Assembly (NCBI RefSeq): GCF_030812315.1
Contig: NZ_JAUSSM010000001.1
Span: 558,001 to 622,000 of the forward strand
Source: Arthrobacter oryzae
GTDB taxonomy: Bacteria; Actinomycetota; Actinomycetes; Actinomycetales; Micrococcaceae
Direction of reading: 5' to 3'
Length of the DNA: 64,000 nt
Part shown: positions 1 through 64,000 of the stretch, in pieces
How the letters are laid out: each line of letters begins with the position of its first letter
Numbering within the stretch: position 1 is the stretch's first letter
Translations under genes and position numbers: made by a program
The notes under the pieces: model-generated
What the model was told of the DNA's origin: nothing
Databases searched by the model: none
Seen by the model: the letters and a program-made list of their open reading frames with translations, nothing else

Positions 1-8
1 GCGGCACC

Positions 9-1727
9 GTGGACGTGGATTGCCTGGAGGTCGGACGTGCCGGGTTCGCCGGACCGCTGGGCCTTGCCCTGGCCGTGGTGCCTGTGCTGCTCCTGCTGAT
101 CTGCGCCGACGGGCTGCGGCGGGGCCGGCGGCTCGCCTGGCGGATCACCATCGGTGTCCAGCTGGCCGTCACAGCATTGTCCGCCGTGTACCTCACGCTG
201 TTTGCGCGGATACCGCACTACCCGTCACGGCCGCACACGGCCGTCATGGGTTCAGGGTTCGTCCACGTGCTCCCGCTAGTGGCAGTTCCGCTGCTGCTGG
301 TGGTGCTGCTCTGGATCAACCGCCGCCAGTTCCGCGTGGAAACGTCGGCAGCAGCCAGGCGGCGGCTGACCCGGGTGCTGGCAGGAACGTGGTTGGCCCT
401 TGCAGGCGCGTACACCATCGCCTGGCTGGCGGCCGGCGGCATAGAGCGCGATGGCGGTCCGTCAGGGCTCGCGGCCGAACTGGCACGCCAGTATCTGCCC
501 GTGCCCATCCCCAGCCTGTACAACCGGATCTTCGAGGACCGGAATACAGTTGAGGCCTTCCTGTTTGCCTATTCCGGCATCGCTTTCTGGGCTGTCGCCC
601 TGGCCGGCGTCTGGGTCGTGCTGCTCGGGCAGCACCATGGAGCCGGTGCAGGCGTTGAGGACAGGGACGTGGCCCGCCGCCTGGTGCGCACGGGCGGCGA
701 TTCACTGTCCTGGATGGCATTGTGGGAACCCAACAAATACTGGTTCACCCCCGCCCGGGACGCCGGCGTGGCCTACCAGCAGCATGGCAGCGTGGCCCTG
801 ACCCTGGGCGGTCCGTTCGGAGACCCGGGACTGCGGGATGAGGCCGCCGCCGGTTTTATGCAGTACTGCGCGGAGCATGCCCTGGTTCCGTGTTTCTATT
901 CCTGCACCGACGGTCTCTGGCCCTTGCTCCAATCGCGGGCGTTCACCCGGGTGGCTGTGGCACAGGAGACCCGGCTTGCGGTCAGGGAACTCGAGTTCAA
1001 AGGCAAGGAATGGCAAAACGTCCGGACGGCCCTGAACCGTGCGCGAAAGATCGGCGTCACGGCAGTGTGGGGACATTACAGCGGGTTCGCGGCGCCGCTG
1101 CGGGCCCAGCTCCTGGAGGTGTCCGAGGAATGGGCCGCCCAGAAGTCCGTCCCGGAGATGGGCTTTACGCTCGGCGGCATGGACGAACTGATGGACGACG
1201 ACGTCCTGTGCTGCGTCGCCGTTGACGGAGACGGCCTGGTGCACGGCGTGACGAGCTGGCTCCCCGTATTCGACGACGGGTCGGTGGTCAGCTGGACGCT
1301 CGACTTCATGCGCCGACGGGAGGACGGGTTCCCCGGCGTCATGGAGTTCCTGATTGCCTCCGCCGTCCTGGAGCTGCGGAGCTCCGTTGAAGTTATTTCC
1401 CTGTCCGGCTCGCCCTTGGCCAAGGAGCCTGCTGACTCGGCCGCCGCACCGGCGGATCCGGCCGGGGATGAGGACCGGGGGAAGGACCGCAAGCCCGAGG
1501 GGCTCGCAGCGATCCTTGATGTGGTGGGGCGGGCACTGGAGCCCGTGTATGGCTTCCGTTCCCTGGCCACCTTCAAGTCGCGCTTCAAACCTGACTACCG
1601 AACGCTCTACCTCTATTACCAGGACCCCCTGCAGCTGCCTGCGATTGGCAGGGCGCTGAGCCGTGCCTACCTGCCCGGTCTCTCCGTCCGCCAGAGCGCG
1701 CGCCTGCTGAGGACACTTGTGAGCTAA
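9..1727 (+). CDS. DUF2156 (LPG synthase C-terminal-like) membrane protein, 5' end outside window
   Basis: The visible 572 residues begin at a GTG only 8 bases from the window edge, so the true start is probably upstream. About five hydrophobic segments (roughly residues 12-33, 46-64, 85-102, 123-142 and 185-205) precede a soluble domain from about residue 215. That domain resembles the DUF2156 / lysyl-phosphatidylglycerol synthase C-terminal domain, which has a GNAT-like fold, with the characteristic region around KGKEWQNVRTALNRARK and the tail YGFRSLATFKSRFKPDYRTLY. Family members such as MprF transfer an amino acid from aminoacyl-tRNA to phosphatidylglycerol. I infer an envelope-modifying or related acyl/aminoacyl transferase; substrate and lipid are unknown. 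A low-complexity Ala/Asp/Pro insert lies near residues 476-497. Confidence 0.75.
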   Translation: MDVDCLEVGRAGFAGPLGLALAVVPVLLLLICADGLRRGRRLAWRITIGVQLAVTALSAVYLTLFARIPHYPSRPHTAVMGSGFVHVLPLVAVPLLLVVLLWINRRQFRVETSAAARRRLTRVLAGTWLALAGAYTIAWLAAGGIERDGGPSGLAAELARQYLPVPIPSLYNRIFEDRNTVEAFLFAYSGIAFWAVALAGVWVVLLGQHHGAGAGVEDRDVARRLVRTGGDSLSWMALWEPNKYWFTPARDAGVAYQQHGSVALTLGGPFGDPGLRDEAAAGFMQYCAEHALVPCFYSCTDGLWPLLQSRAFTRVAVAQETRLAVRELEFKGKEWQNVRTALNRARKIGVTAVWGHYSGFAAPLRAQLLEVSEEWAAQKSVPEMGFTLGGMDELMDDDVLCCVAVDGDGLVHGVTSWLPVFDDGSVVSWTLDFMRRREDGFPGVMEFLIASAVLELRSSVEVISLSGSPLAKEPADSAAAPADPAGDEDRGKDRKPEGLAAILDVVGRALEPVYGFRSLATFKSRFKPDYRTLYLYYQDPLQLPAIGRALSRAYLPGLSVRQSARLLRTLVS

Positions 1728-1827
1728 TTGCGTATCGCCGGCTGAGCGACGCGGGCAGCATGTTTTCTAATTCTGAAAACATTTGTGACAAGAAACAATT
1801 CCGCGGGCCGGGTCAATGCATAACGGC

Positions 1828-1865
1828 AAAAAAAATGATCCCCGGCACGAATGCCGGGGATCATT
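1828..1865 (-). terminator. Intrinsic terminator of the cold-shock gene
   Basis: A perfect 14-bp stem (1834-1847 with 1852-1865) closes a CGAA loop. On the minus strand it is followed by eight T residues (A run at 1828-1835). It lies about 45 bp downstream of the csp stop codon. Confidence 0.9.
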
Positions 1866-1908
1866 TGATTCGTTGGATGCCGCCCGCAGGCGGCAGTCCT
1901 AAGAGGGA

Positions 1909-2112
1909 CTAGACCAGCGTTACACCGGTAGCCTGGGGGCCCTTGGCGCCCTGGCCGATCTCGAACTGAACGCGCTGGTTCTCGTCGAGGGTCTTGAATC
2001 CACCGGTCTGGATCTCCGAGTAGTGAACGAAGACATCACCATCGGAGTCATCCGGGGTGATGAAGCCGAAGCCCTTTTCCGCGTTGAACCACTTGACGGT
2101 TCCCTGTGCCAT
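1909..2112 (-). CDS. cspA: Cold-shock protein (CspA family)
   Basis: This is a 67-residue single cold-shock domain, the full family length. It carries RNP1 (KGFGFI, about residues 13-18) and RNP2 (VFVHY, about residues 26-30), the aromatic motifs that bind single-stranded RNA and DNA. Family members act as RNA chaperones that melt secondary structure, often during cold shock or growth resumption. The start is fixed by a strong GAGGAG ribosome-binding site six bases upstream (2119-2124). The gene is monocistronic, with a strong terminator and a long structured leader. The cspA name is generic; which paralogue this is cannot be told here. Confidence 0.95.
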
Positions 2113-2290
2113 TTATTTCTCCTCATTGTGGAACTTGCTTAAGTCCGGCACACTTCGCACCGCACTTGGTCACTCCGCGAGAAGAATCCTGGCTTGCAGC
2201 CCGGTGGAACCGGACACTAGCTGACGAAGCTTCGCGCTCGCAACATGTCTTGCGAGCATGAAAAACACCTACACAAAGACTTATATAAGA
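2113..2290 (-). promoter_or_regulatory. Long structured leader and AT-rich promoter of csp
   Basis: An AT-rich TTATATAA block at 2281-2288 is the best -10 candidate on the minus strand, with a weak CTGACG-like element about 18 bp further upstream. The implied leader is about 160 nt. It contains a perfect 8-bp stem (2236-2243 with 2250-2257, 6-nt loop) and the 10-bp palindrome CGAAGCTTCG (2225-2234). Long structured leaders are typical of cold-shock mRNAs. The remaining sequence to 2408 shows nothing I can assign. Confidence 0.55.
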
Positions 2291-2408
2291 ATTTCATGTG
2301 GGTTGCGTCAGGTCAACGGGCAAAACGGGGAATTCGATAAATTTTGAGTAAAGCCCTTGTGAACCGCTGCCTTATGACAGTTCGCCGCGCTATTGGACGG
2401 CCGCCAAT

Positions 2409-3104
2409 TCAGAAGAGGCGGGATTCGCTGTCGTCAACGCCGCGCATGGCGTCGTAGTCGAGGGTGACGCAGTCGATGCCGCGGTCGTTGGCCAGGACCT
2501 TCGCCTGGGGTTTGATCTGCTGGGCGGCGAAGATGCCGCGGACAGGTGCCAGCAGCGGATCCCGGTTGAGCAGTTCCAGGTAGCGGGTCAGCTGTTCGAC
2601 GCCGTCGATGTCGCCGCGCCTTTTGAGTTCTATGGCGACAGTTGCACCGTCGGCATCCCTGGCCAGGATGTCCACCGGGCCGATGGCCGTGAAGTACTCG
2701 CGCCGGATGAGTGAAAAACCGGTGCCGAGCCTTTCGATCTGATCGGCCAGCAACCGCTGCAGGTCGGCTTCGACCCCGTCCTTGATGAGGCCGGGATCCT
2801 GGCCCAGCTCATGGGAGGTGTCGTGCAGCTGCTCATGGATGTTGATGATGAGCCGGTCATCGGTCTTGGCGGACTGGACGGTCCACTGCTCCGTGACACC
2901 AAGCTCCAGGTCCACCTCGTCGGGCGAGGAGACCCGAAGGCTGGCCGGGGGGCTCATCCAGTTCAGCGGCTTATACGAGCCGCCGTCGGAGTGCACCAGG
3001 ACAGACCCGTCCGCCTTGACCAGCAGGAGCCTGGTGGCGAGGGGGAGATGGGCCTTGAGCCGGCCAACATAATCAACAGAACAACGGGCTATGACTAAAC
3101 GCAC
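2409..3104 (-). CDS. nucS: Mismatch-specific endonuclease NucS/EndoMS
   Basis: This 231-residue protein matches actinobacterial NucS along its length. The C-terminal nuclease domain has PD-(D/E)XK residues D145, E159 and K161 (PVDILARD...IELKRR), followed by the conserved [19 protein letters not shown] block and AAQQIKPQA. In Actinobacteria, which lack MutS/MutL, NucS makes double-strand breaks at mismatches. The extreme C-terminus (SESRLF) resembles the sliding-clamp-binding tail of the family. I chose GTG at 3104 rather than an upstream TTG because it matches the family N-terminus (MRLVIARC) and sits 7 nt after a TAGTGT -10 box. Confidence 0.95.
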
Positions 3105-3111
3105 CCGGTAA

Positions 3112-3117
3112 ACACTA
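3112..3117 (-). promoter_or_regulatory. -10 box TAGTGT of nucS
   Basis: TAGTGT on the minus strand ends 7 nt before the GTG start of nucS, so the transcript probably has no leader. Confidence 0.55.
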
Positions 3118-3162
3118 CCGTCTGAGCCCAAGGCAGGGACAGCACGGGGTCATAGCCTGGGG

Positions 3163-3168
3163 CAGAAT
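3163..3168 (+). promoter_or_regulatory. -10-like box CAGAAT of the small Cys/His protein gene
   Basis: CAGAAT ends 6 nt before the ATG at 3175. A GGAGG lies one base before the ATG, too close to act as a normal ribosome-binding site. Confidence 0.4.
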
Positions 3169-3174
3169 GGAGGC

Positions 3175-3519
3175 ATGCCCCGTTCCAACCGCCCCCGCCG
3201 TGCAGCCTCCGGAAAACTGGGGCAGGCCAGCCGCAAGCACGCCACAGGCCCCGTGCCGGAGCTGGACCTCGAGCGTGCCCGGTCGGGCATCGCAAGGCGC
3301 GAAAGCGCTCCCGACGGCGAGTGGATGGTCCGCACGATGACGGCCAAGCGGGCGGAAAAGGCATACATCTGCCCGGGCTGCTCAACAGCAGTCCTCCCCG
3401 GGGTGGAGCACCTGGTGGTTTGGTCCGAGGATCACCTGTTCGGCGCGGCGGCAGGCCTTTCGGAGCGGCGCCACTGGCACTCCAACTGCTGGACGTCACG
3501 CACGTACCGCTATCGCTAA
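3175..3519 (+). CDS. Small Cys/His protein of actinobacterial 'ATP/GTP-binding' annotation type
   Basis: The product has 114 residues. The N-terminal ~50 residues are basic and probably disordered. A compact C-terminal half contains a C-P-G-C knuckle (about residues 67-70) and a distal HWHSNCW element, which together could bind one zinc ion. Similar short proteins are widespread in Actinobacteria and are often labelled ATP/GTP-binding, although I see no P-loop here. The gene is divergent from nucS and its stop codon overlaps the -10 box of the next gene. Function is unknown. Confidence 0.7.
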   Translation: MPRSNRPRRAASGKLGQASRKHATGPVPELDLERARSGIARRESAPDGEWMVRTMTAKRAEKAYICPGCSTAVLPGVEHLVVWSEDHLFGAAAGLSERRHWHSNCWTSRTYRYR

Positions 3520-3522
3520 GCT
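3517..3522 (+). promoter_or_regulatory. -10 box TAAGCT of the alpha/beta hydrolase gene
   Basis: TAAGCT lies 7 nt before ATG 3530. Its first three bases are also the stop codon of the preceding gene. Confidence 0.5.
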
Positions 3523-3529
3523 GTTAGTC

Positions 3530-4330
3530 ATGACTTTTGACCCGGCGTCGTTCGTATTCAGCCAGCCCTCCGAAGTAACCGCAATCCGGGCTTCAACCGT
3601 TCTTCCGGCCCGCCGGGAGAACGTGGAAATACGGACGGAAGACGGTCACGTACTCGTCGGCGAACTCGCCGTCCCGGAGTCGGGAGACATCACCGCCACG
3701 CTGATCACGCTGCATCCGCTGCCCACCCACGGCGGGTTCATGGACTCGCACGTTTACCGCAAAGCGTCCTACCGGCTGCCCGCGCTGGCCGGAGTGGCCG
3801 TCCTCAGGTTCAACACCAGGGGAACCAGCTCGCCGCGCGGCACCAGCGACGGCCGGTTCGAGGAGGGCATCGGAGAACGGCTCGACGTCGAAGCGGCCGT
3901 CAGGTTCGCCGCAGGCCGGAACCTGCCAAACCGCTGGCTGGTGGGCTGGTCGTTCGGGACCGAGCTCGCGCTCATGTATGGGGCGACGGAACCGGTGGCC
4001 TCCGAGGTGGAAGGCGCAGTCCTGCTTTCGCCGCCGCTGCACCGGGCCACGGATGTTCACCTGAAGGAGTGGGCCGCCGCAGGCAAGCCCCTTAAAGTGC
4101 TTGTCCCCGAACACGACGACTACCTCCAGCCGGCGGCCGCCGCCGAGCGCTTCAGGCTGGTGCCGCAGGCGGACGTGGTGGGGGTCGACGGCGCCAAGCA
4201 CCTCTGGGTGGGGGAGAAGTACGCGGCGCGCGTGCTCAATGAAATCGTCGACGAGGTCACGGAGAGTGGTGCCAGCCCGGACGGCCTGCCGCAGGAATGG
4301 AACGGTCCCGTGGCCACGGCCGCGCCTTAG
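3530..4330 (+). CDS. Alpha/beta hydrolase
   Basis: This 266-residue protein has an alpha/beta-hydrolase fold. The nucleophile elbow is G-W-S-F-G with Ser141, the probable acid is in EHDDY (Asp196/197), and the catalytic histidine is His224 in AKHLW. The HPLPTHGG segment near residue 62 forms the oxyanion region, and FNTRGTSSPRG is typical of the family of small cytosolic hydrolases acting on unknown esters or amides. There is no signal peptide. The gene stands alone in front of a strong hairpin shared with the convergent permease gene. Confidence 0.85.
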   Translation: MTFDPASFVFSQPSEVTAIRASTVLPARRENVEIRTEDGHVLVGELAVPESGDITATLITLHPLPTHGGFMDSHVYRKASYRLPALAGVAVLRFNTRGTSSPRGTSDGRFEEGIGERLDVEAAVRFAAGRNLPNRWLVGWSFGTELALMYGATEPVASEVEGAVLLSPPLHRATDVHLKEWAAAGKPLKVLVPEHDDYLQPAAAAERFRLVPQADVVGVDGAKHLWVGEKYAARVLNEIVDEVTESGASPDGLPQEWNGPVATAAP

Positions 4331-4357
4331 GCCGTAACCGCGACAACACCGCAACTA

Positions 4358-4403
4358 AACAGGACAGCCGCCCCGTGGATCCACGGGGGCGGCTGTCCTG
4401 TTT
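4358..4403. terminator. Bidirectional terminator between convergent genes
   Basis: Inverted repeat 4358-4380 / 4379-4403 forms a stem of about 20 bp with one bulged G, flanked by AAAC and GTTT. It sits between the converging hydrolase and permease genes. Confidence 0.75.
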
Positions 4404-4420
4404 CCCAGCGGAATCGCTGG

Positions 4421-5719
4421 TCAGTGCTTGTCCTGGCGGACGATGAAGATTTCCTTCACGAGCAGCATGACCGCAGCGGCGGTGGGAATGGCGATAAGGG
4501 CGCCGAGCACTCCCAGGAGGCTGCCGCCCGCGATCACGGAAATGACGGCAACGGCGCCGGGCACGGCCACCGCCTTCTGCATGATGCGGGGGGAGATGAA
4601 GTACGCCTCGAACTGCAGGTAGGCGAAGTAGCAAATGGCATAGGCAACGGCGGTCTGCCACCCTGCGGTCAGGGCGATCAGCGTTACCAACACGCCTGCG
4701 ATCATTCCGCCGACCAGCGGGATGAAGGCCAGCAGCGCGACGACGAAGGCCAGCAGGACGGCAAAAGGGACGCCGACAATGGACATCACGATGAACGCAA
4801 AGGTCGCGTTGACGAGGGCCACGCAGGCCTGGCCGATGACGTAGTTGCCCACGGAACCGGTGATCTCTTCCGAAAGGGCTTCCACCCGTCCCCGGCGGGA
4901 GCGGGGTGCCAGCCGGTAACCCCACTTCTTCATGGCGGGAAGGGCGGCGAGGAAATAAAGGCTCAGCACGAGGACAATAAGAGTTCCAAAGAGCCCATTG
5001 GCCACCGTGGAACCGAAGCCGACCACCCCGCCGAAGATGCCACCCACGGCATCCGGATCGTTAACGAACTTCTCCAGCTCCTGCGTAATGCGCTCCCGCA
5101 CGCCAAACTGGTCGTCCAGGCTGCGGAAGAAGTCCGAATCGATGAAGTCCTGGATCCAGCGGGGCGCTTCCTGCACAACCTGGGTCACCTGCTGGACTAT
5201 GGTGGGGATCAGCGTTGCGAAGAATCCGACGACGGCGGCGGCAAGGACCGTGACGGATACCAAAATGCCAATAGGCCGCGGCAGTTTGCGCCCTTCCAGC
5301 CAGCGCACCACCGGGTCCAGGCCCAGAGCAATGAAAAGCGCGGTCACAATCCACAGCAGGAGCTGCGTGGTGTTGGACCCAATCCAGTAGACGAGCAAGG
5401 CCAGGCCGACACCGACGGTCCCCATGAATCCCATATAAAGGGGATGCTGGGATGACATGCGCGGCCCCGGATGGCCGAAGCGGGTACCCCTCTCGGTTTC
5501 GGGGGTGAGGGATTCCTCCACGGACTCCGGCGGCATCTCGAAGCGAAGCCGGGGCTGGGCGCCGGGAATGGGCGTCCGGAGCCTGCGCACCACCGCCGCC
5601 GCCAAGCGGGGCAGCCGCCGTTTGTGCTCGTGTTGCCTGCCGCCCGTTACACCTTCCTGTGCACCGGATCCCGTGATGTCTTGCTGTCCTGGGGTGGACG
5701 AATCCGTGTGTTCAGTCAC
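4421..5719 (-). CDS. AI-2E family transporter (DUF20 permease)
   Basis: This 432-residue membrane protein has a long charged N-terminal tail (about 100 residues), then paired hydrophobic segments starting near residue 95, a large soluble loop, and about five further segments. The order matches AI-2E / PerM-family permeases: the QQVTQVVQEAPRWI loop in the middle and PLVGGMIAG near the C-terminal membrane block. Named members export autoinducer-2 or act as Na+/H+ antiporters, so the substrate here is undetermined. The GTG start at 5719 is the longest plausible one and has no strong ribosome-binding site. Confidence 0.85.
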   Translation of the reverse strand: MTEHTDSSTPGQQDITGSGAQEGVTGGRQHEHKRRLPRLAAAVVRRLRTPIPGAQPRLRFEMPPESVEESLTPETERGTRFGHPGPRMSSQHPLYMGFMGTVGVGLALLVYWIGSNTTQLLLWIVTALFIALGLDPVVRWLEGRKLPRPIGILVSVTVLAAAVVGFFATLIPTIVQQVTQVVQEAPRWIQDFIDSDFFRSLDDQFGVRERITQELEKFVNDPDAVGGIFGGVVGFGSTVANGLFGTLIVLVLSLYFLAALPAMKKWGYRLAPRSRRGRVEALSEEITGSVGNYVIGQACVALVNATFAFIVMSIVGVPFAVLLAFVVALLAFIPLVGGMIAGVLVTLIALTAGWQTAVAYAICYFAYLQFEAYFISPRIMQKAVAVPGAVAVISVIAGGSLLGVLGALIAIPTAAAVMLLVKEIFIVRQDKH

Positions 5720-5862
5720 TGCGTTTTGAGGCCCTTTACCGTCCGTGGCGCCGCCTTCGCGGGCCTTGTGATGATCATCGCAAACACTATCAGCAGGCCT
5801 GTCAGCGCCCGGTTTTCCGGCGGACGCGGCAGGTTGCCCTAGGCTGGGAACAAAGCCCCGAT

Positions 5863-5892
5863 CTGACTCATTGGTAACAAAACGGTTACTAT
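5863..5892 (+). promoter_or_regulatory. Sigma-70-type promoter of the 594-residue membrane protein
   Basis: CTGACT (5863-5868), 18-bp spacer, TACTAT (5887-5892). The ATG follows about 19 bases later, so this is a short-leader promoter. Confidence 0.45.
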
Positions 5893-5911
5893 TGAAAGTA
5901 AACCCCCGCTG

Positions 5912-7696
5912 ATGATAGGTATCCTTTTGCGTTTCAAGACTGCAGTTGCACTAGTGCTGCTCGGCCTCCTAACACTGCTGGCCGGCGTAGGACAGAAGAC
6001 CATCTGGGCCCCGGCCGAGACCGTTACAGCCTCGGCACCCTCCGACGGCACCGCCGCACCACTTACCGTCATTGACCAGAAGTTGAGGACCCTTCACGGG
6101 GGAACGGTCAAGATCAACGTCAAGGGCGAAGGCAGCTTTATGCTGGCGGCCGGCCGTCCCGACGATGTTGATGCATGGGTGGGCAAGACAGCCCACAACA
6201 CGGTGTCCGGAGTCTCCGAAGACAACAAATCCCTCCAGGTGACCCACGCGGACGGCGAAGCCGCCGCACCGTCGCCCGCCGGTTCCGATCTGTGGGTTTC
6301 CACGGAGAACGCCAGCGGTGAGCTGAACTACACCTGGAATGCCCCGGCCGACGGCGAGTGGTCGCTCCTGCTGGCCTCGGACGGCACCAAGCCGGCGCCG
6401 TCGTCCATCTCGATGACGTTCCCCAATGACACCTCCACCCCGTGGGCCGTGCCGTTGATGGTTCTTGGCGGCCTCCTCATGCTCGCCGGGCTGGCGCTGC
6501 TGGTGATCAAGCCAAAGGGCGGCAAGCCCGCCGGAGTGGGAGGGGATGACACCGGCGAATCCCTGAAAGACAAGTTGGTCCGCCGTGCACGCGCAGTCCG
6601 CCCGGCTGACAAGCCGGCGCCTGCAGCTCCCTCGCCGGTCGAGAAGCAGCCCGGCAGCGCCAGTTCCACCGCCAACTTCACCGCGAGGCGCGCGGGCGTG
6701 GCCATGGCTGCCCTCGCAGCCACCATCGTTGCCGGCACGGGCGTAGCCGCCCAGGCCACAACCACTCCTTCGCCGTCGGCCAGCACTGCCGCCGGGGCGG
6801 AGACCGCGCCCGACTCGCCCGTGCTGCTGGATGCCCAGTTCCGCCGGATCCTGGAACAAGTGTCAAGCACGGTGGATGCCGGCGACGCCGCCAAGGATGC
6901 CGCGAAGCTCAAGTCCCGTGTGGACCGCACCGAACTTGAGGTCCGCACGCAGAACTACAGGATCCGTTCGCAGGTGGGCGCCTACGAGGCCCGCATGCCC
7001 GTCCGTGCCACCAAGCTGCTGACCACCGTTGTCACCAGCAAGCGGGCCTGGCCCCGCCAGGTCATGGCCGTCACCCAGGGTGAAGGCAATGTTGTGCCTC
7101 AGCTGCTGACCCTCGTGCAGAAGTCCCCGCGCGAGAACTACAAGCTCGTGGAAACCACCCCGCTGCAGCCGGGTACCACGTTCCCCGCCATCGGACGGAC
7201 CGGCACGGAAACCCTTGCCGCCAACGACAAGTCAGGCCTGCTCTACAGCGGCGAGGAAGCCCTTGCCGGGTTGGGCGACCGCCTGACCAAGCCTGATTCG
7301 ACGTTCAAGGACAAGCTCGTCGAGGGTGAGTCCTCGCCCTACATCGCCGACACCCTGGCGTACCAGGCCGATGTGGCCAAGACCGGCGTCAACGGCAACT
7401 TCAGCTTCACGCATAAGGTGGCACCCGAGGAAACCGTGGTGTTCCGCACCGCAGACGGCGGCGCACTGGTCCTTGGCCGCCTGAACTTCGCCTTCGACGG
7501 AACGCCCAAGGCCGAAGGCGACAAGCTCGCCATAGGCGACGACGCGGCCGTCCTGGCCGGGGGCAAGGAGACGAGCTCCGGCATGGTGCTCAACTTCGCC
7601 GAGTCCATGGCCGTCTACATCCCGCCGACCGGATCCAAGGATCCGATGAAGCTCGTGGCCGCCACCCGCGGGCTCGTGGGCGCAAGCTTCAAGTAG
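5912..7696 (+). CDS. Membrane-anchored extracytoplasmic protein of unknown function
   Basis: This 594-residue protein has an N-terminal hydrophobic segment (about residues 8-27), an extracytoplasmic domain, a second segment near residues 180-200 (PLMVLGGLLMLAGLALLVI), a basic Pro/Ala-rich linker, a third hydrophobic stretch near 255-280, and a large extracytoplasmic C-terminal domain. Similar actinobacterial proteins are sometimes labelled glycosyl transferase, but I see no glycosyltransferase motif. It is probably a two-part cell-envelope protein. The ybbN-like gene follows after 51 bp but has its own -10 box. Confidence 0.65.
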   Translation: MIGILLRFKTAVALVLLGLLTLLAGVGQKTIWAPAETVTASAPSDGTAAPLTVIDQKLRTLHGGTVKINVKGEGSFMLAAGRPDDVDAWVGKTAHNTVSGVSEDNKSLQVTHADGEAAAPSPAGSDLWVSTENASGELNYTWNAPADGEWSLLLASDGTKPAPSSISMTFPNDTSTPWAVPLMVLGGLLMLAGLALLVIKPKGGKPAGVGGDDTGESLKDKLVRRARAVRPADKPAPAAPSPVEKQPGSASSTANFTARRAGVAMAALAATIVAGTGVAAQATTTPSPSASTAAGAETAPDSPVLLDAQFRRILEQVSSTVDAGDAAKDAAKLKSRVDRTELEVRTQNYRIRSQVGAYEARMPVRATKLLTTVVTSKRAWPRQVMAVTQGEGNVVPQLLTLVQKSPRENYKLVETTPLQPGTTFPAIGRTGTETLAANDKSGLLYSGEEALAGLGDRLTKPDSTFKDKLVEGESSPYIADTLAYQADVAKTGVNGNFSFTHKVAPEETVVFRTADGGALVLGRLNFAFDGTPKAEGDKLAIGDDAAVLAGGKETSSGMVLNFAESMAVYIPPTGSKDPMKLVAATRGLVGASFK

Positions 7697-7734
7697 CCCC
7701 TGCTCCGGGTATGACCGGCAGCGGCCGGAGTGGC

Positions 7735-7740
7735 TAGAGT
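7735..7740 (+). promoter_or_regulatory. -10 box TAGAGT of the YbbN-like gene
   Basis: TAGAGT ends 7 nt before ATG 7748. The GGAGG in between is only 2 nt from the ATG, which favours leaderless initiation. Confidence 0.5.
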
Positions 7741-7747
7741 GGAGGCT

Positions 7748-8773
7748 ATGAGTTCGCCAGCCTCCCGTCCAGTCCCTCCAGCCGCTGCCAGCCAGCTCAA
7801 CCTGCGCGGCGCCGTCGACCTTTCCAGCCTGAAACAGCGCCCTGCGCCACCGGCGGCCGGGCAGTCGCCCGCCGGCAGACAGCCCGGTGCGGGACAGTCC
7901 GGCGCCGTCCCGCCCTCAGCCGCCCAAGGGGCGCCGGACACCGGCGGGCAGCCGCTTCGCGTCGAAGTCACCGAGGCGAACTTCCAGCAGCTCGTTGAAC
8001 TGTCCGCGCAGGTCCCCGTGGTGTTCGGCCTCTGGGCCAGCTATTCGCCCGCCTCGGGCGAGCTGCTCAACGTCCTTGAGGACATCATCAACAGCTATGG
8101 CGGACGCCTGGTCCTGGGTGCCGCAGACATCGACGCCTTCCCGCAGCTGGCCCAAGCCTTCCAGGTCCAGGCTGTTCCCACGGCCGTGGCCGTGGTGAAG
8201 GGGCAGCCAGTGCCCCTGTTCCAGGGCGGAGCCGACGAACAACAGGTGCGCAGCCTCTTGGATGAACTGCTGAAGGTCGCCGCCGCCAATGGCGTCACCG
8301 GCAGCCTGGGCGGCGCCGAAGCCGCACCGGCCGAAGCCGAACCGGTCCCGCTGCCGCCCCTGCACCAGGCAGCGTACGACGCCATCGACGCCGGAGATTT
8401 CGCCGCTGCGGCCGCTTCCTACCGGCAGGCGCTGCTGGAAATGCCCGCTGACGCGGAAGCCAAAGCCGGCCTTGCCCAGGTGGAGCTGATGGAGCGACTG
8501 CAGTCCCTGACCGGTCCGGACGGCGAGGCGCTGCGCCAGCTCGCGGCCGATGAGCCGGACAACCTTGATGCCCAGCTGGGCGTGGCCGACCTGGACATTG
8601 CGGGCGGGCACATCGAGGACGCCCTCGGCAGGATTGTCGGCTTCATCGGCCGCAACTTCGGGCCGGAGCGCGAGACCGCCCGTGTCCGGCTGCTGGACCT
8701 CTTCGAAGTAGTGGGCCCGTCCGATGAACGCGTCGCCAAGGCACGGCAGGGGCTGGCCCGGGTGCTCTTCTAA
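7748..8773 (+). CDS. YbbN/CnoX-like co-chaperonin: thioredoxin fold plus TPR, active-site cysteines absent
   Basis: The product has 341 residues. A Pro/Ala-rich N-terminus with the typical LNLRGAVDLSSLK segment leads into a thioredoxin-like domain (about residues 70-180), then tetratricopeptide helices. The usual W-C-G-P-C site reads WASYSPAS (96-103), so both redox cysteines are replaced by Ser. This is compatible with the YbbN/CnoX family, which acts as holdase or chaperonin partner rather than as a dithiol reductase. I chose ATG 7748 over GTG 7730 because of the -10 box. The stop overlaps the next start by one base, so the two genes are co-translated. Confidence 0.85.
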   Translation: MSSPASRPVPPAAASQLNLRGAVDLSSLKQRPAPPAAGQSPAGRQPGAGQSGAVPPSAAQGAPDTGGQPLRVEVTEANFQQLVELSAQVPVVFGLWASYSPASGELLNVLEDIINSYGGRLVLGAADIDAFPQLAQAFQVQAVPTAVAVVKGQPVPLFQGGADEQQVRSLLDELLKVAAANGVTGSLGGAEAAPAEAEPVPLPPLHQAAYDAIDAGDFAAAAASYRQALLEMPADAEAKAGLAQVELMERLQSLTGPDGEALRQLAADEPDNLDAQLGVADLDIAGGHIEDALGRIVGFIGRNFGPERETARVRLLDLFEVVGPSDERVAKARQGLARVLF

Positions 8774-9873
8774 TGCCCCCGGCACTCTTTTCACCTTTGG
8801 AGCTGCGCTCACTGACACTGAGCCACCGCGGATGGGTTTCGCCCATGTGCCAGTACAGCTGCGGTCCGGACACCGGCGAAGGCGTCCCCCACGACTGGCA
8901 CCTCATGCACCTGGGGTCCTTCGCGGCCGGAGGCGCGGCCCTGATCCTCACCGAGGCTGCAGCGGTCAACGCAGCCGGCCGAATCAGCCCAATGGACGCC
9001 GGAATCTATAACGACGAGCAGGCGGCCGGGTGGGAGCGGATCACGGCGTTCGTGCACCGCCACGGTGCAGCGGACGCCAAGATCGGCACCCAGCTGGCGC
9101 ATGCCGGCCGGAAGGCCTCGACGTACTGGCCCTTCTCGGGCAATCGCGGCTCAGTGCCGGCGTCCGACGGCGGCTGGGAGACTGTGGGGCCGGGCACCTC
9201 GGCATTTGACGGCTATGCGGCGCCCGCTGCCATGACCGCGGCGGAAATTGACGGCGTCATTTCGGACTTTGCCGCGGCCGCAGTCCGGGCAGTCGACGCA
9301 GGGTTCGACACGATCGAAATCCACGGCGCCCACGGTTATTTGCTGCATCAGTTCCAGAGCCCGCTCATCAACGACCGCACCGATGCCTGGGGCGGCGACG
9401 AGCCCGGACGGAACCGGCTGACCCTGGCCGTGGTGGACGCGGTGCGCAAAGTCATCCCCGATTCGATGCCGCTCCTGCTGCGGATTTCCGCTTCGGACTG
9501 GGCTGAGGGCGGGATCGACGCCGCCGCCTCGGTCCGGCTGGCCAGCGCGGCCGCAGAACACGGTGTTGACCTGGTGGACGTGTCCAGCGGGGGAGCCGTG
9601 GCGCACCAGCAGATTCCGGCCGGTCCCGGCTACCAGACGGGCTTCTCGGCCCGGATCCGGCGGGAGGCAGGCGTCCGCACCGGCACTGTGGGACTCCTTA
9701 CCTCTCCCGGACAGGCGGAACACGCCGTCGCCACCGGCCAGGCTGACGGGGTCTTCATTGCGCGCGCGGCCCTGCGGGATCCGCACTGGTGGCTCCGCGC
9801 CGCCTTCGAGCTCGGCCACCAGCTCCCGTGGGCGCCGCAGTACGAACGGGCCATTCCCCGCCACTCGTTCTAG
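8773..9873 (+). CDS. Old Yellow Enzyme-family NADH:flavin oxidoreductase (YqjM class)
   Basis: This 366-residue FMN-dependent TIM-barrel ene-reductase has the YqjM-class signature. Cys26 and Tyr28 lie in PMCQYS at exactly the positions that tune the flavin in YqjM, QLAHAGRKA follows, and the substrate-binding histidine pair is in IHGAHGYLLHQF. The family reduces activated C=C bonds with NAD(P)H, often against electrophilic stress; the natural substrate is unknown. It starts in the TAATG junction of the upstream YbbN-like gene. Confidence 0.93.
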   Translation: MPPALFSPLELRSLTLSHRGWVSPMCQYSCGPDTGEGVPHDWHLMHLGSFAAGGAALILTEAAAVNAAGRISPMDAGIYNDEQAAGWERITAFVHRHGAADAKIGTQLAHAGRKASTYWPFSGNRGSVPASDGGWETVGPGTSAFDGYAAPAAMTAAEIDGVISDFAAAAVRAVDAGFDTIEIHGAHGYLLHQFQSPLINDRTDAWGGDEPGRNRLTLAVVDAVRKVIPDSMPLLLRISASDWAEGGIDAAASVRLASAAAEHGVDLVDVSSGGAVAHQQIPAGPGYQTGFSARIRREAGVRTGTVGLLTSPGQAEHAVATGQADGVFIARAALRDPHWWLRAAFELGHQLPWAPQYERAIPRHSF

Positions 9874-9916
9874 GAAGTACCCCTTTCGGACGATCCTTCC
9901 GGCGCATTCCGGAGGC

Positions 9917-9922
9917 TACGCT
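9917..9922 (+). promoter_or_regulatory. -10 box TACGCT of the ABC transporter operon
   Basis: TACGCT ends 6 nt before ATG 9929 and supports that start over in-frame upstream codons inside the preceding gene. Confidence 0.5.
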
Positions 9923-9928
9923 GGCACC

Positions 9929-10735
9929 ATGACTGAACCGCAACCCGGGATTGATCCGTCCGCCGGCCCTCAGCAGCACCCTGTTCCGGCCCTTGCCATC
10001 CGCGGCCTCGCGAAACGCTTCGGCGGAAAGATCGCTGTGGACGGCCTCAGCCTGGACGTGCCTGCCGGGTCCTTCTACGGGATTGTGGGTCCCAACGGAG
10101 CCGGCAAGACCACCACGCTGTCCATGGCTACAGGGCTTCTGCGGCCGGACTTCGGCACGGCACTGGTGCACGGCGTCGACGTCTGGGCCCGGCCGCTTGA
10201 GGCGAAGAAACTCATGGGCATCCTCCCTGATGGAGTCCGGCTTTTTGACCGGCTCACGGGGGAACAGCTGGTGAGCTACGCGGGCCTGTTGCGGGGGATG
10301 GACAAGGACGTGGTGTCCGCCAGAGTGCGGGAGCTCCTGGCCGCGCTTGACCTCAGCGCCGACGCCGGAACCCTGGTGGTGGACTATTCGGCCGGCATGA
10401 CCAAAAAGATCGCGTTGGCCTCCGCCCTTATCCACGCGCCCAGGCTGCTGGTGCTCGATGAGCCCTTTGAATCGGTGGACCCGGTCTCCGCGGCCAATAT
10501 CCGGGACATCCTTGAACGCTACGTTGAATCCGGCGGGACGGTGATCGTCTCCAGCCACGTCATGGACCTCGTCCAGCGGATGTGCGACCACGTCGCTGTC
10601 GTAGCCGCGGGCCGGTTGCTCGCAGCCGGCACGGTGGAAGAAGTCCGCGCCGGCGCCTCCTTGGAGGACCGGTTCGTCCAGCTCGTAGGCGGCCGGAGCC
10701 AGACGGAGGGCCTGGAATGGTTGCGCACCTTCTAA
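9929..10735 (+). CDS. ABC transporter ATP-binding protein with variant signature motif
   Basis: This 268-residue nucleotide-binding subunit has Walker A GPNGAGKTT (54-62), Walker B LLVLDEP (173-179) and H-loop SSH. The ABC signature, usually LSGGQ, reads YSAGM (153-157) followed by TKK. This is a recognised variant of exporter-type ATPases of the CcmA/NatA group but still unusual. A 17-residue Pro/Gln-rich N-terminal tail precedes the domain. The permease start overlaps its 3' end by 19 bases, so the two form one exporter. Confidence 0.92.
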   Translation: MTEPQPGIDPSAGPQQHPVPALAIRGLAKRFGGKIAVDGLSLDVPAGSFYGIVGPNGAGKTTTLSMATGLLRPDFGTALVHGVDVWARPLEAKKLMGILPDGVRLFDRLTGEQLVSYAGLLRGMDKDVVSARVRELLAALDLSADAGTLVVDYSAGMTKKIALASALIHAPRLLVLDEPFESVDPVSAANIRDILERYVESGGTVIVSSHVMDLVQRMCDHVAVVAAGRLLAAGTVEEVRAGASLEDRFVQLVGGRSQTEGLEWLRTF

Positions 10736-12288
10736 GGCTGAAGATCACGCTCCTGCGCAACAGCCTCAGGCGCAGCCCCTGGCAGCTCGTGGGTCTGATC
10801 GTCGGCGGCCTCTACGCGCTGGGGCTGGTGGGTGTCCTGGTGGTGGCCCTGCTCCTGCTGCGGCAGGAGGCAAACGACGTCGCGCACACCGTTGTGGTCC
10901 TGGGCGGTGCGGCGGCCGTCCTCGGCTGGGGCATCATCCCGGTGGCGGTCTCGGCCGCCGACATGACGCTCGATCCCGCACGGTTCACCACGTTCGCCGT
11001 CCCTATGCGGCAGCTCCTGACCGGCTTGGCATTGGGCGGGCTGATCGGAATTCCGGGCGTGGCCACTGCCCTGGTGGCACTGGCCACGGTGGGGACGTGG
11101 TCCCGCGGCGTCATTCCCGCACTGGCCGCGCTCCTGGGGGCGGTCCTGGGCGTCTTCACGTGCATTGTGCTGTCCAAGGTGGCCACGACGGCCACAGCCA
11201 GCCTTGCGGCGTCGCGCCGTTTCAAGGATGTCAGCGGCGTTGTCTTCATGGTGCCCCTGATCCTGCTGGGCCCCCTCGTGGCAGGAGTATCGCAAGGGAT
11301 CTCAGCGTCCGCCGGGTTCCTGCCGGACTTTGCCCGGACCATGGCGTGGACACCTCTCGGGGCTGCCTGGTCCCTGGGCGGTGACATCGACGCCGGGTAC
11401 CCGGGGACGGCGGCAGCCAAACTCCTCATCGCCGTGGCCACCGTGGCGGCGCTCGCCTGGTGCTGGAAAATCCTTCTGGAGCGCGCCCTGGTCAACCCTC
11501 CATACGCGGGTAGCGGGAGCCGGAAGGGCGGCAAGATGGGGCTGTTCTCCATCCTGCCCGCAACGCCTACCGGTGCGGTGACAGCGCGTGCGCTTACCTA
11601 CTGGCTGCGCGATCCCCGTTACGGCGGATCGCTCATTGTCATCCCGCTGCTGGCTCTGGTGATGTTTTTCCAGGCGAGCCAGGGTGATGACTTCGGGATC
11701 CTCTTGGTGCTTGGCCCACTGACCGCTTTCCTGATGGCCTGGTCTATCTCGGCTGACGTCTCCTACGACAACACCGCTTTCGCGCTCCACCTAGCCACGG
11801 GAGTGCGGGGGGTCGCCGATCGGCTGGGCCGTGCCCTGGCCTGCCTTCTTCTCTCCGTCCCGGTGGTGCTGGCTTTCACGTTCGTGCCGTTTGCGTTCAC
11901 CGGCAGCTGGGAGTGGCTGCCCGGAATGCTGGGTTTGTCCGTGGGCATCCTCCTGACCGGTCTTGGCCTCTCGTCCGTGGTGTCGGCCCGGTACAACGTA
12001 GCCGTGCCGCTGCCGGGAGACAGCCCGTTCAAGAAACCCCCGGGCAATGTGGGCCAGACAATGCTCGTGCAGTTCGGCGGGATGGGCGTGCTGTTCCTCC
12101 TCGTGCTCCCGGAAGCCGCGCTGATAGTTGCCCAGAGCGTGACGGGCAATGCGCTCTTCGGGTGGCTGAACCTTGCGCTGGGCACCATCCTGGGAGTCGT
12201 ACTTTTCGTGTTGGGCGTACGCCTCGGCGGCAAATGGCTCGACGCGCGCGGACCCGAACTGCTGGCCCAGCTCGCGGTCAACCGCTAG
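10717..12288 (+). CDS. ABC transporter permease, integral membrane subunit
   Basis: This 523-residue protein has about 12 hydrophobic segments and a cytoplasmic stretch near the middle (GSGSRKGGKMG). The start ATG 10717 lies inside the 3' end of the ATPase gene and is preceded by GGAGGG six bases upstream. It is expected to form the membrane pore for the upstream ATPase; export direction is inferred from the absence of any binding protein. The substrate is unknown. No terminator is obvious before nagB. Confidence 0.85.
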   Translation: MVAHLLRLKITLLRNSLRRSPWQLVGLIVGGLYALGLVGVLVVALLLLRQEANDVAHTVVVLGGAAAVLGWGIIPVAVSAADMTLDPARFTTFAVPMRQLLTGLALGGLIGIPGVATALVALATVGTWSRGVIPALAALLGAVLGVFTCIVLSKVATTATASLAASRRFKDVSGVVFMVPLILLGPLVAGVSQGISASAGFLPDFARTMAWTPLGAAWSLGGDIDAGYPGTAAAKLLIAVATVAALAWCWKILLERALVNPPYAGSGSRKGGKMGLFSILPATPTGAVTARALTYWLRDPRYGGSLIVIPLLALVMFFQASQGDDFGILLVLGPLTAFLMAWSISADVSYDNTAFALHLATGVRGVADRLGRALACLLLSVPVVLAFTFVPFAFTGSWEWLPGMLGLSVGILLTGLGLSSVVSARYNVAVPLPGDSPFKKPPGNVGQTMLVQFGGMGVLFLLVLPEAALIVAQSVTGNALFGWLNLALGTILGVVLFVLGVRLGGKWLDARGPELLAQLAVNR

Positions 12289-12338
12289 GCCTGCCAGGGG
12301 CATGATTTAGTAGTAAGGACGCGGAAAGGCGGTTGGCC

Positions 12339-13121
12339 ATGGAAGTCGTGATTCTTCCGGGGAGCAAACAGATCGGTTCCCTGGCGGCGGACGCCATTGA
12401 GGCCCTGCTGCGCCGGAAAGCGGACGCTGTCCTCGGCCTGGCCACCGGATCCTCCCCGCTGCCGGTCTACGATGAGCTTGCCCGCAGGCATGAGCAGGCC
12501 GGCCTCGACTTCAGCCGGGCGCACGGCTTTGCCCTGGACGAGTATGTGGGCCTTGAGCCGGGGCATCCGCAGTCCTACCGTGAGGTGATCCGGCGGGAGT
12601 TCACGGACCGCGTGAACATTGATCCGGAGAACGTGCACAGCCCCGACGGCTCGGCGGCGGATATCGAGGCAGCCTGCGAGGCCTACGAGGAAGCCATCAA
12701 GGCCGCCGGAGGCGTGGATCTTCAGCTGCTGGGGGTGGGCACCGATGGGCACATCGGCTTCAACGAGCCGGGCTCGTCGCTGGTGTCGAGGACCCGGATC
12801 AAGAGCCTGATCGAACAGACACGCCGGGACAACGCGCGTTTCTTCAACAGCATCCATGACGTTCCCCACCATGTGCTCACCCAGGGGCTGGGCACCATCA
12901 TGGACGCCCGCCACGTGATTCTGATTGCGACCGGCGCCCAGAAGGCACAGGCTGTCCGGGACTTCATAGAGGGTCCGGTCGCAGCCATCTGTGCAGCGTC
13001 GGTGCTGCAAATGCACCCGCACGCCACGGTCCTTGTGGACGAGGCAGCCGCGTCGTCGCTGCGGCTGGCGGATTACTACCGCCACACCTATGACAACAAG
13101 CCCGGGTGGCAGGGCCTGTAG
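12339..13121 (+). CDS. nagB: Glucosamine-6-phosphate deaminase
   Basis: This 260-residue cytosolic isomerase-deaminase converts glucosamine-6-phosphate to fructose-6-phosphate and ammonia. The signature blocks are present: GLATGSSPLPVY at the phosphate site, GFALDEYVGL (Asp67 region), and LLGVGTDGHIGFNEPGS with the catalytic Asp/His/Glu set. The start ATG 12339 is preceded by GGAAAGG. It is not next to nagA or a PTS gene here, so it is probably expressed alone. Confidence 0.96.
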   Translation: MEVVILPGSKQIGSLAADAIEALLRRKADAVLGLATGSSPLPVYDELARRHEQAGLDFSRAHGFALDEYVGLEPGHPQSYREVIRREFTDRVNIDPENVHSPDGSAADIEAACEAYEEAIKAAGGVDLQLLGVGTDGHIGFNEPGSSLVSRTRIKSLIEQTRRDNARFFNSIHDVPHHVLTQGLGTIMDARHVILIATGAQKAQAVRDFIEGPVAAICAASVLQMHPHATVLVDEAAASSLRLADYYRHTYDNKPGWQGL

Positions 13122-13155
13122 TCCGGCTGTTCAGTTTTTTGTCCGGCACAACAGC

Positions 13156-13161
13156 TAAGAT
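13156..13161 (+). promoter_or_regulatory. -10 box TAAGAT of the DUF3039 gene
   Basis: TAAGAT ends 7 nt before ATG 13169, consistent with leaderless initiation. Confidence 0.5.
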
Positions 13162-13168
13162 GGATGCC

Positions 13169-13495
13169 ATGACTAGCATGACGGATCCCCTCGAAAACGA
13201 CCCGATGCGTGAGCTTTCCGGAGCAGGAACGTCCACTGCCACTATCGAGCGCGAGGAACTGCGCCAGGAAGTGGAGCCCGGTGACCGGGAGCGGTTCTCC
13301 CACTACGTGCGCAAAGAGAAGATCATGGAATCGGCCCTGACGGGCGAGCCGGTCATCGCACTGTGCGGCAAGGTGTGGACCCCCGGCCGCGATCCCCAGA
13401 AGTTCCCGGTCTGCCCCGAGTGCAAAGAGGTCTACGAAGGCCTGCGTCCCGGCAACGACGGCGGCAAGGGCTCGGACGGCGATTCCGGCAAGTAG
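13169..13495 (+). CDS. DUF3039 domain-containing protein
   Basis: This 108-residue protein has an acidic N-terminus and a compact core (about residues 30-95). The core holds the block GEPVIALCGKVWTPGRDP and a C-P-E-C pair near the end; together with the upstream Cys this could bind a metal. DUF3039 proteins are confined to Actinobacteria and commonly sit beside an SF2 helicase, as here. No function is established. Confidence 0.88.
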   Translation: MTSMTDPLENDPMRELSGAGTSTATIEREELRQEVEPGDRERFSHYVRKEKIMESALTGEPVIALCGKVWTPGRDPQKFPVCPECKEVYEGLRPGNDGGKGSDGDSGK

Positions 13496-13507
13496 CCGGT
13501 GCTTCCT

Positions 13508-13535
13508 GCGGTCACCCACTTCTTGAGGTGACCGC
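13508..13535 (+). other. Hairpin between the DUF3039 and helicase genes
   Basis: A perfect 9-bp stem (13508-13516 with 13527-13535) with a 10-nt loop lies 12 bp after the DUF3039 stop. It has no T-tract, so it is a weak terminator or an mRNA processing or stability element. The rest of 13536-13718 is less GC-rich near 13600-13690, with two TTGTGGTT copies, and probably carries the helicase promoter. Confidence 0.4.
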
Positions 13536-13718
13536 GCCCCCTCCGGGGCAGGCGACAAATCACGGCGCGCTATTCTCCGCTGCGCGCGTCCCGTGACGAT
13601 ATTGATTGTGGTTAATTGTGGTTGCCGGACCGGTGCGGCTCATCCGGAACAGATTGGTGTTTATGTTTATGTGTCTTTCGTTGTCGGCTGCCGCAATGCG
13701 GGGAATTGAGGGCTCTGC

Positions 13719-15494
13719 GTGACGGAGACACTTTTCGGCGGGCCAACGCTGCCACCGGCCTACCCCGAACGGGCAGCGTGGGGTACTGCGCAAAAGCTCC
13801 GTGCCTGGCAGCAGGAGGCGCTTGACCGCTATTTTGCTACCGGTCCCAGGGACTTCCTGGCCGTGGCAACACCCGGGGCAGGCAAAACCACCTTCGCCCT
13901 GCGGGTGGCCTCGATGCTGATCGAGGCCGGCACCGTGAACCGGGTGACCATTGTGGCGCCCACGGACCACCTGAAGCGCCAGTGGGCTGATGCCGCAGCC
14001 CGCGTGGGGATCGCAATCGACCCCAACTTCAAGAACGCGGACGGGCAGCACGGCCGCGGCTTCATCGGCGTGGCCGTGACCTACGCCCAGGTGGCCAGCA
14101 AGCCCATGCTGCACCGCGCAAAGACTGAGGCCGCCAGGACCCTGGTGATCCTCGACGAGATCCACCACGGCGGCGAAGCCCTGTCCTGGGGCGACGGACT
14201 GCGCGAAGCCTTTGACCCCGCGACACGCCGCCTGTCGCTGACGGGGACGCCCTTCCGTTCCGACACTTCGCCCATTCCGTTCGTAGAGTACGCCGAGGAC
14301 CGGGACGGCATCCGCCGCTCCAAGGCCGACTACACCTACGGCTACGGGAACGCCCTCCGTGACCACGTGGTCCGTCCCGTCATGTTCATGGCCTACTCAG
14401 GACAGATGCGCTGGCGCACCAGCGGCGGCGAGGAGATGGCCGCTTCGCTTGGCGAGTCGGCCGTCACCAAGGACATCATTTCGCAGGCCTGGCGTACGGC
14501 CCTCAACCCTGCAGGCGAATGGATCCCGGCCGTGCTGGCCGGGGCGGACAAACGCCTGAGCGAGGTCCGCCGGACCGTGCCCGATGCCGGTGGCCTGGTG
14601 ATCGCCACCGACCACGAAGACGCTCGGGCGTACGCCCTCCAGCTGAAGAAGATCACGGGCGAATCACCCACCGTGATCCTTTCCGACGACGCCAAGGCAT
14701 CCAGCAAGATCGAGGAATTCACCGCCAGCGAAAAGCGCTGGATGGTCGCCGTCCGCATGGTGTCCGAAGGCGTGGACGTGCCCCGTCTTTCCGTGGGCGT
14801 CTACGCCACTTCCACGTCCACGCCGCTCTTCTTCGCCCAGGCCGTGGGCCGTTTCGTGCGTGCACGGAAGCGGGGCGAGACGGCCTCCGTGTTCCTGCCC
14901 TCCGTGCCTCAGCTGACCGCGTTGGCGAACTCGATGGAGGCTGAACGGGACCACGCCCTGGACCGGCCGGAGAAAGAGGACGGCGACGGCCTGTTCAATC
15001 CGGAGGACTCGCTGATGGACGAGGCCAACCGGGAGGACAAAGCCTCCGACAGCCTCACCAAGGGCAAGTTCGAGGCCCTGGACTCGCAGGCATCGTTCGA
15101 CCGGGTGCTGTTCGACGGCGGCGAGTTCGGCACCGGCGGCGACATCGGGTCAGATGACGAACTGGACTTCCTGGGCATTCCGGGGCTCCTGGACGCCGAG
15201 CAGGTCGGCACGCTGCTGCGCCAGCGCCAGCATGAACAGCAGAGCCGCAAGAAGCTCAGGTCCGCAGAGCCGGTTGCCTCGCCTGCGGTGCCGGACCACC
15301 GGATGCTGATGGACCTGCGCAACGAACTGGCCAAGAACGTGGCTGCCTGGTCCGCCCGGACCGGGACGCCGCACGGCGTGGTGCACACCAAGCTCCGAAC
15401 CGTCTGCGGCGGCCCTCCCGTGGCGCAGGCCAACGAGGAACAGCTGCAGGCCAGGCTGCGGAAGCTTCAGGACTGGTTCATCGGCCGCAAGTAG
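13719..15494 (+). CDS. DEAD/DEAH-box SF2 helicase (UvsW/RAD25-like core)
   Basis: The product has 591 residues. Helicase motifs in order are Q-motif-like RAWQQEALDRYF, Walker A TPGAGKTT (51-58), Ia PTDHLKRQW, II DEIHH (146-150), III SLTGTPFRSD, and VI QAVGRFVRARKRG in the second RecA lobe. The C-terminal ~170 residues have no motif I recognise and include an acidic linker. Such helicases act on branched DNA or in repair; the precise role here is not known. The GTG start gives the family N-terminus. It is genomically linked to the DUF3039 gene. Confidence 0.9.
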   Translation: MTETLFGGPTLPPAYPERAAWGTAQKLRAWQQEALDRYFATGPRDFLAVATPGAGKTTFALRVASMLIEAGTVNRVTIVAPTDHLKRQWADAAARVGIAIDPNFKNADGQHGRGFIGVAVTYAQVASKPMLHRAKTEAARTLVILDEIHHGGEALSWGDGLREAFDPATRRLSLTGTPFRSDTSPIPFVEYAEDRDGIRRSKADYTYGYGNALRDHVVRPVMFMAYSGQMRWRTSGGEEMAASLGESAVTKDIISQAWRTALNPAGEWIPAVLAGADKRLSEVRRTVPDAGGLVIATDHEDARAYALQLKKITGESPTVILSDDAKASSKIEEFTASEKRWMVAVRMVSEGVDVPRLSVGVYATSTSTPLFFAQAVGRFVRARKRGETASVFLPSVPQLTALANSMEAERDHALDRPEKEDGDGLFNPEDSLMDEANREDKASDSLTKGKFEALDSQASFDRVLFDGGEFGTGGDIGSDDELDFLGIPGLLDAEQVGTLLRQRQHEQQSRKKLRSAEPVASPAVPDHRMLMDLRNELAKNVAAWSARTGTPHGVVHTKLRTVCGGPPVAQANEEQLQARLRKLQDWFIGRK

Positions 15495-15520
15495 GGCCGG
15501 AGCTCACGGCGGAGCCGCAG

Positions 15521-15553
15521 AAAGGGCCGACCCGCAACGCGGGCCGGCCCTTT
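15521..15553. terminator. Bidirectional terminator between helicase and pncA
   Basis: A 15-bp stem with one mismatch (15521-15535 with 15539-15553), a 3-nt loop and AAA/TTT at the ends separates convergent genes. Confidence 0.75.
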
Positions 15554-15576
15554 CGGCGCGTAAAAGCAGGGCCGGC

Positions 15577-16227
15577 TCAGGCCAGGTCCACGCCGCCGAG
15601 TTCCATTTCCGCGTAAGCGTCGTCAAGGTCGGCGGCGATCCCGGCCGTCAGGTTCCGGATCACCGTCACGGAATAGCCGGCCTGGACGGCATCCAGGGAC
15701 GTGGCCATCACGCAGTAGTCGGTGGCGATGCCCACGATCACAACGTCTTCCACGTCATGGCTCTGCAGCCAGTCGTCCAGGCCGATCGCGTCCTCATCGG
15801 CGAATGAACTGGCGGTGAGCGCTTCCGCGTCGTCCGGCAACGGCAGGGCGCCGGGCTTGCGGTCACCCGTCGGGACGGCGTCCTCGGGGGCCAGGATGCC
15901 CTCAAAGCCGGAGTAGGCGGCTGTGAACTGGCCCTTCTGGAAATAGGCCTGGATGTACTCGGTGTCCAGGTCGGGATGAAGCTCCGCGCCGCGGGTGCCG
16001 GCGACGCAGTGCGGCGGCCAGGTGTCGATGAAGTCGGGCGACTCCGAGAAATGCTGTCCGGGTTCGATGTGCCAGTCCTGCGTGGCCACAATGTGGTCGA
16101 ACTGGCCGTGATGGGCATCCACGAACTCGCTGATGGCACCGGCCACTTCGGCCCCGCCCTTGACGGCTAGGGAGCCTCCCTCGCAGAAATCGTTCTGGAC
16201 ATCAACAATAATCAGGGCGCGGGACAT
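15577..16227 (-). CDS. pncA: Nicotinamidase / isochorismatase-family amidohydrolase
   Basis: This 216-residue enzyme carries the nicotinamidase triad Asp9 (VDVQNDF), Lys98 (FQKGQ) and Cys172 (TDYCV), plus metal ligands Asp51, His53 and His59 (QDWHIEPGQHF). It hydrolyses nicotinamide to nicotinate. It is encoded 9 bp downstream of pncB, the enzyme that uses its product, so the pair forms an NAD-salvage operon. A loop of about 30 residues after FEGILAPED is longer than in many homologues. Confidence 0.94.
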   Translation of the reverse strand: MSRALIIVDVQNDFCEGGSLAVKGGAEVAGAISEFVDAHHGQFDHIVATQDWHIEPGQHFSESPDFIDTWPPHCVAGTRGAELHPDLDTEYIQAYFQKGQFTAAYSGFEGILAPEDAVPTGDRKPGALPLPDDAEALTASSFADEDAIGLDDWLQSHDVEDVVIVGIATDYCVMATSLDAVQAGYSVTVIRNLTAGIAADLDDAYAEMELGGVDLA

Positions 16228-16236
16228 CAGTTCTCC

Positions 16237-17565
16237 TCAGTTTTCTTCGTAGAGAGTGGGGATGGCTGGTTCGCCGCGCTGGAGGCGGTTGACCACTGCG
16301 GGGAGTTCCGCCATGGAGTCCATGTGCCGCTGGCGGGCGCGGATCACGCCCTCGGTTCCGGTCCAACCGGGGAGCAGCTCGCCGTTCTTGATGAACTGCT
16401 GCAGCAGCTGGCGGTCGTTGCCGTCGTCTTCGGGCCGGTGTCCCACCCCCACGATCTCCTGGGTGGCGACGCCCCGCTCGTCGAGCTTTCGCAGGGCGTA
16501 CTTCCTGCCGCCCTTGCTGGCCTTGTTCTTGGCCGCCTTGGCCACCGAAACGAATTCACCGGCGTCATCCGTGCGGCTGACGAGTTTGTACACCATGCTC
16601 GCCGTGGGGGCGCCGGAGCCGGTGACCAGCGAGGTGCCCACGCCGTAGGAGTCAACCGGTGCCGACTGCAGCGCTGCGATGGCGTATTCATCCAAGTCGG
16701 AGGTGACCACGATCTTGGTGTTTTCGTTGCCGAGGTCGTCCAGCAGCTGCCGCACCCATTGTGCCTGCGCCACGAGGTCCCCGGAGTCCAGCCGGACCGC
16801 CCCCAGCTTGGGGCCCGCAAGGTCAACGGCCGTACGGACGGCCGCTTCGACGTCGTACGTGTCCACCAGCAGCGAGGTTCCGCTGCCGAGCGAGGCGAGT
16901 TGCGCCTCAAAGGCTTCCCGTTCGGTGTCGTGGAGGAGCGTGAAGGAGTGGGCGGCGGTGCCCACGGTCTTGATGCCGTAGCGCCGCCCGGCTTCCAGGT
17001 TGGAGGTGCTGTCGAAGCCGGCGATGACGGCTGCGCGGGCGGCGGCGGCCGCGGATTCCTCCTGGGTCCGCCGGGAGCCCATTTCGATGCAGGGCCGGTT
17101 GCCGGCTGCGGTGATCATCCGGGACGCTGCGGACGCGATGGCGCTGTCATGGTTGAGCACCGAGAGAATGTACGTCTCCAGGATGCAGGCCTCTGCGAAC
17201 GTGGATTCCACAATCAGGATGGGGGAGTGAGGGAAATACGCTTCACCCTCCGCATAGCCCCAGATGTCGCCGGTGAAACGGAAACCGGCCAGGTAGTCCA
17301 GGGTTTCGGCGTTGACCACCCCCGTGCTCCGGAGGAAATCCAGCTCCGGCCCGTCGAAGCGGAAGTCCGCGATGCCCTCCAGCAGCCTGCCCGTTCCTGC
17401 CACGATCCCGTAGCGGCGGCCGTCCGGAAGCCGGCGGGCGAACGCCTCGAACACCGACTTCCGGTGCGCGGCACCGGAGTGCAGCGCCGCCTGGAGCATG
17501 GTCAGTTCGTAGTGGTCGGTGTACAAGGACGTGCGGGGATGGTCCCAGCCAGCAGAGGTACTCAC
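16237..17565 (-). CDS. pncB: Nicotinate phosphoribosyltransferase
   Basis: This 442-residue enzyme makes nicotinate mononucleotide from nicotinate and PRPP. The recognisable blocks are SLYTDHYELTMLQAAL at the N-terminus, IEMGSRRTQEE, the central VDTYDVEAAVRTA and the RLDSGDLVAQAQWVR phosphate region. The start is the GTG at 17565, six bases after a TAGAGT -10 box. It lies head-to-head with clpS. I saw no copy of the NrtR palindrome here, so it is probably not in that regulon. Confidence 0.95.
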   Translation of the reverse strand: MSTSAGWDHPRTSLYTDHYELTMLQAALHSGAAHRKSVFEAFARRLPDGRRYGIVAGTGRLLEGIADFRFDGPELDFLRSTGVVNAETLDYLAGFRFTGDIWGYAEGEAYFPHSPILIVESTFAEACILETYILSVLNHDSAIASAASRMITAAGNRPCIEMGSRRTQEESAAAAARAAVIAGFDSTSNLEAGRRYGIKTVGTAAHSFTLLHDTEREAFEAQLASLGSGTSLLVDTYDVEAAVRTAVDLAGPKLGAVRLDSGDLVAQAQWVRQLLDDLGNENTKIVVTSDLDEYAIAALQSAPVDSYGVGTSLVTGSGAPTASMVYKLVSRTDDAGEFVSVAKAAKNKASKGGRKYALRKLDERGVATQEIVGVGHRPEDDGNDRQLLQQFIKNGELLPGWTGTEGVIRARQRHMDSMAELPAVVNRLQRGEPAIPTLYEEN

Positions 17566-17571
17566 GAATTC

Positions 17572-17596
17572 ACTCTAGTGCGCATCGCCCTAGAAT
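17572..17596. promoter_or_regulatory. Divergent -10 boxes of pncB and clpS
   Basis: TAGAGT at 17577-17572 (minus) ends 6 nt before the pncB GTG. TAGAAT at 17591-17596 (plus) ends 6 nt before the clpS ATG. Both transcripts are probably leaderless. Confidence 0.6.
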
Positions 17597-17602
17597 GGAC
17601 AG

Positions 17603-17971
17603 ATGACCCTAAGCGTTGCGCTCGGCCCTGACACCCAGGAGAGCACCCAGACCGGAACAGTGACGTCCACCGACGCCCTGACCGCCCCGGACATTCCCTG
17701 GAACCTGGTGATCTGGAACGATCCCGTCAACCTCATGAGCTATGTGAGCTACGTCTTCCAGAGCTACTTCGGCTATTCGGAGCCCAAAGCCAACAAGCTC
17801 ATGATGGAGGTCCATAAAAAGGGACGTTCCATCGTGGCGCACGGCAGCAAGGAACAGGTGGAGCAGCACGCCGTCGCGATGCACGGCTTTGGCCTGTGGG
17901 CAACGGTGGAGAAAGCCACCGGGGGCGGCAAAGAGGGCGGAACCGGCAAGGGTAAAGGCAAACGTGGCTAA
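17603..17971 (+). CDS. clpS: ATP-dependent Clp protease adaptor ClpS
   Basis: This 122-residue N-end-rule adaptor delivers substrates to the Clp AAA+ unfoldase. The core begins at PWNLVIWNDPVNLMSYV, which contains the N-degron-binding Asn-Asp pair, and continues with the MMEVHKKGRSIVAHG helix and strand. A disordered N-terminus of about 30 residues and a Gly/Lys-rich tail flank the core. The next gene starts 8 nt inside its 3' end. Confidence 0.95.
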   Translation: MTLSVALGPDTQESTQTGTVTSTDALTAPDIPWNLVIWNDPVNLMSYVSYVFQSYFGYSEPKANKLMMEVHKKGRSIVAHGSKEQVEQHAVAMHGFGLWATVEKATGGGKEGGTGKGKGKRG

Positions 17972-18530
17972 GGCATTTAAATACGGACTCAAAGGCATTA
18001 CCGGGTACCTGGAACCCGCGGAACGGGAACTGTTGCGCAGCCTGATTGACGACGTCATCTCCATGCTCCAGCCCGCGGAAAGTGCAAGTGAAGACCCGCT
18101 GACCGCCCTGATCGGGCTGGACATGAATGTCCAGGAACCGTCGGACCGCGCGCTGCGGCGGCTCCTGCCCAACGTGATGAAGAACGACGACGCCGCGTCC
18201 CTGGAGTTCCGGCAGCTCACCGAACGCTCCCTGCGGGAAAACAAGATCGGCGCCCTGCGCGCGGCGGCGCTGAGCCTGGACACCAATGACGTGGTTCTTT
18301 CGCCCGCCGATGCCCGGCACTGGTCCCAGGCCCTCAACGATGTCCGCCTTGTCCTGGCCGAACGGTTGGACATCCGGGACGACGCAGACGCCGAACACGT
18401 CCACACCATGCAGGACTGGTCCCAGGCCGAAGACGTGGAAAGCTACCTGGCGCTGGTGTACAACTTCACCACGTGGCTGCAGGAGTCACTCGTGCAGGCC
18501 ATGCTCCAGTCCATGGAATCGCGCGGCTGA
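17964..18530 (+). CDS. DUF2017 domain-containing protein
   Basis: This 188-residue, mostly helical soluble protein spans the full DUF2017 family. I chose GTG 17964 because it gives the family N-terminus (MAKAFKYGLKGITGYL); it overlaps the clpS stop by 8 nt. The pairing with clpS is conserved in Actinobacteria, which suggests a role linked to regulated proteolysis. No catalytic motif is visible and the function is unknown. Confidence 0.88.
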   Translation: MAKAFKYGLKGITGYLEPAERELLRSLIDDVISMLQPAESASEDPLTALIGLDMNVQEPSDRALRRLLPNVMKNDDAASLEFRQLTERSLRENKIGALRAAALSLDTNDVVLSPADARHWSQALNDVRLVLAERLDIRDDADAEHVHTMQDWSQAEDVESYLALVYNFTTWLQESLVQAMLQSMESRG

Positions 18531-18643
18531 CGGACCGGCGCGCGGCCCGGGCGGCCCGTCACGCGAGTGTGACCCATCCGACATGAGTCGGACGACACAA
18601 TGTGATGGCCGCACCAACAGGGAAGCCCTATCCTCGAATAATC

Positions 18644-19660
18644 ATGACAACAGCCTCGAGCATGGATCCGGCAGCGGGAGCTGCGGCGGATTCCCCAGCG
18701 ATCAGCACGGACAACAGCCCCATGGGCTCGCGGCCTATCGGCATCTTCGACTCTGGAGTCGGAGGGCTGACGGTGGCGCGCTCCATCATCGACCAGCTGC
18801 CCAACGAGTCGATCCTCTACGTGGGCGACACCGCCAACGGCCCGTACGGACCGCTGCCCATCGCCGAGGTCCGGGCCAACGCCCTGGGTGTGATGGACGA
18901 GCTGGTCGATTCCGGCGTCAAGCTGCTGACCATTGCGTGCAACTCCGCCTCCGCCGCCGTGCTGCGGGATGCCCGTGAACGGTACACGGCGCGTTACGGG
19001 ATCCCGGTTATCGAAGTGATCCAGCCGGCCGTACGCCGGGCCGTGGCCGCCACCCGGAGCGGGCGGGTGGGCGTCATCGGGACGTCCGCGACCGTGGGCT
19101 CCCGCGCCTACGAGGACACTTTCGCCGCTGCGCCGGACCTGCACATCACCTCCGTGGCCTGCCCGGCGTTCGTCAGCTACGTGGAGGCCGGCGTCACCAC
19201 CGGTCCGGAACTGCTAGCCGTTGCCCGGGAGTACCTTGAGCCGCTACGCGCCGCCGGCGTGGATACCGTCGTTCTCGGCTGTACGCATTACCCCCTGCTC
19301 ACCGGAGTGATCTCCTACGTCATGGGCGAGGACGTCACGTTGGTCTCCAGCGCCGAGGAAACTGCCAAGGACGTCTACCGGGCACTCGTCTCGCACGATC
19401 TGCAGCGGACACTCGAGGCGCCGCCGCAGCATCACTTCATCGCCACCGGGGAAGCGGGCCAGTTCGAAACCCTGGCCAGGCGCTTCCTTGGCCCGGAGGT
19501 CCTCAGCGTGCGGCACGTGGACCATGTAGCCGCGCAGTACCCCACCGGCAGCCTGGCAAGAATAACGCCGGAAATGATCGCTGCCGCGCAGGCCGGCGCC
19601 GCCCGGCCGCGGCTTTCCAATTTCGTCAGCGGCTCCGCCGCCGGAGGTTCCCGCCTGTGA
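18644..19660 (+). CDS. murI: Glutamate racemase
   Basis: The product has about 338 residues and supplies D-glutamate for peptidoglycan. The two catalytic cysteines are in IACNSAS and GCTHYPLL, and the N-terminal [12 protein letters not shown] signature is clear. The catalytic domain begins at about residue 27, after a low-complexity tail, so a later ATG (18722) is also possible. A TATCCT box lies 9 nt before ATG 18644, slightly longer than the usual spacing. The 3' end overlaps the next start by 4 nt. Confidence 0.94.
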
Positions 19661-20454
19661 AGCTGACCATTGTTGGCTGCACCGGGTCCTTCCCGGGACC
19701 CGGCTCCCCGGCGTCGTGCTACCTGCTGACCGCCCACGACGGCGAGCGGACGTGGAAGATTGTAATGGACCTTGGCAGCGGGGCGCTCGGTGCAATCCAG
19801 CGGTACACGGACCTGGAGGACATCGACGCGATCTTCCTCACACACCTCCACCCGGACCACTGCATGGACCTGTGCGGCCTCCACGTGGCTGTGCGGTGGA
19901 AGCCGGGCGGCTGGGGGCGCGACCGGATTCCGGTCTGGGGCCCTGCCGCCACTGCGGACCGGATGGCCACGGCGTACGGGCTGGAGCTTGACCCCGGCAT
20001 GCACGAGGAATTCGACTTCACCAACTGGACTGAACGGCAGTCCGTCACTGTTGGTCCCTACACCGTGACACCGTTTGCGGTGAACCACCCCGTGGAGGAG
20101 GCCTACGCCCTCCGCGTCGAGGTCACCGAACCGTCCGCCCACGGCGCCCCGGTCACACGCGTGCTCACGTATTCGGGGGACACGGACTCCTGCGCCGGGC
20201 TGGAAGAGGCGGCGAAGGACGCGGACCTGTTCCTGTGCGAGGCCGCCTTCGAGGAGGGCCGCGACGACGACATCAAGGACGTGCACCTGACCGGCAAGCG
20301 CGCCGGCGAGGCAGCCGCTGCCGCCGGGGCACGCCGGCTGCTCCTCACCCACATCCCGGTGTGGACGTCGCAGACCAAAGTTATGGCCGAGGCCAAGCCG
20401 GTGTTCAACGGCGACGTGGCTGTTGCCGTGGCCGGAGTCCACTACACCGTCTGA
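19657..20454 (+). CDS. MBL-fold metallo-hydrolase of the murI-rph cluster
   Basis: This 265-residue metallo-beta-lactamase-fold enzyme contains the HxHxDH motif in [11 protein letters not shown], later metal ligands in YSGDTDSC, and LTHIPVWT near the end. It resembles the RNase Z-like branch but lacks the long exosite arm, so I infer a small-molecule or RNA phosphodiesterase of unknown substrate. Its GTG start sits in the GTGA overlap with murI, which indicates translational coupling. Confidence 0.85.
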
Positions 20455-20524
20455 GCCCCCGCTTGCAGTGCGGGGCGCTGTGCAGTGCGCTGTGACCGGT
20501 GTCCGGCAGGACCGCGCGGGTCGA

Positions 20525-20530
20525 TAAGCT
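20525..20530 (+). promoter_or_regulatory. -10 box TAAGCT of rph
   Basis: TAAGCT ends 6 nt before ATG 20537, giving rph its own promoter inside the cluster. Confidence 0.5.
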
Positions 20531-20536
20531 AAAGGC

Positions 20537-21291
<755 letters not shown>

Positions 21292-21295
<4 letters not shown>

Positions 21296-21969
21296 CGCAC
21301 CAGGACGGCCCGGCGGCTCCCGTACTGGTCCTCGCCACGCACAACAAAGGCAAGCTCCGCGAACTGCGGGAGCTGCTGCGCGGGCAGGTTCCAGGGCTCG
21401 ACGTCGACACGCAGGTTGTGGACGCCGGTGCCGTCGGCGCGCCGGACGTCGCCGAGACGGGCGTGACGTTTGCCGAGAACTCCCTGCTCAAAGCCCGCGC
21501 GGTGGCCGAAGCCACGGGTCTGGTGGCAATAGCCGACGACTCAGGACTTTCCGTGGACGTCCTCGGCGGCGCCCCGGGAATTTTTTCGGCCCGGTGGAGC
21601 GGCCGGCACGGTGACGACGCCGCCAACCTGCGCCTCCTCCTCGCCCAGCTCGCGGATGTTCCGGACGAATACCGCGGGGCCGCCTTCGTCTGCGCTGCGG
21701 CGCTCGCCGTGCCGGGCCAGGCCGCGGACGGAGGCGGACGCGAGGTGGTGGAGTACGGCCAGCTTGAAGGCTCACTGCTGCGCGAACCGCGCGGGGAGGG
21801 CGGCTTTGGCTATGATCCGGTGCTGCAGCCGAGCGGCCTGGACCGCAGCTGCGCAGAGCTGAGCCCGGAGGAAAAGAACGCCATCAGCCACCGGGGCCAG
21901 GCATTCAGGGCGTTGCTGCCCGCCATCGTCGAGGCACTGGCGGGGCGTCGCCGGCAGGACCAGGCGTAG
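21292..21969 (+). CDS. rdgB: XTP/dITP diphosphatase (RdgB/HAM1)
   Basis: This 225-residue house-cleaning enzyme hydrolyses non-canonical purine nucleoside triphosphates. The motifs are [16 protein letters not shown] at the N-terminus, [11 protein letters not shown], the catalytic [13 protein letters not shown] block, GEGGFGYDP and [10 protein letters not shown]. The GTG start overlaps the rph stop. The gene ends the cluster just before a strong bidirectional terminator. Confidence 0.96.
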
Positions 21970-21999
21970 CTTCAATAGCAACGACGCTTCAGGAACAAA

Positions 22000-22034
22000 G
22001 ACGAAGGCGCCCCACATCGTGGGGCGCCTTCGTC
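22000..22034. terminator. Strong bidirectional hairpin terminator
   Basis: A perfect 16-bp stem (22000-22015 with 22019-22034) with an ATC loop lies between convergent rdgB and dedA. A CTTTG tract follows on the minus side. Confidence 0.8.
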
Positions 22035-22060
22035 GTGGCGCTGCTATCCGGAAGCCGGAC

Positions 22061-22846
22061 CTACATGTTCGTCTTGCGCTCCCCTTCAGGAGCGTGCTCC
22101 TCGATGTACTCGTCCACGGCGTCCGTGCCGAAGTGGGCCGCCTGGCGCTTGGCGGACAGCCCGCGGAGGACTTCGATGCCGATGGGGATCACGGAGACCA
22201 GCACAATGACGATGAAGATTATGTCCAGGTTTTCCCGGACCCAGGGCACCCGGTCGCCCAGCAGGTAGCCGAGGAGCGTGACTCCGCCGCCCCACAGCAC
22301 GGCACCGATGACGTTGAAGAGGAAGAACTTCCGCTTGCTCATCTGGGCGACCCCGACGATCACCGGGACGAAGGTGCGGATGATGGGAACGAAACGCGCG
22401 AGGATCAGCGCCTTGCCGCCGTGCTTTTCAAAGAAGGCGTGCGCGCTTTCCACGTTCTCGCGCTTGAACAGCCTCGAATCCGGCTTGTTGAAGATCGCGG
22501 GGCCGGCCTTGGAGCCGATGAAGTAGCCGGTCTGGTTTCCCACGATGGCCGCCACGATGATCAGCGCGGAAAAGAGCCAGATGTTGAACTTGATGGTGTC
22601 CGTGGCCACCAGGAGGCCAGCCGTGAAAAGCATGGAGTCGCCGGGGAGGAAGAACCCGATCAGCAGGCCCGTCTCCGCGAAGATGATGCCGCAGACCAGC
22701 AGCACAACCCAGGGGGCCAGTGCCGGATCGGCCAGGAAGATCTGGGGGTTGAGCCAGTCGGGGAGGAACGAGGCCAGGTGCGGCTGCACCGGTCCCGCAC
22801 CCCCGAGGGTGGACACGGCAAAGTCACTCATCGCATGTAGGTTCAC
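22061..22846 (-). CDS. DedA-family membrane protein
   Basis: This 261-residue protein has the SNARE-associated/DedA (VTT) domain. The signatures are the early re-entrant FAETGLLIGFFLPGDSML, the GNQTGYFIGSKAGP turn, and the basic FEKHGGKALILARFVPIIRTFVPVIVG segment with its conserved arginines. Family members are undecaprenyl-phosphate or lipid scramblases that maintain envelope and proton-motive-force homeostasis. I kept GTG 22846 because a TAGCCT box ends exactly 6 nt before it; an ATG five codons later is the alternative. Confidence 0.92.
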   Translation of the reverse strand: MNLHAMSDFAVSTLGGAGPVQPHLASFLPDWLNPQIFLADPALAPWVVLLVCGIIFAETGLLIGFFLPGDSMLFTAGLLVATDTIKFNIWLFSALIIVAAIVGNQTGYFIGSKAGPAIFNKPDSRLFKRENVESAHAFFEKHGGKALILARFVPIIRTFVPVIVGVAQMSKRKFFLFNVIGAVLWGGGVTLLGYLLGDRVPWVRENLDIIFIVIVLVSVIPIGIEVLRGLSAKRQAAHFGTDAVDEYIEEHAPEGERKTNM

Positions 22847-22852
22847 CCTTCA

Positions 22853-22858
22853 AGGCTA
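22853..22858 (-). promoter_or_regulatory. -10 box TAGCCT of dedA
   Basis: On the minus strand TAGCCT is followed by TGAAGG and the GTG start codon. Confidence 0.5.
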
Positions 22859-22958
22859 CTGGACCTGCGGCGTCGGCCCTGCCCTTGCGGCCCGCGGCGT
22901 GACCATCGACACGCGCGACAGGCGGGGGAGCGGTGCCAGGACGCCACCGGGCCGGCGG

Positions 22959-22964
22959 TAAAGT
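22959..22964 (+). promoter_or_regulatory. -10 box TAAAGT of the DnaQ-BRCT gene
   Basis: TAAAGT ends 7 nt before GTG 22972 and fixes that start codon. Confidence 0.5.
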
Positions 22965-22971
22965 TTGAGCC

Positions 22972-23988
22972 GTGGGTTTGGACTTTACGGCGATTGACTT
23001 CGAGACAGCCAACGGCTTCCGCGGTTCGCCGTGCGCCGTTGGGCTCAGCAAGGTCCGTGGCGGGGTGGTGGTGGAGGAAGCCTCCTGGCTGATGCGGCCG
23101 CCCGAAAACCATGACCGGTTCGACTACCACAATGTGCGGATCCACGGCATACGGCCCGAGGATGTGGCGGGCCTGCCGCGCTTCGGTGAGCTTTTCCCCG
23201 AGATCGGCGCGTTCATCGGGGGAGACGTACTGGCGGCGCACAACGCCGCATTCGACATGGGCGTGATCCGCTCCGGACTTGAAGTGTCCGGGCTGCCGGG
23301 CCCGGCCTACGACTATGTCTGCACGGTGATGCTGTCACGCCGGTGCTATTCGCTCGTCTCCAACTCGCTGCCCTATGCGGCCGAGGAAGCCGGCGTCCCG
23401 CTGGTCAACCATCACGATGCTGCCGAGGACGCCAGGGCCTGCGCGGGCATCCTGATCGACATCGCACGGCGGAACGCGGCCGGCAGCATCGCCGAACTCT
23501 TCTTGTCCCTTGGACTTTCGATCCCGCATCAGCAGGCATTCGATCCCGCCCGTGACGGCCTTTCGAAGGCAACGCTGACCGCCCTGGGGACAGCAGGCGG
23601 CAGCGGAGCCGCTCCGGTGCAGGCGTTCAAGCCGGGCTGGCCCGTCGAAGGGGCCAACCCCCTGCCGAACACCGACGCCGAGCCCGGCCACCCGCTGTTC
23701 GGGCAGACGGTGGTGTTCACGGGAGAACTCGCCATGCCCCGGCCCGAAGCCAAGGTCCTCTCGGCGGAGTTCGGTGCGCAGCCGGAAAGCCGGGTGACCG
23801 GCCGGACCACGGTGCTGGTGGTCGGCGACGGCTTCGTGGCATCCGATCTTCGCTCCGGCCGCCTGACGGGCAAGGCCCGGCGGGTCCTCGAACTCCACGA
23901 ACGGGGCCAGAGCATCGAAGTGCTGTCCGAAGGCGAGTTCCTTCAGATGGTGGGCGGACAGGTGCCCGCCGCCGCTGCGCTGCTCTAG
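22972..23988 (+). CDS. DnaQ-like 3'-5' exonuclease fused to a BRCT domain
   Basis: This 338-residue protein starts with a DEDDh exonuclease domain (about residues 1-170): AIDFET (Asp9, Glu11), LAAHNAAFDMGV, and HHDAAEDARA carrying the final His and Asp. After a linker, residues from about 240 (HPLFGQTVVFTGELAMPR) to the end form a BRCT domain like that of bacterial DNA ligase. It is not the replicative epsilon subunit, which lacks BRCT. I infer a repair exonuclease recruited through the BRCT module. It is monocistronic and probably leaderless. Confidence 0.9.
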   Translation: MGLDFTAIDFETANGFRGSPCAVGLSKVRGGVVVEEASWLMRPPENHDRFDYHNVRIHGIRPEDVAGLPRFGELFPEIGAFIGGDVLAAHNAAFDMGVIRSGLEVSGLPGPAYDYVCTVMLSRRCYSLVSNSLPYAAEEAGVPLVNHHDAAEDARACAGILIDIARRNAAGSIAELFLSLGLSIPHQQAFDPARDGLSKATLTALGTAGGSGAAPVQAFKPGWPVEGANPLPNTDAEPGHPLFGQTVVFTGELAMPRPEAKVLSAEFGAQPESRVTGRTTVLVVGDGFVASDLRSGRLTGKARRVLELHERGQSIEVLSEGEFLQMVGGQVPAAAALL

Positions 23989-24092
23989 GAGGGCGTCGGC
24001 CCGGTTTCCGGATCTGTGGTCCGGCACCCGCACAACACGGGGCAGTCGGGTCACACGGCGCAACAATGCTTCCGGTGCCGGACGGTGCCTCC

Positions 24093-24098
24093 TAGCCT
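24093..24098 (+). promoter_or_regulatory. -10 box TAGCCT of the DUF4395 gene
   Basis: TAGCCT ends 6 nt before ATG 24105. Confidence 0.5.
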
Positions 24099-24104
24099 TG
24101 CACC

Positions 24105-24665
24105 ATGGGCAAATTCCGGATCGACAACACCACGGCTGACACCGTTCCAGCCACTGCGGCAGGAAGCCGGCGTGCCGGCGTCGACTGGCGCAAGGTTTTC
24201 GAGTTCCCCAACCCGGTCAACGAGTATGCCGCCCGGATCACTGCCGGCCTGGTGGTGGTGCTGGCCGCCGTGACTCTGCTGACGGGCTGGGGATGGGGAC
24301 TGGCCGTCATCGCCGCCGGTTTCTGGCTGCGCGTGCTGTTCGGCCCCAGGATCTCGCCCCTGGCGCTGCTCTCCGTGAAGGTCCTGGCACCCCGCCTGGG
24401 CCGGGCCAAACTGGTCCCCGGCCCGCCCAAGCGCTTCGCTCAGGGCATGGGTGCGGCCATGTCAACAGCCGCGGCACTGCTGCTCGCGGCAGGTCTTGCT
24501 CCCGCCGCCTGGATTCTCCTGGCTGTGCTCGTGCTGGCAGCCTCGCTGGAAGCATTCGCCGGCTTCTGCCTGGGCTGCGTGATCTTCGGGTTCCTTCAGC
24601 GCCGCGGACTCATTCCGGCGGAAATCTGCGAAGCATGCAACAACTTCACGCTTAGGCGACTGTAA
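24105..24665 (+). CDS. DUF4395 domain-containing membrane protein
   Basis: This 186-residue protein has four hydrophobic segments (about 50-70, 75-90, 115-135 and 138-165). The typical family features are FEFPNPVNEYAARI before the first segment, FGPRISPLALLSVK, and CLGC in the last segment followed by CEAC. The repeated CxxC pairs suggest redox or metal chemistry at the membrane. DUF4395 genes often accompany thioredoxin or rhodanese-type genes, but none is adjacent here. Its last 14 bases overlap the 3' end of the convergent gene. Confidence 0.85.
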   Translation: MGKFRIDNTTADTVPATAAGSRRAGVDWRKVFEFPNPVNEYAARITAGLVVVLAAVTLLTGWGWGLAVIAAGFWLRVLFGPRISPLALLSVKVLAPRLGRAKLVPGPPKRFAQGMGAAMSTAAALLLAAGLAPAAWILLAVLVLAASLEAFAGFCLGCVIFGFLQRRGLIPAEICEACNNFTLRRL

Positions 24666-25773
24666 CCGAGATCAGCTGCCCGGCCATGCCACGGATGACC
24701 TCCGGGGCTTCCAGAGCCGCCAGCCACTCGGCCGGAAGGCATTCCTCGCCATAGAAGGCACCCAGGATGTTCCCGGCAATGGAGCCGGTGGAGTCGCTGT
24801 CTCCGCTGTGGTTCACGGCCAGCGCAATGGCGTTGCGGAAGTGCGCTTGCAGTTCAGGACCGGCGGCCTCCTGGGTGATGCCGCCGGCGGGGGCAGTGGC
24901 CAGCACCGCGTAAAGCGCGACGGCGAGGGCCTCCTCGGCGACCCAGCCTTCCCCCAGCTCCCGCACCAGGTCTTCCGGACCGAGGGGGCGGCCGGCAGCT
25001 GCATCCTGCGCCGAGCCGTCTGCGAGCTGGAGGGCCCGCTCCAGCCGGTCAATGAGGGCCGGCTCGGGGTCGGCCTGGCCACGCGCGTGGTTGAGCGCGA
25101 ATTCGGCCGCTTCATGGAGACTTTGGCCACTCATGAGGGCGTGGATCAGGAGGCTGAACGCTCCGGCGCTCTGCCGGGCCGAACGGTGCCCGTGGGTCAA
25201 TGACGCCGCATCAGAGCTCAGCTTGTAGACCGCCTCGGCAGGAACGTGCGGAATGAGGCCGAACGGCGCCGAGCGCATCACGGTGCCGCATCCTTTGGAA
25301 TCAGGATTCACCGGTCGGTACACGGTGCCCATTTCGCCGGTGGCCAGTCCGCTGAGGCAGGCGTTTCCGGGTGCGCGCCGGTGCTTCAGGGCTGCCTGGG
25401 TGTCAATCCAGCGCGGTTGCGGGACCGGTGCAGACGGCGGGACTGGCACCCCCTGCGTCGCGAGCCACCGCAGGTAGGCAAGCCACACGCAGGCGTTGGC
25501 GTCGGCGGCCGTCCCGTCGTTGGCCCACTCCAGCGCCTCTACGAGGCCGTCAACCGTGTAGAGCGTCATCTGCGTGTCGTCCGAGAAGTGGCTGCCGCCG
25601 TCGAGCGCTGAAAAATCCTGGAGCCCTGCGGGACCGAATCGGCTCCGGATGGTGGAAATATCATCGAATTCCACGGCGTAGCCAAGGGAATCGCCCAGGG
25701 CGCCGCCCAGCAGGCAGCCGTGGATCCGGGACTCGGGCGTCGGCGCCGTCCGGCGGAAGGGTTCAGTGCTCAT
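24652..25773 (-). CDS. ADP-ribosylglycohydrolase family protein
   Basis: This 373-residue all-helical enzyme has the dinuclear Mg2+ site of the DraG/ARH family: GALGDSLG, HFSDDTQMTL, and HSGDSDSTGSIAGNILGA near residue 320. Homologues remove ADP-ribose from Arg, Ser or nucleic acids, or act on small ADP-ribose metabolites. No partner ADP-ribosyltransferase is encoded nearby, so the substrate is open. The gene overlaps the 3' end of the DUF4395 gene tail-to-tail and has a TAAATT box 7 nt before its ATG. Confidence 0.92.
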   Translation of the reverse strand: MSTEPFRRTAPTPESRIHGCLLGGALGDSLGYAVEFDDISTIRSRFGPAGLQDFSALDGGSHFSDDTQMTLYTVDGLVEALEWANDGTAADANACVWLAYLRWLATQGVPVPPSAPVPQPRWIDTQAALKHRRAPGNACLSGLATGEMGTVYRPVNPDSKGCGTVMRSAPFGLIPHVPAEAVYKLSSDAASLTHGHRSARQSAGAFSLLIHALMSGQSLHEAAEFALNHARGQADPEPALIDRLERALQLADGSAQDAAAGRPLGPEDLVRELGEGWVAEEALAVALYAVLATAPAGGITQEAAGPELQAHFRNAIALAVNHSGDSDSTGSIAGNILGAFYGEECLPAEWLAALEAPEVIRGMAGQLISVTVA

Positions 25774-25780
25774 GTCAGTA

Positions 25781-25786
25781 AATTTA
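25781..25786 (-). promoter_or_regulatory. -10 box TAAATT of the ADP-ribosylglycohydrolase gene
   Basis: On the minus strand TAAATT ends 7 nt before ATG 25773. It forms part of the small palindrome GTAAATTTAC. Confidence 0.5.
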
Positions 25787-25983
25787 CCCCGGGCGGCGAA
25801 CGCGCTGGTGCGCGGTCGGCCGCCACAGTCGCAGCGACGGGTGCCCGCCCGCTAAGCTCGGATCCAGCAAGCGTCCAGACTCAGTTGGCAGACTACGTCG
25901 GACAGTACATTGCCGGGTGCACCGCCGCCCGCACGCGCACCGGAATCACCGGCTGGGCAACGAAGCAAAGGATTTTCCAAAAT

Positions 25984-26982
25984 ATGACCTCCCCTGTGCC
26001 TGCGCACCCGACCTCAAGTCCCGATTTGCACGCCGCTCCGGAGGCATTCAAACCGGGGCTTGTGGCCCGCCTGTCAGCCGAGGCCTTTGGAACCCTGTTC
26101 CTGGTGATTGCAGGGCTTGGCGTCCCGCTGTTCACGATCCCCCAGTCCAACCCGCTGTCCGCCTCCCTCGCCGCCGGCCTGGCCGTCACCGCCGCCATGC
26201 TGGCGGTCGGCTACATTTCCGGCGGCCACTTCAACCCGGCAGTGACGCTGGGCAACGCCATCGCCGGCCGGATCAGGCTGCCGGAGGCTGCCGCCTATCT
26301 CGGTGCGCAGCTCGTCGGCGCACTTGCCGGAACGCTGGCCTTGTTCGGCGTCCTGCGGACTGTGCCCAAGATCGAGGACACCCGCGCCGCCTTTGACACC
26401 GTGACCGCTGGCTTCGGCGAGCACTCCATCATCCAGGCTCCGATGGCCGGCGTCCTGCTCGTCGAGGTCCTGGGGGCGGCCCTGCTGGTCGCCGTTTTCC
26501 TTGGCACCACCGCCGCGCGCAACGCCAACAAAGCCGCGGCGCCCTTCGCCGTGGGACTCACCCTCGCCGTCCTGCTGCAGCTTGGCCAGGCAGTGGGCAA
26601 CACGCCGTTCAACCCGGCGCGGGCAACTGCGTCGGCCATCTTCAGCAACTCTTGGTCCCTCCAACAGCTGTGGCTCTTCTGGGTGGCGCCGCTGGTGGGC
26701 GCCGCGATCGCCGGTCTCGTGTTCCGCGGCTTCGCCGAGACCCCGGCTGTGCCCGCCCGCACGCAATCAGACGATTCCGCGCTGGACTCCGACGACGATG
26801 ATCTCGACGACGACGCAGACAGTCCGGACGACGACCTGGACAGCGGCGAGGTGGACGCCGCGCAGCAGCCTTCTACCCGGGCGGCTGGCGGGCCGACGCC
26901 TGCGGACCAGCCGAAATCAGACGGCGGCCACGCCGTCAACGACGACGCCCGCGACTTCTTCGACGGCAAGCGCGGACAGTAG
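25984..26982 (+). CDS. Aquaporin / MIP channel with long acidic tail
   Basis: This 332-residue major intrinsic protein has six hydrophobic segments, the first NPA box in GYISGGHFNPAVT and the second in TPFNPARA. These arrangements are typical of AqpZ-like water channels. Residues after about 258 form a hydrophilic tail; about 262-291 are mostly Asp and Ser. I chose ATG 25984, preceded by AAAGGA, over upstream in-frame codons because the membrane domain begins shortly after it. The 210 bp upstream show no clear promoter. Confidence 0.9.
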   Translation: MTSPVPAHPTSSPDLHAAPEAFKPGLVARLSAEAFGTLFLVIAGLGVPLFTIPQSNPLSASLAAGLAVTAAMLAVGYISGGHFNPAVTLGNAIAGRIRLPEAAAYLGAQLVGALAGTLALFGVLRTVPKIEDTRAAFDTVTAGFGEHSIIQAPMAGVLLVEVLGAALLVAVFLGTTAARNANKAAAPFAVGLTLAVLLQLGQAVGNTPFNPARATASAIFSNSWSLQQLWLFWVAPLVGAAIAGLVFRGFAETPAVPARTQSDDSALDSDDDDLDDDADSPDDDLDSGEVDAAQQPSTRAAGGPTPADQPKSDGGHAVNDDARDFFDGKRGQ

Positions 26983-27031
26983 TTGCCCGCCCCAGCCGTG
27001 TCTGTGCCGCAATACTGTCGGTACCCGCGGA

Positions 27032-27037
27032 TAGCTT
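27032..27037 (+). promoter_or_regulatory. -10 box TAGCTT of sbcD
   Basis: TAGCTT ends 6 nt before ATG 27044. Confidence 0.5.
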
Positions 27038-27043
27038 AAGAAC

Positions 27044-28216
27044 ATGCGGTTATTGCACACTTCCGATTGGCACTTGGGCAGGTCGTTCCACGGCGTCGGC
27101 ATGCTGGACGCCCAGCAGGGCTTCATCGACCAGCTGGTCGACTTCGTCCGCGGGGAAAAGGTAGACGTCGTCCTGATTGCCGGTGACGTCTATGACCGTG
27201 CACTGCCCGGGGTTGACGTCGTCGGACTCCTCGACGATGCCCTGGTGCGGCTGACGGACGCAGGCGCGCAGGTGGTCCTCACCAGCGGAAACCACGATTC
27301 CGCCATCCGCCTCGGCTTCGCGTCAAGGCTGCTGGAGCGCGGGGGAGTGCACCTGAGGACGCGCCTCGCCGAACTGGACGTTCCGGTGCTGCTACCGCTG
27401 GACTCCGCGCCTGACGGTCCCGTGCTGGCCATCTACGGCATTCCGTGGCTTGAGCCCCGGCTGGTCGCCGAGCAGCTGGGCGTTGAGCAGGCCAGCCATT
27501 TCGAAGTGACACGCGCTGCCACCGAGCGGATCCGGGCCGACGTGGGCACCCGGGCCGGGACCAGGCAGATCCATTCCGTGGTGCTGGCCCACACCTTCGC
27601 GAGCGGCGGCATCAGCTCGGACAGCGAACGGGACCTGAGCATCGGCGGAGTCGGGGCCGTTCCGCTGGACCTGTTCGACGGTTTCGATTACACCGCGCTG
27701 GGCCACCTGCACGGCAGGCAGTCGCTCTCACCCACGGTCCGGTATTCCGGATCGCCCCTCGCCTATTCGTTCTCCGAGGCGAAACACCGCAAAGGCGGCT
27801 GGCTGGTCGAAGCGGATGCCACGGGCATCACCGAAGTCAGCGAGGTCCTGTGGGACGCGCCGCGCTCCCTCGCCGTCCTCCGGGGCACGTTGGACCACCT
27901 GCTCTCAGCAGAGGAGCACTCATGGGCCGAGGCCGCCTATTGCCAGATCACCCTGACGGACGCCCAGCGTCCCGCCCAGGCCATGGACAAACTGCGGGCC
28001 CGTTTTCCGGACACGCTGGTTCTGGGTTTCGATCCCGAAGGCGCCGCCGCCGACGCCAGGACGAGTTACAGCAGCAGGCTCGCCGCGGCGGATGACGACC
28101 TTTCCATCTGCTGCGGCTTCCTCGAACACGTCCGGGGCCGGAGCACGGACGACGCCGAAGCTGCCGTCCTGGGGGAAGCACTCGAAGCCGTACGCCTGGA
28201 GGAGATGTCACGATGA
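27044..28216 (+). CDS. sbcD: Exonuclease SbcD (Mre11-type nuclease subunit)
   Basis: This 390-residue metallophosphoesterase has DWHLGRSFHG (Asp8, His10), IAGDVYDRA, TSGNHDSA, VLAHTFASGG and ALGHLHG, the five phosphoesterase motifs that bind two Mn2+ ions. With SbcC it opens hairpins and trims blocked double-strand ends. Its last codons overlap the sbcC ATG in an ATGA junction, so the subunits are co-translated. Confidence 0.96.
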   Translation: MRLLHTSDWHLGRSFHGVGMLDAQQGFIDQLVDFVRGEKVDVVLIAGDVYDRALPGVDVVGLLDDALVRLTDAGAQVVLTSGNHDSAIRLGFASRLLERGGVHLRTRLAELDVPVLLPLDSAPDGPVLAIYGIPWLEPRLVAEQLGVEQASHFEVTRAATERIRADVGTRAGTRQIHSVVLAHTFASGGISSDSERDLSIGGVGAVPLDLFDGFDYTALGHLHGRQSLSPTVRYSGSPLAYSFSEAKHRKGGWLVEADATGITEVSEVLWDAPRSLAVLRGTLDHLLSAEEHSWAEAAYCQITLTDAQRPAQAMDKLRARFPDTLVLGFDPEGAAADARTSYSSRLAAADDDLSICCGFLEHVRGRSTDDAEAAVLGEALEAVRLEEMSR

Positions 28217-31200
28217 GGATCCACCGCCTCGAAATTTCCGCGTTCGGCCCCTTTGCAGGCACCGAGCACATCGACTTTGACCGGCTCAGCGCGCACGGGC
28301 TCTTCCTGCTGAACGGGGCCACCGGCGCCGGCAAGACCAGCGTGCTCGATGCCATTTGCTTTGCCCTCTACGGATCCGTGCCGGGTGCACGCCAGGAAGG
28401 CAAGCGCCTCCGCAGCGACCACGCCGATACCGCCGCCGAACCCCGGGTGACGTGTGAGTTTTCCGCCAAGGGCAGGCACTTTGAAGTGTCACGGATCCCG
28501 GCGTGGAACAGGCCCAGTGCACGGGGCAGGAACGGATTTACGGAGCAGAAGGCAAACACCCTGCTGCGCGAACGCGTGGACGGGCAGTGGATCGAGAAGT
28601 CCGGCCGGAACGATGAAGCCGGAGCGGAAATTAGCTCGGTGCTGGGTATGGACCGCGATCAGTTCACCCGGGTGGTCATGCTGCCGCAGGGCGACTTCGC
28701 CGCTTTTCTCCGGTCGAAGCCCGCCGACCGGCTCGACCTGCTCCAAAGCCTCTTCGGCACGCAACGGTTCGAAGCCGTGGAGCAGGAACTCGCCCGCCGG
28801 GCCGCAAATTCCCGTTCAGAGGTCACCGGGCTGAACAACCAGTTGGAACTCCTGCTGGCACAGGCCCGGGCTGAAGCGGAACCGCCGGAACAGGACCTGC
28901 CGGGCGCCCTCCCCGAACCGGAAGATCCGGAGGAACTCCTGAACTGGCTGCAGGAGTCCGCTGCGGCGAGGGCAGTGACATTGCAGGCAGCAGCTGACCA
29001 GGCGGAAGCGCAGCGCACCAGGAGCGCCAAGCGACTTGAGGCTGCCGCCGCCCGCGCCGCCCGCCAGGCGAAACTCTCAGCAGCGGAACGGCGGCGATCG
29101 GCAGCAGACGCCGCTGCACCCGAGCTCGAGGAAAAGGCTGAGCGTCTTGGCCAGCACCGCAAGGCAGAAGTGCTCGGTGGCCAACTTCAGGCCGTGGACA
29201 AGGCCAGGGACGCCGACGAGCGGGCTGCCAGGGCAATGGCCGCTGCGGCCGACGAACTGCGCGCGGCGGTACTTGTGGACCCGGAGCTTGCTGACCTGTC
29301 CGCCGGTAGCGGCCCGGGCGATGGCGGCCCTGAATCGCTCTTCGAAGCTGCGTCCCTGCGCAGCGGGCTCAACCGCCTGAGGTCGATCCGGGCAGTGCTG
29401 GAGGAACGCCTGCCTGACGAGACCAGGCTGGCCGGGATGGTGGCCCGCAGGACGGAACTGCAGACCACGTTGAATCGGCTGAGGGAGGGAAGCCGGGCCG
29501 GTGCTGCCGCCCTTGATGCGCTGCGTGCCGAGGCTGCCGGGCTGCTGGCACGCGTGAAGCCCCTCGAGGAGCTCGCTGCGGAAGCGCAGCTGCGGACCAA
29601 AGAGGCCGCGGCGGCAGAAGAACTCGTGGCCGTTGTCAGTCGTCATACCTCAGCGGTCCAGGTGTGTTCAGGCGTTGCAGAACGCCATCGCGTGGCCCGG
29701 GACGAGCACCAAAACCACCGCCAGCGCTGGCTGGACCTGAGGGAAGAGCGGCTAGCCAACGCCGCGGCGGAACTCGCTTCCCAGCTGCTGCCGGCCGAAC
29801 CCTGCCCGGTGTGCGGGAGTCCGGAACATCCGTCTCCCGCACCCGCAGCCAGGGCTGCGTTGACCGTCGCCGAAGCGGAACGGGACGCCCACGACGCCTG
29901 CGAGGCAGCAGAAGGGGTCCTTGCGGCACTGGAAACGGAACTTGCCGACGCACGCCAGCAGGTCGCCGTCCTGGCGGCCCAAGGCGGCGATACCTCGCCG
30001 GAGGAAGCCAGCGCAGACGCCGCCCTCGCGAAGGAACGTGCAGACCTGGCAGTCCGGGCCGCCGCGGAACTGGCTGCTGGCCGGGAACGGCAGGCGGAGC
30101 TGGACGACCAGATCTCCGCTTCGGAATCGACCAAGTCGGCCGCGGAGTCCCGTATCGCGAAGACGGAATCCACCCTCCAGGAAGTCTCGGAACAGGCCGC
30201 AGCCCTGGACGGTGCGCTGCGCAAACTGCGTGCGGGTTACCCGACCCTTGGCAGCCGCATCACGTCCCTGCGCGGAACAACAGCGCTCCTGGAACGAACG
30301 GACGCCGCCCGAACCAGCCTCGAACAGGCCCGGCTGCGCACCGCAGACGCCCGCCATCAGCTGGAGCAGGCCCTCCCGGAATCCGGATTCGATTCCGCTG
30401 ATGCGGCACGTGCCGTCCTGCTGCCGGTCCCGGACGCGGCGGTGCTCGAAGCCGCCATCCGGGCCGGCCAGGATGAAGCAGCCCGCATCGGGGAACTCTT
30501 CGCCGGCGAGGAGCTCACCCTGGCCGCCCGTGAGCTGGAAGCTGACGGGCCCCTGGACGCCGCGGAGCTCGAACAGCTCCGCGCCGACGCTGCCGCCGCT
30601 GAACGAACCGCCAGGCAGGCCGTTGTCGCCGCCGGGCTCGCGGACAAGTCAGTGCTGACCGTCCGGCGGATCGCGGGGGACTACGCCCGGCTCGCAACTT
30701 CGGGCCAGGCACCCAGGGAACGTGCAGCGCTGCTGACAGCCGTGTCCGAAGCCGCCCGCGGCGCCGGTGACAATACCTACCGCATGAGCCTGAACAGCTA
30801 CGTGCTGGCGGCCAGGCTTGAGCAGGTGGCCATCGCCGCCTCGGAGCGGCTGGTCGGCATGAGCGACGGCCGCTATACGCTGCAGCACACGGACGCCAAG
30901 GCAGCGCGCGGAGCCAAGTCCGGTCTGGGCCTGGAAGTCGTGGACCAGTGGACCGGCCACCGCAGGGACACCGCCACGCTGTCCGGCGGCGAATCGTTCA
31001 TGGCCTCGTTGTCGCTGGCCTTGGGCCTCGCCGACGTGGTGCAGCAGGAGTCCGGCGGAGTCGACATTGAGACGCTCTTCGTCGACGAAGGCTTCGGCAG
31101 CCTCGACGAACAGGCCCTGGAACAGGTGATGGATGCCCTCGAAGGGCTTCGGGACGGCGGCCGCGTGGTCGGGCTGGTGAGCCATGTGCCGGAAATGAAG

Positions 31201-31281
31201 CAACGCATCAACACCCAGCTTCAGGTGGTCAAGGGCCGGAACGGTTCCACCCTCCACATTTCCGACGACGCCGTGGTCTGA
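28213..31281 (+). CDS. sbcC: Exonuclease SbcC (Rad50-type ATPase)
   Basis: The product has 1022 residues. An N-terminal ABC lobe with Walker A NGATGAGKTS (about 35-44) and a C-terminal lobe with signature LSGGESFMASLSLALGLA and Walker B LFVDEGFGSLD flank about 800 residues of Ala/Glu-rich coiled coil. A zinc-hook C-P-V-C at about 532-535 lies at the apex. The protein tethers DNA ends and drives SbcD nuclease action. It is the second gene of a two-gene operon; no hairpin terminator is evident before the MFS promoter. Confidence 0.96.
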   Translation: MRIHRLEISAFGPFAGTEHIDFDRLSAHGLFLLNGATGAGKTSVLDAICFALYGSVPGARQEGKRLRSDHADTAAEPRVTCEFSAKGRHFEVSRIPAWNRPSARGRNGFTEQKANTLLRERVDGQWIEKSGRNDEAGAEISSVLGMDRDQFTRVVMLPQGDFAAFLRSKPADRLDLLQSLFGTQRFEAVEQELARRAANSRSEVTGLNNQLELLLAQARAEAEPPEQDLPGALPEPEDPEELLNWLQESAAARAVTLQAAADQAEAQRTRSAKRLEAAAARAARQAKLSAAERRRSAADAAAPELEEKAERLGQHRKAEVLGGQLQAVDKARDADERAARAMAAAADELRAAVLVDPELADLSAGSGPGDGGPESLFEAASLRSGLNRLRSIRAVLEERLPDETRLAGMVARRTELQTTLNRLREGSRAGAAALDALRAEAAGLLARVKPLEELAAEAQLRTKEAAAAEELVAVVSRHTSAVQVCSGVAERHRVARDEHQNHRQRWLDLREERLANAAAELASQLLPAEPCPVCGSPEHPSPAPAARAALTVAEAERDAHDACEAAEGVLAALETELADARQQVAVLAAQGGDTSPEEASADAALAKERADLAVRAAAELAAGRERQAELDDQISASESTKSAAESRIAKTESTLQEVSEQAAALDGALRKLRAGYPTLGSRITSLRGTTALLERTDAARTSLEQARLRTADARHQLEQALPESGFDSADAARAVLLPVPDAAVLEAAIRAGQDEAARIGELFAGEELTLAARELEADGPLDAAELEQLRADAAAAERTARQAVVAAGLADKSVLTVRRIAGDYARLATSGQAPRERAALLTAVSEAARGAGDNTYRMSLNSYVLAARLEQVAIAASERLVGMSDGRYTLQHTDAKAARGAKSGLGLEVVDQWTGHRRDTATLSGGESFMASLSLALGLADVVQQESGGVDIETLFVDEGFGSLDEQALEQVMDALEGLRDGGRVVGLVSHVPEMKQRINTQLQVVKGRNGSTLHISDDAVV

Positions 31282-31317
31282 TTCGCGAAGGTCTGGTTCG
31301 CGGGCAGGCGTAGGGTC

Positions 31318-31348
31318 TTGGCTCGACGCTCAGGGCCTCGGCTACAAT
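31318..31348 (+). promoter_or_regulatory. Sigma-70-type promoter of the MFS gene
   Basis: TTGGCT (31318-31323), 19-bp spacer, TACAAT (31343-31348). Unlike most genes here it has a leader of about 40-60 nt containing a purine-rich GGGAGGAGGG at 31375-31384. Confidence 0.5.
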
Positions 31349-31397
31349 TGGAAAGTTACCGGGTTGCGCGCATCGGGAGGAGGGACGATGCGCACTC

Positions 31398-32840
31398 TTG
31401 AACGAACCCGGAATAATGAACTCTTCAACCTCTTTGCAGGCATCAGCCGCAACTTCATCGTCCGCGGACACCGCACACGCCGCTCCTCTTTCCGAGCAGG
31501 ATTTCCCGAGCCCTCCTGTCACGAGCCCTCCCGGGCCGACGGGCGGACGCTATGCCCGGCTCCCGCTGCTGGCCGGCAAGGGATTCATCCCGCTGGGACT
31601 CTTCGCCCGTCTTCCCCTGGCCATGCTGACTGTGGGCGCCCTGACCCTGGTGACTGCGGTCACGGGCTCGTACGCCGTTGGCGGAGCAGCAGCCGGCGCC
31701 GTTGGCATCGGCTCAGCGCTTGGAGCGCCTGTCCTTGGTGCGTGGGCGGACCGGCTGGGCCAGCGGCCGGTGCTGCTGCTCGCCGCACTTTTTAACACCG
31801 CCGCCGTAGTGGCCCTGATCCTCACGGCATACCTCGTTCCGTCCGGCCAGGACCTGGCGGAGGCGGTACCCGTCCTCGCCGCGGCTTTCGTGGCCGGAGC
31901 GAGCTGTCCCCAGGTGGGCCCGCTCGCCCGCGTCCGCTGGATGGCACTGACCGCCCGGGGCAGCAAGGCCGGGAACCCACAGGACCTGGACGCGGCGCTG
32001 TCGTACGAAAGCACGGCGGACGAACTGACCTTCGTCCTCGGTCCCGCGTTGGTGGGCATCCTTGCCAGCCTGATCGCCCCGTGGCTCCCGCTTGCCCTCG
32101 CGGCGGCCCTGACAATCACGCTGGTTCCCGCATTCGCGGTCCACCGCACCCACCGCGCCGTACCGCTGAGCGTGCGCCGCCGTCGGGACGCTCCCACAGC
32201 TGCAGGTTCCGGCGCCGTCGGTACCACTGCCGATTCCCCGGCAGCCGGCCTCCGCGGCACGGGCATGGCGGCCGTTGCCCTGCCCGTCCTGGCCATGGTG
32301 TGCATGGGAACATTTTTCGGGTCCACCCAGACCGGGCTGAGCTCCTTCTCCGCAAGCTTCGCCACAGCCGAAATCGCCGGGCTGCTGTACGCCGTCATGG
32401 GACTGAGCTCCGCCGCGGCCGCATTGAGCGTTGCCTACTGGCCGCAGCGCTTCACGCTGTCAGCACGATGGATGGTCAGCGCCGTGCTGATGGCCGGCCT
32501 CGCCGTGCTTCTGCTGCTGCCGGCCTCGGCGCTCCCGATGGTCCTGGTCCTGCTTGTCCTGGGGCTGCCGGTTGGCCCGCTGATGGTCACCGTGTTCGCG
32601 ATAGGCGGCGTGATGGCTCCTGCCGGGCGGCTGGGTACGGTCATGACAGCCCTCGCCAGCGGCATAGTCGCCGGCACGGCCCTGGGGTCCTCCATTGCCG
32701 GACAGCTGGCGCAGCACCAGGGGTACTCCGCAGCTTTCGTCGTACCGGTGTGCGCCGCCGCGGCGCTGTTCCTGCTCGGGGCAGTCGCCGCCGTCGTCAT
32801 CCGCCAACACAGGAAGGCGACGCCGGCAGCCGCCAGCTAG
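31398..32840 (+). CDS. MFS transporter
   Basis: This protein of up to 480 residues has a hydrophilic N-terminus of about 55 residues and 12 hydrophobic segments. The loop after the second segment carries DRLGQRPVLL, the MFS motif A. The family is drug/sugar exporter-like and the substrate is unknown. The start is ambiguous: TTG 31398 and ATG 31416 are in frame, but the strong ribosome-binding site at 31375-31384 is best placed for an out-of-frame ATG at 31388. Confidence 0.82.
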   Translation: MNEPGIMNSSTSLQASAATSSSADTAHAAPLSEQDFPSPPVTSPPGPTGGRYARLPLLAGKGFIPLGLFARLPLAMLTVGALTLVTAVTGSYAVGGAAAGAVGIGSALGAPVLGAWADRLGQRPVLLLAALFNTAAVVALILTAYLVPSGQDLAEAVPVLAAAFVAGASCPQVGPLARVRWMALTARGSKAGNPQDLDAALSYESTADELTFVLGPALVGILASLIAPWLPLALAAALTITLVPAFAVHRTHRAVPLSVRRRRDAPTAAGSGAVGTTADSPAAGLRGTGMAAVALPVLAMVCMGTFFGSTQTGLSSFSASFATAEIAGLLYAVMGLSSAAAALSVAYWPQRFTLSARWMVSAVLMAGLAVLLLLPASALPMVLVLLVLGLPVGPLMVTVFAIGGVMAPAGRLGTVMTALASGIVAGTALGSSIAGQLAQHQGYSAAFVVPVCAAAALFLLGAVAAVVIRQHRKATPAAAS

Positions 32841-32861
32841 GGCCTTCCGGGACCCGGCGTC

Positions 32862-33596
32862 TTACAGCAACTGCTTCTCGATGCGGGCTGCGCTCGAGGT
32901 CAGGGCTGCCGCCACCTCTGCCGGATCCTGCGTTGAGCGGATATACACGACGGCGACCGAAGCGGGGCGGCCGCCCGGCACGTTGATGGGGGCCGCCAGC
33001 GATGAAACCCCGGCGATGACCTCGTCATGGCTGGCCGCGTAGCCGCGCTTCCGTGCTTCCGCTGCCTCGGCCCGGTAGGGGATATCCGGTGCCAACAACT
33101 TCCAGTCCTGTTCCGTGAGCGCGGACTGGATGGCGATGCCGGGGGCGCCGGCGCTGATAGGGTGCCGTGACCCGGGGTGCTGGACCACCGTCGCCGCCGA
33201 GTGCCTGGGCTCCACGGTCACGAGCGTGATGCAGTCCTGGTGGTCCCACACGGCGATGAACGCTGTCATGTTCAGGGTGTTGGCAAGCTGGGTCAGCTCC
33301 GGCAAGGCTGCCGACTGCAAGGTGCGTGATACCCCCCGTGCCAGGACGGCCAGGCCGGGTCCGGGCTGAACCCTGCCGGCGTCGTCCCGGACCAGGAGCG
33401 AATGGTCCTCGAGCGTGCGCAGGATCCGGTACGCGACGGAACGGTGGACGCCCATGGCGTCCGCGAGCTCCGCGATGGTGAGTGGCTGCTCGGCTTCCGC
33501 CAGGATTTCCAGCGCGCGGATACCGCGCGAGAGGGTCTGGGACGGGGAAGCCTGGGCGGGCGCAGCCTGTGCGCCGGCGCCTGCGGTCTGAGTCAT
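32862..33596 (-). CDS. IclR-family transcriptional regulator
   Basis: This 244-residue protein has an N-terminal winged helix (about residues 22-85, TIAELADAMGVHRSVAYRILRTLE) and a C-terminal effector domain (about 95-244) with the typical HPISAGAPGIAIQSAL and ISSLAAPINVPG-type blocks. IclR proteins sense small carboxylic or aromatic acids. It is divergent from a flavin reductase / HpaB-type monooxygenase pair, with three GTTC-N7-GAAC-type boxes between them, so it probably controls that module. I prefer ATG 33596 over 33605 because TAGGAT ends 7 nt before it. Confidence 0.93.
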   Translation of the reverse strand: MTQTAGAGAQAAPAQASPSQTLSRGIRALEILAEAEQPLTIAELADAMGVHRSVAYRILRTLEDHSLLVRDDAGRVQPGPGLAVLARGVSRTLQSAALPELTQLANTLNMTAFIAVWDHQDCITLVTVEPRHSAATVVQHPGSRHPISAGAPGIAIQSALTEQDWKLLAPDIPYRAEAAEARKRGYAASHDEVIAGVSSLAAPINVPGGRPASVAVVYIRSTQDPAEVAAALTSSAARIEKQLL

Positions 33597-33603
33597 GCTG
33601 TCC

Positions 33604-33609
33604 ATCCTA
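33604..33609 (-). promoter_or_regulatory. -10 box TAGGAT of iclR
   Basis: On the minus strand TAGGAT ends 7 nt before ATG 33596. It overlaps the alternative upstream ATG at 33605, which argues against that start. Confidence 0.5.
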
Positions 33610-33669
33610 GGCCGGGAGTTGTGGCGCTCAGCCCGGAGGGTCTTGTGTTGCGCCTCACTTTGGGCTAGC

Positions 33670-33720
33670 GTTCCATATGGGAACTATATGTTCAACTATA
33701 GAATAGTTCAAGTATAGAAC
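33670..33720. promoter_or_regulatory. Three-copy operator cluster, GTTC-N7-GAA(C/T)
   Basis: Three 15-bp boxes start at 33670, 33690 and 33706. The first and third are GTTC-N7-GAAC and the second ends GAAT. Boxes two and three are direct repeats (13 of 15 identical) 16 bp apart. A perfect AACTAT-AGA-ATAGTT palindrome also lies at 33694-33708. The AT-rich cluster is 20-70 bp before the flavin reductase start and is the likely IclR target. Confidence 0.7.
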
Positions 33721-33738
33721 GGCCAATCCAAGGGATCA

Positions 33739-34275
33739 ATGATGATTGCCAAGCCCCGCGCGGAGGCTCCCGAAGTCATCGGCAGGACATCCGGCCCGCG
33801 CGCCCACCACTTCCGCGGCAGCCTGGGCAGATACGCCACCGGGGTCGCGATCGTGACATTCGACGGCGTCACCAAGCGCCACGGCATTACCGTCAATTCG
33901 TTCACGTCCGTGTCCATGGAGCCGCCCCTGGTCCTGGTCAGCATTGCGCGGACCACGAAAGCGCATGATGAGCTGGCCGGACGCCCGTTTACCGTCAACA
34001 TCCTGGGCGCCGAACAGCGGCAGCTGGCCATGCATTTCGCCGGCGTCCCGGGGCCCGAACCCCGGTGGGTGGAAGGTGAAACAGCGCCGCGGCTGTCCGG
34101 CGTCCTCGCCTATTTCGAGTGCAAGCCATGGGCGGAGTACGACGGCGGCGACCACACCCTGTATCTCGGCGAGGTGGTGGATTTCAACTACCGCAACGGG
34201 GACGCCCTGGCGTTTGCCAACAGCACCTTCACCACCATCCCGGAGAGCCAGCTGGGTATGGAGGACCTGCTATAG
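33739..34275 (+). CDS. Flavin reductase component of a two-component monooxygenase
   Basis: This 178-residue protein has the flavin-reductase-like domain of the HpaC/DIM6 type: GRYATGVAIVTF, the FMN-binding VNSFTSVSMEPPLVLVSI, and GDHTLYLGEVVDF near the end. It supplies reduced flavin to the monooxygenase encoded 74 bp downstream. The ATG has AAGGG five bases upstream. It is the first gene of the IclR-flanked module. Confidence 0.93.
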   Translation: MMIAKPRAEAPEVIGRTSGPRAHHFRGSLGRYATGVAIVTFDGVTKRHGITVNSFTSVSMEPPLVLVSIARTTKAHDELAGRPFTVNILGAEQRQLAMHFAGVPGPEPRWVEGETAPRLSGVLAYFECKPWAEYDGGDHTLYLGEVVDFNYRNGDALAFANSTFTTIPESQLGMEDLL

Positions 34276-34348
34276 CCCTGCCATCCCTGGCCCCTGAAAG
34301 GCACTGACCAAGCCCCGCCACAGATCAGCGACGACTGGAGGAAGAACA

Positions 34349-35803
34349 ATGGGTATCCGTACCGGCCGGCAGTACCTGGACAAGCTTAACGCCATGACGC
34401 CCCATGTGGTGATCGACGGCGAGGTGGTCAGTGAGAAAATCGCTGAGCACCCCGCGTTCCGCAACGTGGCCAGGTCCTACGCCAAGCTCTTCGACATGCA
34501 GCACGACCCCGCCCACCAGGAAGCGCTGACGTACCCCTCGCCCTCCACCGGCGACCTGGTGAACGCATCGTTCCTGGTCCCCAGGACAGTCGAGGATCTG
34601 CAGCGACGGCGCAGGGCCATTTCCACGTGGGCAGAATTCTCGAACGGCTTCCTCGGCCGCTCGGGGGACTATATGAACTCTTCCCTGACGGCACTCAGTA
34701 CCGCACAGAAGTGGTTTGCGCAGGCTGACCCCAAATTCGGTGAGAATATCCGCAACTACTATGAGTGGGCGCGTGAGAATGACGTCCTGGCCACGCATAC
34801 GCTGATCCCGCCGCAGGTCAACCGCTCCGTCTCGGGCTCCGAGCAGATGGGCGGGCAGCTGACGGCGCACATCGTCGAGGAGCGGGAGGACGGCATCGTG
34901 GTCAGCGGCGCCCGCATGCTGGCCACCATCGCCCCGATCGCCGATGAACTCCTCGTCTTCCCATCCACTGTGCTGCGCGGCACCCCAGAGGATGCCCCCT
35001 ATTCCTTCGCGTTCGCCATCCCCAACGATGTGCCGGGCTTGCGCTACCTCTGCCGCACCTCGCTGTACAACGGCGGCAGCACCCACGATGAACCGCTGGC
35101 CTCGCGCTATGAGGAGATGGACGCCGTCGCAATCTTCGACAACGTGTTCGTGCCAAGCGAGCGGATCTTCATGCTCGGCAACCCGCAGCTCTGCAATGCC
35201 TTCTACACGGAGACCGGCGCGGGTGCCCTGATGACGCACCAAGTGGTCACCCGGACCATCGCAAAGAGCGAGTTCTTCCTCGGGCTGGCGTCCGAGCTCG
35301 CCGATTCGATCGGGATCGACGGCTTCCAACACATCCAGGAGGACATCGCGGAACTCATCATCGACGTCGAAATCGGCAAGGCGCTGGTCCGGGCGTCCGA
35401 GGCGGACGCCCAGCTCAACGAGGCCGGCATGATGCTGCCCAAGTGGTCCACCCTGAACGCAGCCAGGAACTGGTACCCCAAGATCGCCCAGCGCTTCCCG
35501 CAGATCATCCGGAAGTTCTCGGCGTCGGGGCTCATGGCGCTGCCCGGTGAGGCTGACGTCAACAGCGAGGCCAAGGCGGACATCGACACGTACCTGCAGG
35601 GCAAGACGCTCACCGGCCCTGAGCGCGTCCGCCTGTTCAAGCTGGCGTTCGACGCGTCCATCTCCGGGTTCTCGGGCCGGCAGTCCCTCTACGAGTACTT
35701 CTTCTTCGGGGATCCCGTCCGGATGGCCGGCGCCCTCGTCAATACCTATGACCGGGAGCCTGTCCGTGCCCGGGTCCGGGAATTCCTCAACAGGCAGGAG
35801 TAA
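34349..35803 (+). CDS. HpaB-family flavin-dependent aromatic monooxygenase
   Basis: This 484-residue oxygenase is similar throughout to 4-hydroxyphenylacetate 3-hydroxylase (HpaB) and chlorophenol monooxygenases. It begins with TGRQYLDKLN, followed by the flavin/substrate region THTLIPPQVNRS and the C-terminal SGRQSLYEYFFFGD. It hydroxylates a phenolic ring using FADH2 from the partner reductase; the actual phenol cannot be told from sequence. GGAGGAAG precedes the ATG. Neighbouring IclR and MHS transporter genes support an aromatic-uptake-and-hydroxylation module. Confidence 0.92.
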   Translation: MGIRTGRQYLDKLNAMTPHVVIDGEVVSEKIAEHPAFRNVARSYAKLFDMQHDPAHQEALTYPSPSTGDLVNASFLVPRTVEDLQRRRRAISTWAEFSNGFLGRSGDYMNSSLTALSTAQKWFAQADPKFGENIRNYYEWARENDVLATHTLIPPQVNRSVSGSEQMGGQLTAHIVEEREDGIVVSGARMLATIAPIADELLVFPSTVLRGTPEDAPYSFAFAIPNDVPGLRYLCRTSLYNGGSTHDEPLASRYEEMDAVAIFDNVFVPSERIFMLGNPQLCNAFYTETGAGALMTHQVVTRTIAKSEFFLGLASELADSIGIDGFQHIQEDIAELIIDVEIGKALVRASEADAQLNEAGMMLPKWSTLNAARNWYPKIAQRFPQIIRKFSASGLMALPGEADVNSEAKADIDTYLQGKTLTGPERVRLFKLAFDASISGFSGRQSLYEYFFFGDPVRMAGALVNTYDREPVRARVREFLNRQE

Positions 35804-35909
35804 ACGGGCGGTATTTGGCGGGCCGGCCGCCGCTGCTGAGGCGGCGACAGCGTCCGCGCAAGAATTTAAGTGCGCTTTGTCACACAATCGAGTATCCTCA
35901 TACCAACTG

Positions 35910-35923
35910 ACCGTTCGATCGGT
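35910..35923. promoter_or_regulatory. ACCG-N6-CGGT palindrome upstream of the MHS transporter
   Basis: A 14-bp near-palindrome (12 of 14 positions symmetric), ACCGTTCGATCGGT, lies 60 bp before the transporter start. It resembles TetR-family operators. No TetR gene is in the window. Confidence 0.4.
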
Positions 35924-35983
35924 AAATCGCGCGGCTCCAATTCACCTCCGGCAGCAACACTGCCCCCAGCCCACGGAGTTCCA

Positions 35984-37315
35984 ATGACCGCAACTTCACA
36001 CGTCGATTCAGAGGCGGGCCCCAGCAGCAAGCATGAGGAACGAAAAGTCCTCGCGGGCACGCTGGTCGGCACCACCATCGAGTGGTACGACTTCTTCATC
36101 TTCGCCCAGCTGACGGGCACTCTGCTGTCACCGCTGTTTCTTACCCCGCTGCAGCAGTCCAACCCTGGGCTTGCCCAAATCCTCTCCTTCGCCCTCATTG
36201 GTATCAGCTTCCTCTTCCGGCCCCTTGGGGCCGTTATTGCCGGCCACCTGGGCGACCGCCTTGGCCGCAAGGCCATGCTCGTCTTTACCCTCGTCATGAT
36301 GGGTGCCGCGACGGCGCTGATCGGCGTGCTGCCTACGTACACCCAGATCGGGGTTCTGGCTCCGATTCTCCTGATCCTCCTCCGGATCATCCAGGGCTTC
36401 TCCGCCGGCGGTGAGTGGGGCGGCGCCGCCCTGATGGCCGTGGAGCATGCACCAATGAGCAAGCGGGGGATCTTCGGCGCGTACCCCCAGATCGGCGTTC
36501 CCGTCGGCATGATCCTCGCCACGGGCCTGCTGTTCTTCCTGCGGAGCGGCATGTCTCCGGCCGACTTCGACGCATGGGGCTGGCGTGTACCGTTCCTGCT
36601 GTCTATCGTGCTGATTGTGGTGGGCTACCTCATTCGCCGCGCTGTTGCGGAAAGCCCGGTGTTCCGCGAGATGGCTGCCCGTAAGGCCGAGAGCAAGGCC
36701 CCGCTGGGAGAGCTCATCCGCCATCACAAGAAGCCGGTCCTCTACTCGACCATGATCTTCATCGCCAACAACGCCGCCGGATACCTCCTGATTGCGTTCT
36801 TCATTTCCTACGCAACGCGCTCGCTGCAAATGCCCGCACCGCAGGTCCTGCTCGCCACGACGCTGGCCTCCTTTGGCTGGCTGATCTTTACGCTGGTCGG
36901 CGGCTGGCTCTCGGACAAGATCGGCCGGGTCAAGACCTTCCTGGCGGGCTATGCCATCGTCTTTGCCTGGATGATTCCGATGTTCGCCCTCATCGACACC
37001 AAGGACATCGTGCTCTACGGCGTGGCGCTGTTCGTCCTGACGATCGGCCTGGGCCTGTCCTACGGCCCGATGTCCGCCATGTACGCGGAAATGTTCCCGG
37101 CGAATGTCCGCTACTCGGGCATCTCGATCGGCTACGCCTTCGGCGCGATCCTGGGCGGTGCGTTCGCGGCCACCATCGCGGAATGGCTGCTGCAGACCAC
37201 CAAGTGGACCGGGTCCATCGGCATCTACATCATGATCCTGTGCGTCATTTCCGCCGTCGGCGTACTGCTGGCGAAGGAGACCAAGGGGAACCTGCTCGGG
37301 GTGAGCCGCCACTAG
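35984..37315 (+). CDS. MHS-family MFS transporter (aromatic acid / organic acid symporter type)
   Basis: This 443-residue, 12-segment transporter belongs to the metabolite:H+ symporter group (ShiA/ProP-like). It starts with the hallmark GTTIEWYDFFIF and has motif A GHLGDRLGRKAML, RIIQGFSAGGEWGGA and the second motif A LSDKIGRVKTF. The ATG 35984 is preceded by GGAG five bases away. It probably imports the substrate of the HpaB-type enzyme, although it has its own promoter region. Confidence 0.92.
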   Translation: MTATSHVDSEAGPSSKHEERKVLAGTLVGTTIEWYDFFIFAQLTGTLLSPLFLTPLQQSNPGLAQILSFALIGISFLFRPLGAVIAGHLGDRLGRKAMLVFTLVMMGAATALIGVLPTYTQIGVLAPILLILLRIIQGFSAGGEWGGAALMAVEHAPMSKRGIFGAYPQIGVPVGMILATGLLFFLRSGMSPADFDAWGWRVPFLLSIVLIVVGYLIRRAVAESPVFREMAARKAESKAPLGELIRHHKKPVLYSTMIFIANNAAGYLLIAFFISYATRSLQMPAPQVLLATTLASFGWLIFTLVGGWLSDKIGRVKTFLAGYAIVFAWMIPMFALIDTKDIVLYGVALFVLTIGLGLSYGPMSAMYAEMFPANVRYSGISIGYAFGAILGGAFAATIAEWLLQTTKWTGSIGIYIMILCVISAVGVLLAKETKGNLLGVSRH

Positions 37316-37333
37316 GCGGAGTCCCCGGAAGGA

Positions 37334-37375
37334 AACGGCGGGCACGGACCGGTGGTCTGTGCCCGCCGTTCTTTT
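37334..37375 (+). terminator. Intrinsic terminator of the MHS transporter
   Basis: A 17-bp stem with one G-U pair (37334-37350 with 37354-37370) and a 3-nt loop is followed by CTTTT. Confidence 0.88.
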
Positions 37376-37430
37376 GCGCCGGACGCTACGACTTCCGCCA
37401 ACGTCGTCCTCTAGCGGTGGCGGCGCGGCG

Positions 37431-37943
37431 TTAGGAGCCGTACGCCGGAAGCGCCACGTTGCAGTCCGCGGCTTTCAACGGCGCCCCCAGGCTGAGCAGA
37501 GTCGTGCCCTTGGCTGAGAGGCTAAGGCTGGCGCCATGCCGGTCGGAAGACTTGATGACTGTCCAGCCGCCAGGAACGTCCGCGAGCTTCTCCACCTTGG
37601 TGAAATGAAACTTTTCCAGCACCGGGTTCACCGCAGCCATAACCTCCTTAAAGCGGGGTGAGGCCTTCTCAAGGCCCTGCTTCGATTCATACGATGCCGG
37701 ATGAAAGCTGCAGCCCTGTCCGTCCTCGCGTGGTCCAAGGTGCTCCGTTGCCTCACGGCTCCACTCAACAGTGGGAAATTTTGCCGAGAGTGCTGCCATC
37801 AATTCCCGGGTCATGGACCGGTAGTGGGGCACGCCATCCTCAATGGACAGCGGCGCGATGGACGGCGGCTCGGTGGCCGAGCAGCCGGAAAGCAGCATCA
37901 CAAGGGTTGCGGCAGCAGCTGCCCATGGTCGTAGTGCCTGCAT
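37431..37943 (-). CDS. Predicted lipoprotein of unknown function
   Basis: This 170-residue protein has a type II signal peptide: hydrophobic MQALRPWAAAAATLVMLL then lipobox L-S-G-C at about residue 20. The mature domain has two cysteines (GQGCSFHPASYES and AADCNVALP) that could pair. I chose ATG 37943 because it gives a standard signal peptide; the open frame runs further upstream but into a segment covered by the divergent lipoprotein-like frame. The domain is unassigned, of the small actinobacterial secreted lipoprotein type. Confidence 0.7.
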   Translation of the reverse strand: MQALRPWAAAAATLVMLLSGCSATEPPSIAPLSIEDGVPHYRSMTRELMAALSAKFPTVEWSREATEHLGPREDGQGCSFHPASYESKQGLEKASPRFKEVMAAVNPVLEKFHFTKVEKLADVPGGWTVIKSSDRHGASLSLSAKGTTLLSLGAPLKAADCNVALPAYGS

Positions 37944-37959
37944 CGATAGCGCCTCCCGG

Positions 37960-38226
37960 CTGACGTTCTTCAGTAGACTTTTCAGCCGGCTGTGTGCCGC
38001 CGTGTTCGTCACGAGTCTCGCCATCCCGCTGGTAGCCTGCGCGCCGGCGGCCCAACCCCAGGGCCCAACGATGGGTCTTTCCACAGCCAAGGAGTCAACA
38101 CCAAACCAGCAGGACGAGCTCATGTCGGCCGTCGCGTCGGACGACGTCTCCTCGACCGTACAGTCCGAGACATCCGGCGCCCTGTTCGAGTGCGAGGCCG
38201 GAGGCTACTACTGGCCCGGGACCTAG
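37960..38226 (+). pseudogene. Truncated lipoprotein-like ORF lacking a normal start
   Basis: The frame encodes a basic n-region, a hydrophobic core and a lipobox (L-V-A-C, Cys at about residue 27), then about 60 residues ending YYWPGT. No ATG, GTG or TTG lies between the preceding gene's 5' end and the signal sequence; CTG 37960 is the only plausible start, 17 bp from the divergent lipoprotein ATG. The C-terminus stops abruptly at the edge of the hydrolase gene. It looks like the N-terminal half of a longer secreted protein cut off during rearrangement, but a short functional lipoprotein with a CTG start is possible. Confidence 0.45.
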
Positions 38227-39050
38227 ACGCTCAGGAAGTCGATAGCGCCCTGCTTGAAGGCCCTGCTGGTGATCACGTTGCTGTGGTTCCTGCCCGGTAT
38301 CAGCAATTGCTCAACGAGCGACCCTGACTTGGCGCCCAGTTCGGCGAGCTCGGGCATAGTGGCGGCGCGGTCGTCCTTTTCGCCGGCCACGAGCAGCATC
38401 GGCATGTGGGGGATGGCTTCGGCCGGGTCAAAGGGCTCGCCCTTGATTGCTTCCACGAGGGACAGTAGGGCAAAGATGTTGTTGCTCGGCAGCCCCTGCG
38501 CCATCTTCAGCAGCCCGGCAGTGGATTCGTCCGCGATGGGGGTGCCGTCGGCCAGGTAGCGCTGCGCGGCCACCAGGTCAAAGGCGGCCAGCGGGTCCGC
38601 GATGTTGGGGCCCCCGAGCACCAGCCGGTGAACCAGTTCCGGCTGGGTGGCCCCGAATTCCCAGGCGAGCCGTGATCCCAGCGAGTAGCCGATGACGTCG
38701 AGCCCGCTGACTGGGTCACCGTCCCGCAAAGGACGGGCGCCGGCGTCGAACGCCACCTGCAGGAGGTCCGCCCGGATCCTGCTTGGGCTGTAGGAGTCCA
38801 TGTCTTCCGGGGCCCCGCTGCGGCCGTGACCAGGCAGGTCCACGGTGATGACACGGCGGCCGGCTTCCAGCAGGGCGGCCAGCCAGCCGGTGTCCTCCCA
38901 GTTCAGCTTGGTGGAGGAGGAAAATCCGTGGAGCAGCAGGACGGGCCGCAGTCCGGCGTCGGCCGCCGGCTCATGCACCTCCACGTAAAGCTGGGGGTCG
39001 GTGCCCTCCACGGTGTGGTGGTGCTGCTCGCCGGTGTGCCTGCCGCTCAT
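38223..39050 (-). CDS. Alpha/beta hydrolase encoded with the 2-oxoacid dehydrogenase genes
   Basis: The product has 275 residues. LLLHGFSSSTKLNWEDTGW forms the oxyanion region, G-Y-S-L-G has nucleophile Ser123, the acid is Asp226 or 227 (GEKDDR) and the histidine is His256 (GRNHSNV). In acetoin dehydrogenase E2 (AcoC) a lipoyl domain is fused to an alpha/beta-hydrolase domain; here the lipoyl protein is encoded just upstream as a separate ORF. I chose ATG 39050, which has AGGA eight bases upstream and lies 4 bp after the lipoyl gene stop. It may act as the acyltransferase half of a split E2. Confidence 0.82.
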   Translation of the reverse strand: MSGRHTGEQHHHTVEGTDPQLYVEVHEPAADAGLRPVLLLHGFSSSTKLNWEDTGWLAALLEAGRRVITVDLPGHGRSGAPEDMDSYSPSRIRADLLQVAFDAGARPLRDGDPVSGLDVIGYSLGSRLAWEFGATQPELVHRLVLGGPNIADPLAAFDLVAAQRYLADGTPIADESTAGLLKMAQGLPSNNIFALLSLVEAIKGEPFDPAEAIPHMPMLLVAGEKDDRAATMPELAELGAKSGSLVEQLLIPGRNHSNVITSRAFKQGAIDFLSV

Positions 39051-39054
39051 GGTG

Positions 39055-39384
39055 TCAGTCCTCATCAAGTACGGCGCTCAGGCGGACCCGGCGCTTCGGT
39101 GCCTCTTCCTTCGGGACCGTGCCCACGATGCCGGCAGTGTTGTCCGGCACCTCAAACACAATCAAGGGCTCGCCGACATTGATCTTGTCGCCGGGCCCGC
39201 CGTGGATACGCACCACTTTACCTGCCTGCGGACTGGGCAGTTCAACAGCCGATTTGGTGGTTTCCACCTCGACGAGGGGCTGGTTCCGTTCCACCTGGTC
39301 GCCGGGCGAAACCAGCCATTCCAGCACGGTCGCCTCGATCAGGCCTTCGCCGAGATCGGGAAGCGGGAAGGAAATTTCAGCCAC
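39055..39384 (-). CDS. Stand-alone lipoyl-domain protein (E2 fragment-like)
   Basis: This 109-residue protein is a complete lipoyl domain (about residues 2-80) beginning SFPLPDLGEGLIEATV, with the lipoylated lysine at Lys44 in ETTKSAVE. It has no peripheral-subunit-binding domain and no catalytic acyltransferase domain, whereas ordinary E2 proteins are about 400-500 residues. The last ~30 residues are charged. The GTG start overlaps the E1 beta stop by 8 nt. It carries acyl intermediates, but the transferase must be elsewhere; the adjacent alpha/beta hydrolase is the candidate. Confidence 0.85.
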   Translation of the reverse strand: MAEISFPLPDLGEGLIEATVLEWLVSPGDQVERNQPLVEVETTKSAVELPSPQAGKVVRIHGGPGDKINVGEPLIVFEVPDNTAGIVGTVPKEEAPKRRVRLSAVLDED

Positions 39385-40441
39385 GGCGGTACTCCAATAC
39401 TCGCTGGATGCCAAAGAGGATCCGGTCAATGTTCGGGATGTATTCGTCTTCGAGGTCGCCGGAGGGATACGGGACGTCAAAGCCGGTAATTCGCTCCACA
39501 GGAGCTTTGAGGGTGTCGAAGCAGCCCTGCGTGACCAGCTGGGCCACCTCTGCGCCCAGCCCTGAGGTCAGCGGCGCTTCATGGACGACGACGGCGCGCC
39601 GCGTCTTCCGCACGGACGCCACCAGCGCGGCTTCGTCGATGGGCTTTAGCCAGCGCAAGTCCAGCACTTCGACGTCGATCCCGTCCTCGGCGGCCAGCTC
39701 GGCCACCTGCAGGCAGCGGGCCACCATGGCCCCCCATGCGACGAGGGTCACGTGCCGGCCCGCGCGCATGACGTTGGCGCCGGTGGGGGAATCCCCGGCG
39801 GGAGAGTCTGACCCGTCTGCGGAGTCGAAGTTGACCCCGCCTTTCTGCCAGTAGCGGGACTTCGGTTCCATAAAGATCACCGGGTCCGGCCGGGTGGCGG
39901 CGTACTTGAGCAGGTGGTAGGCCTCGTGCGGGTTCGACGGCGAGACTACCTTGAGGCCCGGAACGTGGGCAAAGAGTGCCTCGAGGCTTTCGCCGTGGTG
40001 CTCAGGGGCGCGGATGCCCCCAAAGCTGGGCACACGCAGGGTGACCGGCATCGGCATGGTGCCCCGGCTGCGGTAGTTCATCCGGGCGATCTGGCAGACG
40101 ATCTGGTTGATGGCCGGGTAGGCGAAGCCGTCGAACTGGACTTCGGGGATCGGGTGGAAGCCGGCCATCGCCAGGCCGACGGACATGCCGAGGATGCCGG
40201 ACTCGGCGAGAGGGGTGTCAAAAACCCTGCCTGTTCCGTACTTCGCCTGGAGCCCGTCCGTTATGCGGAACACGCCGCCCAGCCGCCCGCAGTCCTCGCC
40301 GAAGATCAGCGCTTTCGGATTCCCGGCCAGCACCTCATCGAGGGCCCGGTTCAGCGCCTGCTGCATGGAAAGCTGTTCAACTCCGTGGTTGGGAGTTCCA
40401 TCGGCCATGGCGGCCTCGCTTTCAAGGATGGCGTTAGACAT
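39377..40441 (-). CDS. 2-oxoacid dehydrogenase E1 component, beta subunit
   Basis: This 354-residue subunit has a transketolase-like pyrimidine-binding fold: IFGEDCGRLGGVFRITDGL, FDTPLAESGILGMSVGLAMAG, and the C-terminal LRWLKPIDE ... VVVHEAPLTSGLGAEVA region. It pairs with the E1 alpha subunit to decarboxylate a 2-oxoacid or acetoin-type substrate. ATG 40441 overlaps the E1 alpha stop by 8 nt and gives the expected N-terminus. A roughly 15-residue Asp/Ser-rich insert near residue 215 is unusual for the family. Confidence 0.93.
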   Translation of the reverse strand: MSNAILESEAAMADGTPNHGVEQLSMQQALNRALDEVLAGNPKALIFGEDCGRLGGVFRITDGLQAKYGTGRVFDTPLAESGILGMSVGLAMAGFHPIPEVQFDGFAYPAINQIVCQIARMNYRSRGTMPMPVTLRVPSFGGIRAPEHHGESLEALFAHVPGLKVVSPSNPHEAYHLLKYAATRPDPVIFMEPKSRYWQKGGVNFDSADGSDSPAGDSPTGANVMRAGRHVTLVAWGAMVARCLQVAELAAEDGIDVEVLDLRWLKPIDEAALVASVRKTRRAVVVHEAPLTSGLGAEVAQLVTQGCFDTLKAPVERITGFDVPYPSGDLEDEYIPNIDRILFGIQRVLEYRRG

Positions 40442-41531
40442 GCTCGGACTCCTCGCGCCAGTTGGCTGCCTGGGCCTGCAGCGCAGGCGTGGTTTCCTGG
40501 AAGACCAGGTCGAACATTTCACTGCCGGGGCGGGAACCGAGCGCCTGGACGCCGGCGCGGATTTCTTCCTCTTCGCTCTTGGCGGCGGCGAGGGCTTCGG
40601 CGAAGAAGGCTTCGTCGGCGACGCCGTCGGCGAGCAGCCGCCGCCGGAACCGCTCCAGCGGGTCCTCCCCGGCGTCGTCGCGCTCTTCGTTCAGTGAGCG
40701 GTAGCGGCCCGGATCATCGGAGGTGGAGTGCGGGCCGCGGCGGTAGGTCATGGCCTCGATGAGGGCCGGGCCGTTGCCTGCCCGGCAGTGCGCAAACGCC
40801 CGCCGGGTCGCTTCGACCACGGCGACGACGTCGTTCCCGTCAATCCGGAGGGCCGGGATGCCGTATCCGGCCGCACGGGCGGCCACGGAGCCGCCGGCCA
40901 CCTGGCGTTCTGTGGGGACCGAGATGGCCCAGCCGTTGTTCTGGACGAAGAAGACGACGGGGGCCTTCATGACTGCCGCGAAGTTCATGGCCTCATGCAC
41001 ATCGCCTTGGGACGAGGCGCCGTCACCGAAGTAGGTCATGGCCACGCCGAGAGTGCCGTCGGCGGGGCGGGACAGCGTCTGGCCGTGGGCCCAGCCCACG
41101 GCGTGGAGCACGGAGCCGCCCACCACGGCCTGGATCGGCGCCAGCCGGGATTCCTGCGGATCGTACAGGCCGCCGTGCCAGGTGGCCTTGTGCGTGGACA
41201 TGTACGCCACCATGTCCACTCCCATGGCCCGGGCAACACCCATTTCCCGGTAGGTGGGAAAGACGAAGTCGCGGGCAGTGTCCACGGCGTAGCCGCTTCC
41301 CACCTGGGCCGCCTCCTGGCCGAGTTCGGGGGCGTAGCCGGGGATGAGTCCCTGGCGTTGCCAGGCGATGGCCGAGGCATCCAGGTGCCGGACGGCCACC
41401 ATCAGCGAATACAGTTCGCGGAGCTGGCCGGCGGTCAGCGGCTCGGCCGGAAGACCGGACAGTTGCTCGTAGCGTGGTTCCGACGGCGGGCCGGCATCAT
41501 TGCCGGCGGTCGGGGTAAGCGGGGTATCCAT
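40434..41531 (-). CDS. 2-oxoacid dehydrogenase E1 component, alpha subunit
   Basis: This 365-residue thiamin-diphosphate subunit has the GDG-(26)-NN motif, GDGASSQGD at 169 to NN at 198-199, and RRGPHSTSDDPGRYR, whose STSDD phosphorylation-loop region is typical of branched-chain oxoacid-type E1 alpha. Specificity could be branched-chain oxoacid, pyruvate or acetoin. ATG 41531 is chosen because TAGGGT ends 7 nt before it. It heads a four-gene operon with E1 beta, the lipoyl protein and the hydrolase. Confidence 0.93.
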   Translation of the reverse strand: MDTPLTPTAGNDAGPPSEPRYEQLSGLPAEPLTAGQLRELYSLMVAVRHLDASAIAWQRQGLIPGYAPELGQEAAQVGSGYAVDTARDFVFPTYREMGVARAMGVDMVAYMSTHKATWHGGLYDPQESRLAPIQAVVGGSVLHAVGWAHGQTLSRPADGTLGVAMTYFGDGASSQGDVHEAMNFAAVMKAPVVFFVQNNGWAISVPTERQVAGGSVAARAAGYGIPALRIDGNDVVAVVEATRRAFAHCRAGNGPALIEAMTYRRGPHSTSDDPGRYRSLNEERDDAGEDPLERFRRRLLADGVADEAFFAEALAAAKSEEEEIRAGVQALGSRPGSEMFDLVFQETTPALQAQAANWREESEHV

Positions 41532-41535
41532 AGCT

Positions 41536-41549
41536 GTGACCCTAGTCAC
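41536..41549 (-). promoter_or_regulatory. E1 alpha promoter with overlapping GTGAC-N4-GTCAC palindrome
   Basis: The -10 box TAGGGT (41544-41539, minus) lies inside a perfect 5-bp inverted repeat with a 4-nt centre. A bound protein would occlude the promoter. About 40-90 bp further upstream CAAATTGC (41588-41595) and GCAATTTG (41629-41636) form another inverted pair. Confidence 0.5.
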
Positions 41550-41691
41550 GGGCGGAAGGCTAGGCAATCAGCTCAGGGTTCACTGACCAAATTGCCGGAA
41601 GCTGTCATGGATGGAGCTGCAATGCATAGCAATTTGTGCAGCATCCTCGGGGTTGGTCCGCAGGCCGCGTCACCCAACCAGGTAGCAGTTA

Positions 41692-41719
41692 ATGTCGTTT
41701 TGAGCGCTCATAACGACAT
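41692..41719. repeat. 28-bp near-perfect palindrome with TGAGCGCTCA core
   Basis: Two 14-bp arms meet without a spacer, with one T-T mismatch pair (41700/41711). The 10-bp centre TGAGCGCTCA is the classic symmetric LacI/GalR-type operator core. It lies between the permease stop (41760) and the E1 alpha start (41531), both minus strand. Flanking segments CCCAACCAGGTAGC (41674-41687) and the repeats at 41725-41756 extend the symmetry. Confidence 0.7.
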
Positions 41720-41724
41720 CTATT

Positions 41725-41756
41725 GCGACCTAGTTGGGCTGCGACCTGGTTGGGAT
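41725..41756. repeat. Tandem 16-bp direct repeat
   Basis: Two copies starting GCGACCT and containing GTTGGG match at 14 of 16 positions (41725-41740, 41741-41756). Each is also the inverted complement of 41674-41687 (12 and 13 of 14 matches). Confidence 0.65.
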
Positions 41757-41759
41757 GCG

Positions 41760-43145
41760 TTACTGGGTGAGGCTGTCCTGGCGCGATGCGGCGACCTTGG
41801 CGCCGATCCGGCATGCTGCGGCGATAGCGGCGATCAGGATGATGGTGCTCACCAGCTGCCGGCTGCTGTCGGTGTTGCTGAACCCGACGGCGAAGATCAG
41901 GGCCAGCAGGACCAGCCCGAAAATCGTCAGGCCCGGGAAGCCCTTCATCCGGAGCGGAAGTTCGGTGCCGTCGCGGTCGGCCCTGCGGCGCAGGATCAGC
42001 TGCGAGACGAGAGCCGAACCCCAGACCATGAGGCAGGTGGAGCCCACGAGCTGGAAGAGCGCCGGGAGGATCTGCTCCGGGAAAAGCAGCTCCAGCACGG
42101 CGGCGATGAAGCCGAAGGCCACGGACACGCCGACGGCGACCATCGGCACCCTGGCCTTGTTCAGCTTCGACAGGAAGAGCGGGGCTTCGCCGCGCTCCGC
42201 CAGGGAGTAGATCATCCTGGATGCGCCGTAGAGATTCGCGTTGAGTGCGGACAACAGGGCGACGACTGCCACGAGGGTGATGGCTGTGCCGGCTCCGGGG
42301 ATCCGGGCGGCATCGAGGACTCCGGCGAAGGGCGACGCCAGTGATTCGGACGTGGCCGGGAGGACGGCGGCAATGACAAAGACGGAGCCGATGTAGAACA
42401 CGAGGATTCGCCACAGCACCGTACGGATTGCCTGGCCCACGCTGTGGCGGGGGTTCTCGGTTTCGGCGGCGGCCACGCTCACGATCTCGGTGCCGCCGAA
42501 GGCGAAGATCACCACGAACAGCGCGGCGGCAATTCCGCCGAGGCCTTCCGGGGCGAAGTTCCCGGTGATGTTGGCAAGGCCCGGGCTCGCCACTTCCGGG
42601 AGCAGGCCCAAGAGCAGTGCGGTGCCGATGCCCAGGAACAGCAGGATCGCGGCGACCTTGAGGATCGCGAACCAGAACTCGAATTCGCCGAAGTTGCTCA
42701 CGCCGGCCAGGTTGATGGCGGTGAACACGGCCATGAACGCGAGGGCCAGGGCCCAGGCGGGAATGACCGGCCACACGGTGAAGAGCAGGCCGGCCGCGCC
42801 GAGGGCCTCGGCTGCGATGACCACCACCAGCTGCAGCCACCACAGCCAGCCCACTGTGGCGCCGGCGGTGCGTCCCATGGCCTTTTCGGCGTAGACGGAA
42901 AAGGCGCCGCTGTTGGGGTTGGCCGCGGCCATTTCGCCCAGGGCCCACATCACCAGGATGATCAGTGTGCCGGCCACGAGGTAGGAAATCAGTACGGCGG
43001 GCCCGGCGGCCTGGATGCCTGCTCCCGAGCCGAGGAACAGCCCGGCGCCAATGGCGCTTCCCAGTCCCATCATGGTGAGCTGGCGGGGTTTCATGCTGTG
43101 CCCGAGACTTGTGGTGGGGCGCTCTGCGGTGGACTTCATCGTCAT
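41760..43145 (-). CDS. APC-superfamily amino acid permease (AAT family)
   Basis: This 461-residue protein has 12 hydrophobic segments. The early SMKPRQLTMMGLGSAIGAGL block, followed by the FAFGGTEIVSVAAAETENP segment, is diagnostic of proton-coupled amino acid importers such as AroP and CycA. The start ATG 43145 has AGAAGG nine bases upstream. It is divergent from an Lrp/AsnC gene and upstream of the 2-oxoacid dehydrogenase operon on the same strand, which suggests import of an amino acid whose oxoacid is then decarboxylated. Confidence 0.93.
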   Translation of the reverse strand: MTMKSTAERPTTSLGHSMKPRQLTMMGLGSAIGAGLFLGSGAGIQAAGPAVLISYLVAGTLIILVMWALGEMAAANPNSGAFSVYAEKAMGRTAGATVGWLWWLQLVVVIAAEALGAAGLLFTVWPVIPAWALALAFMAVFTAINLAGVSNFGEFEFWFAILKVAAILLFLGIGTALLLGLLPEVASPGLANITGNFAPEGLGGIAAALFVVIFAFGGTEIVSVAAAETENPRHSVGQAIRTVLWRILVFYIGSVFVIAAVLPATSESLASPFAGVLDAARIPGAGTAITLVAVVALLSALNANLYGASRMIYSLAERGEAPLFLSKLNKARVPMVAVGVSVAFGFIAAVLELLFPEQILPALFQLVGSTCLMVWGSALVSQLILRRRADRDGTELPLRMKGFPGLTIFGLVLLALIFAVGFSNTDSSRQLVSTIILIAAIAAACRIGAKVAASRQDSLTQ

Positions 43146-43317
43146 GCTTGCGAACCTTCTTGTGGTCGTTGGGTGGTCCTTTTGGGACAACTTGAATTTA
43201 CCGCCCCGGCCAAGCCTCTTCGCACGCCGTTCGTGAGAGCATGGTGGCAGTTTGCAGGTACATCGTCGTTTTATTCGGTGATTTGTGACCTGGCCCGCGA
43301 GCTTGGAAGGAAATTCG

Positions 43318-43788
43318 ATGAATGTGGACGAGATCGACGCCAAAATTGTCCGATTCTTCACGGATTCGCCCAAGGCCTCGGTGCTTGAAGCCTCGCGTGT
43401 CCTGAAGATCGCCCGTGCCACCGTCCAGTCCCGGCTGGACCGGATGGCGGCGGGCGGGGTCATCGGATCGTGGGTGCCCCAGCCGGATCCGGCACACTTC
43501 GGCTATCCGGTGGTGGCGTTCTGTTCGCTCACCATCAATCAGGACCTGGGGCATGATGCGGTGGTCGAGGCGCTGGCGCGCATCCCCGAACTGATCGAGA
43601 TCCACACCGTGTCAGGCAGCTCGGACCTGATGGCCCGGATCGCGGCCAGGTCCAACCCGGACCTGCAGCGGGTCCTCGATGCCATGATCGCCACCAGGAC
43701 GGTGCTGAGGGCCTCGTCCGTGATTGTCCTGAACACGCATTTCCAAGGCCGGACACTGCCGCTGCTGGAAGCTGCCGCCGCAATGTGA
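43318..43788 (+). CDS. Lrp/AsnC-family transcriptional regulator
   Basis: This 156-residue protein has an N-terminal helix-turn-helix (about residues 5-50, EIDAKIVRFFTDSPKASVLEASRVL) and a RAM effector domain. ATG 43318 follows GGAAGG. It is divergent from the amino acid permease across 172 bp. Lrp-type regulators such as Pseudomonas BkdR control branched-chain oxoacid dehydrogenase genes, so control of the permease and possibly of the E1 operon beyond it is a reasonable inference. Confidence 0.9.
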   Translation: MNVDEIDAKIVRFFTDSPKASVLEASRVLKIARATVQSRLDRMAAGGVIGSWVPQPDPAHFGYPVVAFCSLTINQDLGHDAVVEALARIPELIEIHTVSGSSDLMARIAARSNPDLQRVLDAMIATRTVLRASSVIVLNTHFQGRTLPLLEAAAAM

Positions 43789-43825
43789 CCTGAAACATTT
43801 TGCCTACTGGCGCTGCAGCCGTACC

Positions 43826-43856
43826 ATTAGTTCTAGTCATATTGACTATAACTAAT
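43826..43856. promoter_or_regulatory. 31-bp palindrome, probable NrtR operator of the NAD operon
   Basis: Arms ATTAGTT-N-TAGTCA and TGACTA-N-AACTAAT surround a TAT centre; only one arm position (43833/43849) fails to pair. A TTGCCT-16-TACCAT promoter candidate (43800-43827) would place transcription start within the palindrome, so binding would repress. It is 74 bp before the nrtR start. Confidence 0.75.
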
Positions 43857-43930
43857 CAAGGCGCCCGTCGGTCGGGCGCCGGACGAAGCCCAGAGGCGCC
43901 GCCGGCGCGAGGAAAGCGGGGTGAACCGCC

Positions 43931-44641
43931 GTGTACACAAGCTCAGCCAACGTCGCCGAGCGCCAGGCCGCGCCGCCGTCGCTGGCCATTTCGACGGTGA
44001 TCTTCGCCCTCCGCCCCAGCGAGAAATCCGGGCGTCCCACCTTGTGGCTGCCGCTAGTGCGCCGGATCCGGGAGCCGTTCAAAGGACTGTGGGCCCTGCC
44101 CGGAGGCCCGCTTACCCACGCCGAATCCCTGCAGGACGCGGCGTCGCGGAACCTGCGGGAAACCACCGGGCTGGCGCCCAAATACCTGGAGCAGCTGTAC
44201 GCCTTCGGCGGCCTCCACCGCTCCCCGACGCAACGCGTGGTGTCCATCGTGTACTGGGCGCTGGTGCAGCCTACGGAAGCAGCGCTCGCCGACGAGTCCG
44301 AGAACGTCAAGTGGTTCCGGGCGGACCGGCTGGGCGACCTGGCCTTCGACCACAACGCGATCGTGGACTACGCCCTCTGGCGCCTGCGGAACAAGCTGGC
44401 CTACGGCTCGGTTGCCTACCACCTGCTGGGGGAGTACTTCACCCTGGCCGAAGTGCGGGAAGTCTACGAAGCAGTCCTGGACCGCGAACTGGACCCCGCC
44501 AATTTCCGCCGCCAGCTCAAGTCCACGCCGGAGATCGAAGAAACCGGCGAATACCTGCAGGGCGGCAAACACCGCCCTCCCCGCCTCTACCGCTTTACCG
44601 GCCGCCCCGGCCTTGACCCAGATAACAGGAGCACACCATGA
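43931..44641 (+). CDS. nrtR: NrtR: Nudix-related transcriptional regulator of NAD synthesis
   Basis: The product has 236 residues. An N-terminal Nudix-fold domain (about 15-150) is followed by a winged helix (about 155-225, LLGEYFTLAEVREVYEAVL). The Nudix box starting GGPLTHAESLQDAAS has the general spacing, but the catalytic REUxEE core reads RNLRET, so hydrolase activity is probably lost, as in known NrtR repressors that bind ADP-ribose or NAD. The gene starts at GTG 43931 and is coupled to nadA by an ATGA overlap. It is likely autoregulated through the 31-bp palindrome. Confidence 0.93.
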   Translation: MYTSSANVAERQAAPPSLAISTVIFALRPSEKSGRPTLWLPLVRRIREPFKGLWALPGGPLTHAESLQDAASRNLRETTGLAPKYLEQLYAFGGLHRSPTQRVVSIVYWALVQPTEAALADESENVKWFRADRLGDLAFDHNAIVDYALWRLRNKLAYGSVAYHLLGEYFTLAEVREVYEAVLDRELDPANFRRQLKSTPEIEETGEYLQGGKHRPPRLYRFTGRPGLDPDNRSTP

Positions 44642-45954
44642 GCAGCGTCAACACGGCAATCCAGTTGATCACTCGCGAACAGGCCGAACAGAAAGCTCTG
44701 GGCCTGGCGACCGGAGCCGCCGCCACCTGCAGCCCGGCACTGGCCCGCGGACCGTGGGACTACGACCTCGCCGAGGCCCTCGCCGGTGTGCCCGCGTACG
44801 GCCCGGGCGCCTCCAGCGCCGACGTTGCCCCCGCCGCCACCCCGCGCCAGGGCCAGCTGCCGGAGGAGTACAAGAAGGCCAGCGACGCCGAACTGGACGC
44901 TCGCATCCGGGCAGCCAAGGCTGTCCTAGGGGACAAGGCCGTAATCCTGGGCCACTTTTACCAGCGCGATGAGGTCATTGAGTACGCCGACTTTGTGGGC
45001 GACTCCTTCCAGCTGGCCAATGCCGCACTGACCAAACCGGACGCCGAAGCCATCATCTTCTGCGGTGTGCACTTTATGGCGGAGACGGCGGACATCCTGT
45101 CCAAGCCCGACCAGGCCGTTATCCTGCCGAACCTCGCCGCCGGCTGCTCGATGGCGGACATGGCAGACATCGATTCCGTGACCGAATGCTGGGAGCAGCT
45201 GGAAGAGCTCTACGGCACCGAGCCCGACGCCGACGGCCGGGTTCCGGTCATCCCCGTCACCTACATGAACTCCTCCGCAGCACTCAAGGGCTTCTGCGGG
45301 GAACACGGCGGCATCGTCTGCACGTCCTCCAACGCCGCCACCGTCCTTGAATGGGCCTTCCAGCGCGGCCAGCGGGTCCTGTTCTTTCCCGACCAGCACC
45401 TGGGCCGCAACACGGCCAAGGCCATGGGCGTGCCGATGGAGCAGATGCCCATGTGGAACCCGCGCAAGGAGCTCGGCGGCAACGATGAACAGACCCTGCT
45501 CGATTCCCGTGTGATCCTCTGGCACGGCTTCTGCTCGGTCCACAAGCGCTTCAACGTGGCCCAGATCGAGAAGGCCCGCACCGACTTCCCCGGCGTCAAC
45601 GTTATCGTCCACCCTGAGTGCCCCATGGAAGTTGTGGACGCCGCCGATTCCGCCGGATCCACCGACTTCATCAAGAAGGCCATCGCCGCGGCCACGGAAC
45701 CCACCACCTTTGCGATCGGCACCGAGATCAACATGGTCAACCGGCTGGCAGCGGAATACCCCCAGCACACCATCTTCTGCCTGGATCCGGTGATCTGCCC
45801 GTGCTCCACCATGTACCGGATCCACCCGGGCTACCTCGCCTGGGTGCTGGAGGCGCTGGTCAACGGCGAGGTCCTCAACCGCATCACCGTGGATGACGAC
45901 GTCGCCGCTCCGGCGCGCGTGGCCCTCGAGCGGATGCTGGCGGCCCGGCCGTGA
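44638..45954 (+). CDS. nadA: Quinolinate synthase
   Basis: This 438-residue [4Fe-4S] enzyme condenses iminoaspartate with dihydroxyacetone phosphate to quinolinate. The conserved blocks are KAVILGHFYQRDEV, FCGVHFMAETADIL, NLAAGCSMADMA, HPECPMEV and CPCSTMYR, which include the cluster cysteines. An N-terminal extension of about 70 residues precedes the core, usual in Actinobacteria. It overlaps nadB by a GTGA junction. The cysteine desulfurase at the end of the operon probably serves its cluster. Confidence 0.96.
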   Translation: MSSVNTAIQLITREQAEQKALGLATGAAATCSPALARGPWDYDLAEALAGVPAYGPGASSADVAPAATPRQGQLPEEYKKASDAELDARIRAAKAVLGDKAVILGHFYQRDEVIEYADFVGDSFQLANAALTKPDAEAIIFCGVHFMAETADILSKPDQAVILPNLAAGCSMADMADIDSVTECWEQLEELYGTEPDADGRVPVIPVTYMNSSAALKGFCGEHGGIVCTSSNAATVLEWAFQRGQRVLFFPDQHLGRNTAKAMGVPMEQMPMWNPRKELGGNDEQTLLDSRVILWHGFCSVHKRFNVAQIEKARTDFPGVNVIVHPECPMEVVDAADSAGSTDFIKKAIAAATEPTTFAIGTEINMVNRLAAEYPQHTIFCLDPVICPCSTMYRIHPGYLAWVLEALVNGEVLNRITVDDDVAAPARVALERMLAARP

Positions 45955-47705
45955 CCAGGCCCCGTGTGGCCCGGCCGAACGCGGCCGACGGCGGTGCGAC
46001 CCACAACGCCGGGGCCCCGCCGCGCCGACTCGTCGTGGTGGGCAGCGGAATTGCGGGGCTGTATGCAGCGCTGCTGGCGGCCGACGCCGAAGGAGGTGCC
46101 GCGGCAGAGGTGGTCCTGCTGAGCAAGGGACAGCTGGAACACAGCAACACCTTCTATGCCCAGGGCGGCGTGTCCGCTGTGCTGGAACCTGGCGAAGCCG
46201 CCCCCGGCGACTCCGTGGAGGCCCACGTCGCGGACACGCTGGCAGCCGGCGCCGGCCTGAACAACACGGAAGCCGTGCGGATTCTGTGCACGGAAGCCGC
46301 ACGCGACATCGCGGGGCTACGCCGGTACGGAGTCACCTTTGACGCCGATGCGCAGGGGGACGCCGCACTGGGGCTGGAGGCTGCCCATTCAGCGCCGCGC
46401 ATCCTGCACGCCGGCGGGGACGCCACCGGGGCCGGCATTGCCCGCGGCCTGATCGCCGCCGTCCTGGAGCGGGCCGTGTCCGGCCGGCTGCGGCTGGAAA
46501 CCGGCGCGTTCGTCACAGAGCTGACGACGGCGGACGGCCGGGTGACCGGGGTTGAGTACCTGCAGAACGGCGAACTCAAGAGCCTTCCGGCCGCGGGCGT
46601 GCTGCTCGCCACTGGCGGTGCCGGCAGGATCTTCGCGCGCACCAGCAACCCCGTCGTTGCCACAGCGGACGGACTGGCGCTCGCCTGGGGGGCAGGTGCC
46701 GCGGTAGGCGACCTTGAGTTCTTCCAGTTCCACCCCACCACCATGGCGATGCGCGAGAGGGCAGGCGGACCGCCGCCGCTGCTGGTTTCCGAAGCTGTCC
46801 GCGGCGAGGGCGCGGTGCTGCTCGATGCCGACGGACACCGCTTCATGCCGGACTATCACCCCGACGCCGAGCTTGCCCCCCGCGACGTCGTCTCCCGCAG
46901 CATTGCGCTGCACCTGGTCCGCACCGGGGCACCGGCCGACAGCCCGGTGTTCCTGGACGCCCGCGGGGTAGAAGCCGCCAGGGGTTCCGGCTTCCTGGCA
47001 CGGCGCTTTCCCACCATCAACGCCGCCACGAGGGCGGCAGGCTACGACTGGACCGCTGAACCGCTCCCGGTGTCGCCGGCGGCCCACTACTGGATGGGCG
47101 GGGTGTCCACCGACCTTGGCGGACGGACCTCCGTCCCGGGTCTCTACGCAGCGGGCGAAGTGGCCTGCACCGGGGCCCAGGGCGCCAATAGACTGGCCAG
47201 TAATTCGCTGCTCGAAGGACTGGTTTTCGGACGCCGCGCCGTTGAGTCCTTCCTGGGTGCTGAACCGTCGCACGACAGCGCTGCTCCGCGTGCTGTCTCG
47301 GCCGCTGGCGGCCTCCCCTTGACGCACGCTTCCGCAGCACTGCCGCGCGACTTTGCCGGGGAGGAAGCCTCGCCGGCTGCCCCCGAGGTTGTTGTGAAGT
47401 CTGTTCCTGGTCCCGGGCCGTTTTCCCGAGAGGCCCTGGGGCGGTTGATGACGGCCCATGCCGGGGTGTTGCGCAGTGGGACGGAACTCGACGCCGCGGC
47501 CTTGCAGCTGGCCGAGTGGGCCGAGTCCATCAGTGCCACTGAGCCTACCGATCCGGGGGAGTACGAGGACCGGAACCTTCTGCTGGCCGCACGGCTGCTC
47601 GTGGAGGCCGCCCGGAAGCGGACTGTATCCGTGGGCGCGCACTACCGGGCCGATACCGACCACGCTTCAGCCACTACCTATTCCATGCAAAGGATTTCCT
47701 CATGA
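45951..47705 (+). CDS. nadB: L-aspartate oxidase
   Basis: This 584-residue flavoprotein oxidises aspartate to iminoaspartate for NadA. The FAD motif is VVGSGIAGLYAALLAAD (about 25-41), followed by HSNTFYAQGGVSAVLEPGE, the substrate-site FQFHPTTMAM and the FAD-contacting GANRLASNSLLEGLVFGRRA. Its ATGA junction overlaps nadC. A hydrophilic Ala/Pro-rich linker lies between the flavin part and the C-terminal helical domain. Confidence 0.96.
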   Translation: MTRPRVARPNAADGGATHNAGAPPRRLVVVGSGIAGLYAALLAADAEGGAAAEVVLLSKGQLEHSNTFYAQGGVSAVLEPGEAAPGDSVEAHVADTLAAGAGLNNTEAVRILCTEAARDIAGLRRYGVTFDADAQGDAALGLEAAHSAPRILHAGGDATGAGIARGLIAAVLERAVSGRLRLETGAFVTELTTADGRVTGVEYLQNGELKSLPAAGVLLATGGAGRIFARTSNPVVATADGLALAWGAGAAVGDLEFFQFHPTTMAMRERAGGPPPLLVSEAVRGEGAVLLDADGHRFMPDYHPDAELAPRDVVSRSIALHLVRTGAPADSPVFLDARGVEAARGSGFLARRFPTINAATRAAGYDWTAEPLPVSPAAHYWMGGVSTDLGGRTSVPGLYAAGEVACTGAQGANRLASNSLLEGLVFGRRAVESFLGAEPSHDSAAPRAVSAAGGLPLTHASAALPRDFAGEEASPAAPEVVVKSVPGPGPFSREALGRLMTAHAGVLRSGTELDAAALQLAEWAESISATEPTDPGEYEDRNLLLAARLLVEAARKRTVSVGAHYRADTDHASATTYSMQRISS

Positions 47706-48646
47706 CCACCACCGCCCAGGAAACGCCGGCCCTGACGGCCGTTGACCTCACCGGCAGCCTTCCCGAAGCTGCCGTGCTGGGGGTGCTGCGCGCTGCGCTC
47801 GCCGAGGATGCCCCGTATGGCGACATCACCTCGCAGGTTCTCATCCCGGCGCAGGCACGCGCGACGGCCGTGCTCAACGCCCGTGTCCCCGGTGTCCTGA
47901 GCGGGGGAACCGTGTTTGCCGCCGCCATGAAACTCACGGACCCGGACGCCGTCGTCGAGCTGCTGGTGGCTGACGGCGAAAGGTTCGGCGCGGGCACGCC
48001 GCTGGCCAGGGTGACCGGCAACGCCCGGGCAGTCCTGCTGGCGGAACGCGTGGCACTGAACCTGGTCCAGCGGATGAGTGCGATCGCCACTAAGACGGCC
48101 GAATTCGTGGATCTCGTCCAGGGGACCAGCGCGCGGATCACGGACACCCGGAAGACGACGCCGGGCCTGCGCGTCCTGGAGCGCTATGCGGTTCGGTGCG
48201 GAGGCGGCGCTAACCACCGCTTCAGCCTGTCGGACGCCGTGCTGGCCAAGGACAACCACCTCGCGGTCATCACCGGCGGCGACCCGGCGAAGCTCACCTC
48301 CGTACTCCGGGCGGCGAAGGCGCAACTCGGCCACACCACCCACTTCGAGGTTGAAGTGGACCGCATGGACCAGGTGGAGCCGGTCCTCGCCGCCGGGGTG
48401 GACACCATCATGCTGGACAACTTCACGCCCGATGAACTTGCTGCCGGCGTGGCCCTTGTCGACGGACGGGCCCGGGTAGAGGCCAGCGGCAACGTCAGCC
48501 TCCAAACGGTGGCCGCTATTGCCGCCACTGGCGTGGACGTCATCTCGATCGGCGGCCTCACCCACAGCGTCCTCGCCCTTGACCTGGGCCTCGACATTGA
48601 ACTTCTGGACGTTGAACCACCGGCTACCGAGCTGACGGTGGGCTGA
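47702..48646 (+). CDS. nadC: Nicotinate-nucleotide pyrophosphorylase (quinolinate phosphoribosyltransferase)
   Basis: This 314-residue enzyme converts quinolinate and PRPP to nicotinate mononucleotide and CO2. The blocks are EDAPYGDITSQVL, RVALNLVQRMSAIAT, RITDTRKTTPGLRVLERYAVRCGG, HFEVEVDRMDQV and IMLDNFTP, which are the substrate and PRPP sites. It is the last NAD enzyme of the operon, 5 bp before the cysteine desulfurase gene. Confidence 0.96.
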   Translation: MTTTAQETPALTAVDLTGSLPEAAVLGVLRAALAEDAPYGDITSQVLIPAQARATAVLNARVPGVLSGGTVFAAAMKLTDPDAVVELLVADGERFGAGTPLARVTGNARAVLLAERVALNLVQRMSAIATKTAEFVDLVQGTSARITDTRKTTPGLRVLERYAVRCGGGANHRFSLSDAVLAKDNHLAVITGGDPAKLTSVLRAAKAQLGHTTHFEVEVDRMDQVEPVLAAGVDTIMLDNFTPDELAAGVALVDGRARVEASGNVSLQTVAAIAATGVDVISIGGLTHSVLALDLGLDIELLDVEPPATELTVG

Positions 48647-48651
48647 CCGCC

Positions 48652-49806
48652 ATGATTTTCCTGGACGCAGCGGCCACCACGCCGGTCCGCCGCGAAGTGC
48701 TGGAAGCCATGTGGCCCTACCTCACCGGCGACTTCGGAAACCCGTCGAGCCACCACTCGCTGGGCGAGTCCGCCGCAAATGCGCTCGCCGGCGCCCGCAC
48801 GGACACCGGCAAAGCGCTGAACTGCCGCCCGGCAGAGATCACCTTCACTTCGGGCGGAACAGAGGCGGACAACCTCGCCGTCAAGGGCATCGCCCTGGCG
48901 CGGCAGGCAGCCGACCCGGCCCTGAACCGCGTGGTGATCAGCGCCGTCGAACATCCCGCTGTGGAGGAATCGGCACGCTACCTCGAACGGTTCCACGGTT
49001 TTGCCGTAGATGTCGTCCCGGTGGACCGCTTCGGGAAGGTAACCCCCGAGGCCCTGGCCGTCGTGCTTCGGCCGGAGACGGCGCTGGTCAGCATCATGTA
49101 CGCGAACAACGAGGTGGGAACGGTCCAGCCGATCCGGCAGCTCGCCGGGCTGAGCCGCGAACATGGCGTTCCGTTCCACACGGACGCCGTGCAGGCCGCG
49201 GGCTGGCTTCCGCTGGACACGAAACTCCTGGGCGTGGACGCCATGAGCATCTCCGGTCACAAACTGGGGGCGCCGAAAGGCAACGGGGCGCTGTTCGTGC
49301 GGAGCCGCACCCGCATTGAACCCCTTCTCCATGGCGGCGGGCAGGAACGCGGACGCCGCTCCGGAACCGAGAACGTCGCCGGCGCCGTGGCACTGGCCAC
49401 CGCACTGTCGCTGGTCCGCCCCGAGCAGGGCCTGCCTGCGCACGTTGCGGCCCTGCGGGACGACTTCATCGGAGAGATCCTGGCCGACGTTCCCGGCGCA
49501 CAACTGACAGGACACCCGTTGGAAAGGCTGCCGTCAGTGGCTTCGTTCTGTTTCCCCGGAACCAGCGGGGAGTCGGTGCTCCTCGAGCTGGAGCGCCAGG
49601 GCGTGGTCTGCTCCAGCGGGTCGGCCTGCGCCGCCGGATCCGATGCCGCCTCGCCGGTGCTGCTGGCGATGGGCATCCCGGCCGAAGTCGCCCAGACCGC
49701 CGTCCGGTTCAGCTTTGATGCCACGGTTACGGCGGAAGAACTGCAGGAAGCGGCAGCAGCCGTTCGCAACGCCGTCGGCAGCGTGCTGTCCCTCGGCATC
49801 CGCTAG
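48652..49806 (+). CDS. Cysteine desulfurase (NifS/IscS class I) in the NAD operon
   Basis: This 384-residue PLP enzyme has FLDAAATTPVRREV at the N-terminus, TFTSGGTEADNLA, EHPAVEESARYL, the PLP-lysine SGHKLGAPKG, and active-site cysteine CSSGSAC near residue 326. It releases sulfur from cysteine for Fe-S assembly. Position directly behind nadA-nadB-nadC suggests that it serves the NadA [4Fe-4S] cluster rather than general assembly. No scaffold gene is adjacent. Confidence 0.93.
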   Translation: MIFLDAAATTPVRREVLEAMWPYLTGDFGNPSSHHSLGESAANALAGARTDTGKALNCRPAEITFTSGGTEADNLAVKGIALARQAADPALNRVVISAVEHPAVEESARYLERFHGFAVDVVPVDRFGKVTPEALAVVLRPETALVSIMYANNEVGTVQPIRQLAGLSREHGVPFHTDAVQAAGWLPLDTKLLGVDAMSISGHKLGAPKGNGALFVRSRTRIEPLLHGGGQERGRRSGTENVAGAVALATALSLVRPEQGLPAHVAALRDDFIGEILADVPGAQLTGHPLERLPSVASFCFPGTSGESVLLELERQGVVCSSGSACAAGSDAASPVLLAMGIPAEVAQTAVRFSFDATVTAEELQEAAAAVRNAVGSVLSLGIR

Positions 49807-49837
49807 GCGCTATCTGTCCGGCGTTGTTTGTAGGGCA

Positions 49838-50344
49838 TCAGCGGTGCCGTGCGCGGCGGAAGATCCAGTGCCTCAACAGTGCGAAGCGCACGGCCGTGGC
49901 CAGGAATCCGGACAGCGTGGTGGTCCACAGTTCATCAGACATCGTGGCGTCAGGGTTGAGCCAGTGAAGCACGCCAAGGCTGCCGCCCGTGATTACCAGC
50001 GCAATCACGATGACAACCAGTCCGCTGAGATGGTCCTTGGCAAGTTTTCCGCTTCCGGCAATCTTGAACGTCAGGCGCCGGTTCAGGGCCGTGTTCATCA
50101 CCGAGGTCATGACCAGCGCTGCGGCGTTGGCCGGTTGGGGTCCCAGCCAGGGCCGGAGCAGGGCATAGAGGGCAAGCGAGGTCACCGTGCAGACGATGCC
50201 TACGCCGGTGAACCGGAGGAGCTGCCGCAGCGCGGGGAAACGAAGGATGCCACGGTAGTGCTTCGTGGCCGGTGGTCGCCGGAGGGCCGAGCCGGAACCG
50301 GACTGTTGCGTCAGCGGGGCGGCGGGCGCAGCAGGTGATTCCAT
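49838..50344 (-). CDS. GtrA-family membrane protein
   Basis: This 168-residue protein has four hydrophobic segments beginning at LLRFTGVGIVCTVTSLALYALL, with the typical NTALNRRLTF segment after the second. GtrA proteins flip or help transfer polyprenyl-linked sugars in envelope polysaccharide synthesis. No glycosyltransferase partner is adjacent. A weak CAGGCT box lies 6 nt before the ATG. Confidence 0.88.
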   Translation of the reverse strand: MESPAAPAAPLTQQSGSGSALRRPPATKHYRGILRFPALRQLLRFTGVGIVCTVTSLALYALLRPWLGPQPANAAALVMTSVMNTALNRRLTFKIAGSGKLAKDHLSGLVVIVIALVITGGSLGVLHWLNPDATMSDELWTTTLSGFLATAVRFALLRHWIFRRARHR

Positions 50345-50379
50345 CGCTCAAGCCTGCCACACCGCGCCGGCGAATCCCG

Positions 50380-51222
50380 TCAGGCTGAGGCCCGTACCGG
50401 GTTCGTCAGATCGCCGATTCCCTCCACCCGGCAGGTGACCGTGTCTCCGGTGTGAAGCCGCGCGCTTTCGGCGGGGAACCCCGTGAGGACCAGGTCTCCG
50501 GGGTGCAGCGTCATGAAGGACGTCAAGTAGACCAGGATTTCGTCCACGCCCCAGCCGAGGTCCGCTGAGCTGGCTGCCCGGAGTTCAGTGCCGTTGTGCA
50601 CGATTCCGATGGAAAGCGCGGCGTTGTCCAAAGTACTGTCCAGGCCCGTCACAATCCACGGACCCGCCGGCGTGAAAGTGTCCTGGCTCTTGGCGCTGAT
50701 CCACAGGTCGTCCGTTTTCTGCAGCTCGCGGGCCGTGACGTCGTTGCCCACGGTGAAGCCCAGGACGGCCGTCCGTGCATTCTCCAGGGTCAGCCCGCGT
50801 GCCTTGCGCCCGACGACGATGGTCAGTTCCGCTTCCGGGTCCACATGCCCTACGCCCGGCGCGAGTTCGATGGCGTCGCCCGGTCCCACCACGCTGGTGG
50901 CCGCCTTGTGGAAGGCCTGGGGCGGAAGGTCCCGCCCGGCCTGGCCGGTGTTGTGCGCCATGCCCAGGACGTTGGCCGGAATACTGGGCGCGAGGAAGGT
51001 GAATGAGTCTTCGCCGACAGTGGAGCCCTGCTGCCAGCCTGCCCGCGGAGCAGACCCGGCGTTCGCCAGGGATCCGGGGAACGGGCTGTCGATGACTGTC
51101 CAGAGTTTTCCCGCATCGCTGCCAAAATCCGCGGCATCGTTGGCCACGAAGAACTGTTCGAGCTCAGAGGCAGGGGCGTGCGGACGGACTCGGGCAATTC
51201 GGCGCGTCAGGATGGCGGTCAT
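50380..51222 (-). CDS. Fumarylacetoacetate hydrolase family protein
   Basis: The product has about 280 residues. The C-terminal FAH domain (about 85-280) shows the metal-site pattern VDPEAELTIVVGRKARGL, FTVGNDVTARELQ and LTGFPAESARLHTGDTVTCRVEGIG. Members hydrolyse or decarboxylate 2-oxo or 1,3-dicarbonyl acids in catabolic pathways such as aromatic meta-cleavage; the substrate is unknown. I chose ATG 51222 because a TAGGAT box ends 6 nt before it; a GTG directly precedes it. Confidence 0.88.
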   Translation of the reverse strand: MTAILTRRIARVRPHAPASELEQFFVANDAADFGSDAGKLWTVIDSPFPGSLANAGSAPRAGWQQGSTVGEDSFTFLAPSIPANVLGMAHNTGQAGRDLPPQAFHKAATSVVGPGDAIELAPGVGHVDPEAELTIVVGRKARGLTLENARTAVLGFTVGNDVTARELQKTDDLWISAKSQDTFTPAGPWIVTGLDSTLDNAALSIGIVHNGTELRAASSADLGWGVDEILVYLTSFMTLHPGDLVLTGFPAESARLHTGDTVTCRVEGIGDLTNPVRASA

Positions 51223-51228
51223 CACGAC

Positions 51229-51234
51229 ATCCTA
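51229..51234 (-). promoter_or_regulatory. -10 box TAGGAT of the FAH-family gene
   Basis: On the minus strand TAGGAT is followed by GTCGTG and the ATG at 51222. Confidence 0.5.
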
Positions 51235-51296
51235 TGTCTTGTCCTGAACCTTGACGCAGTGTGTCGGCCGCCCTCTTCCGGTGCCCGCGTGAGCCG

Positions 51297-51860
51297 TCAG
51301 GCGAGGGCGGCAGATCCGAATGCCACACTGAACCTGTCGCACCAAAGCACCACGGTGTGCAGGCCGCTGAGGTCTGTTCCTGGCGGGACGGCGTAGTTCT
51401 GGTTGCCGTGGGTAGCCTTGACGGGTCCCAGATCCAGGAACCTGCCGGAACGGTACTTGAACCAGTCCCCGCCGGCCTCGCGGTCGCTGAGCCACACTTT
51501 GACATCCGGGCCGTCGCTGCTGGCAAGGTTCTCGAGCCTGACCACATGCGAACCGTCAGGCAGCTGCACCAGGCTCGCGCTGCCTGAGGTGGGGTGTTCC
51601 TGGGACTGGAACGGCCCTGTGGCCAGAACAGCGGGCCGGATGGCTGGCGTGGCGACGGGCGCGGAGGCGGATGCGGATGCGGCTGCGGCCGGCGGCGAAC
51701 CGGCCGGTGCGGTGGCAACAGAGCCCGGCGTCAGGGGTTCATCGATCGAGCTGCTGGTGAACAGCCGCCATGGCTGGAACAGTCCCATTCCCGCAACGAG
51801 CGACACCAGGAACGCTGCGGAGGCCCAGGCCAGGAGGGTACGTCGTCGCGGTTTTCCCAT
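51297..51860 (-). CDS. DM13 domain-containing membrane-anchored protein
   Basis: This 187-residue protein has one N-terminal membrane anchor (about residues 10-28), an Ala/Pro/Ser linker, and an extracytoplasmic DM13 domain (about 85-185). The domain ends with the characteristic LWCDRFSVAFGSA, which contains the single conserved cysteine. DM13 domains are proposed to act in extracellular redox or hydroxylation reactions. It has its own TAGCCT box and no obvious operon partner. Confidence 0.87.
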   Translation of the reverse strand: MGKPRRRTLLAWASAAFLVSLVAGMGLFQPWRLFTSSSIDEPLTPGSVATAPAGSPPAAAASASASAPVATPAIRPAVLATGPFQSQEHPTSGSASLVQLPDGSHVVRLENLASSDGPDVKVWLSDREAGGDWFKYRSGRFLDLGPVKATHGNQNYAVPPGTDLSGLHTVVLWCDRFSVAFGSAALA

Positions 51861-51866
51861 GGTTCA

Positions 51867-51872
51867 AGGCTA
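51867..51872 (-). promoter_or_regulatory. -10 box TAGCCT of the DM13 gene
   Basis: On the minus strand TAGCCT ends 6 nt before ATG 51860. Confidence 0.5.
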
Positions 51873-51935
51873 GATGCGGTGCGAGAGTGGCGTCTCGTGG
51901 TTTTCCTTACGATTCCCTTTCGGCGCGGGAGGACG

Positions 51936-52598
51936 TCAGTACAGTTCGCCGACGGGGATCTCCACGGCCAGCCGGTTGGAGGGACCCGCCAGCGGGCACG
52001 CCCAGGCTTCGTTGTAAGCACAGGAGGGGTTGTATGCGAAGTTGAAGTCCAGGATGAATTCAGCGTCGGGCCCGGATCCCAGGACGCCGTGGAAGGCGCC
52101 CTTGATCGTGTCCAGGAGGTAGCGTCCGGCGCCGTAGCTGCCTCCGGGCTGGCCCGCCGTCGCATCCCTGAATGGCACGAAGATGCCGCCACCGTAGCCG
52201 TGTAGTTTCCAGACGGCCAACTGGCCCATCTCCGGCAAGTCGAAGGTGCCCAGGCGCACAAACCTGACAACGCCGTCGGTCGCGGTCTCGACGTTCATTT
52301 CCCGGCCCTCGCCCTCTTTTGTCAGGGGCACGTGGAACCGGTAGATGGGGTCGTAGTCGGCGGTCCGGAGGCCGCTGAACGTTGCTTTGTCTGGCGTCGT
52401 GAGGGCGGAGGCAGGGTGGGTTCCGAACATCCGGTCCCGTTCCTGGCGCCAGTACGTGTGAGCTTCGGCGGGGCTGTCCGCGGCGATTCTGCGGACGTTT
52501 TGGTACATGGCGAAGGTCCGGACCCGCCAGTCGGCAATGTCCAGGGCCGAGATATCCGTCACGCTGTCCTGGTCCGCGTCAAAGTGCTGTTCCGCCAT
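51936..52598 (-). CDS. DUF1684 domain-containing protein
   Basis: This 220-residue soluble protein matches the DUF1684 pattern: YWRQERDRMFGTHPASAL, the PIYRFHVPL core, then GRYLLDTIKGA and the C-terminal LDFNFAYNPSCAYNEAWACPLAGPSNRL-type block (quoted in part). The conserved CxYNxxWxCPL segment suggests a metal or cofactor site. Function is unknown. ATG 52598 sits 6 nt after a TACGCT box, which excludes the longer upstream reading. Confidence 0.88.
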   Translation of the reverse strand: MAEQHFDADQDSVTDISALDIADWRVRTFAMYQNVRRIAADSPAEAHTYWRQERDRMFGTHPASALTTPDKATFSGLRTADYDPIYRFHVPLTKEGEGREMNVETATDGVVRFVRLGTFDLPEMGQLAVWKLHGYGGGIFVPFRDATAGQPGGSYGAGRYLLDTIKGAFHGVLGSGPDAEFILDFNFAYNPSCAYNEAWACPLAGPSNRLAVEIPVGELY

Positions 52599-52604
52599 GT
52601 CCCC

Positions 52605-52610
52605 AGCGTA
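52605..52610 (-). promoter_or_regulatory. -10 box TACGCT of the DUF1684 gene
   Basis: On the minus strand TACGCT ends 6 nt before ATG 52598. Confidence 0.5.
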
Positions 52611-52737
52611 TCCCTCTTTGGGGACGGGAAACCCCGCCGCCTGCAGTAACGCCGCGCCGCCCGGAACGATTACCGCAGATGCACACGCCGACCTCAACAC
52701 TCCGTCCGGAACACAGGACCTCCGGCGGCGGCGCCGC

Positions 52738-52743
52738 TACGCT
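52738..52743 (+). promoter_or_regulatory. -10 box TACGCT of the lipoprotein gene at 52750
   Basis: TACGCT ends 6 nt before ATG 52750. It uses the same hexamer as the divergent DUF1684 gene 130 bp away. Confidence 0.5.
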
Positions 52744-52749
52744 TGCCTC

Positions 52750-53574
52750 ATGACAGGGAAGGCAGTAGCCCGCAGGGTCCGGTTTGGCACGGCGCTGATC
52801 GTTGTTGCCGCGGTGATGTCGGGCTGCAGCGGCGACGGCAAGGGTCAACCCGCCTGGACGGCGGGCAGCAGTCCGACGGAAAGCGCGACGGCGGCGGGCA
52901 CCCCTTCAGCGTCAGCACCAGGGGCAACTCCCGGCGCCTCACCCACCGGTACGGAGTCCCCGGCGCCCGGCGGCACCGCGTCGCCCGGCGCGACAGCGTC
53001 GGCGTGGAAGGTCTTCTCGGATTCCGCCAAGAACGTCAGCTTTGAACTGCCGCAGGACTGGATCGCTCAGTCCGTCACCCCGGATCAGGGCACGCTTCCC
53101 GGCGCCCTCAAGATCGAGGTCAAGGACGCCAAGGGAACTTACCTGGCCACGCTGCAGACAGGCTTGCCATCGCCGTCGGCTGCTGCCTGCGCTGAGGCAG
53201 GCCGGAAGCCGTACGTGGTGGTCAGCAGCGTCCCGGTGGACCTGCCGCACCGTGAGGGCGAGGGCCTCATCACCCCGCATGTGGTGTTCCGTGTGATTCA
53301 GGGATACAGGTTCTTCGGCTCCTACGGCATCACCAACGTGGTGGGAGGGGTCGACGGCAAGGCCTGTGCCCTGCAGAACATCGTCCGCGGGCCCGAAGGC
53401 AAAGGGGACGTCTCGTTTGGTGACCTGACCGCGCTCAAGACCTTCGCCACCGATGAGAAAGTGGCCCCTGCCAAGGCCTTCGACACCTTGGACCAGGCTG
53501 CAAAGTACGCCAACGAGGGGTCCGAATTCGCGAATGTCCAGCGGATGCTAATGTCTCTGAAGATCAAAAGTTAG
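52750..53574 (+). CDS. Predicted lipoprotein, low-complexity linker plus unassigned domain
   Basis: This 274-residue protein has a type II signal peptide with lipobox M-S-G-C at about residue 26. A Ser/Thr/Pro/Ala/Gly-rich linker follows to about residue 80, then a globular domain starting WKVFSDSAKNVSFELPQDW. The latter phrase is common to extracytoplasmic lipoproteins of the PsbP/LpqN-like type, so this fold is a possibility. Two cysteines (AAACAEAG and KACALQN) could pair. Function is unknown. Confidence 0.75.
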   Translation: MTGKAVARRVRFGTALIVVAAVMSGCSGDGKGQPAWTAGSSPTESATAAGTPSASAPGATPGASPTGTESPAPGGTASPGATASAWKVFSDSAKNVSFELPQDWIAQSVTPDQGTLPGALKIEVKDAKGTYLATLQTGLPSPSAAACAEAGRKPYVVVSSVPVDLPHREGEGLITPHVVFRVIQGYRFFGSYGITNVVGGVDGKACALQNIVRGPEGKGDVSFGDLTALKTFATDEKVAPAKAFDTLDQAAKYANEGSEFANVQRMLMSLKIKS

Positions 53575-53649
53575 TCCCGCCGCCTTCCCGTAAATCCAAC
53601 CGGCCGGCGCTGGGGACTGTTCTGCCACTACCTCACACCCCGGAGATAC

Positions 53650-54456
53650 ATGGAACGCAGCGTGGCCGCCCGGCTCGTCTTCAAGACCGCAGCTGAAACC
53701 AAAGTCGCGCTGGCGGTTTCCGTCGCCAGGAATGCGGGCTATTCGTCCCTCGATGAGACGCTTTCGGTCACGTCAGGCGAGAGCCAGGTTCCCGTGACGG
53801 AGCTGTCCGATCATCACGGCGGCCGCTTCCATTACATGGAGTTCGCAGAACCAACCGAAGTGACCGTGGAGTACACGGCCACGGTTTCCGGGCTGGCGGT
53901 CCCGGAGGAGCCCAACCGCATGGAGCTCATCCGCTATGTCCGGCCCAGCCGCTATGCGGAGTCCGACCGGTTGCTCCCAACGGCCTACGCGGAGTTCGGC
54001 GGGCTCCAGGGCCAAGAGCTTCTGCACGCCGTCCGCAACTGGGTCTTCAGCGAGCTCCGCTATGTCAGCGGCTCCTCCCGCGGTACCGACGGCGCGGTGG
54101 AGACGCTCCTGCACCGCCGCGGCGTGTGCCGGGACTTCGCTCACCTGGCCATCGCCCTGCTGCGGTCCAAGGACATCCCGGCACGGCTGGTGGCCGTTTA
54201 TGCGCCCGGCCTCAGCCCGATGGATTTCCACGCCGTGGCCGAGGCGTACATCAACGGTGCCTGGTACGTCATCGATCCCACCGGGCTCGCGCCGCGGGAG
54301 AGCATGCTGAGGATTACCGCCGGCAGGGACTCCTCGGACACGGCCTTCCTGTCCACGGTGGGAGGAAGCCTGTCCCTGAGGGAGCTCCGCGTTACGGCCG
54401 TGGTGGACGGCGACTTGCCCGTGGAAGATCCCACGAAGCTTGTCGCCATCGCCTGA
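53650..54456 (+). CDS. Transglutaminase-like cysteine protease family protein
   Basis: This 268-residue protein has an N-terminal beta-rich domain (about 1-95) followed by the transglutaminase-like core with catalytic Cys in HRRGVCRDFAHLAIAL (about residue 158), His in MDFHAVAEAYING and Asp in VIDPTGLAPRESML. It probably acts as a cytosolic peptidase or amidotransferase, often encoded near polyglutamate or circularly-permuted ATP-grasp genes elsewhere, but not here. ATG 53650 has GGAG four bases upstream. Confidence 0.9.
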   Translation: MERSVAARLVFKTAAETKVALAVSVARNAGYSSLDETLSVTSGESQVPVTELSDHHGGRFHYMEFAEPTEVTVEYTATVSGLAVPEEPNRMELIRYVRPSRYAESDRLLPTAYAEFGGLQGQELLHAVRNWVFSELRYVSGSSRGTDGAVETLLHRRGVCRDFAHLAIALLRSKDIPARLVAVYAPGLSPMDFHAVAEAYINGAWYVIDPTGLAPRESMLRITAGRDSSDTAFLSTVGGSLSLRELRVTAVVDGDLPVEDPTKLVAIA

Positions 54457-54470
54457 GCGGCCCCAGCGTC

Positions 54471-54932
54471 CTAGTGCCCTGACACGGAGCCGCGCAGTTT
54501 CTCGGTGAGCCGCAACAGTTCACGCTGTTCGCTGGCGGTCAGCGCCGGAGTGATCAGCGCGGAAATGTCCCTTACGTGCTCCCGCCCGATCTGCTTTTGC
54601 AGGTCCCGGCCGGCGTCCGTCAGTTTCAGCAGAACGCCCCTGCCGTCCTGCGGCGCCGGCATCCGCTCCACGAGTCCGCGCTTTTCCAGCCGCTCAACGA
54701 GCCTGCTGAGGCTGGACTGGCTGAGCAGCACGTTGTCGTTCAGCTCGTTGAGCCGCAGCCAGCCGGAGGGGCAGCGGGAGAGGGTGAACAGGACGTCGTA
54801 TTCGTTGACGGCCAGCGCCTTGAAGGCAGGGCCGGACTGCAGCCTGCGCATCACCGCCACCTGGGCGCGGAACAGTGATTCCCAGGTTTCGGCGGCGAGC
54901 CGGACAGGCGACCCGCCTGGCTGGGAGGCCAT
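54471..54932 (-). CDS. MarR-family transcriptional regulator
   Basis: This 153-residue winged-helix repressor has its recognition region at about 60-85 (LNELNDNVLLSQSSLSRLVERLEKRGL) and a wing with the typical PAPQDGRGVLLKLTDAGR. Its start codon overlaps the stop of the LLM oxidoreductase gene by one base, so the two are coupled. It probably represses its own operon through the palindrome at 56115-56126. Confidence 0.92.
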   Translation of the reverse strand: MASQPGGSPVRLAAETWESLFRAQVAVMRRLQSGPAFKALAVNEYDVLFTLSRCPSGWLRLNELNDNVLLSQSSLSRLVERLEKRGLVERMPAPQDGRGVLLKLTDAGRDLQKQIGREHVRDISALITPALTASEQRELLRLTEKLRGSVSGH

Positions 54933-56056
54933 CAGGCGTCCTGCGCCGTGGGCTTGCTCAGGGCGTCCTCCTGCACCTGTGCAGCCATCCGGGCTGCCAC
55001 CCGTCCTGCATGCGTGGGCGGTTCCGGCACGTGGGCGGGCGTGAGCGCGGCGTACTCCTTGCGCAGCACCGGCAGGACTTCCTCGCCGAACAGGTCCAGC
55101 TGCTCCAGCACGGTCTTCAGCGGCAGGCCCGCGTGGTCGATCAGGAAAAGCTGGCGCTGGTAGTCGCCGAAGTACTCACGGAAGGTGAGGGTCTTTTCGA
55201 TGACCTCCTGCGGGCTGCCCACGGTCAGCGGTGTCTGCGACGTGAAGTCCTCCAGGGAGGGGCCGTGGCCGTAGACGGGTGCGTTGTCGAAATAGGGGCG
55301 GAACTCCTTCACGGCGTCCTGGGAGTTCTTGCGCATGAAGAACTGTCCGCCCAGCCCCACGATGGCCTGGTCCGCTTTGCCGTGGCCGTAGTGCTCGTAG
55401 CGTTCGCGGTAGAGGCCGATCAGCTGCTGGTAGTGCTCCTTCGGCCAGAAGATGTTGTTGGCGAAGAAGCCGTCGCCGTAGTAGGCGGCCACTTCAGCGA
55501 TCTGCGGCGTGCGGATGGAGCCGTGCCACACGAAGGGGGCAACGCCGTCGAGCGGGCGCGGGGTGGAGGTGAAGTTCTGCAGCGGCGTGCGGTGCTTGCC
55601 GGACCAGTTCACCGTGTCTTCATCCCAGAGTTTGCGCAGCAGGCTGTAGTTCTCGATGGCCAGCTCGATGCCGTCCTGGATGTTCTTGCCGAACCAGGGG
55701 TAGACCGGGGCCGTGTTGCCGCGCCCCATCACCAGGTCCACGCGGCCGTCGGACAGGTGCTGCAGCATCGCAAAGTCTTCGGCGATCTTCACGGGGTCGT
55801 TCGTGGTGATCAGCGTGGTCGCGGTGGACAGGATGATGCGTTCTGTCTGCGCCGCGATGTACGCCAGCGTGGTGGTGGGGGAGGAGGAGAAGAAGGGCCG
55901 GTTGTGGTGCTCGCCGATGGCGTAGACGTCCATCCCGATCTCTTCGACCTTCTTGGCGATGGCCACGGACGCCTTGATGCGCTCGTGTTCCGTGGGCGTG
56001 CGGCCCGTGGTGGGATCAGTGGTGATGTCACTGACGCTGAATACGCCGATCTGCAT
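54932..56056 (-). CDS. LLM-class flavin-dependent oxidoreductase
   Basis: This 374-residue enzyme has the luciferase-like monooxygenase TIM-barrel fold: MQIGVFSVSDIT at the start, AIGEHHNRPFFSSSP, HLSDGRVDLVMGRGNTAPVYPWFG and YGDGFFANNIFWPKEHY. It uses reduced flavin, probably supplied by a separate reductase, to oxidise an unknown substrate. AAAGG precedes the ATG. It forms a two-gene operon with the MarR regulator, suggesting induction by its substrate. Confidence 0.92.
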   Translation of the reverse strand: MQIGVFSVSDITTDPTTGRTPTEHERIKASVAIAKKVEEIGMDVYAIGEHHNRPFFSSSPTTTLAYIAAQTERIILSTATTLITTNDPVKIAEDFAMLQHLSDGRVDLVMGRGNTAPVYPWFGKNIQDGIELAIENYSLLRKLWDEDTVNWSGKHRTPLQNFTSTPRPLDGVAPFVWHGSIRTPQIAEVAAYYGDGFFANNIFWPKEHYQQLIGLYRERYEHYGHGKADQAIVGLGGQFFMRKNSQDAVKEFRPYFDNAPVYGHGPSLEDFTSQTPLTVGSPQEVIEKTLTFREYFGDYQRQLFLIDHAGLPLKTVLEQLDLFGEEVLPVLRKEYAALTPAHVPEPPTHAGRVAARMAAQVQEDALSKPTAQDA

Positions 56057-56114
56057 GATGTGCCTTTCCGATTGCCGAACTACTCCGGGTCTTGTTCCAG
56101 TGTAGCCGATTTAC

Positions 56115-56126
56115 ATGCATTTGCAT
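56115..56126. promoter_or_regulatory. ATGCA-TT-TGCAT palindrome, probable MarR operator
   Basis: A perfect 5+5 inverted repeat lies 59 bp upstream of the LLM oxidoreductase start, in the only AT-rich patch of this gap. Size and position fit a MarR-family operator. Confidence 0.5.
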
Positions 56127-56172
56127 CTATCGGTGTGTGTAACGTCCGGCATGCCAGGATATTCCCGCACGG

Positions 56173-56222
56173 TTAAACAGCAGTGCCCGTGCCACCGGGG
56201 TGGCACGGGCACTGCTGTTTAA
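56173..56222. terminator. Long hairpin downstream of the RND pump gene
   Basis: A perfect 22-bp stem (56173-56194 with 56201-56222) with a 6-nt loop. It follows the minus-strand RND gene and precedes the LLM promoter. U residues are mainly inside the 3' arm; on the plus side a T7 run lies 10 nt beyond. Confidence 0.7.
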
Positions 56223-56265
56223 GCACTGCTGCTTTTTTTGGCACTGCTGTTGGTCAGGCGCTGCT
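56209..56265 (+). repeat. Four short GCACTGCTG repeats
   Basis: GCACTGCTG occurs at 56209, 56223 and 56241, and a variant GCGCTGCT at 56258 that runs into the RND stop codon. Spacings are 14, 18 and 17 bp. The first copy is in the 3' arm of the hairpin. Confidence 0.6.
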
Positions 56266-59200
56266 ATTCGGGCTCTCCGGCCGCAGCCCGGCGGCCCGAA
56301 ACTTTGGGAACCATGCCCGTTGTCCAGTCGACGAACTCTGCGTCGACGTCGTCCGCCGGCCCGAAGTCGGCGCGTTCGTGCATCGCCCGGAGCAGGGCCT
56401 TCCTCTCGCGGCGCCCCTCCACCAGCCGGTACAGGACCGGGACCAGGACCAGGGTCAGCGCGGTTGAGGAGATCAGGCCGCCGATCACCACGATGGCCAG
56501 CGGCTGGGAGATGAAGCCCCCGCCGCCGGTCAGTCCAAGCGCCATGGGCGTCAGCGCGAAGACGGTGGCCAGGGCGGTCATCAGGATGGGACGGAGGCGC
56601 TGCCGTGCGCCGTGGGTGATGGCGTCAGCCACGTTCATGCCCGGCGAGCTTAGTCCGGAAGGGCCGGTCCGCGGCTGCCGGTATTGGTTGATGAGGTCGA
56701 TCAGGACGATTGCGTTGGTCACCACAATGCCCACCAGCATCAGCATGCCGATCAGCGACGGCAGGCCCAGCGGCACCCTGGTTACCAGGAGCAGCGCGAC
56801 TGCCCCCGTCGCCGCGAACGGGACGGACACCAGCAGGATCAGCGGCTGGATGAGCGACTTGAAGGCGGCCACCATGATCACATACACAATGGCGATGGCG
56901 GCAAGCAGGGCCAGGCCCAACTGCTGGAATGACTCCGTCTGCTGGGTGGTGGCGCCGCCGATCTCTGCCGTGACGCCCGCAGGAAGCCCAACCGCCTTAA
57001 GCCGGTTTTGTACCTCCGTGCTGACCTCGCCCAGGTTGGCGCCCGACGGCGTCACCGAGACACGTGCGGTGCGCTGGCCGTTGCTGGCGGTGATGGAAAC
57101 CGGGATGTCCACCTGCTCCACCGAGGCGATGCTTCCCAGCGGGACAGCGCCGCCGGACGTCGGCAGCGGGATGCTCCGCACGGCGCTGACGCTCGTGAAA
57201 CGGGTGCCCTCGCCGATCTGCACCGGGAAGTCGTTGGTGTCGATCCGTACGGTACCGGCCGGAAGCGGGCTGATGGCGGAAGCCAGGACGCCCGCCACCT
57301 GTTCCTCGTTCAGGCCGGCGGCGACTGCCTTGGCACGGTCCACCTTGACCTGCACAACAGGCTGGCTGGCTGCGAGGTTGGTGGCAACCTCCGTGCTACC
57401 GGGAACGCCCTCCATGGCCTTGACCATGGCATCGCTCGCCGTCCGGAGGTCCGCGGAATTCGCGGCCTTCAGCGTGATGTCCACGGTGGAGGAGGTGCCC
57501 AATCCGCCCTGCTGGGAACCCACCGAAATCTTGCCTGCGTCGCTGACCCTGGCCAGTTCGGTGCGGACGGTCTCCTGGAGCCGCGCCTGGTTGGCTTTCT
57601 CCTCGGTGACAACGGTGAATGACGAGTTGGACGCGCCGCTGGAAATCAGCGCGCTGAAGCCGGTCTGCGCGTTGCCTGAGGTGACCTGCACATCCTTGAT
57701 GCCCTCAATGCTCCGCAGCACCTCTTCGACTTTCACGGCGGCCGCGCTGGTGTCCGTCAGGCTGGTTCCCGCCGGCAGGACCTGGCGGACCGTCATGCTG
57801 TTCTCACCGGACCGGCCCAGCAGGTCGGTGGCAAGCAGCGGCGTCATGGCAGCCGTACCGCCGAGGACCAGGACCGCCGCAATGAGAGTCACCACAGGAT
57901 GCTTCTGTGTCTTGTGGAGGATCGGCAGGTAGCCGCGTTGAAGCCGGCTGCGCTGCTCTGCCTCATGTGCCTTGGCAGCGGCTTCCCGGGCGGCAGCCGC
58001 GGACAATGCGGCGCCTGCGCTGCCGGCGGGTGTCTTGAGGAACCAGTAAGCAAGAACGGGAACGATGGTAAGCGACACCAGCAGTGACGAAAGCAACGCG
58101 ATGGTCACCGTCAGGGCGAAGGGCCGGAACAGCTCGCCTGCCAGTTCACCGACGAAGGCGATCGGAAGGAAAACAGCCACGGTGGTAAGGGTGGACGCCG
58201 TGATGGCGCCGGCAACTTCACGGATGGAGGTGAGGATAGCCTCCAGTTTGGTCTCGCCGTAGCTGAGATGGCGCTTGATGTTCTCGATCACCACAATCGA
58301 GTCGTCCACCACGCGGCCGATCGCTATGGTGAGCGCTCCGAGGGTCAGGATGTTAAGGGAGTATCCGGTCGCGGACAGTCCGATGAACGTGATGAGCAGG
58401 GACAGCGGGATGGAGACGGCGGTGACCAGTGTGGACCGCACTGACATCAGGAACACCAGGATCACCGCCACGGCGAATCCGAGGCCCAGCAGGCCCTCGG
58501 TGGTGAGGTCCTTGATGGACTTCTCGATGAACGGGGCCTGGTCGAACACGGGGGTGAACCTGGCGTTGGATCCGAGCTCCGCTTCGAGCTGGCCGATGGA
58601 ATCCTTGACCGCGTGCGAGATCGCCACGGTGTCGCCTTCGGGCTTCTTCGTCACGGACAGGGCCAGCGTTTCCTTGCCGTTGGTCCGCGTAATCGACGTC
58701 CGGACGTCGTCCTTGATGCTGACGTCGGCCACGCTGCCGATCGTGGAGGCATCCTTGGCGCCACCGAGCGGCAGGGCTTTGACGGCGTCCAGGGAGTCCA
58801 CCGGACTGCCGATCTGCAACGAAAGCGTCTTGCCCTGTTCCTCAATGGTGCCGGCGGGAACCAGGGCTCCGTTGTTCTTCAGCGCGTTGCTGATGGACTG
58901 GATGGTGGCACCCCTGGCGGCCATCGCCTCGGGGCGGGGAAGGATCTGGATGTGCTGGGTGGCGCCGCCGGTCACGTCAGCGCCCCTGACGCCGTCGAGC
59001 TTCTGAAGGCGGGGGACGCTGAGGCGCTGGAGGTCGGCGTTCAGCTCACTGAGCGGCTTGTCGGATGAGACCGCCAGGAACACGATCGGGAAGTCACTGA
59101 TGCTGCCGGCGATGGCCTGTGGCTGGACGTCGTCGGGCAGTGCGCGCTTGGCATTGGAGATGGCCCGGTCGATCTGGTTCCGTGCACGGTCAAGGTTTGT

Positions 59201-59497
59201 CCCGTAGGTGAACACCATGGTGATTTGCGAGACGCCCGTGCGGGACGTGGACGACGTCGACTCCAGCCCCTCGACACCGTTCAGCGCGGTTTCGACGGGC
59301 CCGCTCACCTGTTTGTCCACGACTTCCGGGGACGCCCCCGGCATGGACGAGATGACCGTGATCTGCGGAAACTCGATGGAGGGGATGAGTTCCTGCTTCA
59401 GCGAGGACATGGTGATCACGCCGAATACCGACGCGAAGACGGTGATCAGCGCGATCAGGGCCCTGTTTGCCAGCGAAAGTTTTGCCAGCCGGTACAT
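56264..59497 (-). CDS. RND-family efflux permease (HAE1/AcrB-like)
   Basis: The product has 1077 residues with 12 membrane segments in two halves, each with a large extracytoplasmic loop. The central IGRVVDDSIVVIENIKRHL block is RND motif A with the proton-relay Asp pair, and NGVEGLESTSSTSRTG marks the porter domain. It resembles SwrC/YerP pumps of Gram-positive bacteria, which work without an outer-membrane channel. No adaptor protein gene is adjacent. AGGAGA lies five to six bases before the ATG. Confidence 0.94.
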   Translation of the reverse strand: MYRLAKLSLANRALIALITVFASVFGVITMSSLKQELIPSIEFPQITVISSMPGASPEVVDKQVSGPVETALNGVEGLESTSSTSRTGVSQITMVFTYGTNLDRARNQIDRAISNAKRALPDDVQPQAIAGSISDFPIVFLAVSSDKPLSELNADLQRLSVPRLQKLDGVRGADVTGGATQHIQILPRPEAMAARGATIQSISNALKNNGALVPAGTIEEQGKTLSLQIGSPVDSLDAVKALPLGGAKDASTIGSVADVSIKDDVRTSITRTNGKETLALSVTKKPEGDTVAISHAVKDSIGQLEAELGSNARFTPVFDQAPFIEKSIKDLTTEGLLGLGFAVAVILVFLMSVRSTLVTAVSIPLSLLITFIGLSATGYSLNILTLGALTIAIGRVVDDSIVVIENIKRHLSYGETKLEAILTSIREVAGAITASTLTTVAVFLPIAFVGELAGELFRPFALTVTIALLSSLLVSLTIVPVLAYWFLKTPAGSAGAALSAAAAREAAAKAHEAEQRSRLQRGYLPILHKTQKHPVVTLIAAVLVLGGTAAMTPLLATDLLGRSGENSMTVRQVLPAGTSLTDTSAAAVKVEEVLRSIEGIKDVQVTSGNAQTGFSALISSGASNSSFTVVTEEKANQARLQETVRTELARVSDAGKISVGSQQGGLGTSSTVDITLKAANSADLRTASDAMVKAMEGVPGSTEVATNLAASQPVVQVKVDRAKAVAAGLNEEQVAGVLASAISPLPAGTVRIDTNDFPVQIGEGTRFTSVSAVRSIPLPTSGGAVPLGSIASVEQVDIPVSITASNGQRTARVSVTPSGANLGEVSTEVQNRLKAVGLPAGVTAEIGGATTQQTESFQQLGLALLAAIAIVYVIMVAAFKSLIQPLILLVSVPFAATGAVALLLVTRVPLGLPSLIGMLMLVGIVVTNAIVLIDLINQYRQPRTGPSGLSSPGMNVADAITHGARQRLRPILMTALATVFALTPMALGLTGGGGFISQPLAIVVIGGLISSTALTLVLVPVLYRLVEGRRERKALLRAMHERADFGPADDVDAEFVDWTTGMVPKVSGRRAAAGEPE

Positions 59498-59566
59498 CTC
59501 ATCGTCTCCTGGTGGGTTATCGGACTTGTGGTTGGGGGTGAAACCTGCCGTAACCCGAACAGGGCG

Positions 59567-61072
59567 TCAGCTGGAAGGTGCGTCCACGGCTTCCAGCTGG
59601 AGGGTCTTGGCAGTCTCTGCCTCCAGCTGTGCTGCCAGTTCCGGGTTGTCGTTGAGCTTGATGCCGTAGCCGGGCATCATCTCCTTGAGCTTCGACTGCC
59701 AGCTCCGGAAGTTCTTGGGGAACGACTTCTGGAGCAGTTCGATCATGATGGGAACAGCGGTTGAAGCTCCCGGGGAAGCCCCCAGCAACGCGCCGATGGA
59801 ACCGTCGCGGGCCGCAATCACTTCAGTTCCGAACTGAAGGACACCACCCTTTTTCGGATCCTTCTTGATGATCTGAACACGCTGGCCGGCGGTGATGAGT
59901 TCCCAGTCGCCGTCCTTTGCTTCCGGATAGTACTCCCGCAGGGCCTCCACCTTGTCGCCGTGGCGCTTGGCGACCTCTTTGACGAGGTAGGCGGTCAGGT
60001 CCATGTTGTCTTTGGCCACCGCCAGCATGGGGATGATGTTGCTGGGGCGGATGGACAGCGGGAGGTCCAGGTAGGAGCCGTTTTTCAGGAAGTTGGTGGA
60101 GAATCCGGCGTACGGTCCGAACAGCAGGGAGCGCTTGCCGTTGACGTAGCGGGTGTCGAGGTGGGGAACGGACATGGGCGGCGCTCCGACGGACGCCTGG
60201 CCGTAGACCTTGGCGCTGTGCTGGCCGGCAAGGGCCTCGTCGGTGCAGCGGAAGAACTGACCGGAGACCGGGAAGCCGCCGTAGCCCTTGCTCTCCGGAA
60301 TTCCGGAAGCCTGCAGCAAATGGAGGGCCCCGCCGCCGGCGCCGACGAAGACGAACTTGGCGCGGATGTTGCCGTGCTCTCCGGACTTCTTGTGCTTGAG
60401 CGTGAGGTCCCATCCGCCGCCGGTGACGCGGCGGATGCCGTTGACGTCGTGGCCGTAGTTGATCTCGACGCCGTTGTTGCCCAGGTACGTTGTCAGCTCG
60501 CGGGTCAGCGCGCCGAAGTCGACGTCGGTTCCCTCGGCTGCGCGGGTGGCGGCGATCCGCTGCTTGGGGTCGCGGCCCTTGACGATCAGGGGTGCCCACT
60601 TGGAGATCTGGGCGTGGTCCTCGGAGTACTCCATGGAGCGGAAGAGGGCGTTCGGCTTCAGTGCCTCATACCGGGTCTTCAGGAAGTCCGCGTTGGCGTC
60701 CCCGATCACGAAGCTCATGTGAGGCACCGTGTTGATGAAGCCCTTGGGGGAACCGATGAGGGAGTTGCTGACCAGGTGGGACCAGAACTGGCGGGACAGC
60801 TGGAACTGTTCGTTGATGTGCAGTGCTTTGGAGGGGTCAACCGAGCCGTCTTTGGCTGCGGGAGAGTAGTTAAGCTCACACAGGGCGGCGTGGCCGGTGC
60901 CTGCGTTGTTCCACGGGCCTGAGCTTTCCAGGCCGGCCTCGTCGAGCCGTTCGAACAGCGAGATGGTCCAGGTCGGTTCGAGCTGCTTGATGAACGCACC
61001 CAGCGTGGCGCTCATAATGCCGCCGCCAATCAGGACGACGTCGGCATGTTGGGTCTTGGAAATGAAAGTCAC
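59567..61072 (-). CDS. mqo: Malate:quinone oxidoreductase
   Basis: This 501-residue FAD enzyme of the membrane periphery oxidises malate to oxaloacetate and passes electrons to quinone. The sequence has the FAD motif [18 protein letters not shown], then [45 protein letters not shown] and the C-terminal [20 protein letters not shown] 61072 is preferred because it gives the family N-terminus and follows GGAG at a normal distance. Confidence 0.96.
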
Positions 61073-61107
61073 AATGAGTCTCCGATAGCAGCGGCTCTGG
61101 CTGTCAC

Positions 61108-61148
61108 AGAATATCCCCGAGCACCCCACTAACTGAAATTGGTTCAGT
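61108..61148 (-). promoter_or_regulatory. mqo promoter with palindrome over the -35 region
   Basis: On the minus strand TTCAGT (61137-61132), 18-bp spacer and TATTCT (61113-61108) form a promoter about 36 bp before the start codon. ACTGAA-N5-TTCAGT (61132-61148), a perfect 6+6 palindrome, covers the -35 element. Confidence 0.5.
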
Positions 61149-61151
61149 CCG

Positions 61152-62828
61152 TCAAGGTTTCAGCTCGACCTTTGTGAAAACTTCGTTTAATACCGGGGAT
61201 GCAGGGTACTTCAGCACCCGGTCGGACATCGCCAGGGCCGAAATGGGGAAGGCGATGGGCACCGCCGGGACGGACTGGGCAATCTGGGCGTTGATGGTGC
61301 GGTACTGCTCCGTCCGGTCCTCGCCCTCAGGCAGGCCACGGGCACGGGCGATCTTGGAAAAGACCTGCGGATCCTGATAGCCGAATTCACCGGTCTTCTC
61401 GCCGAACAGGGGGCCGACGAAGTTGTCCGGATCGGCGTACGAGCCGTTCCAGCCCAGCAGGTGCAGTGCATGGTCGCCCGGGGACTGGACCTTTTGCAGG
61501 TAGCCGTCCGACCATTCCACCGGAACAGGTTTCACATTCAGGCCTACCGCGGTGAGTTGCCTGCTGAGCTCGGCATAGACCTTTTCAGGTGTGGGGAGGT
61601 ACGGCCTGGTCACATTGAGGGGGTAGTAGAACTTGAGTTCCTCGCCCTTGTACCCGGCCTCCTCCAACAGCGCCTTGGCCTTGGCCGGATCATAGCCCAG
61701 GGAAGCGGCGTTGTTGTTGAACCCGCTGAGTTTGGGCGGGACGAACTGGGTTGCCTGCGTGGTGTTGTCGATGAAGAACCTGCGGATCAGTGTGTCCTTG
61801 TCCACAGCCATTTCGATGGCCTGCCGCACCTTGAGGTTCTGCAGGATGGGCACTTCCTGGTTCATGCCGAGATACATCACGGAGAAGGGGTCGCGCTGGA
61901 TGATCTGTTTTCCGCGCTTGACGAGCTGGTCGAAGTTCCCCACGGTGACGGCGTCGTACGCGTCGATCTTCCCGTCGAGGAGGGCCTGCAGCCTTGCTTG
62001 GGGCTGATCGTAGGTGACGAAGTTGATGGTGCCGATCTGGCCCTTGTCGCCCCAGTATTCCTTGTTACTGACCAGCTTGACGTTGGAGTCTTCCCACGCT
62101 GCGAAGCTGTAGGGACCCGTGCCGACGGGGTGCAGCGCGTAATCCGAGACAGGCTGGCCGTCCCGGGTCCGGCTGAGGCTGTCAGCCTTCTGCTCCGCCA
62201 TGGCCTTCGGGGAAGACATGGCGAAGGCCGGGAGGGTCAGCGCCTGGAGGAATCCGGTGAAGGGCTGTGTGAGGTCGATCCGGACATTCCCGGCGGAGAG
62301 TGCGGTGCAGCTCTTGTAGATGGACAGCGGGGCCTGGTCGGCGTGGGCCTTGAAGACACCCTTGAATGACGTGCCGGGGGCTTGCTTCCGCAGGCTCTCC
62401 GGAAAATTGAACCAGCGGTTGAAGTTCGTGCAGACCGACGCTGCATCGAAAGGCGAGCCGTCCTGGAAGGTGACGCCCTCACGGAGCTTGAAGGTGTACG
62501 CGCGGCCCTCGTTGGATGCTGCCCACTCGGTGGCGAGCAGGGGAGTCGGCAGGCCGGTCGTCTGGTCCACCCCGACCAGGCCTTCGAGGACCTGGCGGGT
62601 GATCCGGTAGGACTCAACGTCCGATGCCAGTGCCGGATCAAGCCCCAGCGGCTGGGCCGCGGTGCCGAACGTAAATGTTGCCGTCGGGGCGGCAGACGCG
62701 GCGCTGGTGGTGACCGCAGAGGATGACGCCGGCGCGGGAGCGGGCACGCCCGTGCACGAGGCAAGCAGCAGCGACAAGACACCTGCACCGATACTGACTG
62801 CAATGCGGCGCGATTTACTGCTGGGCAC
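61152..62828 (-). CDS. ABC transporter substrate-binding lipoprotein (peptide/nickel type, SBP family 5)
   Basis: This 558-residue extracytoplasmic binding protein has a signal peptide with lipobox L-A-S-C near residue 26, a Ser/Ala/Pro linker and an OppA/DppA-like domain. The domain contains [53 protein letters not shown] and [19 protein letters not shown] 62828 follows GAGGTGA. No permease or ATPase gene is adjacent, so it must serve a transporter encoded elsewhere or be an orphan. Confidence 0.93.
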
Positions 62829-62955
62829 TCGATTATCACCTCTGGACGGCCGGAAGGCCTCTGGACGGCTGGGAGGTCCGCGGGCCGGGACCGTTCCCCA
62901 GTCTAATTGACCGATCCTGGACGCCGGCCGGGTCCGGGCCGTGTGCCCCGTGGGC

Positions 62956-62990
62956 AAAACGAAGGCCCGCACCATCGGTGCGGGCCTTCG
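62956..62990 (-). terminator. Intrinsic terminator of the fasciclin gene
   Basis: A perfect 14-bp stem (62960-62973 with 62977-62990) is followed on the minus strand by four T residues (A run 62956-62959). Confidence 0.82.
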
Positions 62991-63049
62991 CTTCTCCGGG
63001 TCGGTCCAGGGAGTCAGGCTGGAGCCGGATCAGGAGCGTTTCGGGTTGC

Positions 63050-63724
63050 CTACTTCGGCATCAGGACAGAGTCCACCAGGTAGACGGTGGCGTTTGCCGT
63101 CTGGACGCCGCCACAGATTACGCCGGCGTCATCCACCTTGAGCGCGTCCTTGGTGCCGGTGACGGTGACGGAGCCGCCCTGGACAGTCTTGTGGGTGCCC
63201 ACAATCTTGTCAGGAGTGATCTGACCGGGAACCACGTGGTAGGTCAGGATCTTGCTCAGCAGCGCGTCGTCGGTCTTGAGGGTTTCGATGGTGGCGGCGT
63301 CGATCTTGGCGAACGCGTCATCCACCGGTGCGAAGACAGTGAATTCGCTGCCGTTGAGCGTATCCACCAGGTCGACCTTCGGGTTGAGCTTGCCGGACAC
63401 CGCTGCCGTCAGGGTCTTCAGCAGCGGGTTGTTGGAAGCTGCAACCGCGACCGGGTCGAGTGCCATGCCCGCCACCGAGCCGGCACCGTCGGGAACCTGC
63501 TCCGCGTAGCCTGCACAGCCGGGGCCCACCAAATTGGCGGCCGGATCCATGGCGGCCGCGGAGCTGGCCGACGGGGACGGAGCCATGCTCGAAGCGGACG
63601 GCGCGGACGCCGGTGCCGACGAGCTGTTTGCCGTCGTGGCGGAGCCTCCGCAGGCGGTCAGGCTGAGCAGAGCTGCAGCTGCCACGCCTGCAACGGTGAA
63701 AGTACTGCGCTTGAATGACTGCAT
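63050..63724 (-). CDS. Fasciclin-domain lipoprotein
   Basis: This 224-residue protein has a signal peptide with lipobox L-T-A-C near residue 25, an Ala/Ser/Pro linker, and one FAS1 domain (about 85-224) with its H1 and H2 motifs, [16 protein letters not shown] and TYHVVPGQ ... [11 protein letters not shown]. The layout resembles mycobacterial MPT70/MPT83-type surface proteins, which act in adhesion. AGGAGA precedes the ATG by about seven bases. The 200 bp upstream hold no further gene I can support. Confidence 0.93.
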
Positions 63725-63924
63725 TTCGATTCTCCTTGTTAGTGCCGATGATTGCCTGCGGCGAACGACTTCCCGATCACTGCACTGGCTCTATTCCGAC
63801 TGTGGGCACCGACCCTTGGTTGGTGTCTCAATGGGTATTCGGCGGTTCAGCGGCAACGGATGGGTGAACCTGGAGAATTATTTTCCTGCGGCGTTTCAAG
63901 TACTGGGACTTGGGCCTTAAACAC

Positions 63925-63962
63925 CGGAATCCCGGACCGTGAGGCCCGGGATTCCGATTTTT
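63925..63962. terminator. Hairpin between tRNA-Leu and the fasciclin gene
   Basis: A perfect 11-bp stem (63925-63935 with 63946-63956) with a 10-nt loop is followed on the plus strand by A and five T residues. On the minus strand it lies 8 bp past the tRNA 3' end and is followed by GTGTTT, so it probably terminates the tRNA transcript. Confidence 0.65.
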
Positions 63963-63970
63963 CACTGCTG

Positions 63971-64000
63971 TGCGCAAGGGGGGACTTGAACCCCCACGCC
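63971..64000 (-). tRNA. tRNA-Leu, 3' part only
   Basis: On the minus strand the end of the window reads a T-arm GGGGG-TTCAAGT-CCCCC, then the acceptor strand CTTGCGC and discriminator A. The sequence just before it, GGCGT, matches the end of a long variable arm. This 3' end closely fits actinobacterial tRNA-Leu with an acceptor starting GCGCAAG. CCA is not encoded. The anticodon lies outside the window. Confidence 0.85.

Follow-up and report, generated by a model that had tools for sequence, protein, structure and literature searches.

The pyruvate and branched-chain dehydrogenases are built from E1, E2 and E3 components, while the AcoC-type E2 of acetoin dehydrogenase (NF011457) joins a lipoyl domain and an alpha/beta hydrolase domain in one polypeptide that serves an E1 alpha/beta pair. 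A stand-alone lipoyl carrier is found in glycine cleavage, where GcvH serves no E1, and the phenylglycine pathway of pristinamycin, in which a 2-oxoacid dehydrogenase also takes part, proceeds through CoA-ester intermediates. The genes of the latter pathway place a phenylpyruvate dehydrogenase (PglB/PglC) and a thioesterase (PglD) in one operon, the thioesterase being listed beside PglA as an enzyme in its own right and a lipoyl carrier going unmentioned in the sections of the source that treat these genes (PMC10685826). LbpA is described as a small free lipoyl protein that serves sulfur oxidation and not an E1 (PMC6067878). Mitochondrial ABHD11, a Ser-His alpha/beta hydrolase, is reported to cleave glutaryl-lipoyl, to be inactive on glutaryl-CoA, and to clear adducts from the E2 of OGDH (PMC12643935).

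In tyrosine catabolism, the gene for the conversion of 4-hydroxyphenylpyruvate to 4-hydroxyphenylacetate was, according to the relevant part of the Arthrobacter arilaitensis genome paper, not located, though the strain grows on tyrosine (PMC2991359). Similarly, the GapMind description states that the 4-hydroxyphenylacetate route of tyrosine breakdown was omitted for lack of knowledge (PMC9007349).

The window analyzed here is a 64,000-nt stretch of Arthrobacter oryzae contig NZ_JAUSSM010000001.1, to which all coordinates refer. A first-pass annotation had described in it genes for E1-alpha and E1-beta followed by a 109-residue lipoyl-only protein (lip) and a separate alpha/beta hydrolase (hyd), all tightly packed, and this description agrees with the gene coordinates (Table 1) and with the domains of all four products, which we confirmed with Pfam and NCBIfam. 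The E1-alpha and E1-beta genes overlap by 8 bp, as do the E1-beta and lip genes, and lip and hyd either overlap by 11 bp or are separated by a few bases, depending on whether hyd is taken to begin at the earlier in-frame ATG at 39065 (280 aa) or at the start listed.

Table 1. Features of the operon and its surroundings in the window.
Feature	Position	Strand	Evidence and remarks
E1-alpha, thiamine-diphosphate 2-oxoacid decarboxylase alpha subunit, 365 aa	40434..41531	-	PF00676 251 bits; TIGR03181 392 bits, below 411 cut-off
E1-beta, 354 aa	39377..40441	-	PF02779/PF02780
Lipoyl-only carrier protein (lip), 109 aa, GTG start	39055..39384	-	PF00364 (Biotin_lipoyl) 70.8 bits, residues 6-76 only
Alpha/beta hydrolase (hyd), 275 aa	38223..39050	-	PF00561/PF12697; proposed acyl-lipoyl thioesterase
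Amino-acid permease	41760..43145	-	PF00324; GABA-permease-like, below every listed cut-off
Lrp/AsnC-type regulator, divergent	43285..43788	+	PF01037, PF13404
HpaB, 4-hydroxyphenylacetate 3-monooxygenase oxygenase component	34349..35803	+	TIGR02309 591.6 bits, cut-off 480.2
Flavin reductase, presumed HpaC partner	33739..34275	+	PF01613; HpaC models match below cut-offs
MFS metabolite:H+ symporter	35870..37315	+	TIGR00883 389 bits, below 443 cut-off
IclR-type regulator of hpaB side	32862..33605	-	PcaR/PobR-like, below cut-off

The E1 pair and the lipoyl domain are ordinary members of the pyruvate/branched-chain dehydrogenase type. The two E1 subunits have the E1_dh, Transket_pyr and Transketolase_C domains and the thiamine-diphosphate motif of an E1, and the GDG...NN stretch of E1-alpha aligned with solved E1-alpha chains, the closest of which belong to pyruvate and branched-chain dehydrogenases. 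The closest solved chains to E1-beta, with nearly equal scores, are the E1-beta subunits of 2-oxo acid (1um9), pyruvate (3duf, 1w85) and 2-oxoisovalerate (2bp7, 1qs0) dehydrogenases. In the lip protein, which matches PF00364, the lipoyl domain leads into a basic tail with the conserved sequence RRVRL, and the chain finishes in an acidic segment; Lys44 of lip, singled out earlier as the lipoyl lysine, is the predicted modifiable residue and is invariant in 11/11 aligned lipoyl domains.

Unlike those complexes, the operon encodes no recognized subunit-binding domain, acyltransferase core or E3. The domain search of lip recognized nothing beyond the lipoyl domain, and all six matches to the acyltransferase core (PF00198) in the genome lie outside the operon locus, in keeping with the earlier remark that no normal E2 follows the E1 genes. 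There are five E1_dh matches in the genome: three of the other genes are each followed at a short distance by a 2-oxoacid_dh core, making up three canonical E1/E2 sets, and one match falls within a 1305-residue frame that also holds such a core. The operon's E1 has no 2-oxoacid_dh core at its locus, and about 100 kb separates it from the nearest one on the contig. That no E3 is encoded here, as was also noted at first, is borne out by the genome's three Pyr_redox_dim matches (E3-type flavoproteins), all of which are on other contigs.

Hyd has an alpha/beta hydrolase fold with a predicted triad of Ser128, Asp231 and His261 (280-aa numbering), which was invariant in alignments of 80/80 orthologues of named relatives and of 17/17 rows across genera. 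The nucleophile-elbow serine proposed in the first-pass annotation, Ser123 as counted from 39050, is this Ser128, and the three residues are presumed to play the usual catalytic roles. Locus L112, in which the hydrolase is frameshifted, did not enter the counts for the triad, the tree or dN/dS. The predicted structure of hyd (pLDDT 91.9) has alpha/beta hydrolases as its fold neighbors, and PDB sequence and fold searches returned only generic members of this group; 7c4d, the structure on which ABHD11 was modelled, was a weak sequence match and a generic fold match.

Our search of 295 Micrococcaceae genomes indicated that the hydrolase adjoins E1-alpha in every genome that bears E1-alpha (86/86), at 2.1-2.8 kb between start coordinates in 80 of them and, in the other six, as a diverged hydrolase directly after lip. 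The true number of E1-alpha genomes is at least 86, because the 1e-100 cut missed genome G292, whose locus L145 carries E1, lip and hyd. This adjacency supports the original suggestion that a two-protein arrangement, with the hydrolase tied to E1 and lip, takes the place of an E2. Since the same gene order recurs throughout the family, with lip and hyd matching separately in the loci listed for the family, we rejected the idea that the operon is a chance product or lone oddity of one genome; the arrangement is old. As far as sampled, it is also peculiar to this family. In a wider search of 396 genomes drawn from the phylum, the listed E1-beta matches from outside the family did not exceed 58% identity (E no higher than 1e-105), and in 29 loci fetched from outside-family matches or paralogues the lipoyl match lay in frames of 327-1004 residues and never in a lipoyl-only gene, both of which count against a wider spread of the operon.

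The operon lies near genes for the breakdown of 4-hydroxyphenylacetate and homoprotocatechuate (hpa genes) in ten genera, and in some of these it runs continuously into them. In the window, hpaB is 2.4 kb past the hydrolase, and the same genome carries hpaG-E-D-H-I. Locus L131 has the order E1a-E1b-lip-hyd-FAH/HpaG-like-GntR-HpaE-HpaD, with HpaE and HpaD above cut-offs; L232 and L233 have the same run plus the permease and an AsnC gene, and L234, from the window's own genus, has the operon, hpaB and hpaGED in a single stretch. Among loci picked by hand, as a rule one to three per genus, 15 of 24 that bear E1 had hpa genes within the flank that was fetched (one by flavin reductase only) and the other nine had none there; of the loci that lack E1, 2 of 15 had them. 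Hyd and hpaD were less than 20 kb apart in 30 of the 99 genomes with both positions among the matches listed (150/175 and 148/270 genomes, positions compared irrespective of strand), where about one would be expected (99 x 40 kb / ~4 Mb). The presence of hpaD in 270/295 family genomes versus 86 with E1-alpha implies that other entries to the pathway exist. In named relatives with enough flank, hpaB was near in 22/32 E1-bearing versus 2/40 E1-less loci; a sign test of this association in near relatives, with only four supported independent pairs, was not significant, and hpaB was dropped as an independent marker of co-loss.

Other neighbors also recur. The MFS symporter travels with hpaB and adjoins hyd or hpaB in many loci. 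The permease accompanies the operon on its upstream side in many genomes, adjoining E1 in listed family loci and in L232-L234, and the Lrp/AsnC-type regulator keeps its place at the operon head in other genera. The permease is not recognizably specific for aromatic compounds. An operon acting on some other 2-oxoacid (branched-chain or phenylpyruvate), whose proximity to hpa genes reflects only a shared aromatic/amino-acid regulon, would suit this permease of unclear specificity, the AsnC-type regulator and the about equal resemblance of the E1 subunits to pyruvate and branched-chain E1; we regard it as quite improbable, however, given that in several genera the operon and hpaG/E/D follow one another head to tail and that canonical E1/E2 sets of the genome could serve branched-chain acids.

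Based on the observed gene content, domain limits, conservation and linkage, we propose, with a probability of roughly 0.57, that the operon encodes an aromatic 2-oxoacid dehydrogenase that lacks an acyltransferase, namely a 4-hydroxyphenylpyruvate dehydrogenase that releases free 4-hydroxyphenylacetate. It is the gene linkage that points to 4-hydroxyphenylpyruvate as the probable substrate and to 4-hydroxyphenylacetate and CO2 as the products. In the presumed order of reactions, E1-alpha/beta would use thiamine diphosphate to decarboxylate tyrosine-derived 4-hydroxyphenylpyruvate and would then acylate the lipoyl group of lip, hyd would cleave the 4-hydroxyphenylacetyl-lipoyl thioester with water without passing the acyl group to CoA, and an E3 presumably encoded elsewhere would re-oxidize the dihydrolipoyl group. 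The free acid would enter the homoprotocatechuate ring-cleavage enzymes by way of HpaB and its flavin reductase. By description, hyd may thus be likened to ABHD11 in its proposed action on an acyl-lipoyl thioester, although here hydrolysis would be the normal product-releasing step.

More tentatively, and with about as much doubt as belief, we suggest that these are the missing genes for the step from 4-hydroxyphenylpyruvate to 4-hydroxyphenylacetate in Micrococcaceae tyrosine catabolism, forming an E2-less system whose free lipoyl carrier, paired with a thioesterase dedicated to the acyl-lipoyl group, would yield the free acid and not an acyl-CoA. If so, genes would be assigned to a step that lacks one in two published genome studies, and a 2-oxoacid dehydrogenase ending in hydrolysis would represent a changed chemistry in a textbook class, with energy kept as NADH and not as a CoA ester. 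With four small genes, the idea is directly testable.

The first-pass annotation had instead viewed lip and hyd as a split, AcoC-like E2, in which hyd takes the acyl group from lip and hands it to CoA, with acetoin or another substrate. The pair of domains is that of AcoC, and hyd distantly resembles the AcoC hydrolase domain: NF011457, the profile by which we made the comparison, gave 20.8-64.9 bits with four hyd orthologues, being the best NCBIfam match of two and the sole match of a third. However, AcoC membership and an acetoin role were not upheld, as the scores (lip, 52.4 bits; hyd, 42.9 bits) are far below the 307-bit cut-off, the two domains are in separate genes, the neighbors are hpa genes, and we noticed no acetoin gene in the neighborhoods read, which were inspected visually and by tblastn searches using hpa and operon queries. 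Two plasmid matches taken as candidates for a fused AcoC proved to be ordinary E2s. Because the adjoining pathway uses the free acid, a further enzyme would be required to process a CoA ester, and acyl transfer by hyd is less likely than hydrolysis; we therefore consider a split E2 of this kind unlikely.

About half of the hydrolase-bearing genomes of the family are without the operon's E1. In 81 loci (the window plus 80 records named Arthrobacter, Pseudarthrobacter, Paenarthrobacter, Specibacter or Micrococcaceae, and so from more than one genus), hyd is kept without E1 in 45; a "full" gene in this set denotes matched length and not intactness (L112 and L076 carry broken genes), and L090 has a short flank. 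In E1-less genomes the dN/dS values indicate purifying selection on hyd, which sometimes lies beside a decayed lipoyl gene, and in genus g57 it is next to hpa genes with E1 absent. Since hyd persists without E1, in g57 beside hpa genes, it probably has another job there. An independent life of the hydrolase, named at the outset as evidence against its part in the complex, is therefore seen in part: hyd is kept in many genomes without E1 or lip.

This selection, the three canonical E1/E2 sets and the ABHD11 precedent would fit a repair or housekeeping role, in which another complex supplies its acyltransferase core in trans to E1 and lip, and hyd only clears dead-end acyl-lipoyl adducts or does something unrelated. 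We find such a role unlikely, given that E1-alpha was never seen without an adjoining hydrolase, that lip has no recognized subunit-binding domain and that linkage to hpa genes would not be expected of a gene for general repair.

Regarding the proposed 4-hydroxyphenylpyruvate dehydrogenase, we noticed no paper that connects the operon with tyrosine among those listed in our searches of the open-licence PMC literature. The classical activity, 4-hydroxyphenylpyruvate oxidase (EC 1.2.3.13), is named as an oxidase and not as an NAD-linked dehydrogenase, and the papers cited for the step are reportedly those of Sparnins and Chapman (1976) and Blakley (1977). According to a review (PMC9338888), plants have been given a 4-HPPO originating from A. 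globiformis, and its sequence may therefore exist in other literature; yet L074, the A. globiformis locus, has neither E1 nor lip and keeps hyd and hpaB. Finally, inspection by eye showed, in the same block of loci L162 and L231, an IclR-type gene whose N-terminus resembles that of the IclR-type regulator in the window.

The four-gene arrangement proposed in the first-pass annotation, in which E1-alpha and E1-beta genes are followed by a gene for a lipoyl-only protein (lip) and one for a separate alpha/beta hydrolase (hyd), was borne out by the gene calls and domain matches. In these calls E1-alpha/E1-beta and E1-beta/lip each overlap by 8 bp. A hyd start at 39065 would overlap lip by 11 bp; we favor the start at 39050, from which the earlier numbering of Ser123 was counted, because a GAGGA stretch precedes this ATG by eight bases. 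A profile search of the genome gave five E1_dh matches: three have an E2 core shortly downstream, one lies inside a 1305-residue frame with its own E2 core, and that of the split operon is the only one of the five with no E2 core. All E3-type flavoprotein matches of the genome are on contigs other than the operon's. The original label of a split AcoC (the acetoin dehydrogenase E2) stands as a resemblance, not as membership of AcoC. Among the matches listed, the lipoprotein-like gene adjoining hyd was found only in loci of the window's own genome.

Features of the split operon and of neighboring or related loci
Feature	Location	Strand	Remarks
Four-gene operon	41531-38223	minus	tightly packed
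E1-alpha	first gene of operon	minus	365 aa
E1-beta	second gene of operon	minus	354 aa
lip	third gene of operon	minus	109 aa; lipoyl domain and short tail
hyd, alpha/beta hydrolase	fourth gene of operon	minus	start 39065 or 39050
Lipoprotein-like gene	37431-38123	minus	PF16708 (LppA) match exactly at cut-off
Kinase-like genes after hydrolase	L233 5934-7070; L139 6704-7690; L143 6437-7402; L153 2980-3975		by eye
hpa run of the window's genome (L225)	C17:24500-44000		hpaG-GntR-hpaE-hpaD-hpaH-hpaI
Second, similar alpha/beta hydrolase frame (genus g48)	L129 1623-3284		by eye

Wherever E1 was found a hydrolase accompanied it, and the hydrolase can do without the operon, a one-way dependence that counts against the hydrolase being a subunit without other use. 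Among 295 Micrococcaceae genomes, E1-alpha was found in 86 (E <= 1e-100), spread over 14 genera, and the hydrolase in 175 (E <= 1e-60); none of the 86 lacked a hydrolase. The two genes are 2.1-2.8 kb apart, start to start, in 80 of the 86, and in the other six, from two genera (G160 and G214; G167, G195, G238, and G255), the gene directly 3' of lip encodes a diverged hydrolase (loci L129-L133 and L165). All 90 same-genus genomes searched gave a hydrolase match, two of them in broken pieces. Among the E1-beta matches listed from a phylum-wide sample of 396 genomes, the nearest outside the family are at most 58% identical and precede lipoyl matches in long E2-like frames; as far as sampled, the lipoyl-only form is therefore peculiar to this family.

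Named relatives supplied 80 loci, to which we added that of the window. Judged by matched length, 36 of these 81 loci contain all four genes, seven have lost E1 with 46-100% of the lip length still matched, and 38, including one whose flank is short, retain just the hydrolase. The E1 state changes six times on the tree of 80 hydrolase genes, at least four of these changes being forced by well-supported branches. The triad Ser128/Asp231/His261 is conserved in 80/80 hydrolases, and median hydrolase dN/dS is alike within five E1-less clades (0.056-0.092) and two E1-bearing clades (0.053 and 0.116). The persistence of the hydrolase without the operon is consistent with an enzyme whose substrate is a small or mobile acyl thioester. 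Where E1 is missing, the hydrolase perhaps releases 4-hydroxyphenylacetate from another thioester; at L226 and L227 (genus g57), where E1 and the lipoyl gene gave no match, it lies about 1-3 kb from an hpaG-GntR-hpaE-hpaD run. By analogy with mitochondrial ABHD11, it may perhaps instead clean lipoyl groups. In many E1-less loci an amino-acid permease gene directly precedes the lip remnant or hydrolase.

Shortened or broken lip remnants occur directly before a full-length hydrolase match at L017, L018, L028, L030, L034, L047, L048, L056, L060, and L075, and these loci are a natural series of operon decay. In the near relatives L076 and L026, an apparent frame change splits lip between residues 56 and 58, with E1 and hydrolase kept. 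In our lipoyl-domain alignment, all eight lipoyl-only rows have a common tail that contains RRVRL and is acidic at its end; it is missing from the one canonical paralog included that far, the other two having been cut before this position. The tail could be a docking motif.

The operon's neighbors point to 4-hydroxyphenylacetate degradation (hpa genes). In the window, HpaB (TIGR02309, above its cut-off) is encoded 2.4 kb past the hydrolase; an MFS symporter gene separates the two, and genes for a flavin reductase and an IclR regulator lie behind hpaB. At L131 and L132 (genus g55) the operon continues into an HpaG-like protein of the fumarylacetoacetate hydrolase (FAH) family, a GntR regulator, HpaE, and HpaD (the last two exceeding their cut-offs at L131); at L133, from a third genome of g55, the run is interrupted by another gene. 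The operon-to-hpa run, with a permease and a divergent AsnC gene, is also found at L232 (g42), L233 (g43, a kinase-like gene interposed), and L234 (the window's genus), the last having hpaB and flavin reductase in the same stretch. An hpa gene or flavin reductase was in the fetched flank of 15 of 24 E1-bearing loci (14 by an hpa gene), hand-picked mostly at one to three per genus, and of 2 of 15 E1-less loci. Counting hpaB, hpaG, hpaE, hpaD, or flavin reductase nearby as a link, ten genera including the window's have it (g1, g40, g42, g43, g52, g53, g55, g60, g61, and g63). Among the matches listed, hyd and hpaD are <20 kb apart in 30 of the 99 genomes with both (16 with E1, 14 without), where about one is expected from genome size. 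Among near relatives, the E1/hpaB correlation is clade-wise, without independence. The hpaG-E-D-H-I set of the window's genome is on another contig; its HpaE, HpaD, and HpaH score above the cut-offs of their models and its HpaI does not, whereas for the HpaG-like protein only the cut-off of a general FAH-family model is exceeded. By eye, this run lies 3' of prephenate-dehydratase-like and FAD-monooxygenase-like genes. Since hpaD is present in 270 of the 295 family genomes, the ring-cleavage pathway must also be entered by other routes.

Transamination of tyrosine gives 4-hydroxyphenylpyruvate, whose oxidase activity is EC 1.2.3.13; an ordinary E1-E2-E3 complex would yield 4-hydroxyphenylacetyl-CoA, and free 4-hydroxyphenylacetate is the starting compound of the homoprotocatechuate route. 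A hydrolase in place of the CoA acyltransferase would give the free acid at once, as this route needs. E1 would decarboxylate 4-hydroxyphenylpyruvate and acylate lip, hyd would hydrolyze the acyl-lipoyl thioester to free 4-hydroxyphenylacetate, and a shared E3 would re-oxidize lip. We infer substrate, product, and partner use from gene order, and give a little over even odds to our preferred reading, that the operon encodes a CoA-free, E2-less 2-oxoacid dehydrogenase for tyrosine catabolism. The operon is real, conserved, and more interesting than at first description. The hyd structure model, though confident (pLDDT 91.9), does not decide the reaction, because it resembles hydrolases of generic kind, with thioesterase, enol-lactonase, and MenH folds among its neighbors. 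The mitochondrial alpha/beta hydrolase ABHD11, described as cleaving acyl-lipoyl and reportedly inactive on glutaryl-CoA (PMC12643935), is a precedent for the cleavage proposed for hyd, and the genes for a phenylpyruvate dehydrogenase of pristinamycin biosynthesis are reported to share an operon with a thioesterase gene (PMC10685826). Strain Rue61a is reported to grow on tyrosine, its authors proposing the 4-hydroxyphenylacetate route (PMC3534580), and GapMind is described as omitting tyrosine degradation via 4-hydroxyphenylpyruvate oxidase (4-HPPO) for lack of knowledge (PMC9007349). A. globiformis 4-HPPO has been used in plants, according to a review (PMC9338888), yet the A. globiformis locus (L074) keeps hyd and hpaB without E1 and lip; either there are two routes in these bacteria or the substrate assignment is wrong.

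A gene resembling serine/threonine kinases by eye lies just 3' of the hydrolase in several genera, whether E1 is present or not. The second hydrolase frame at L129 is beside an IclR gene and an MFS transporter.
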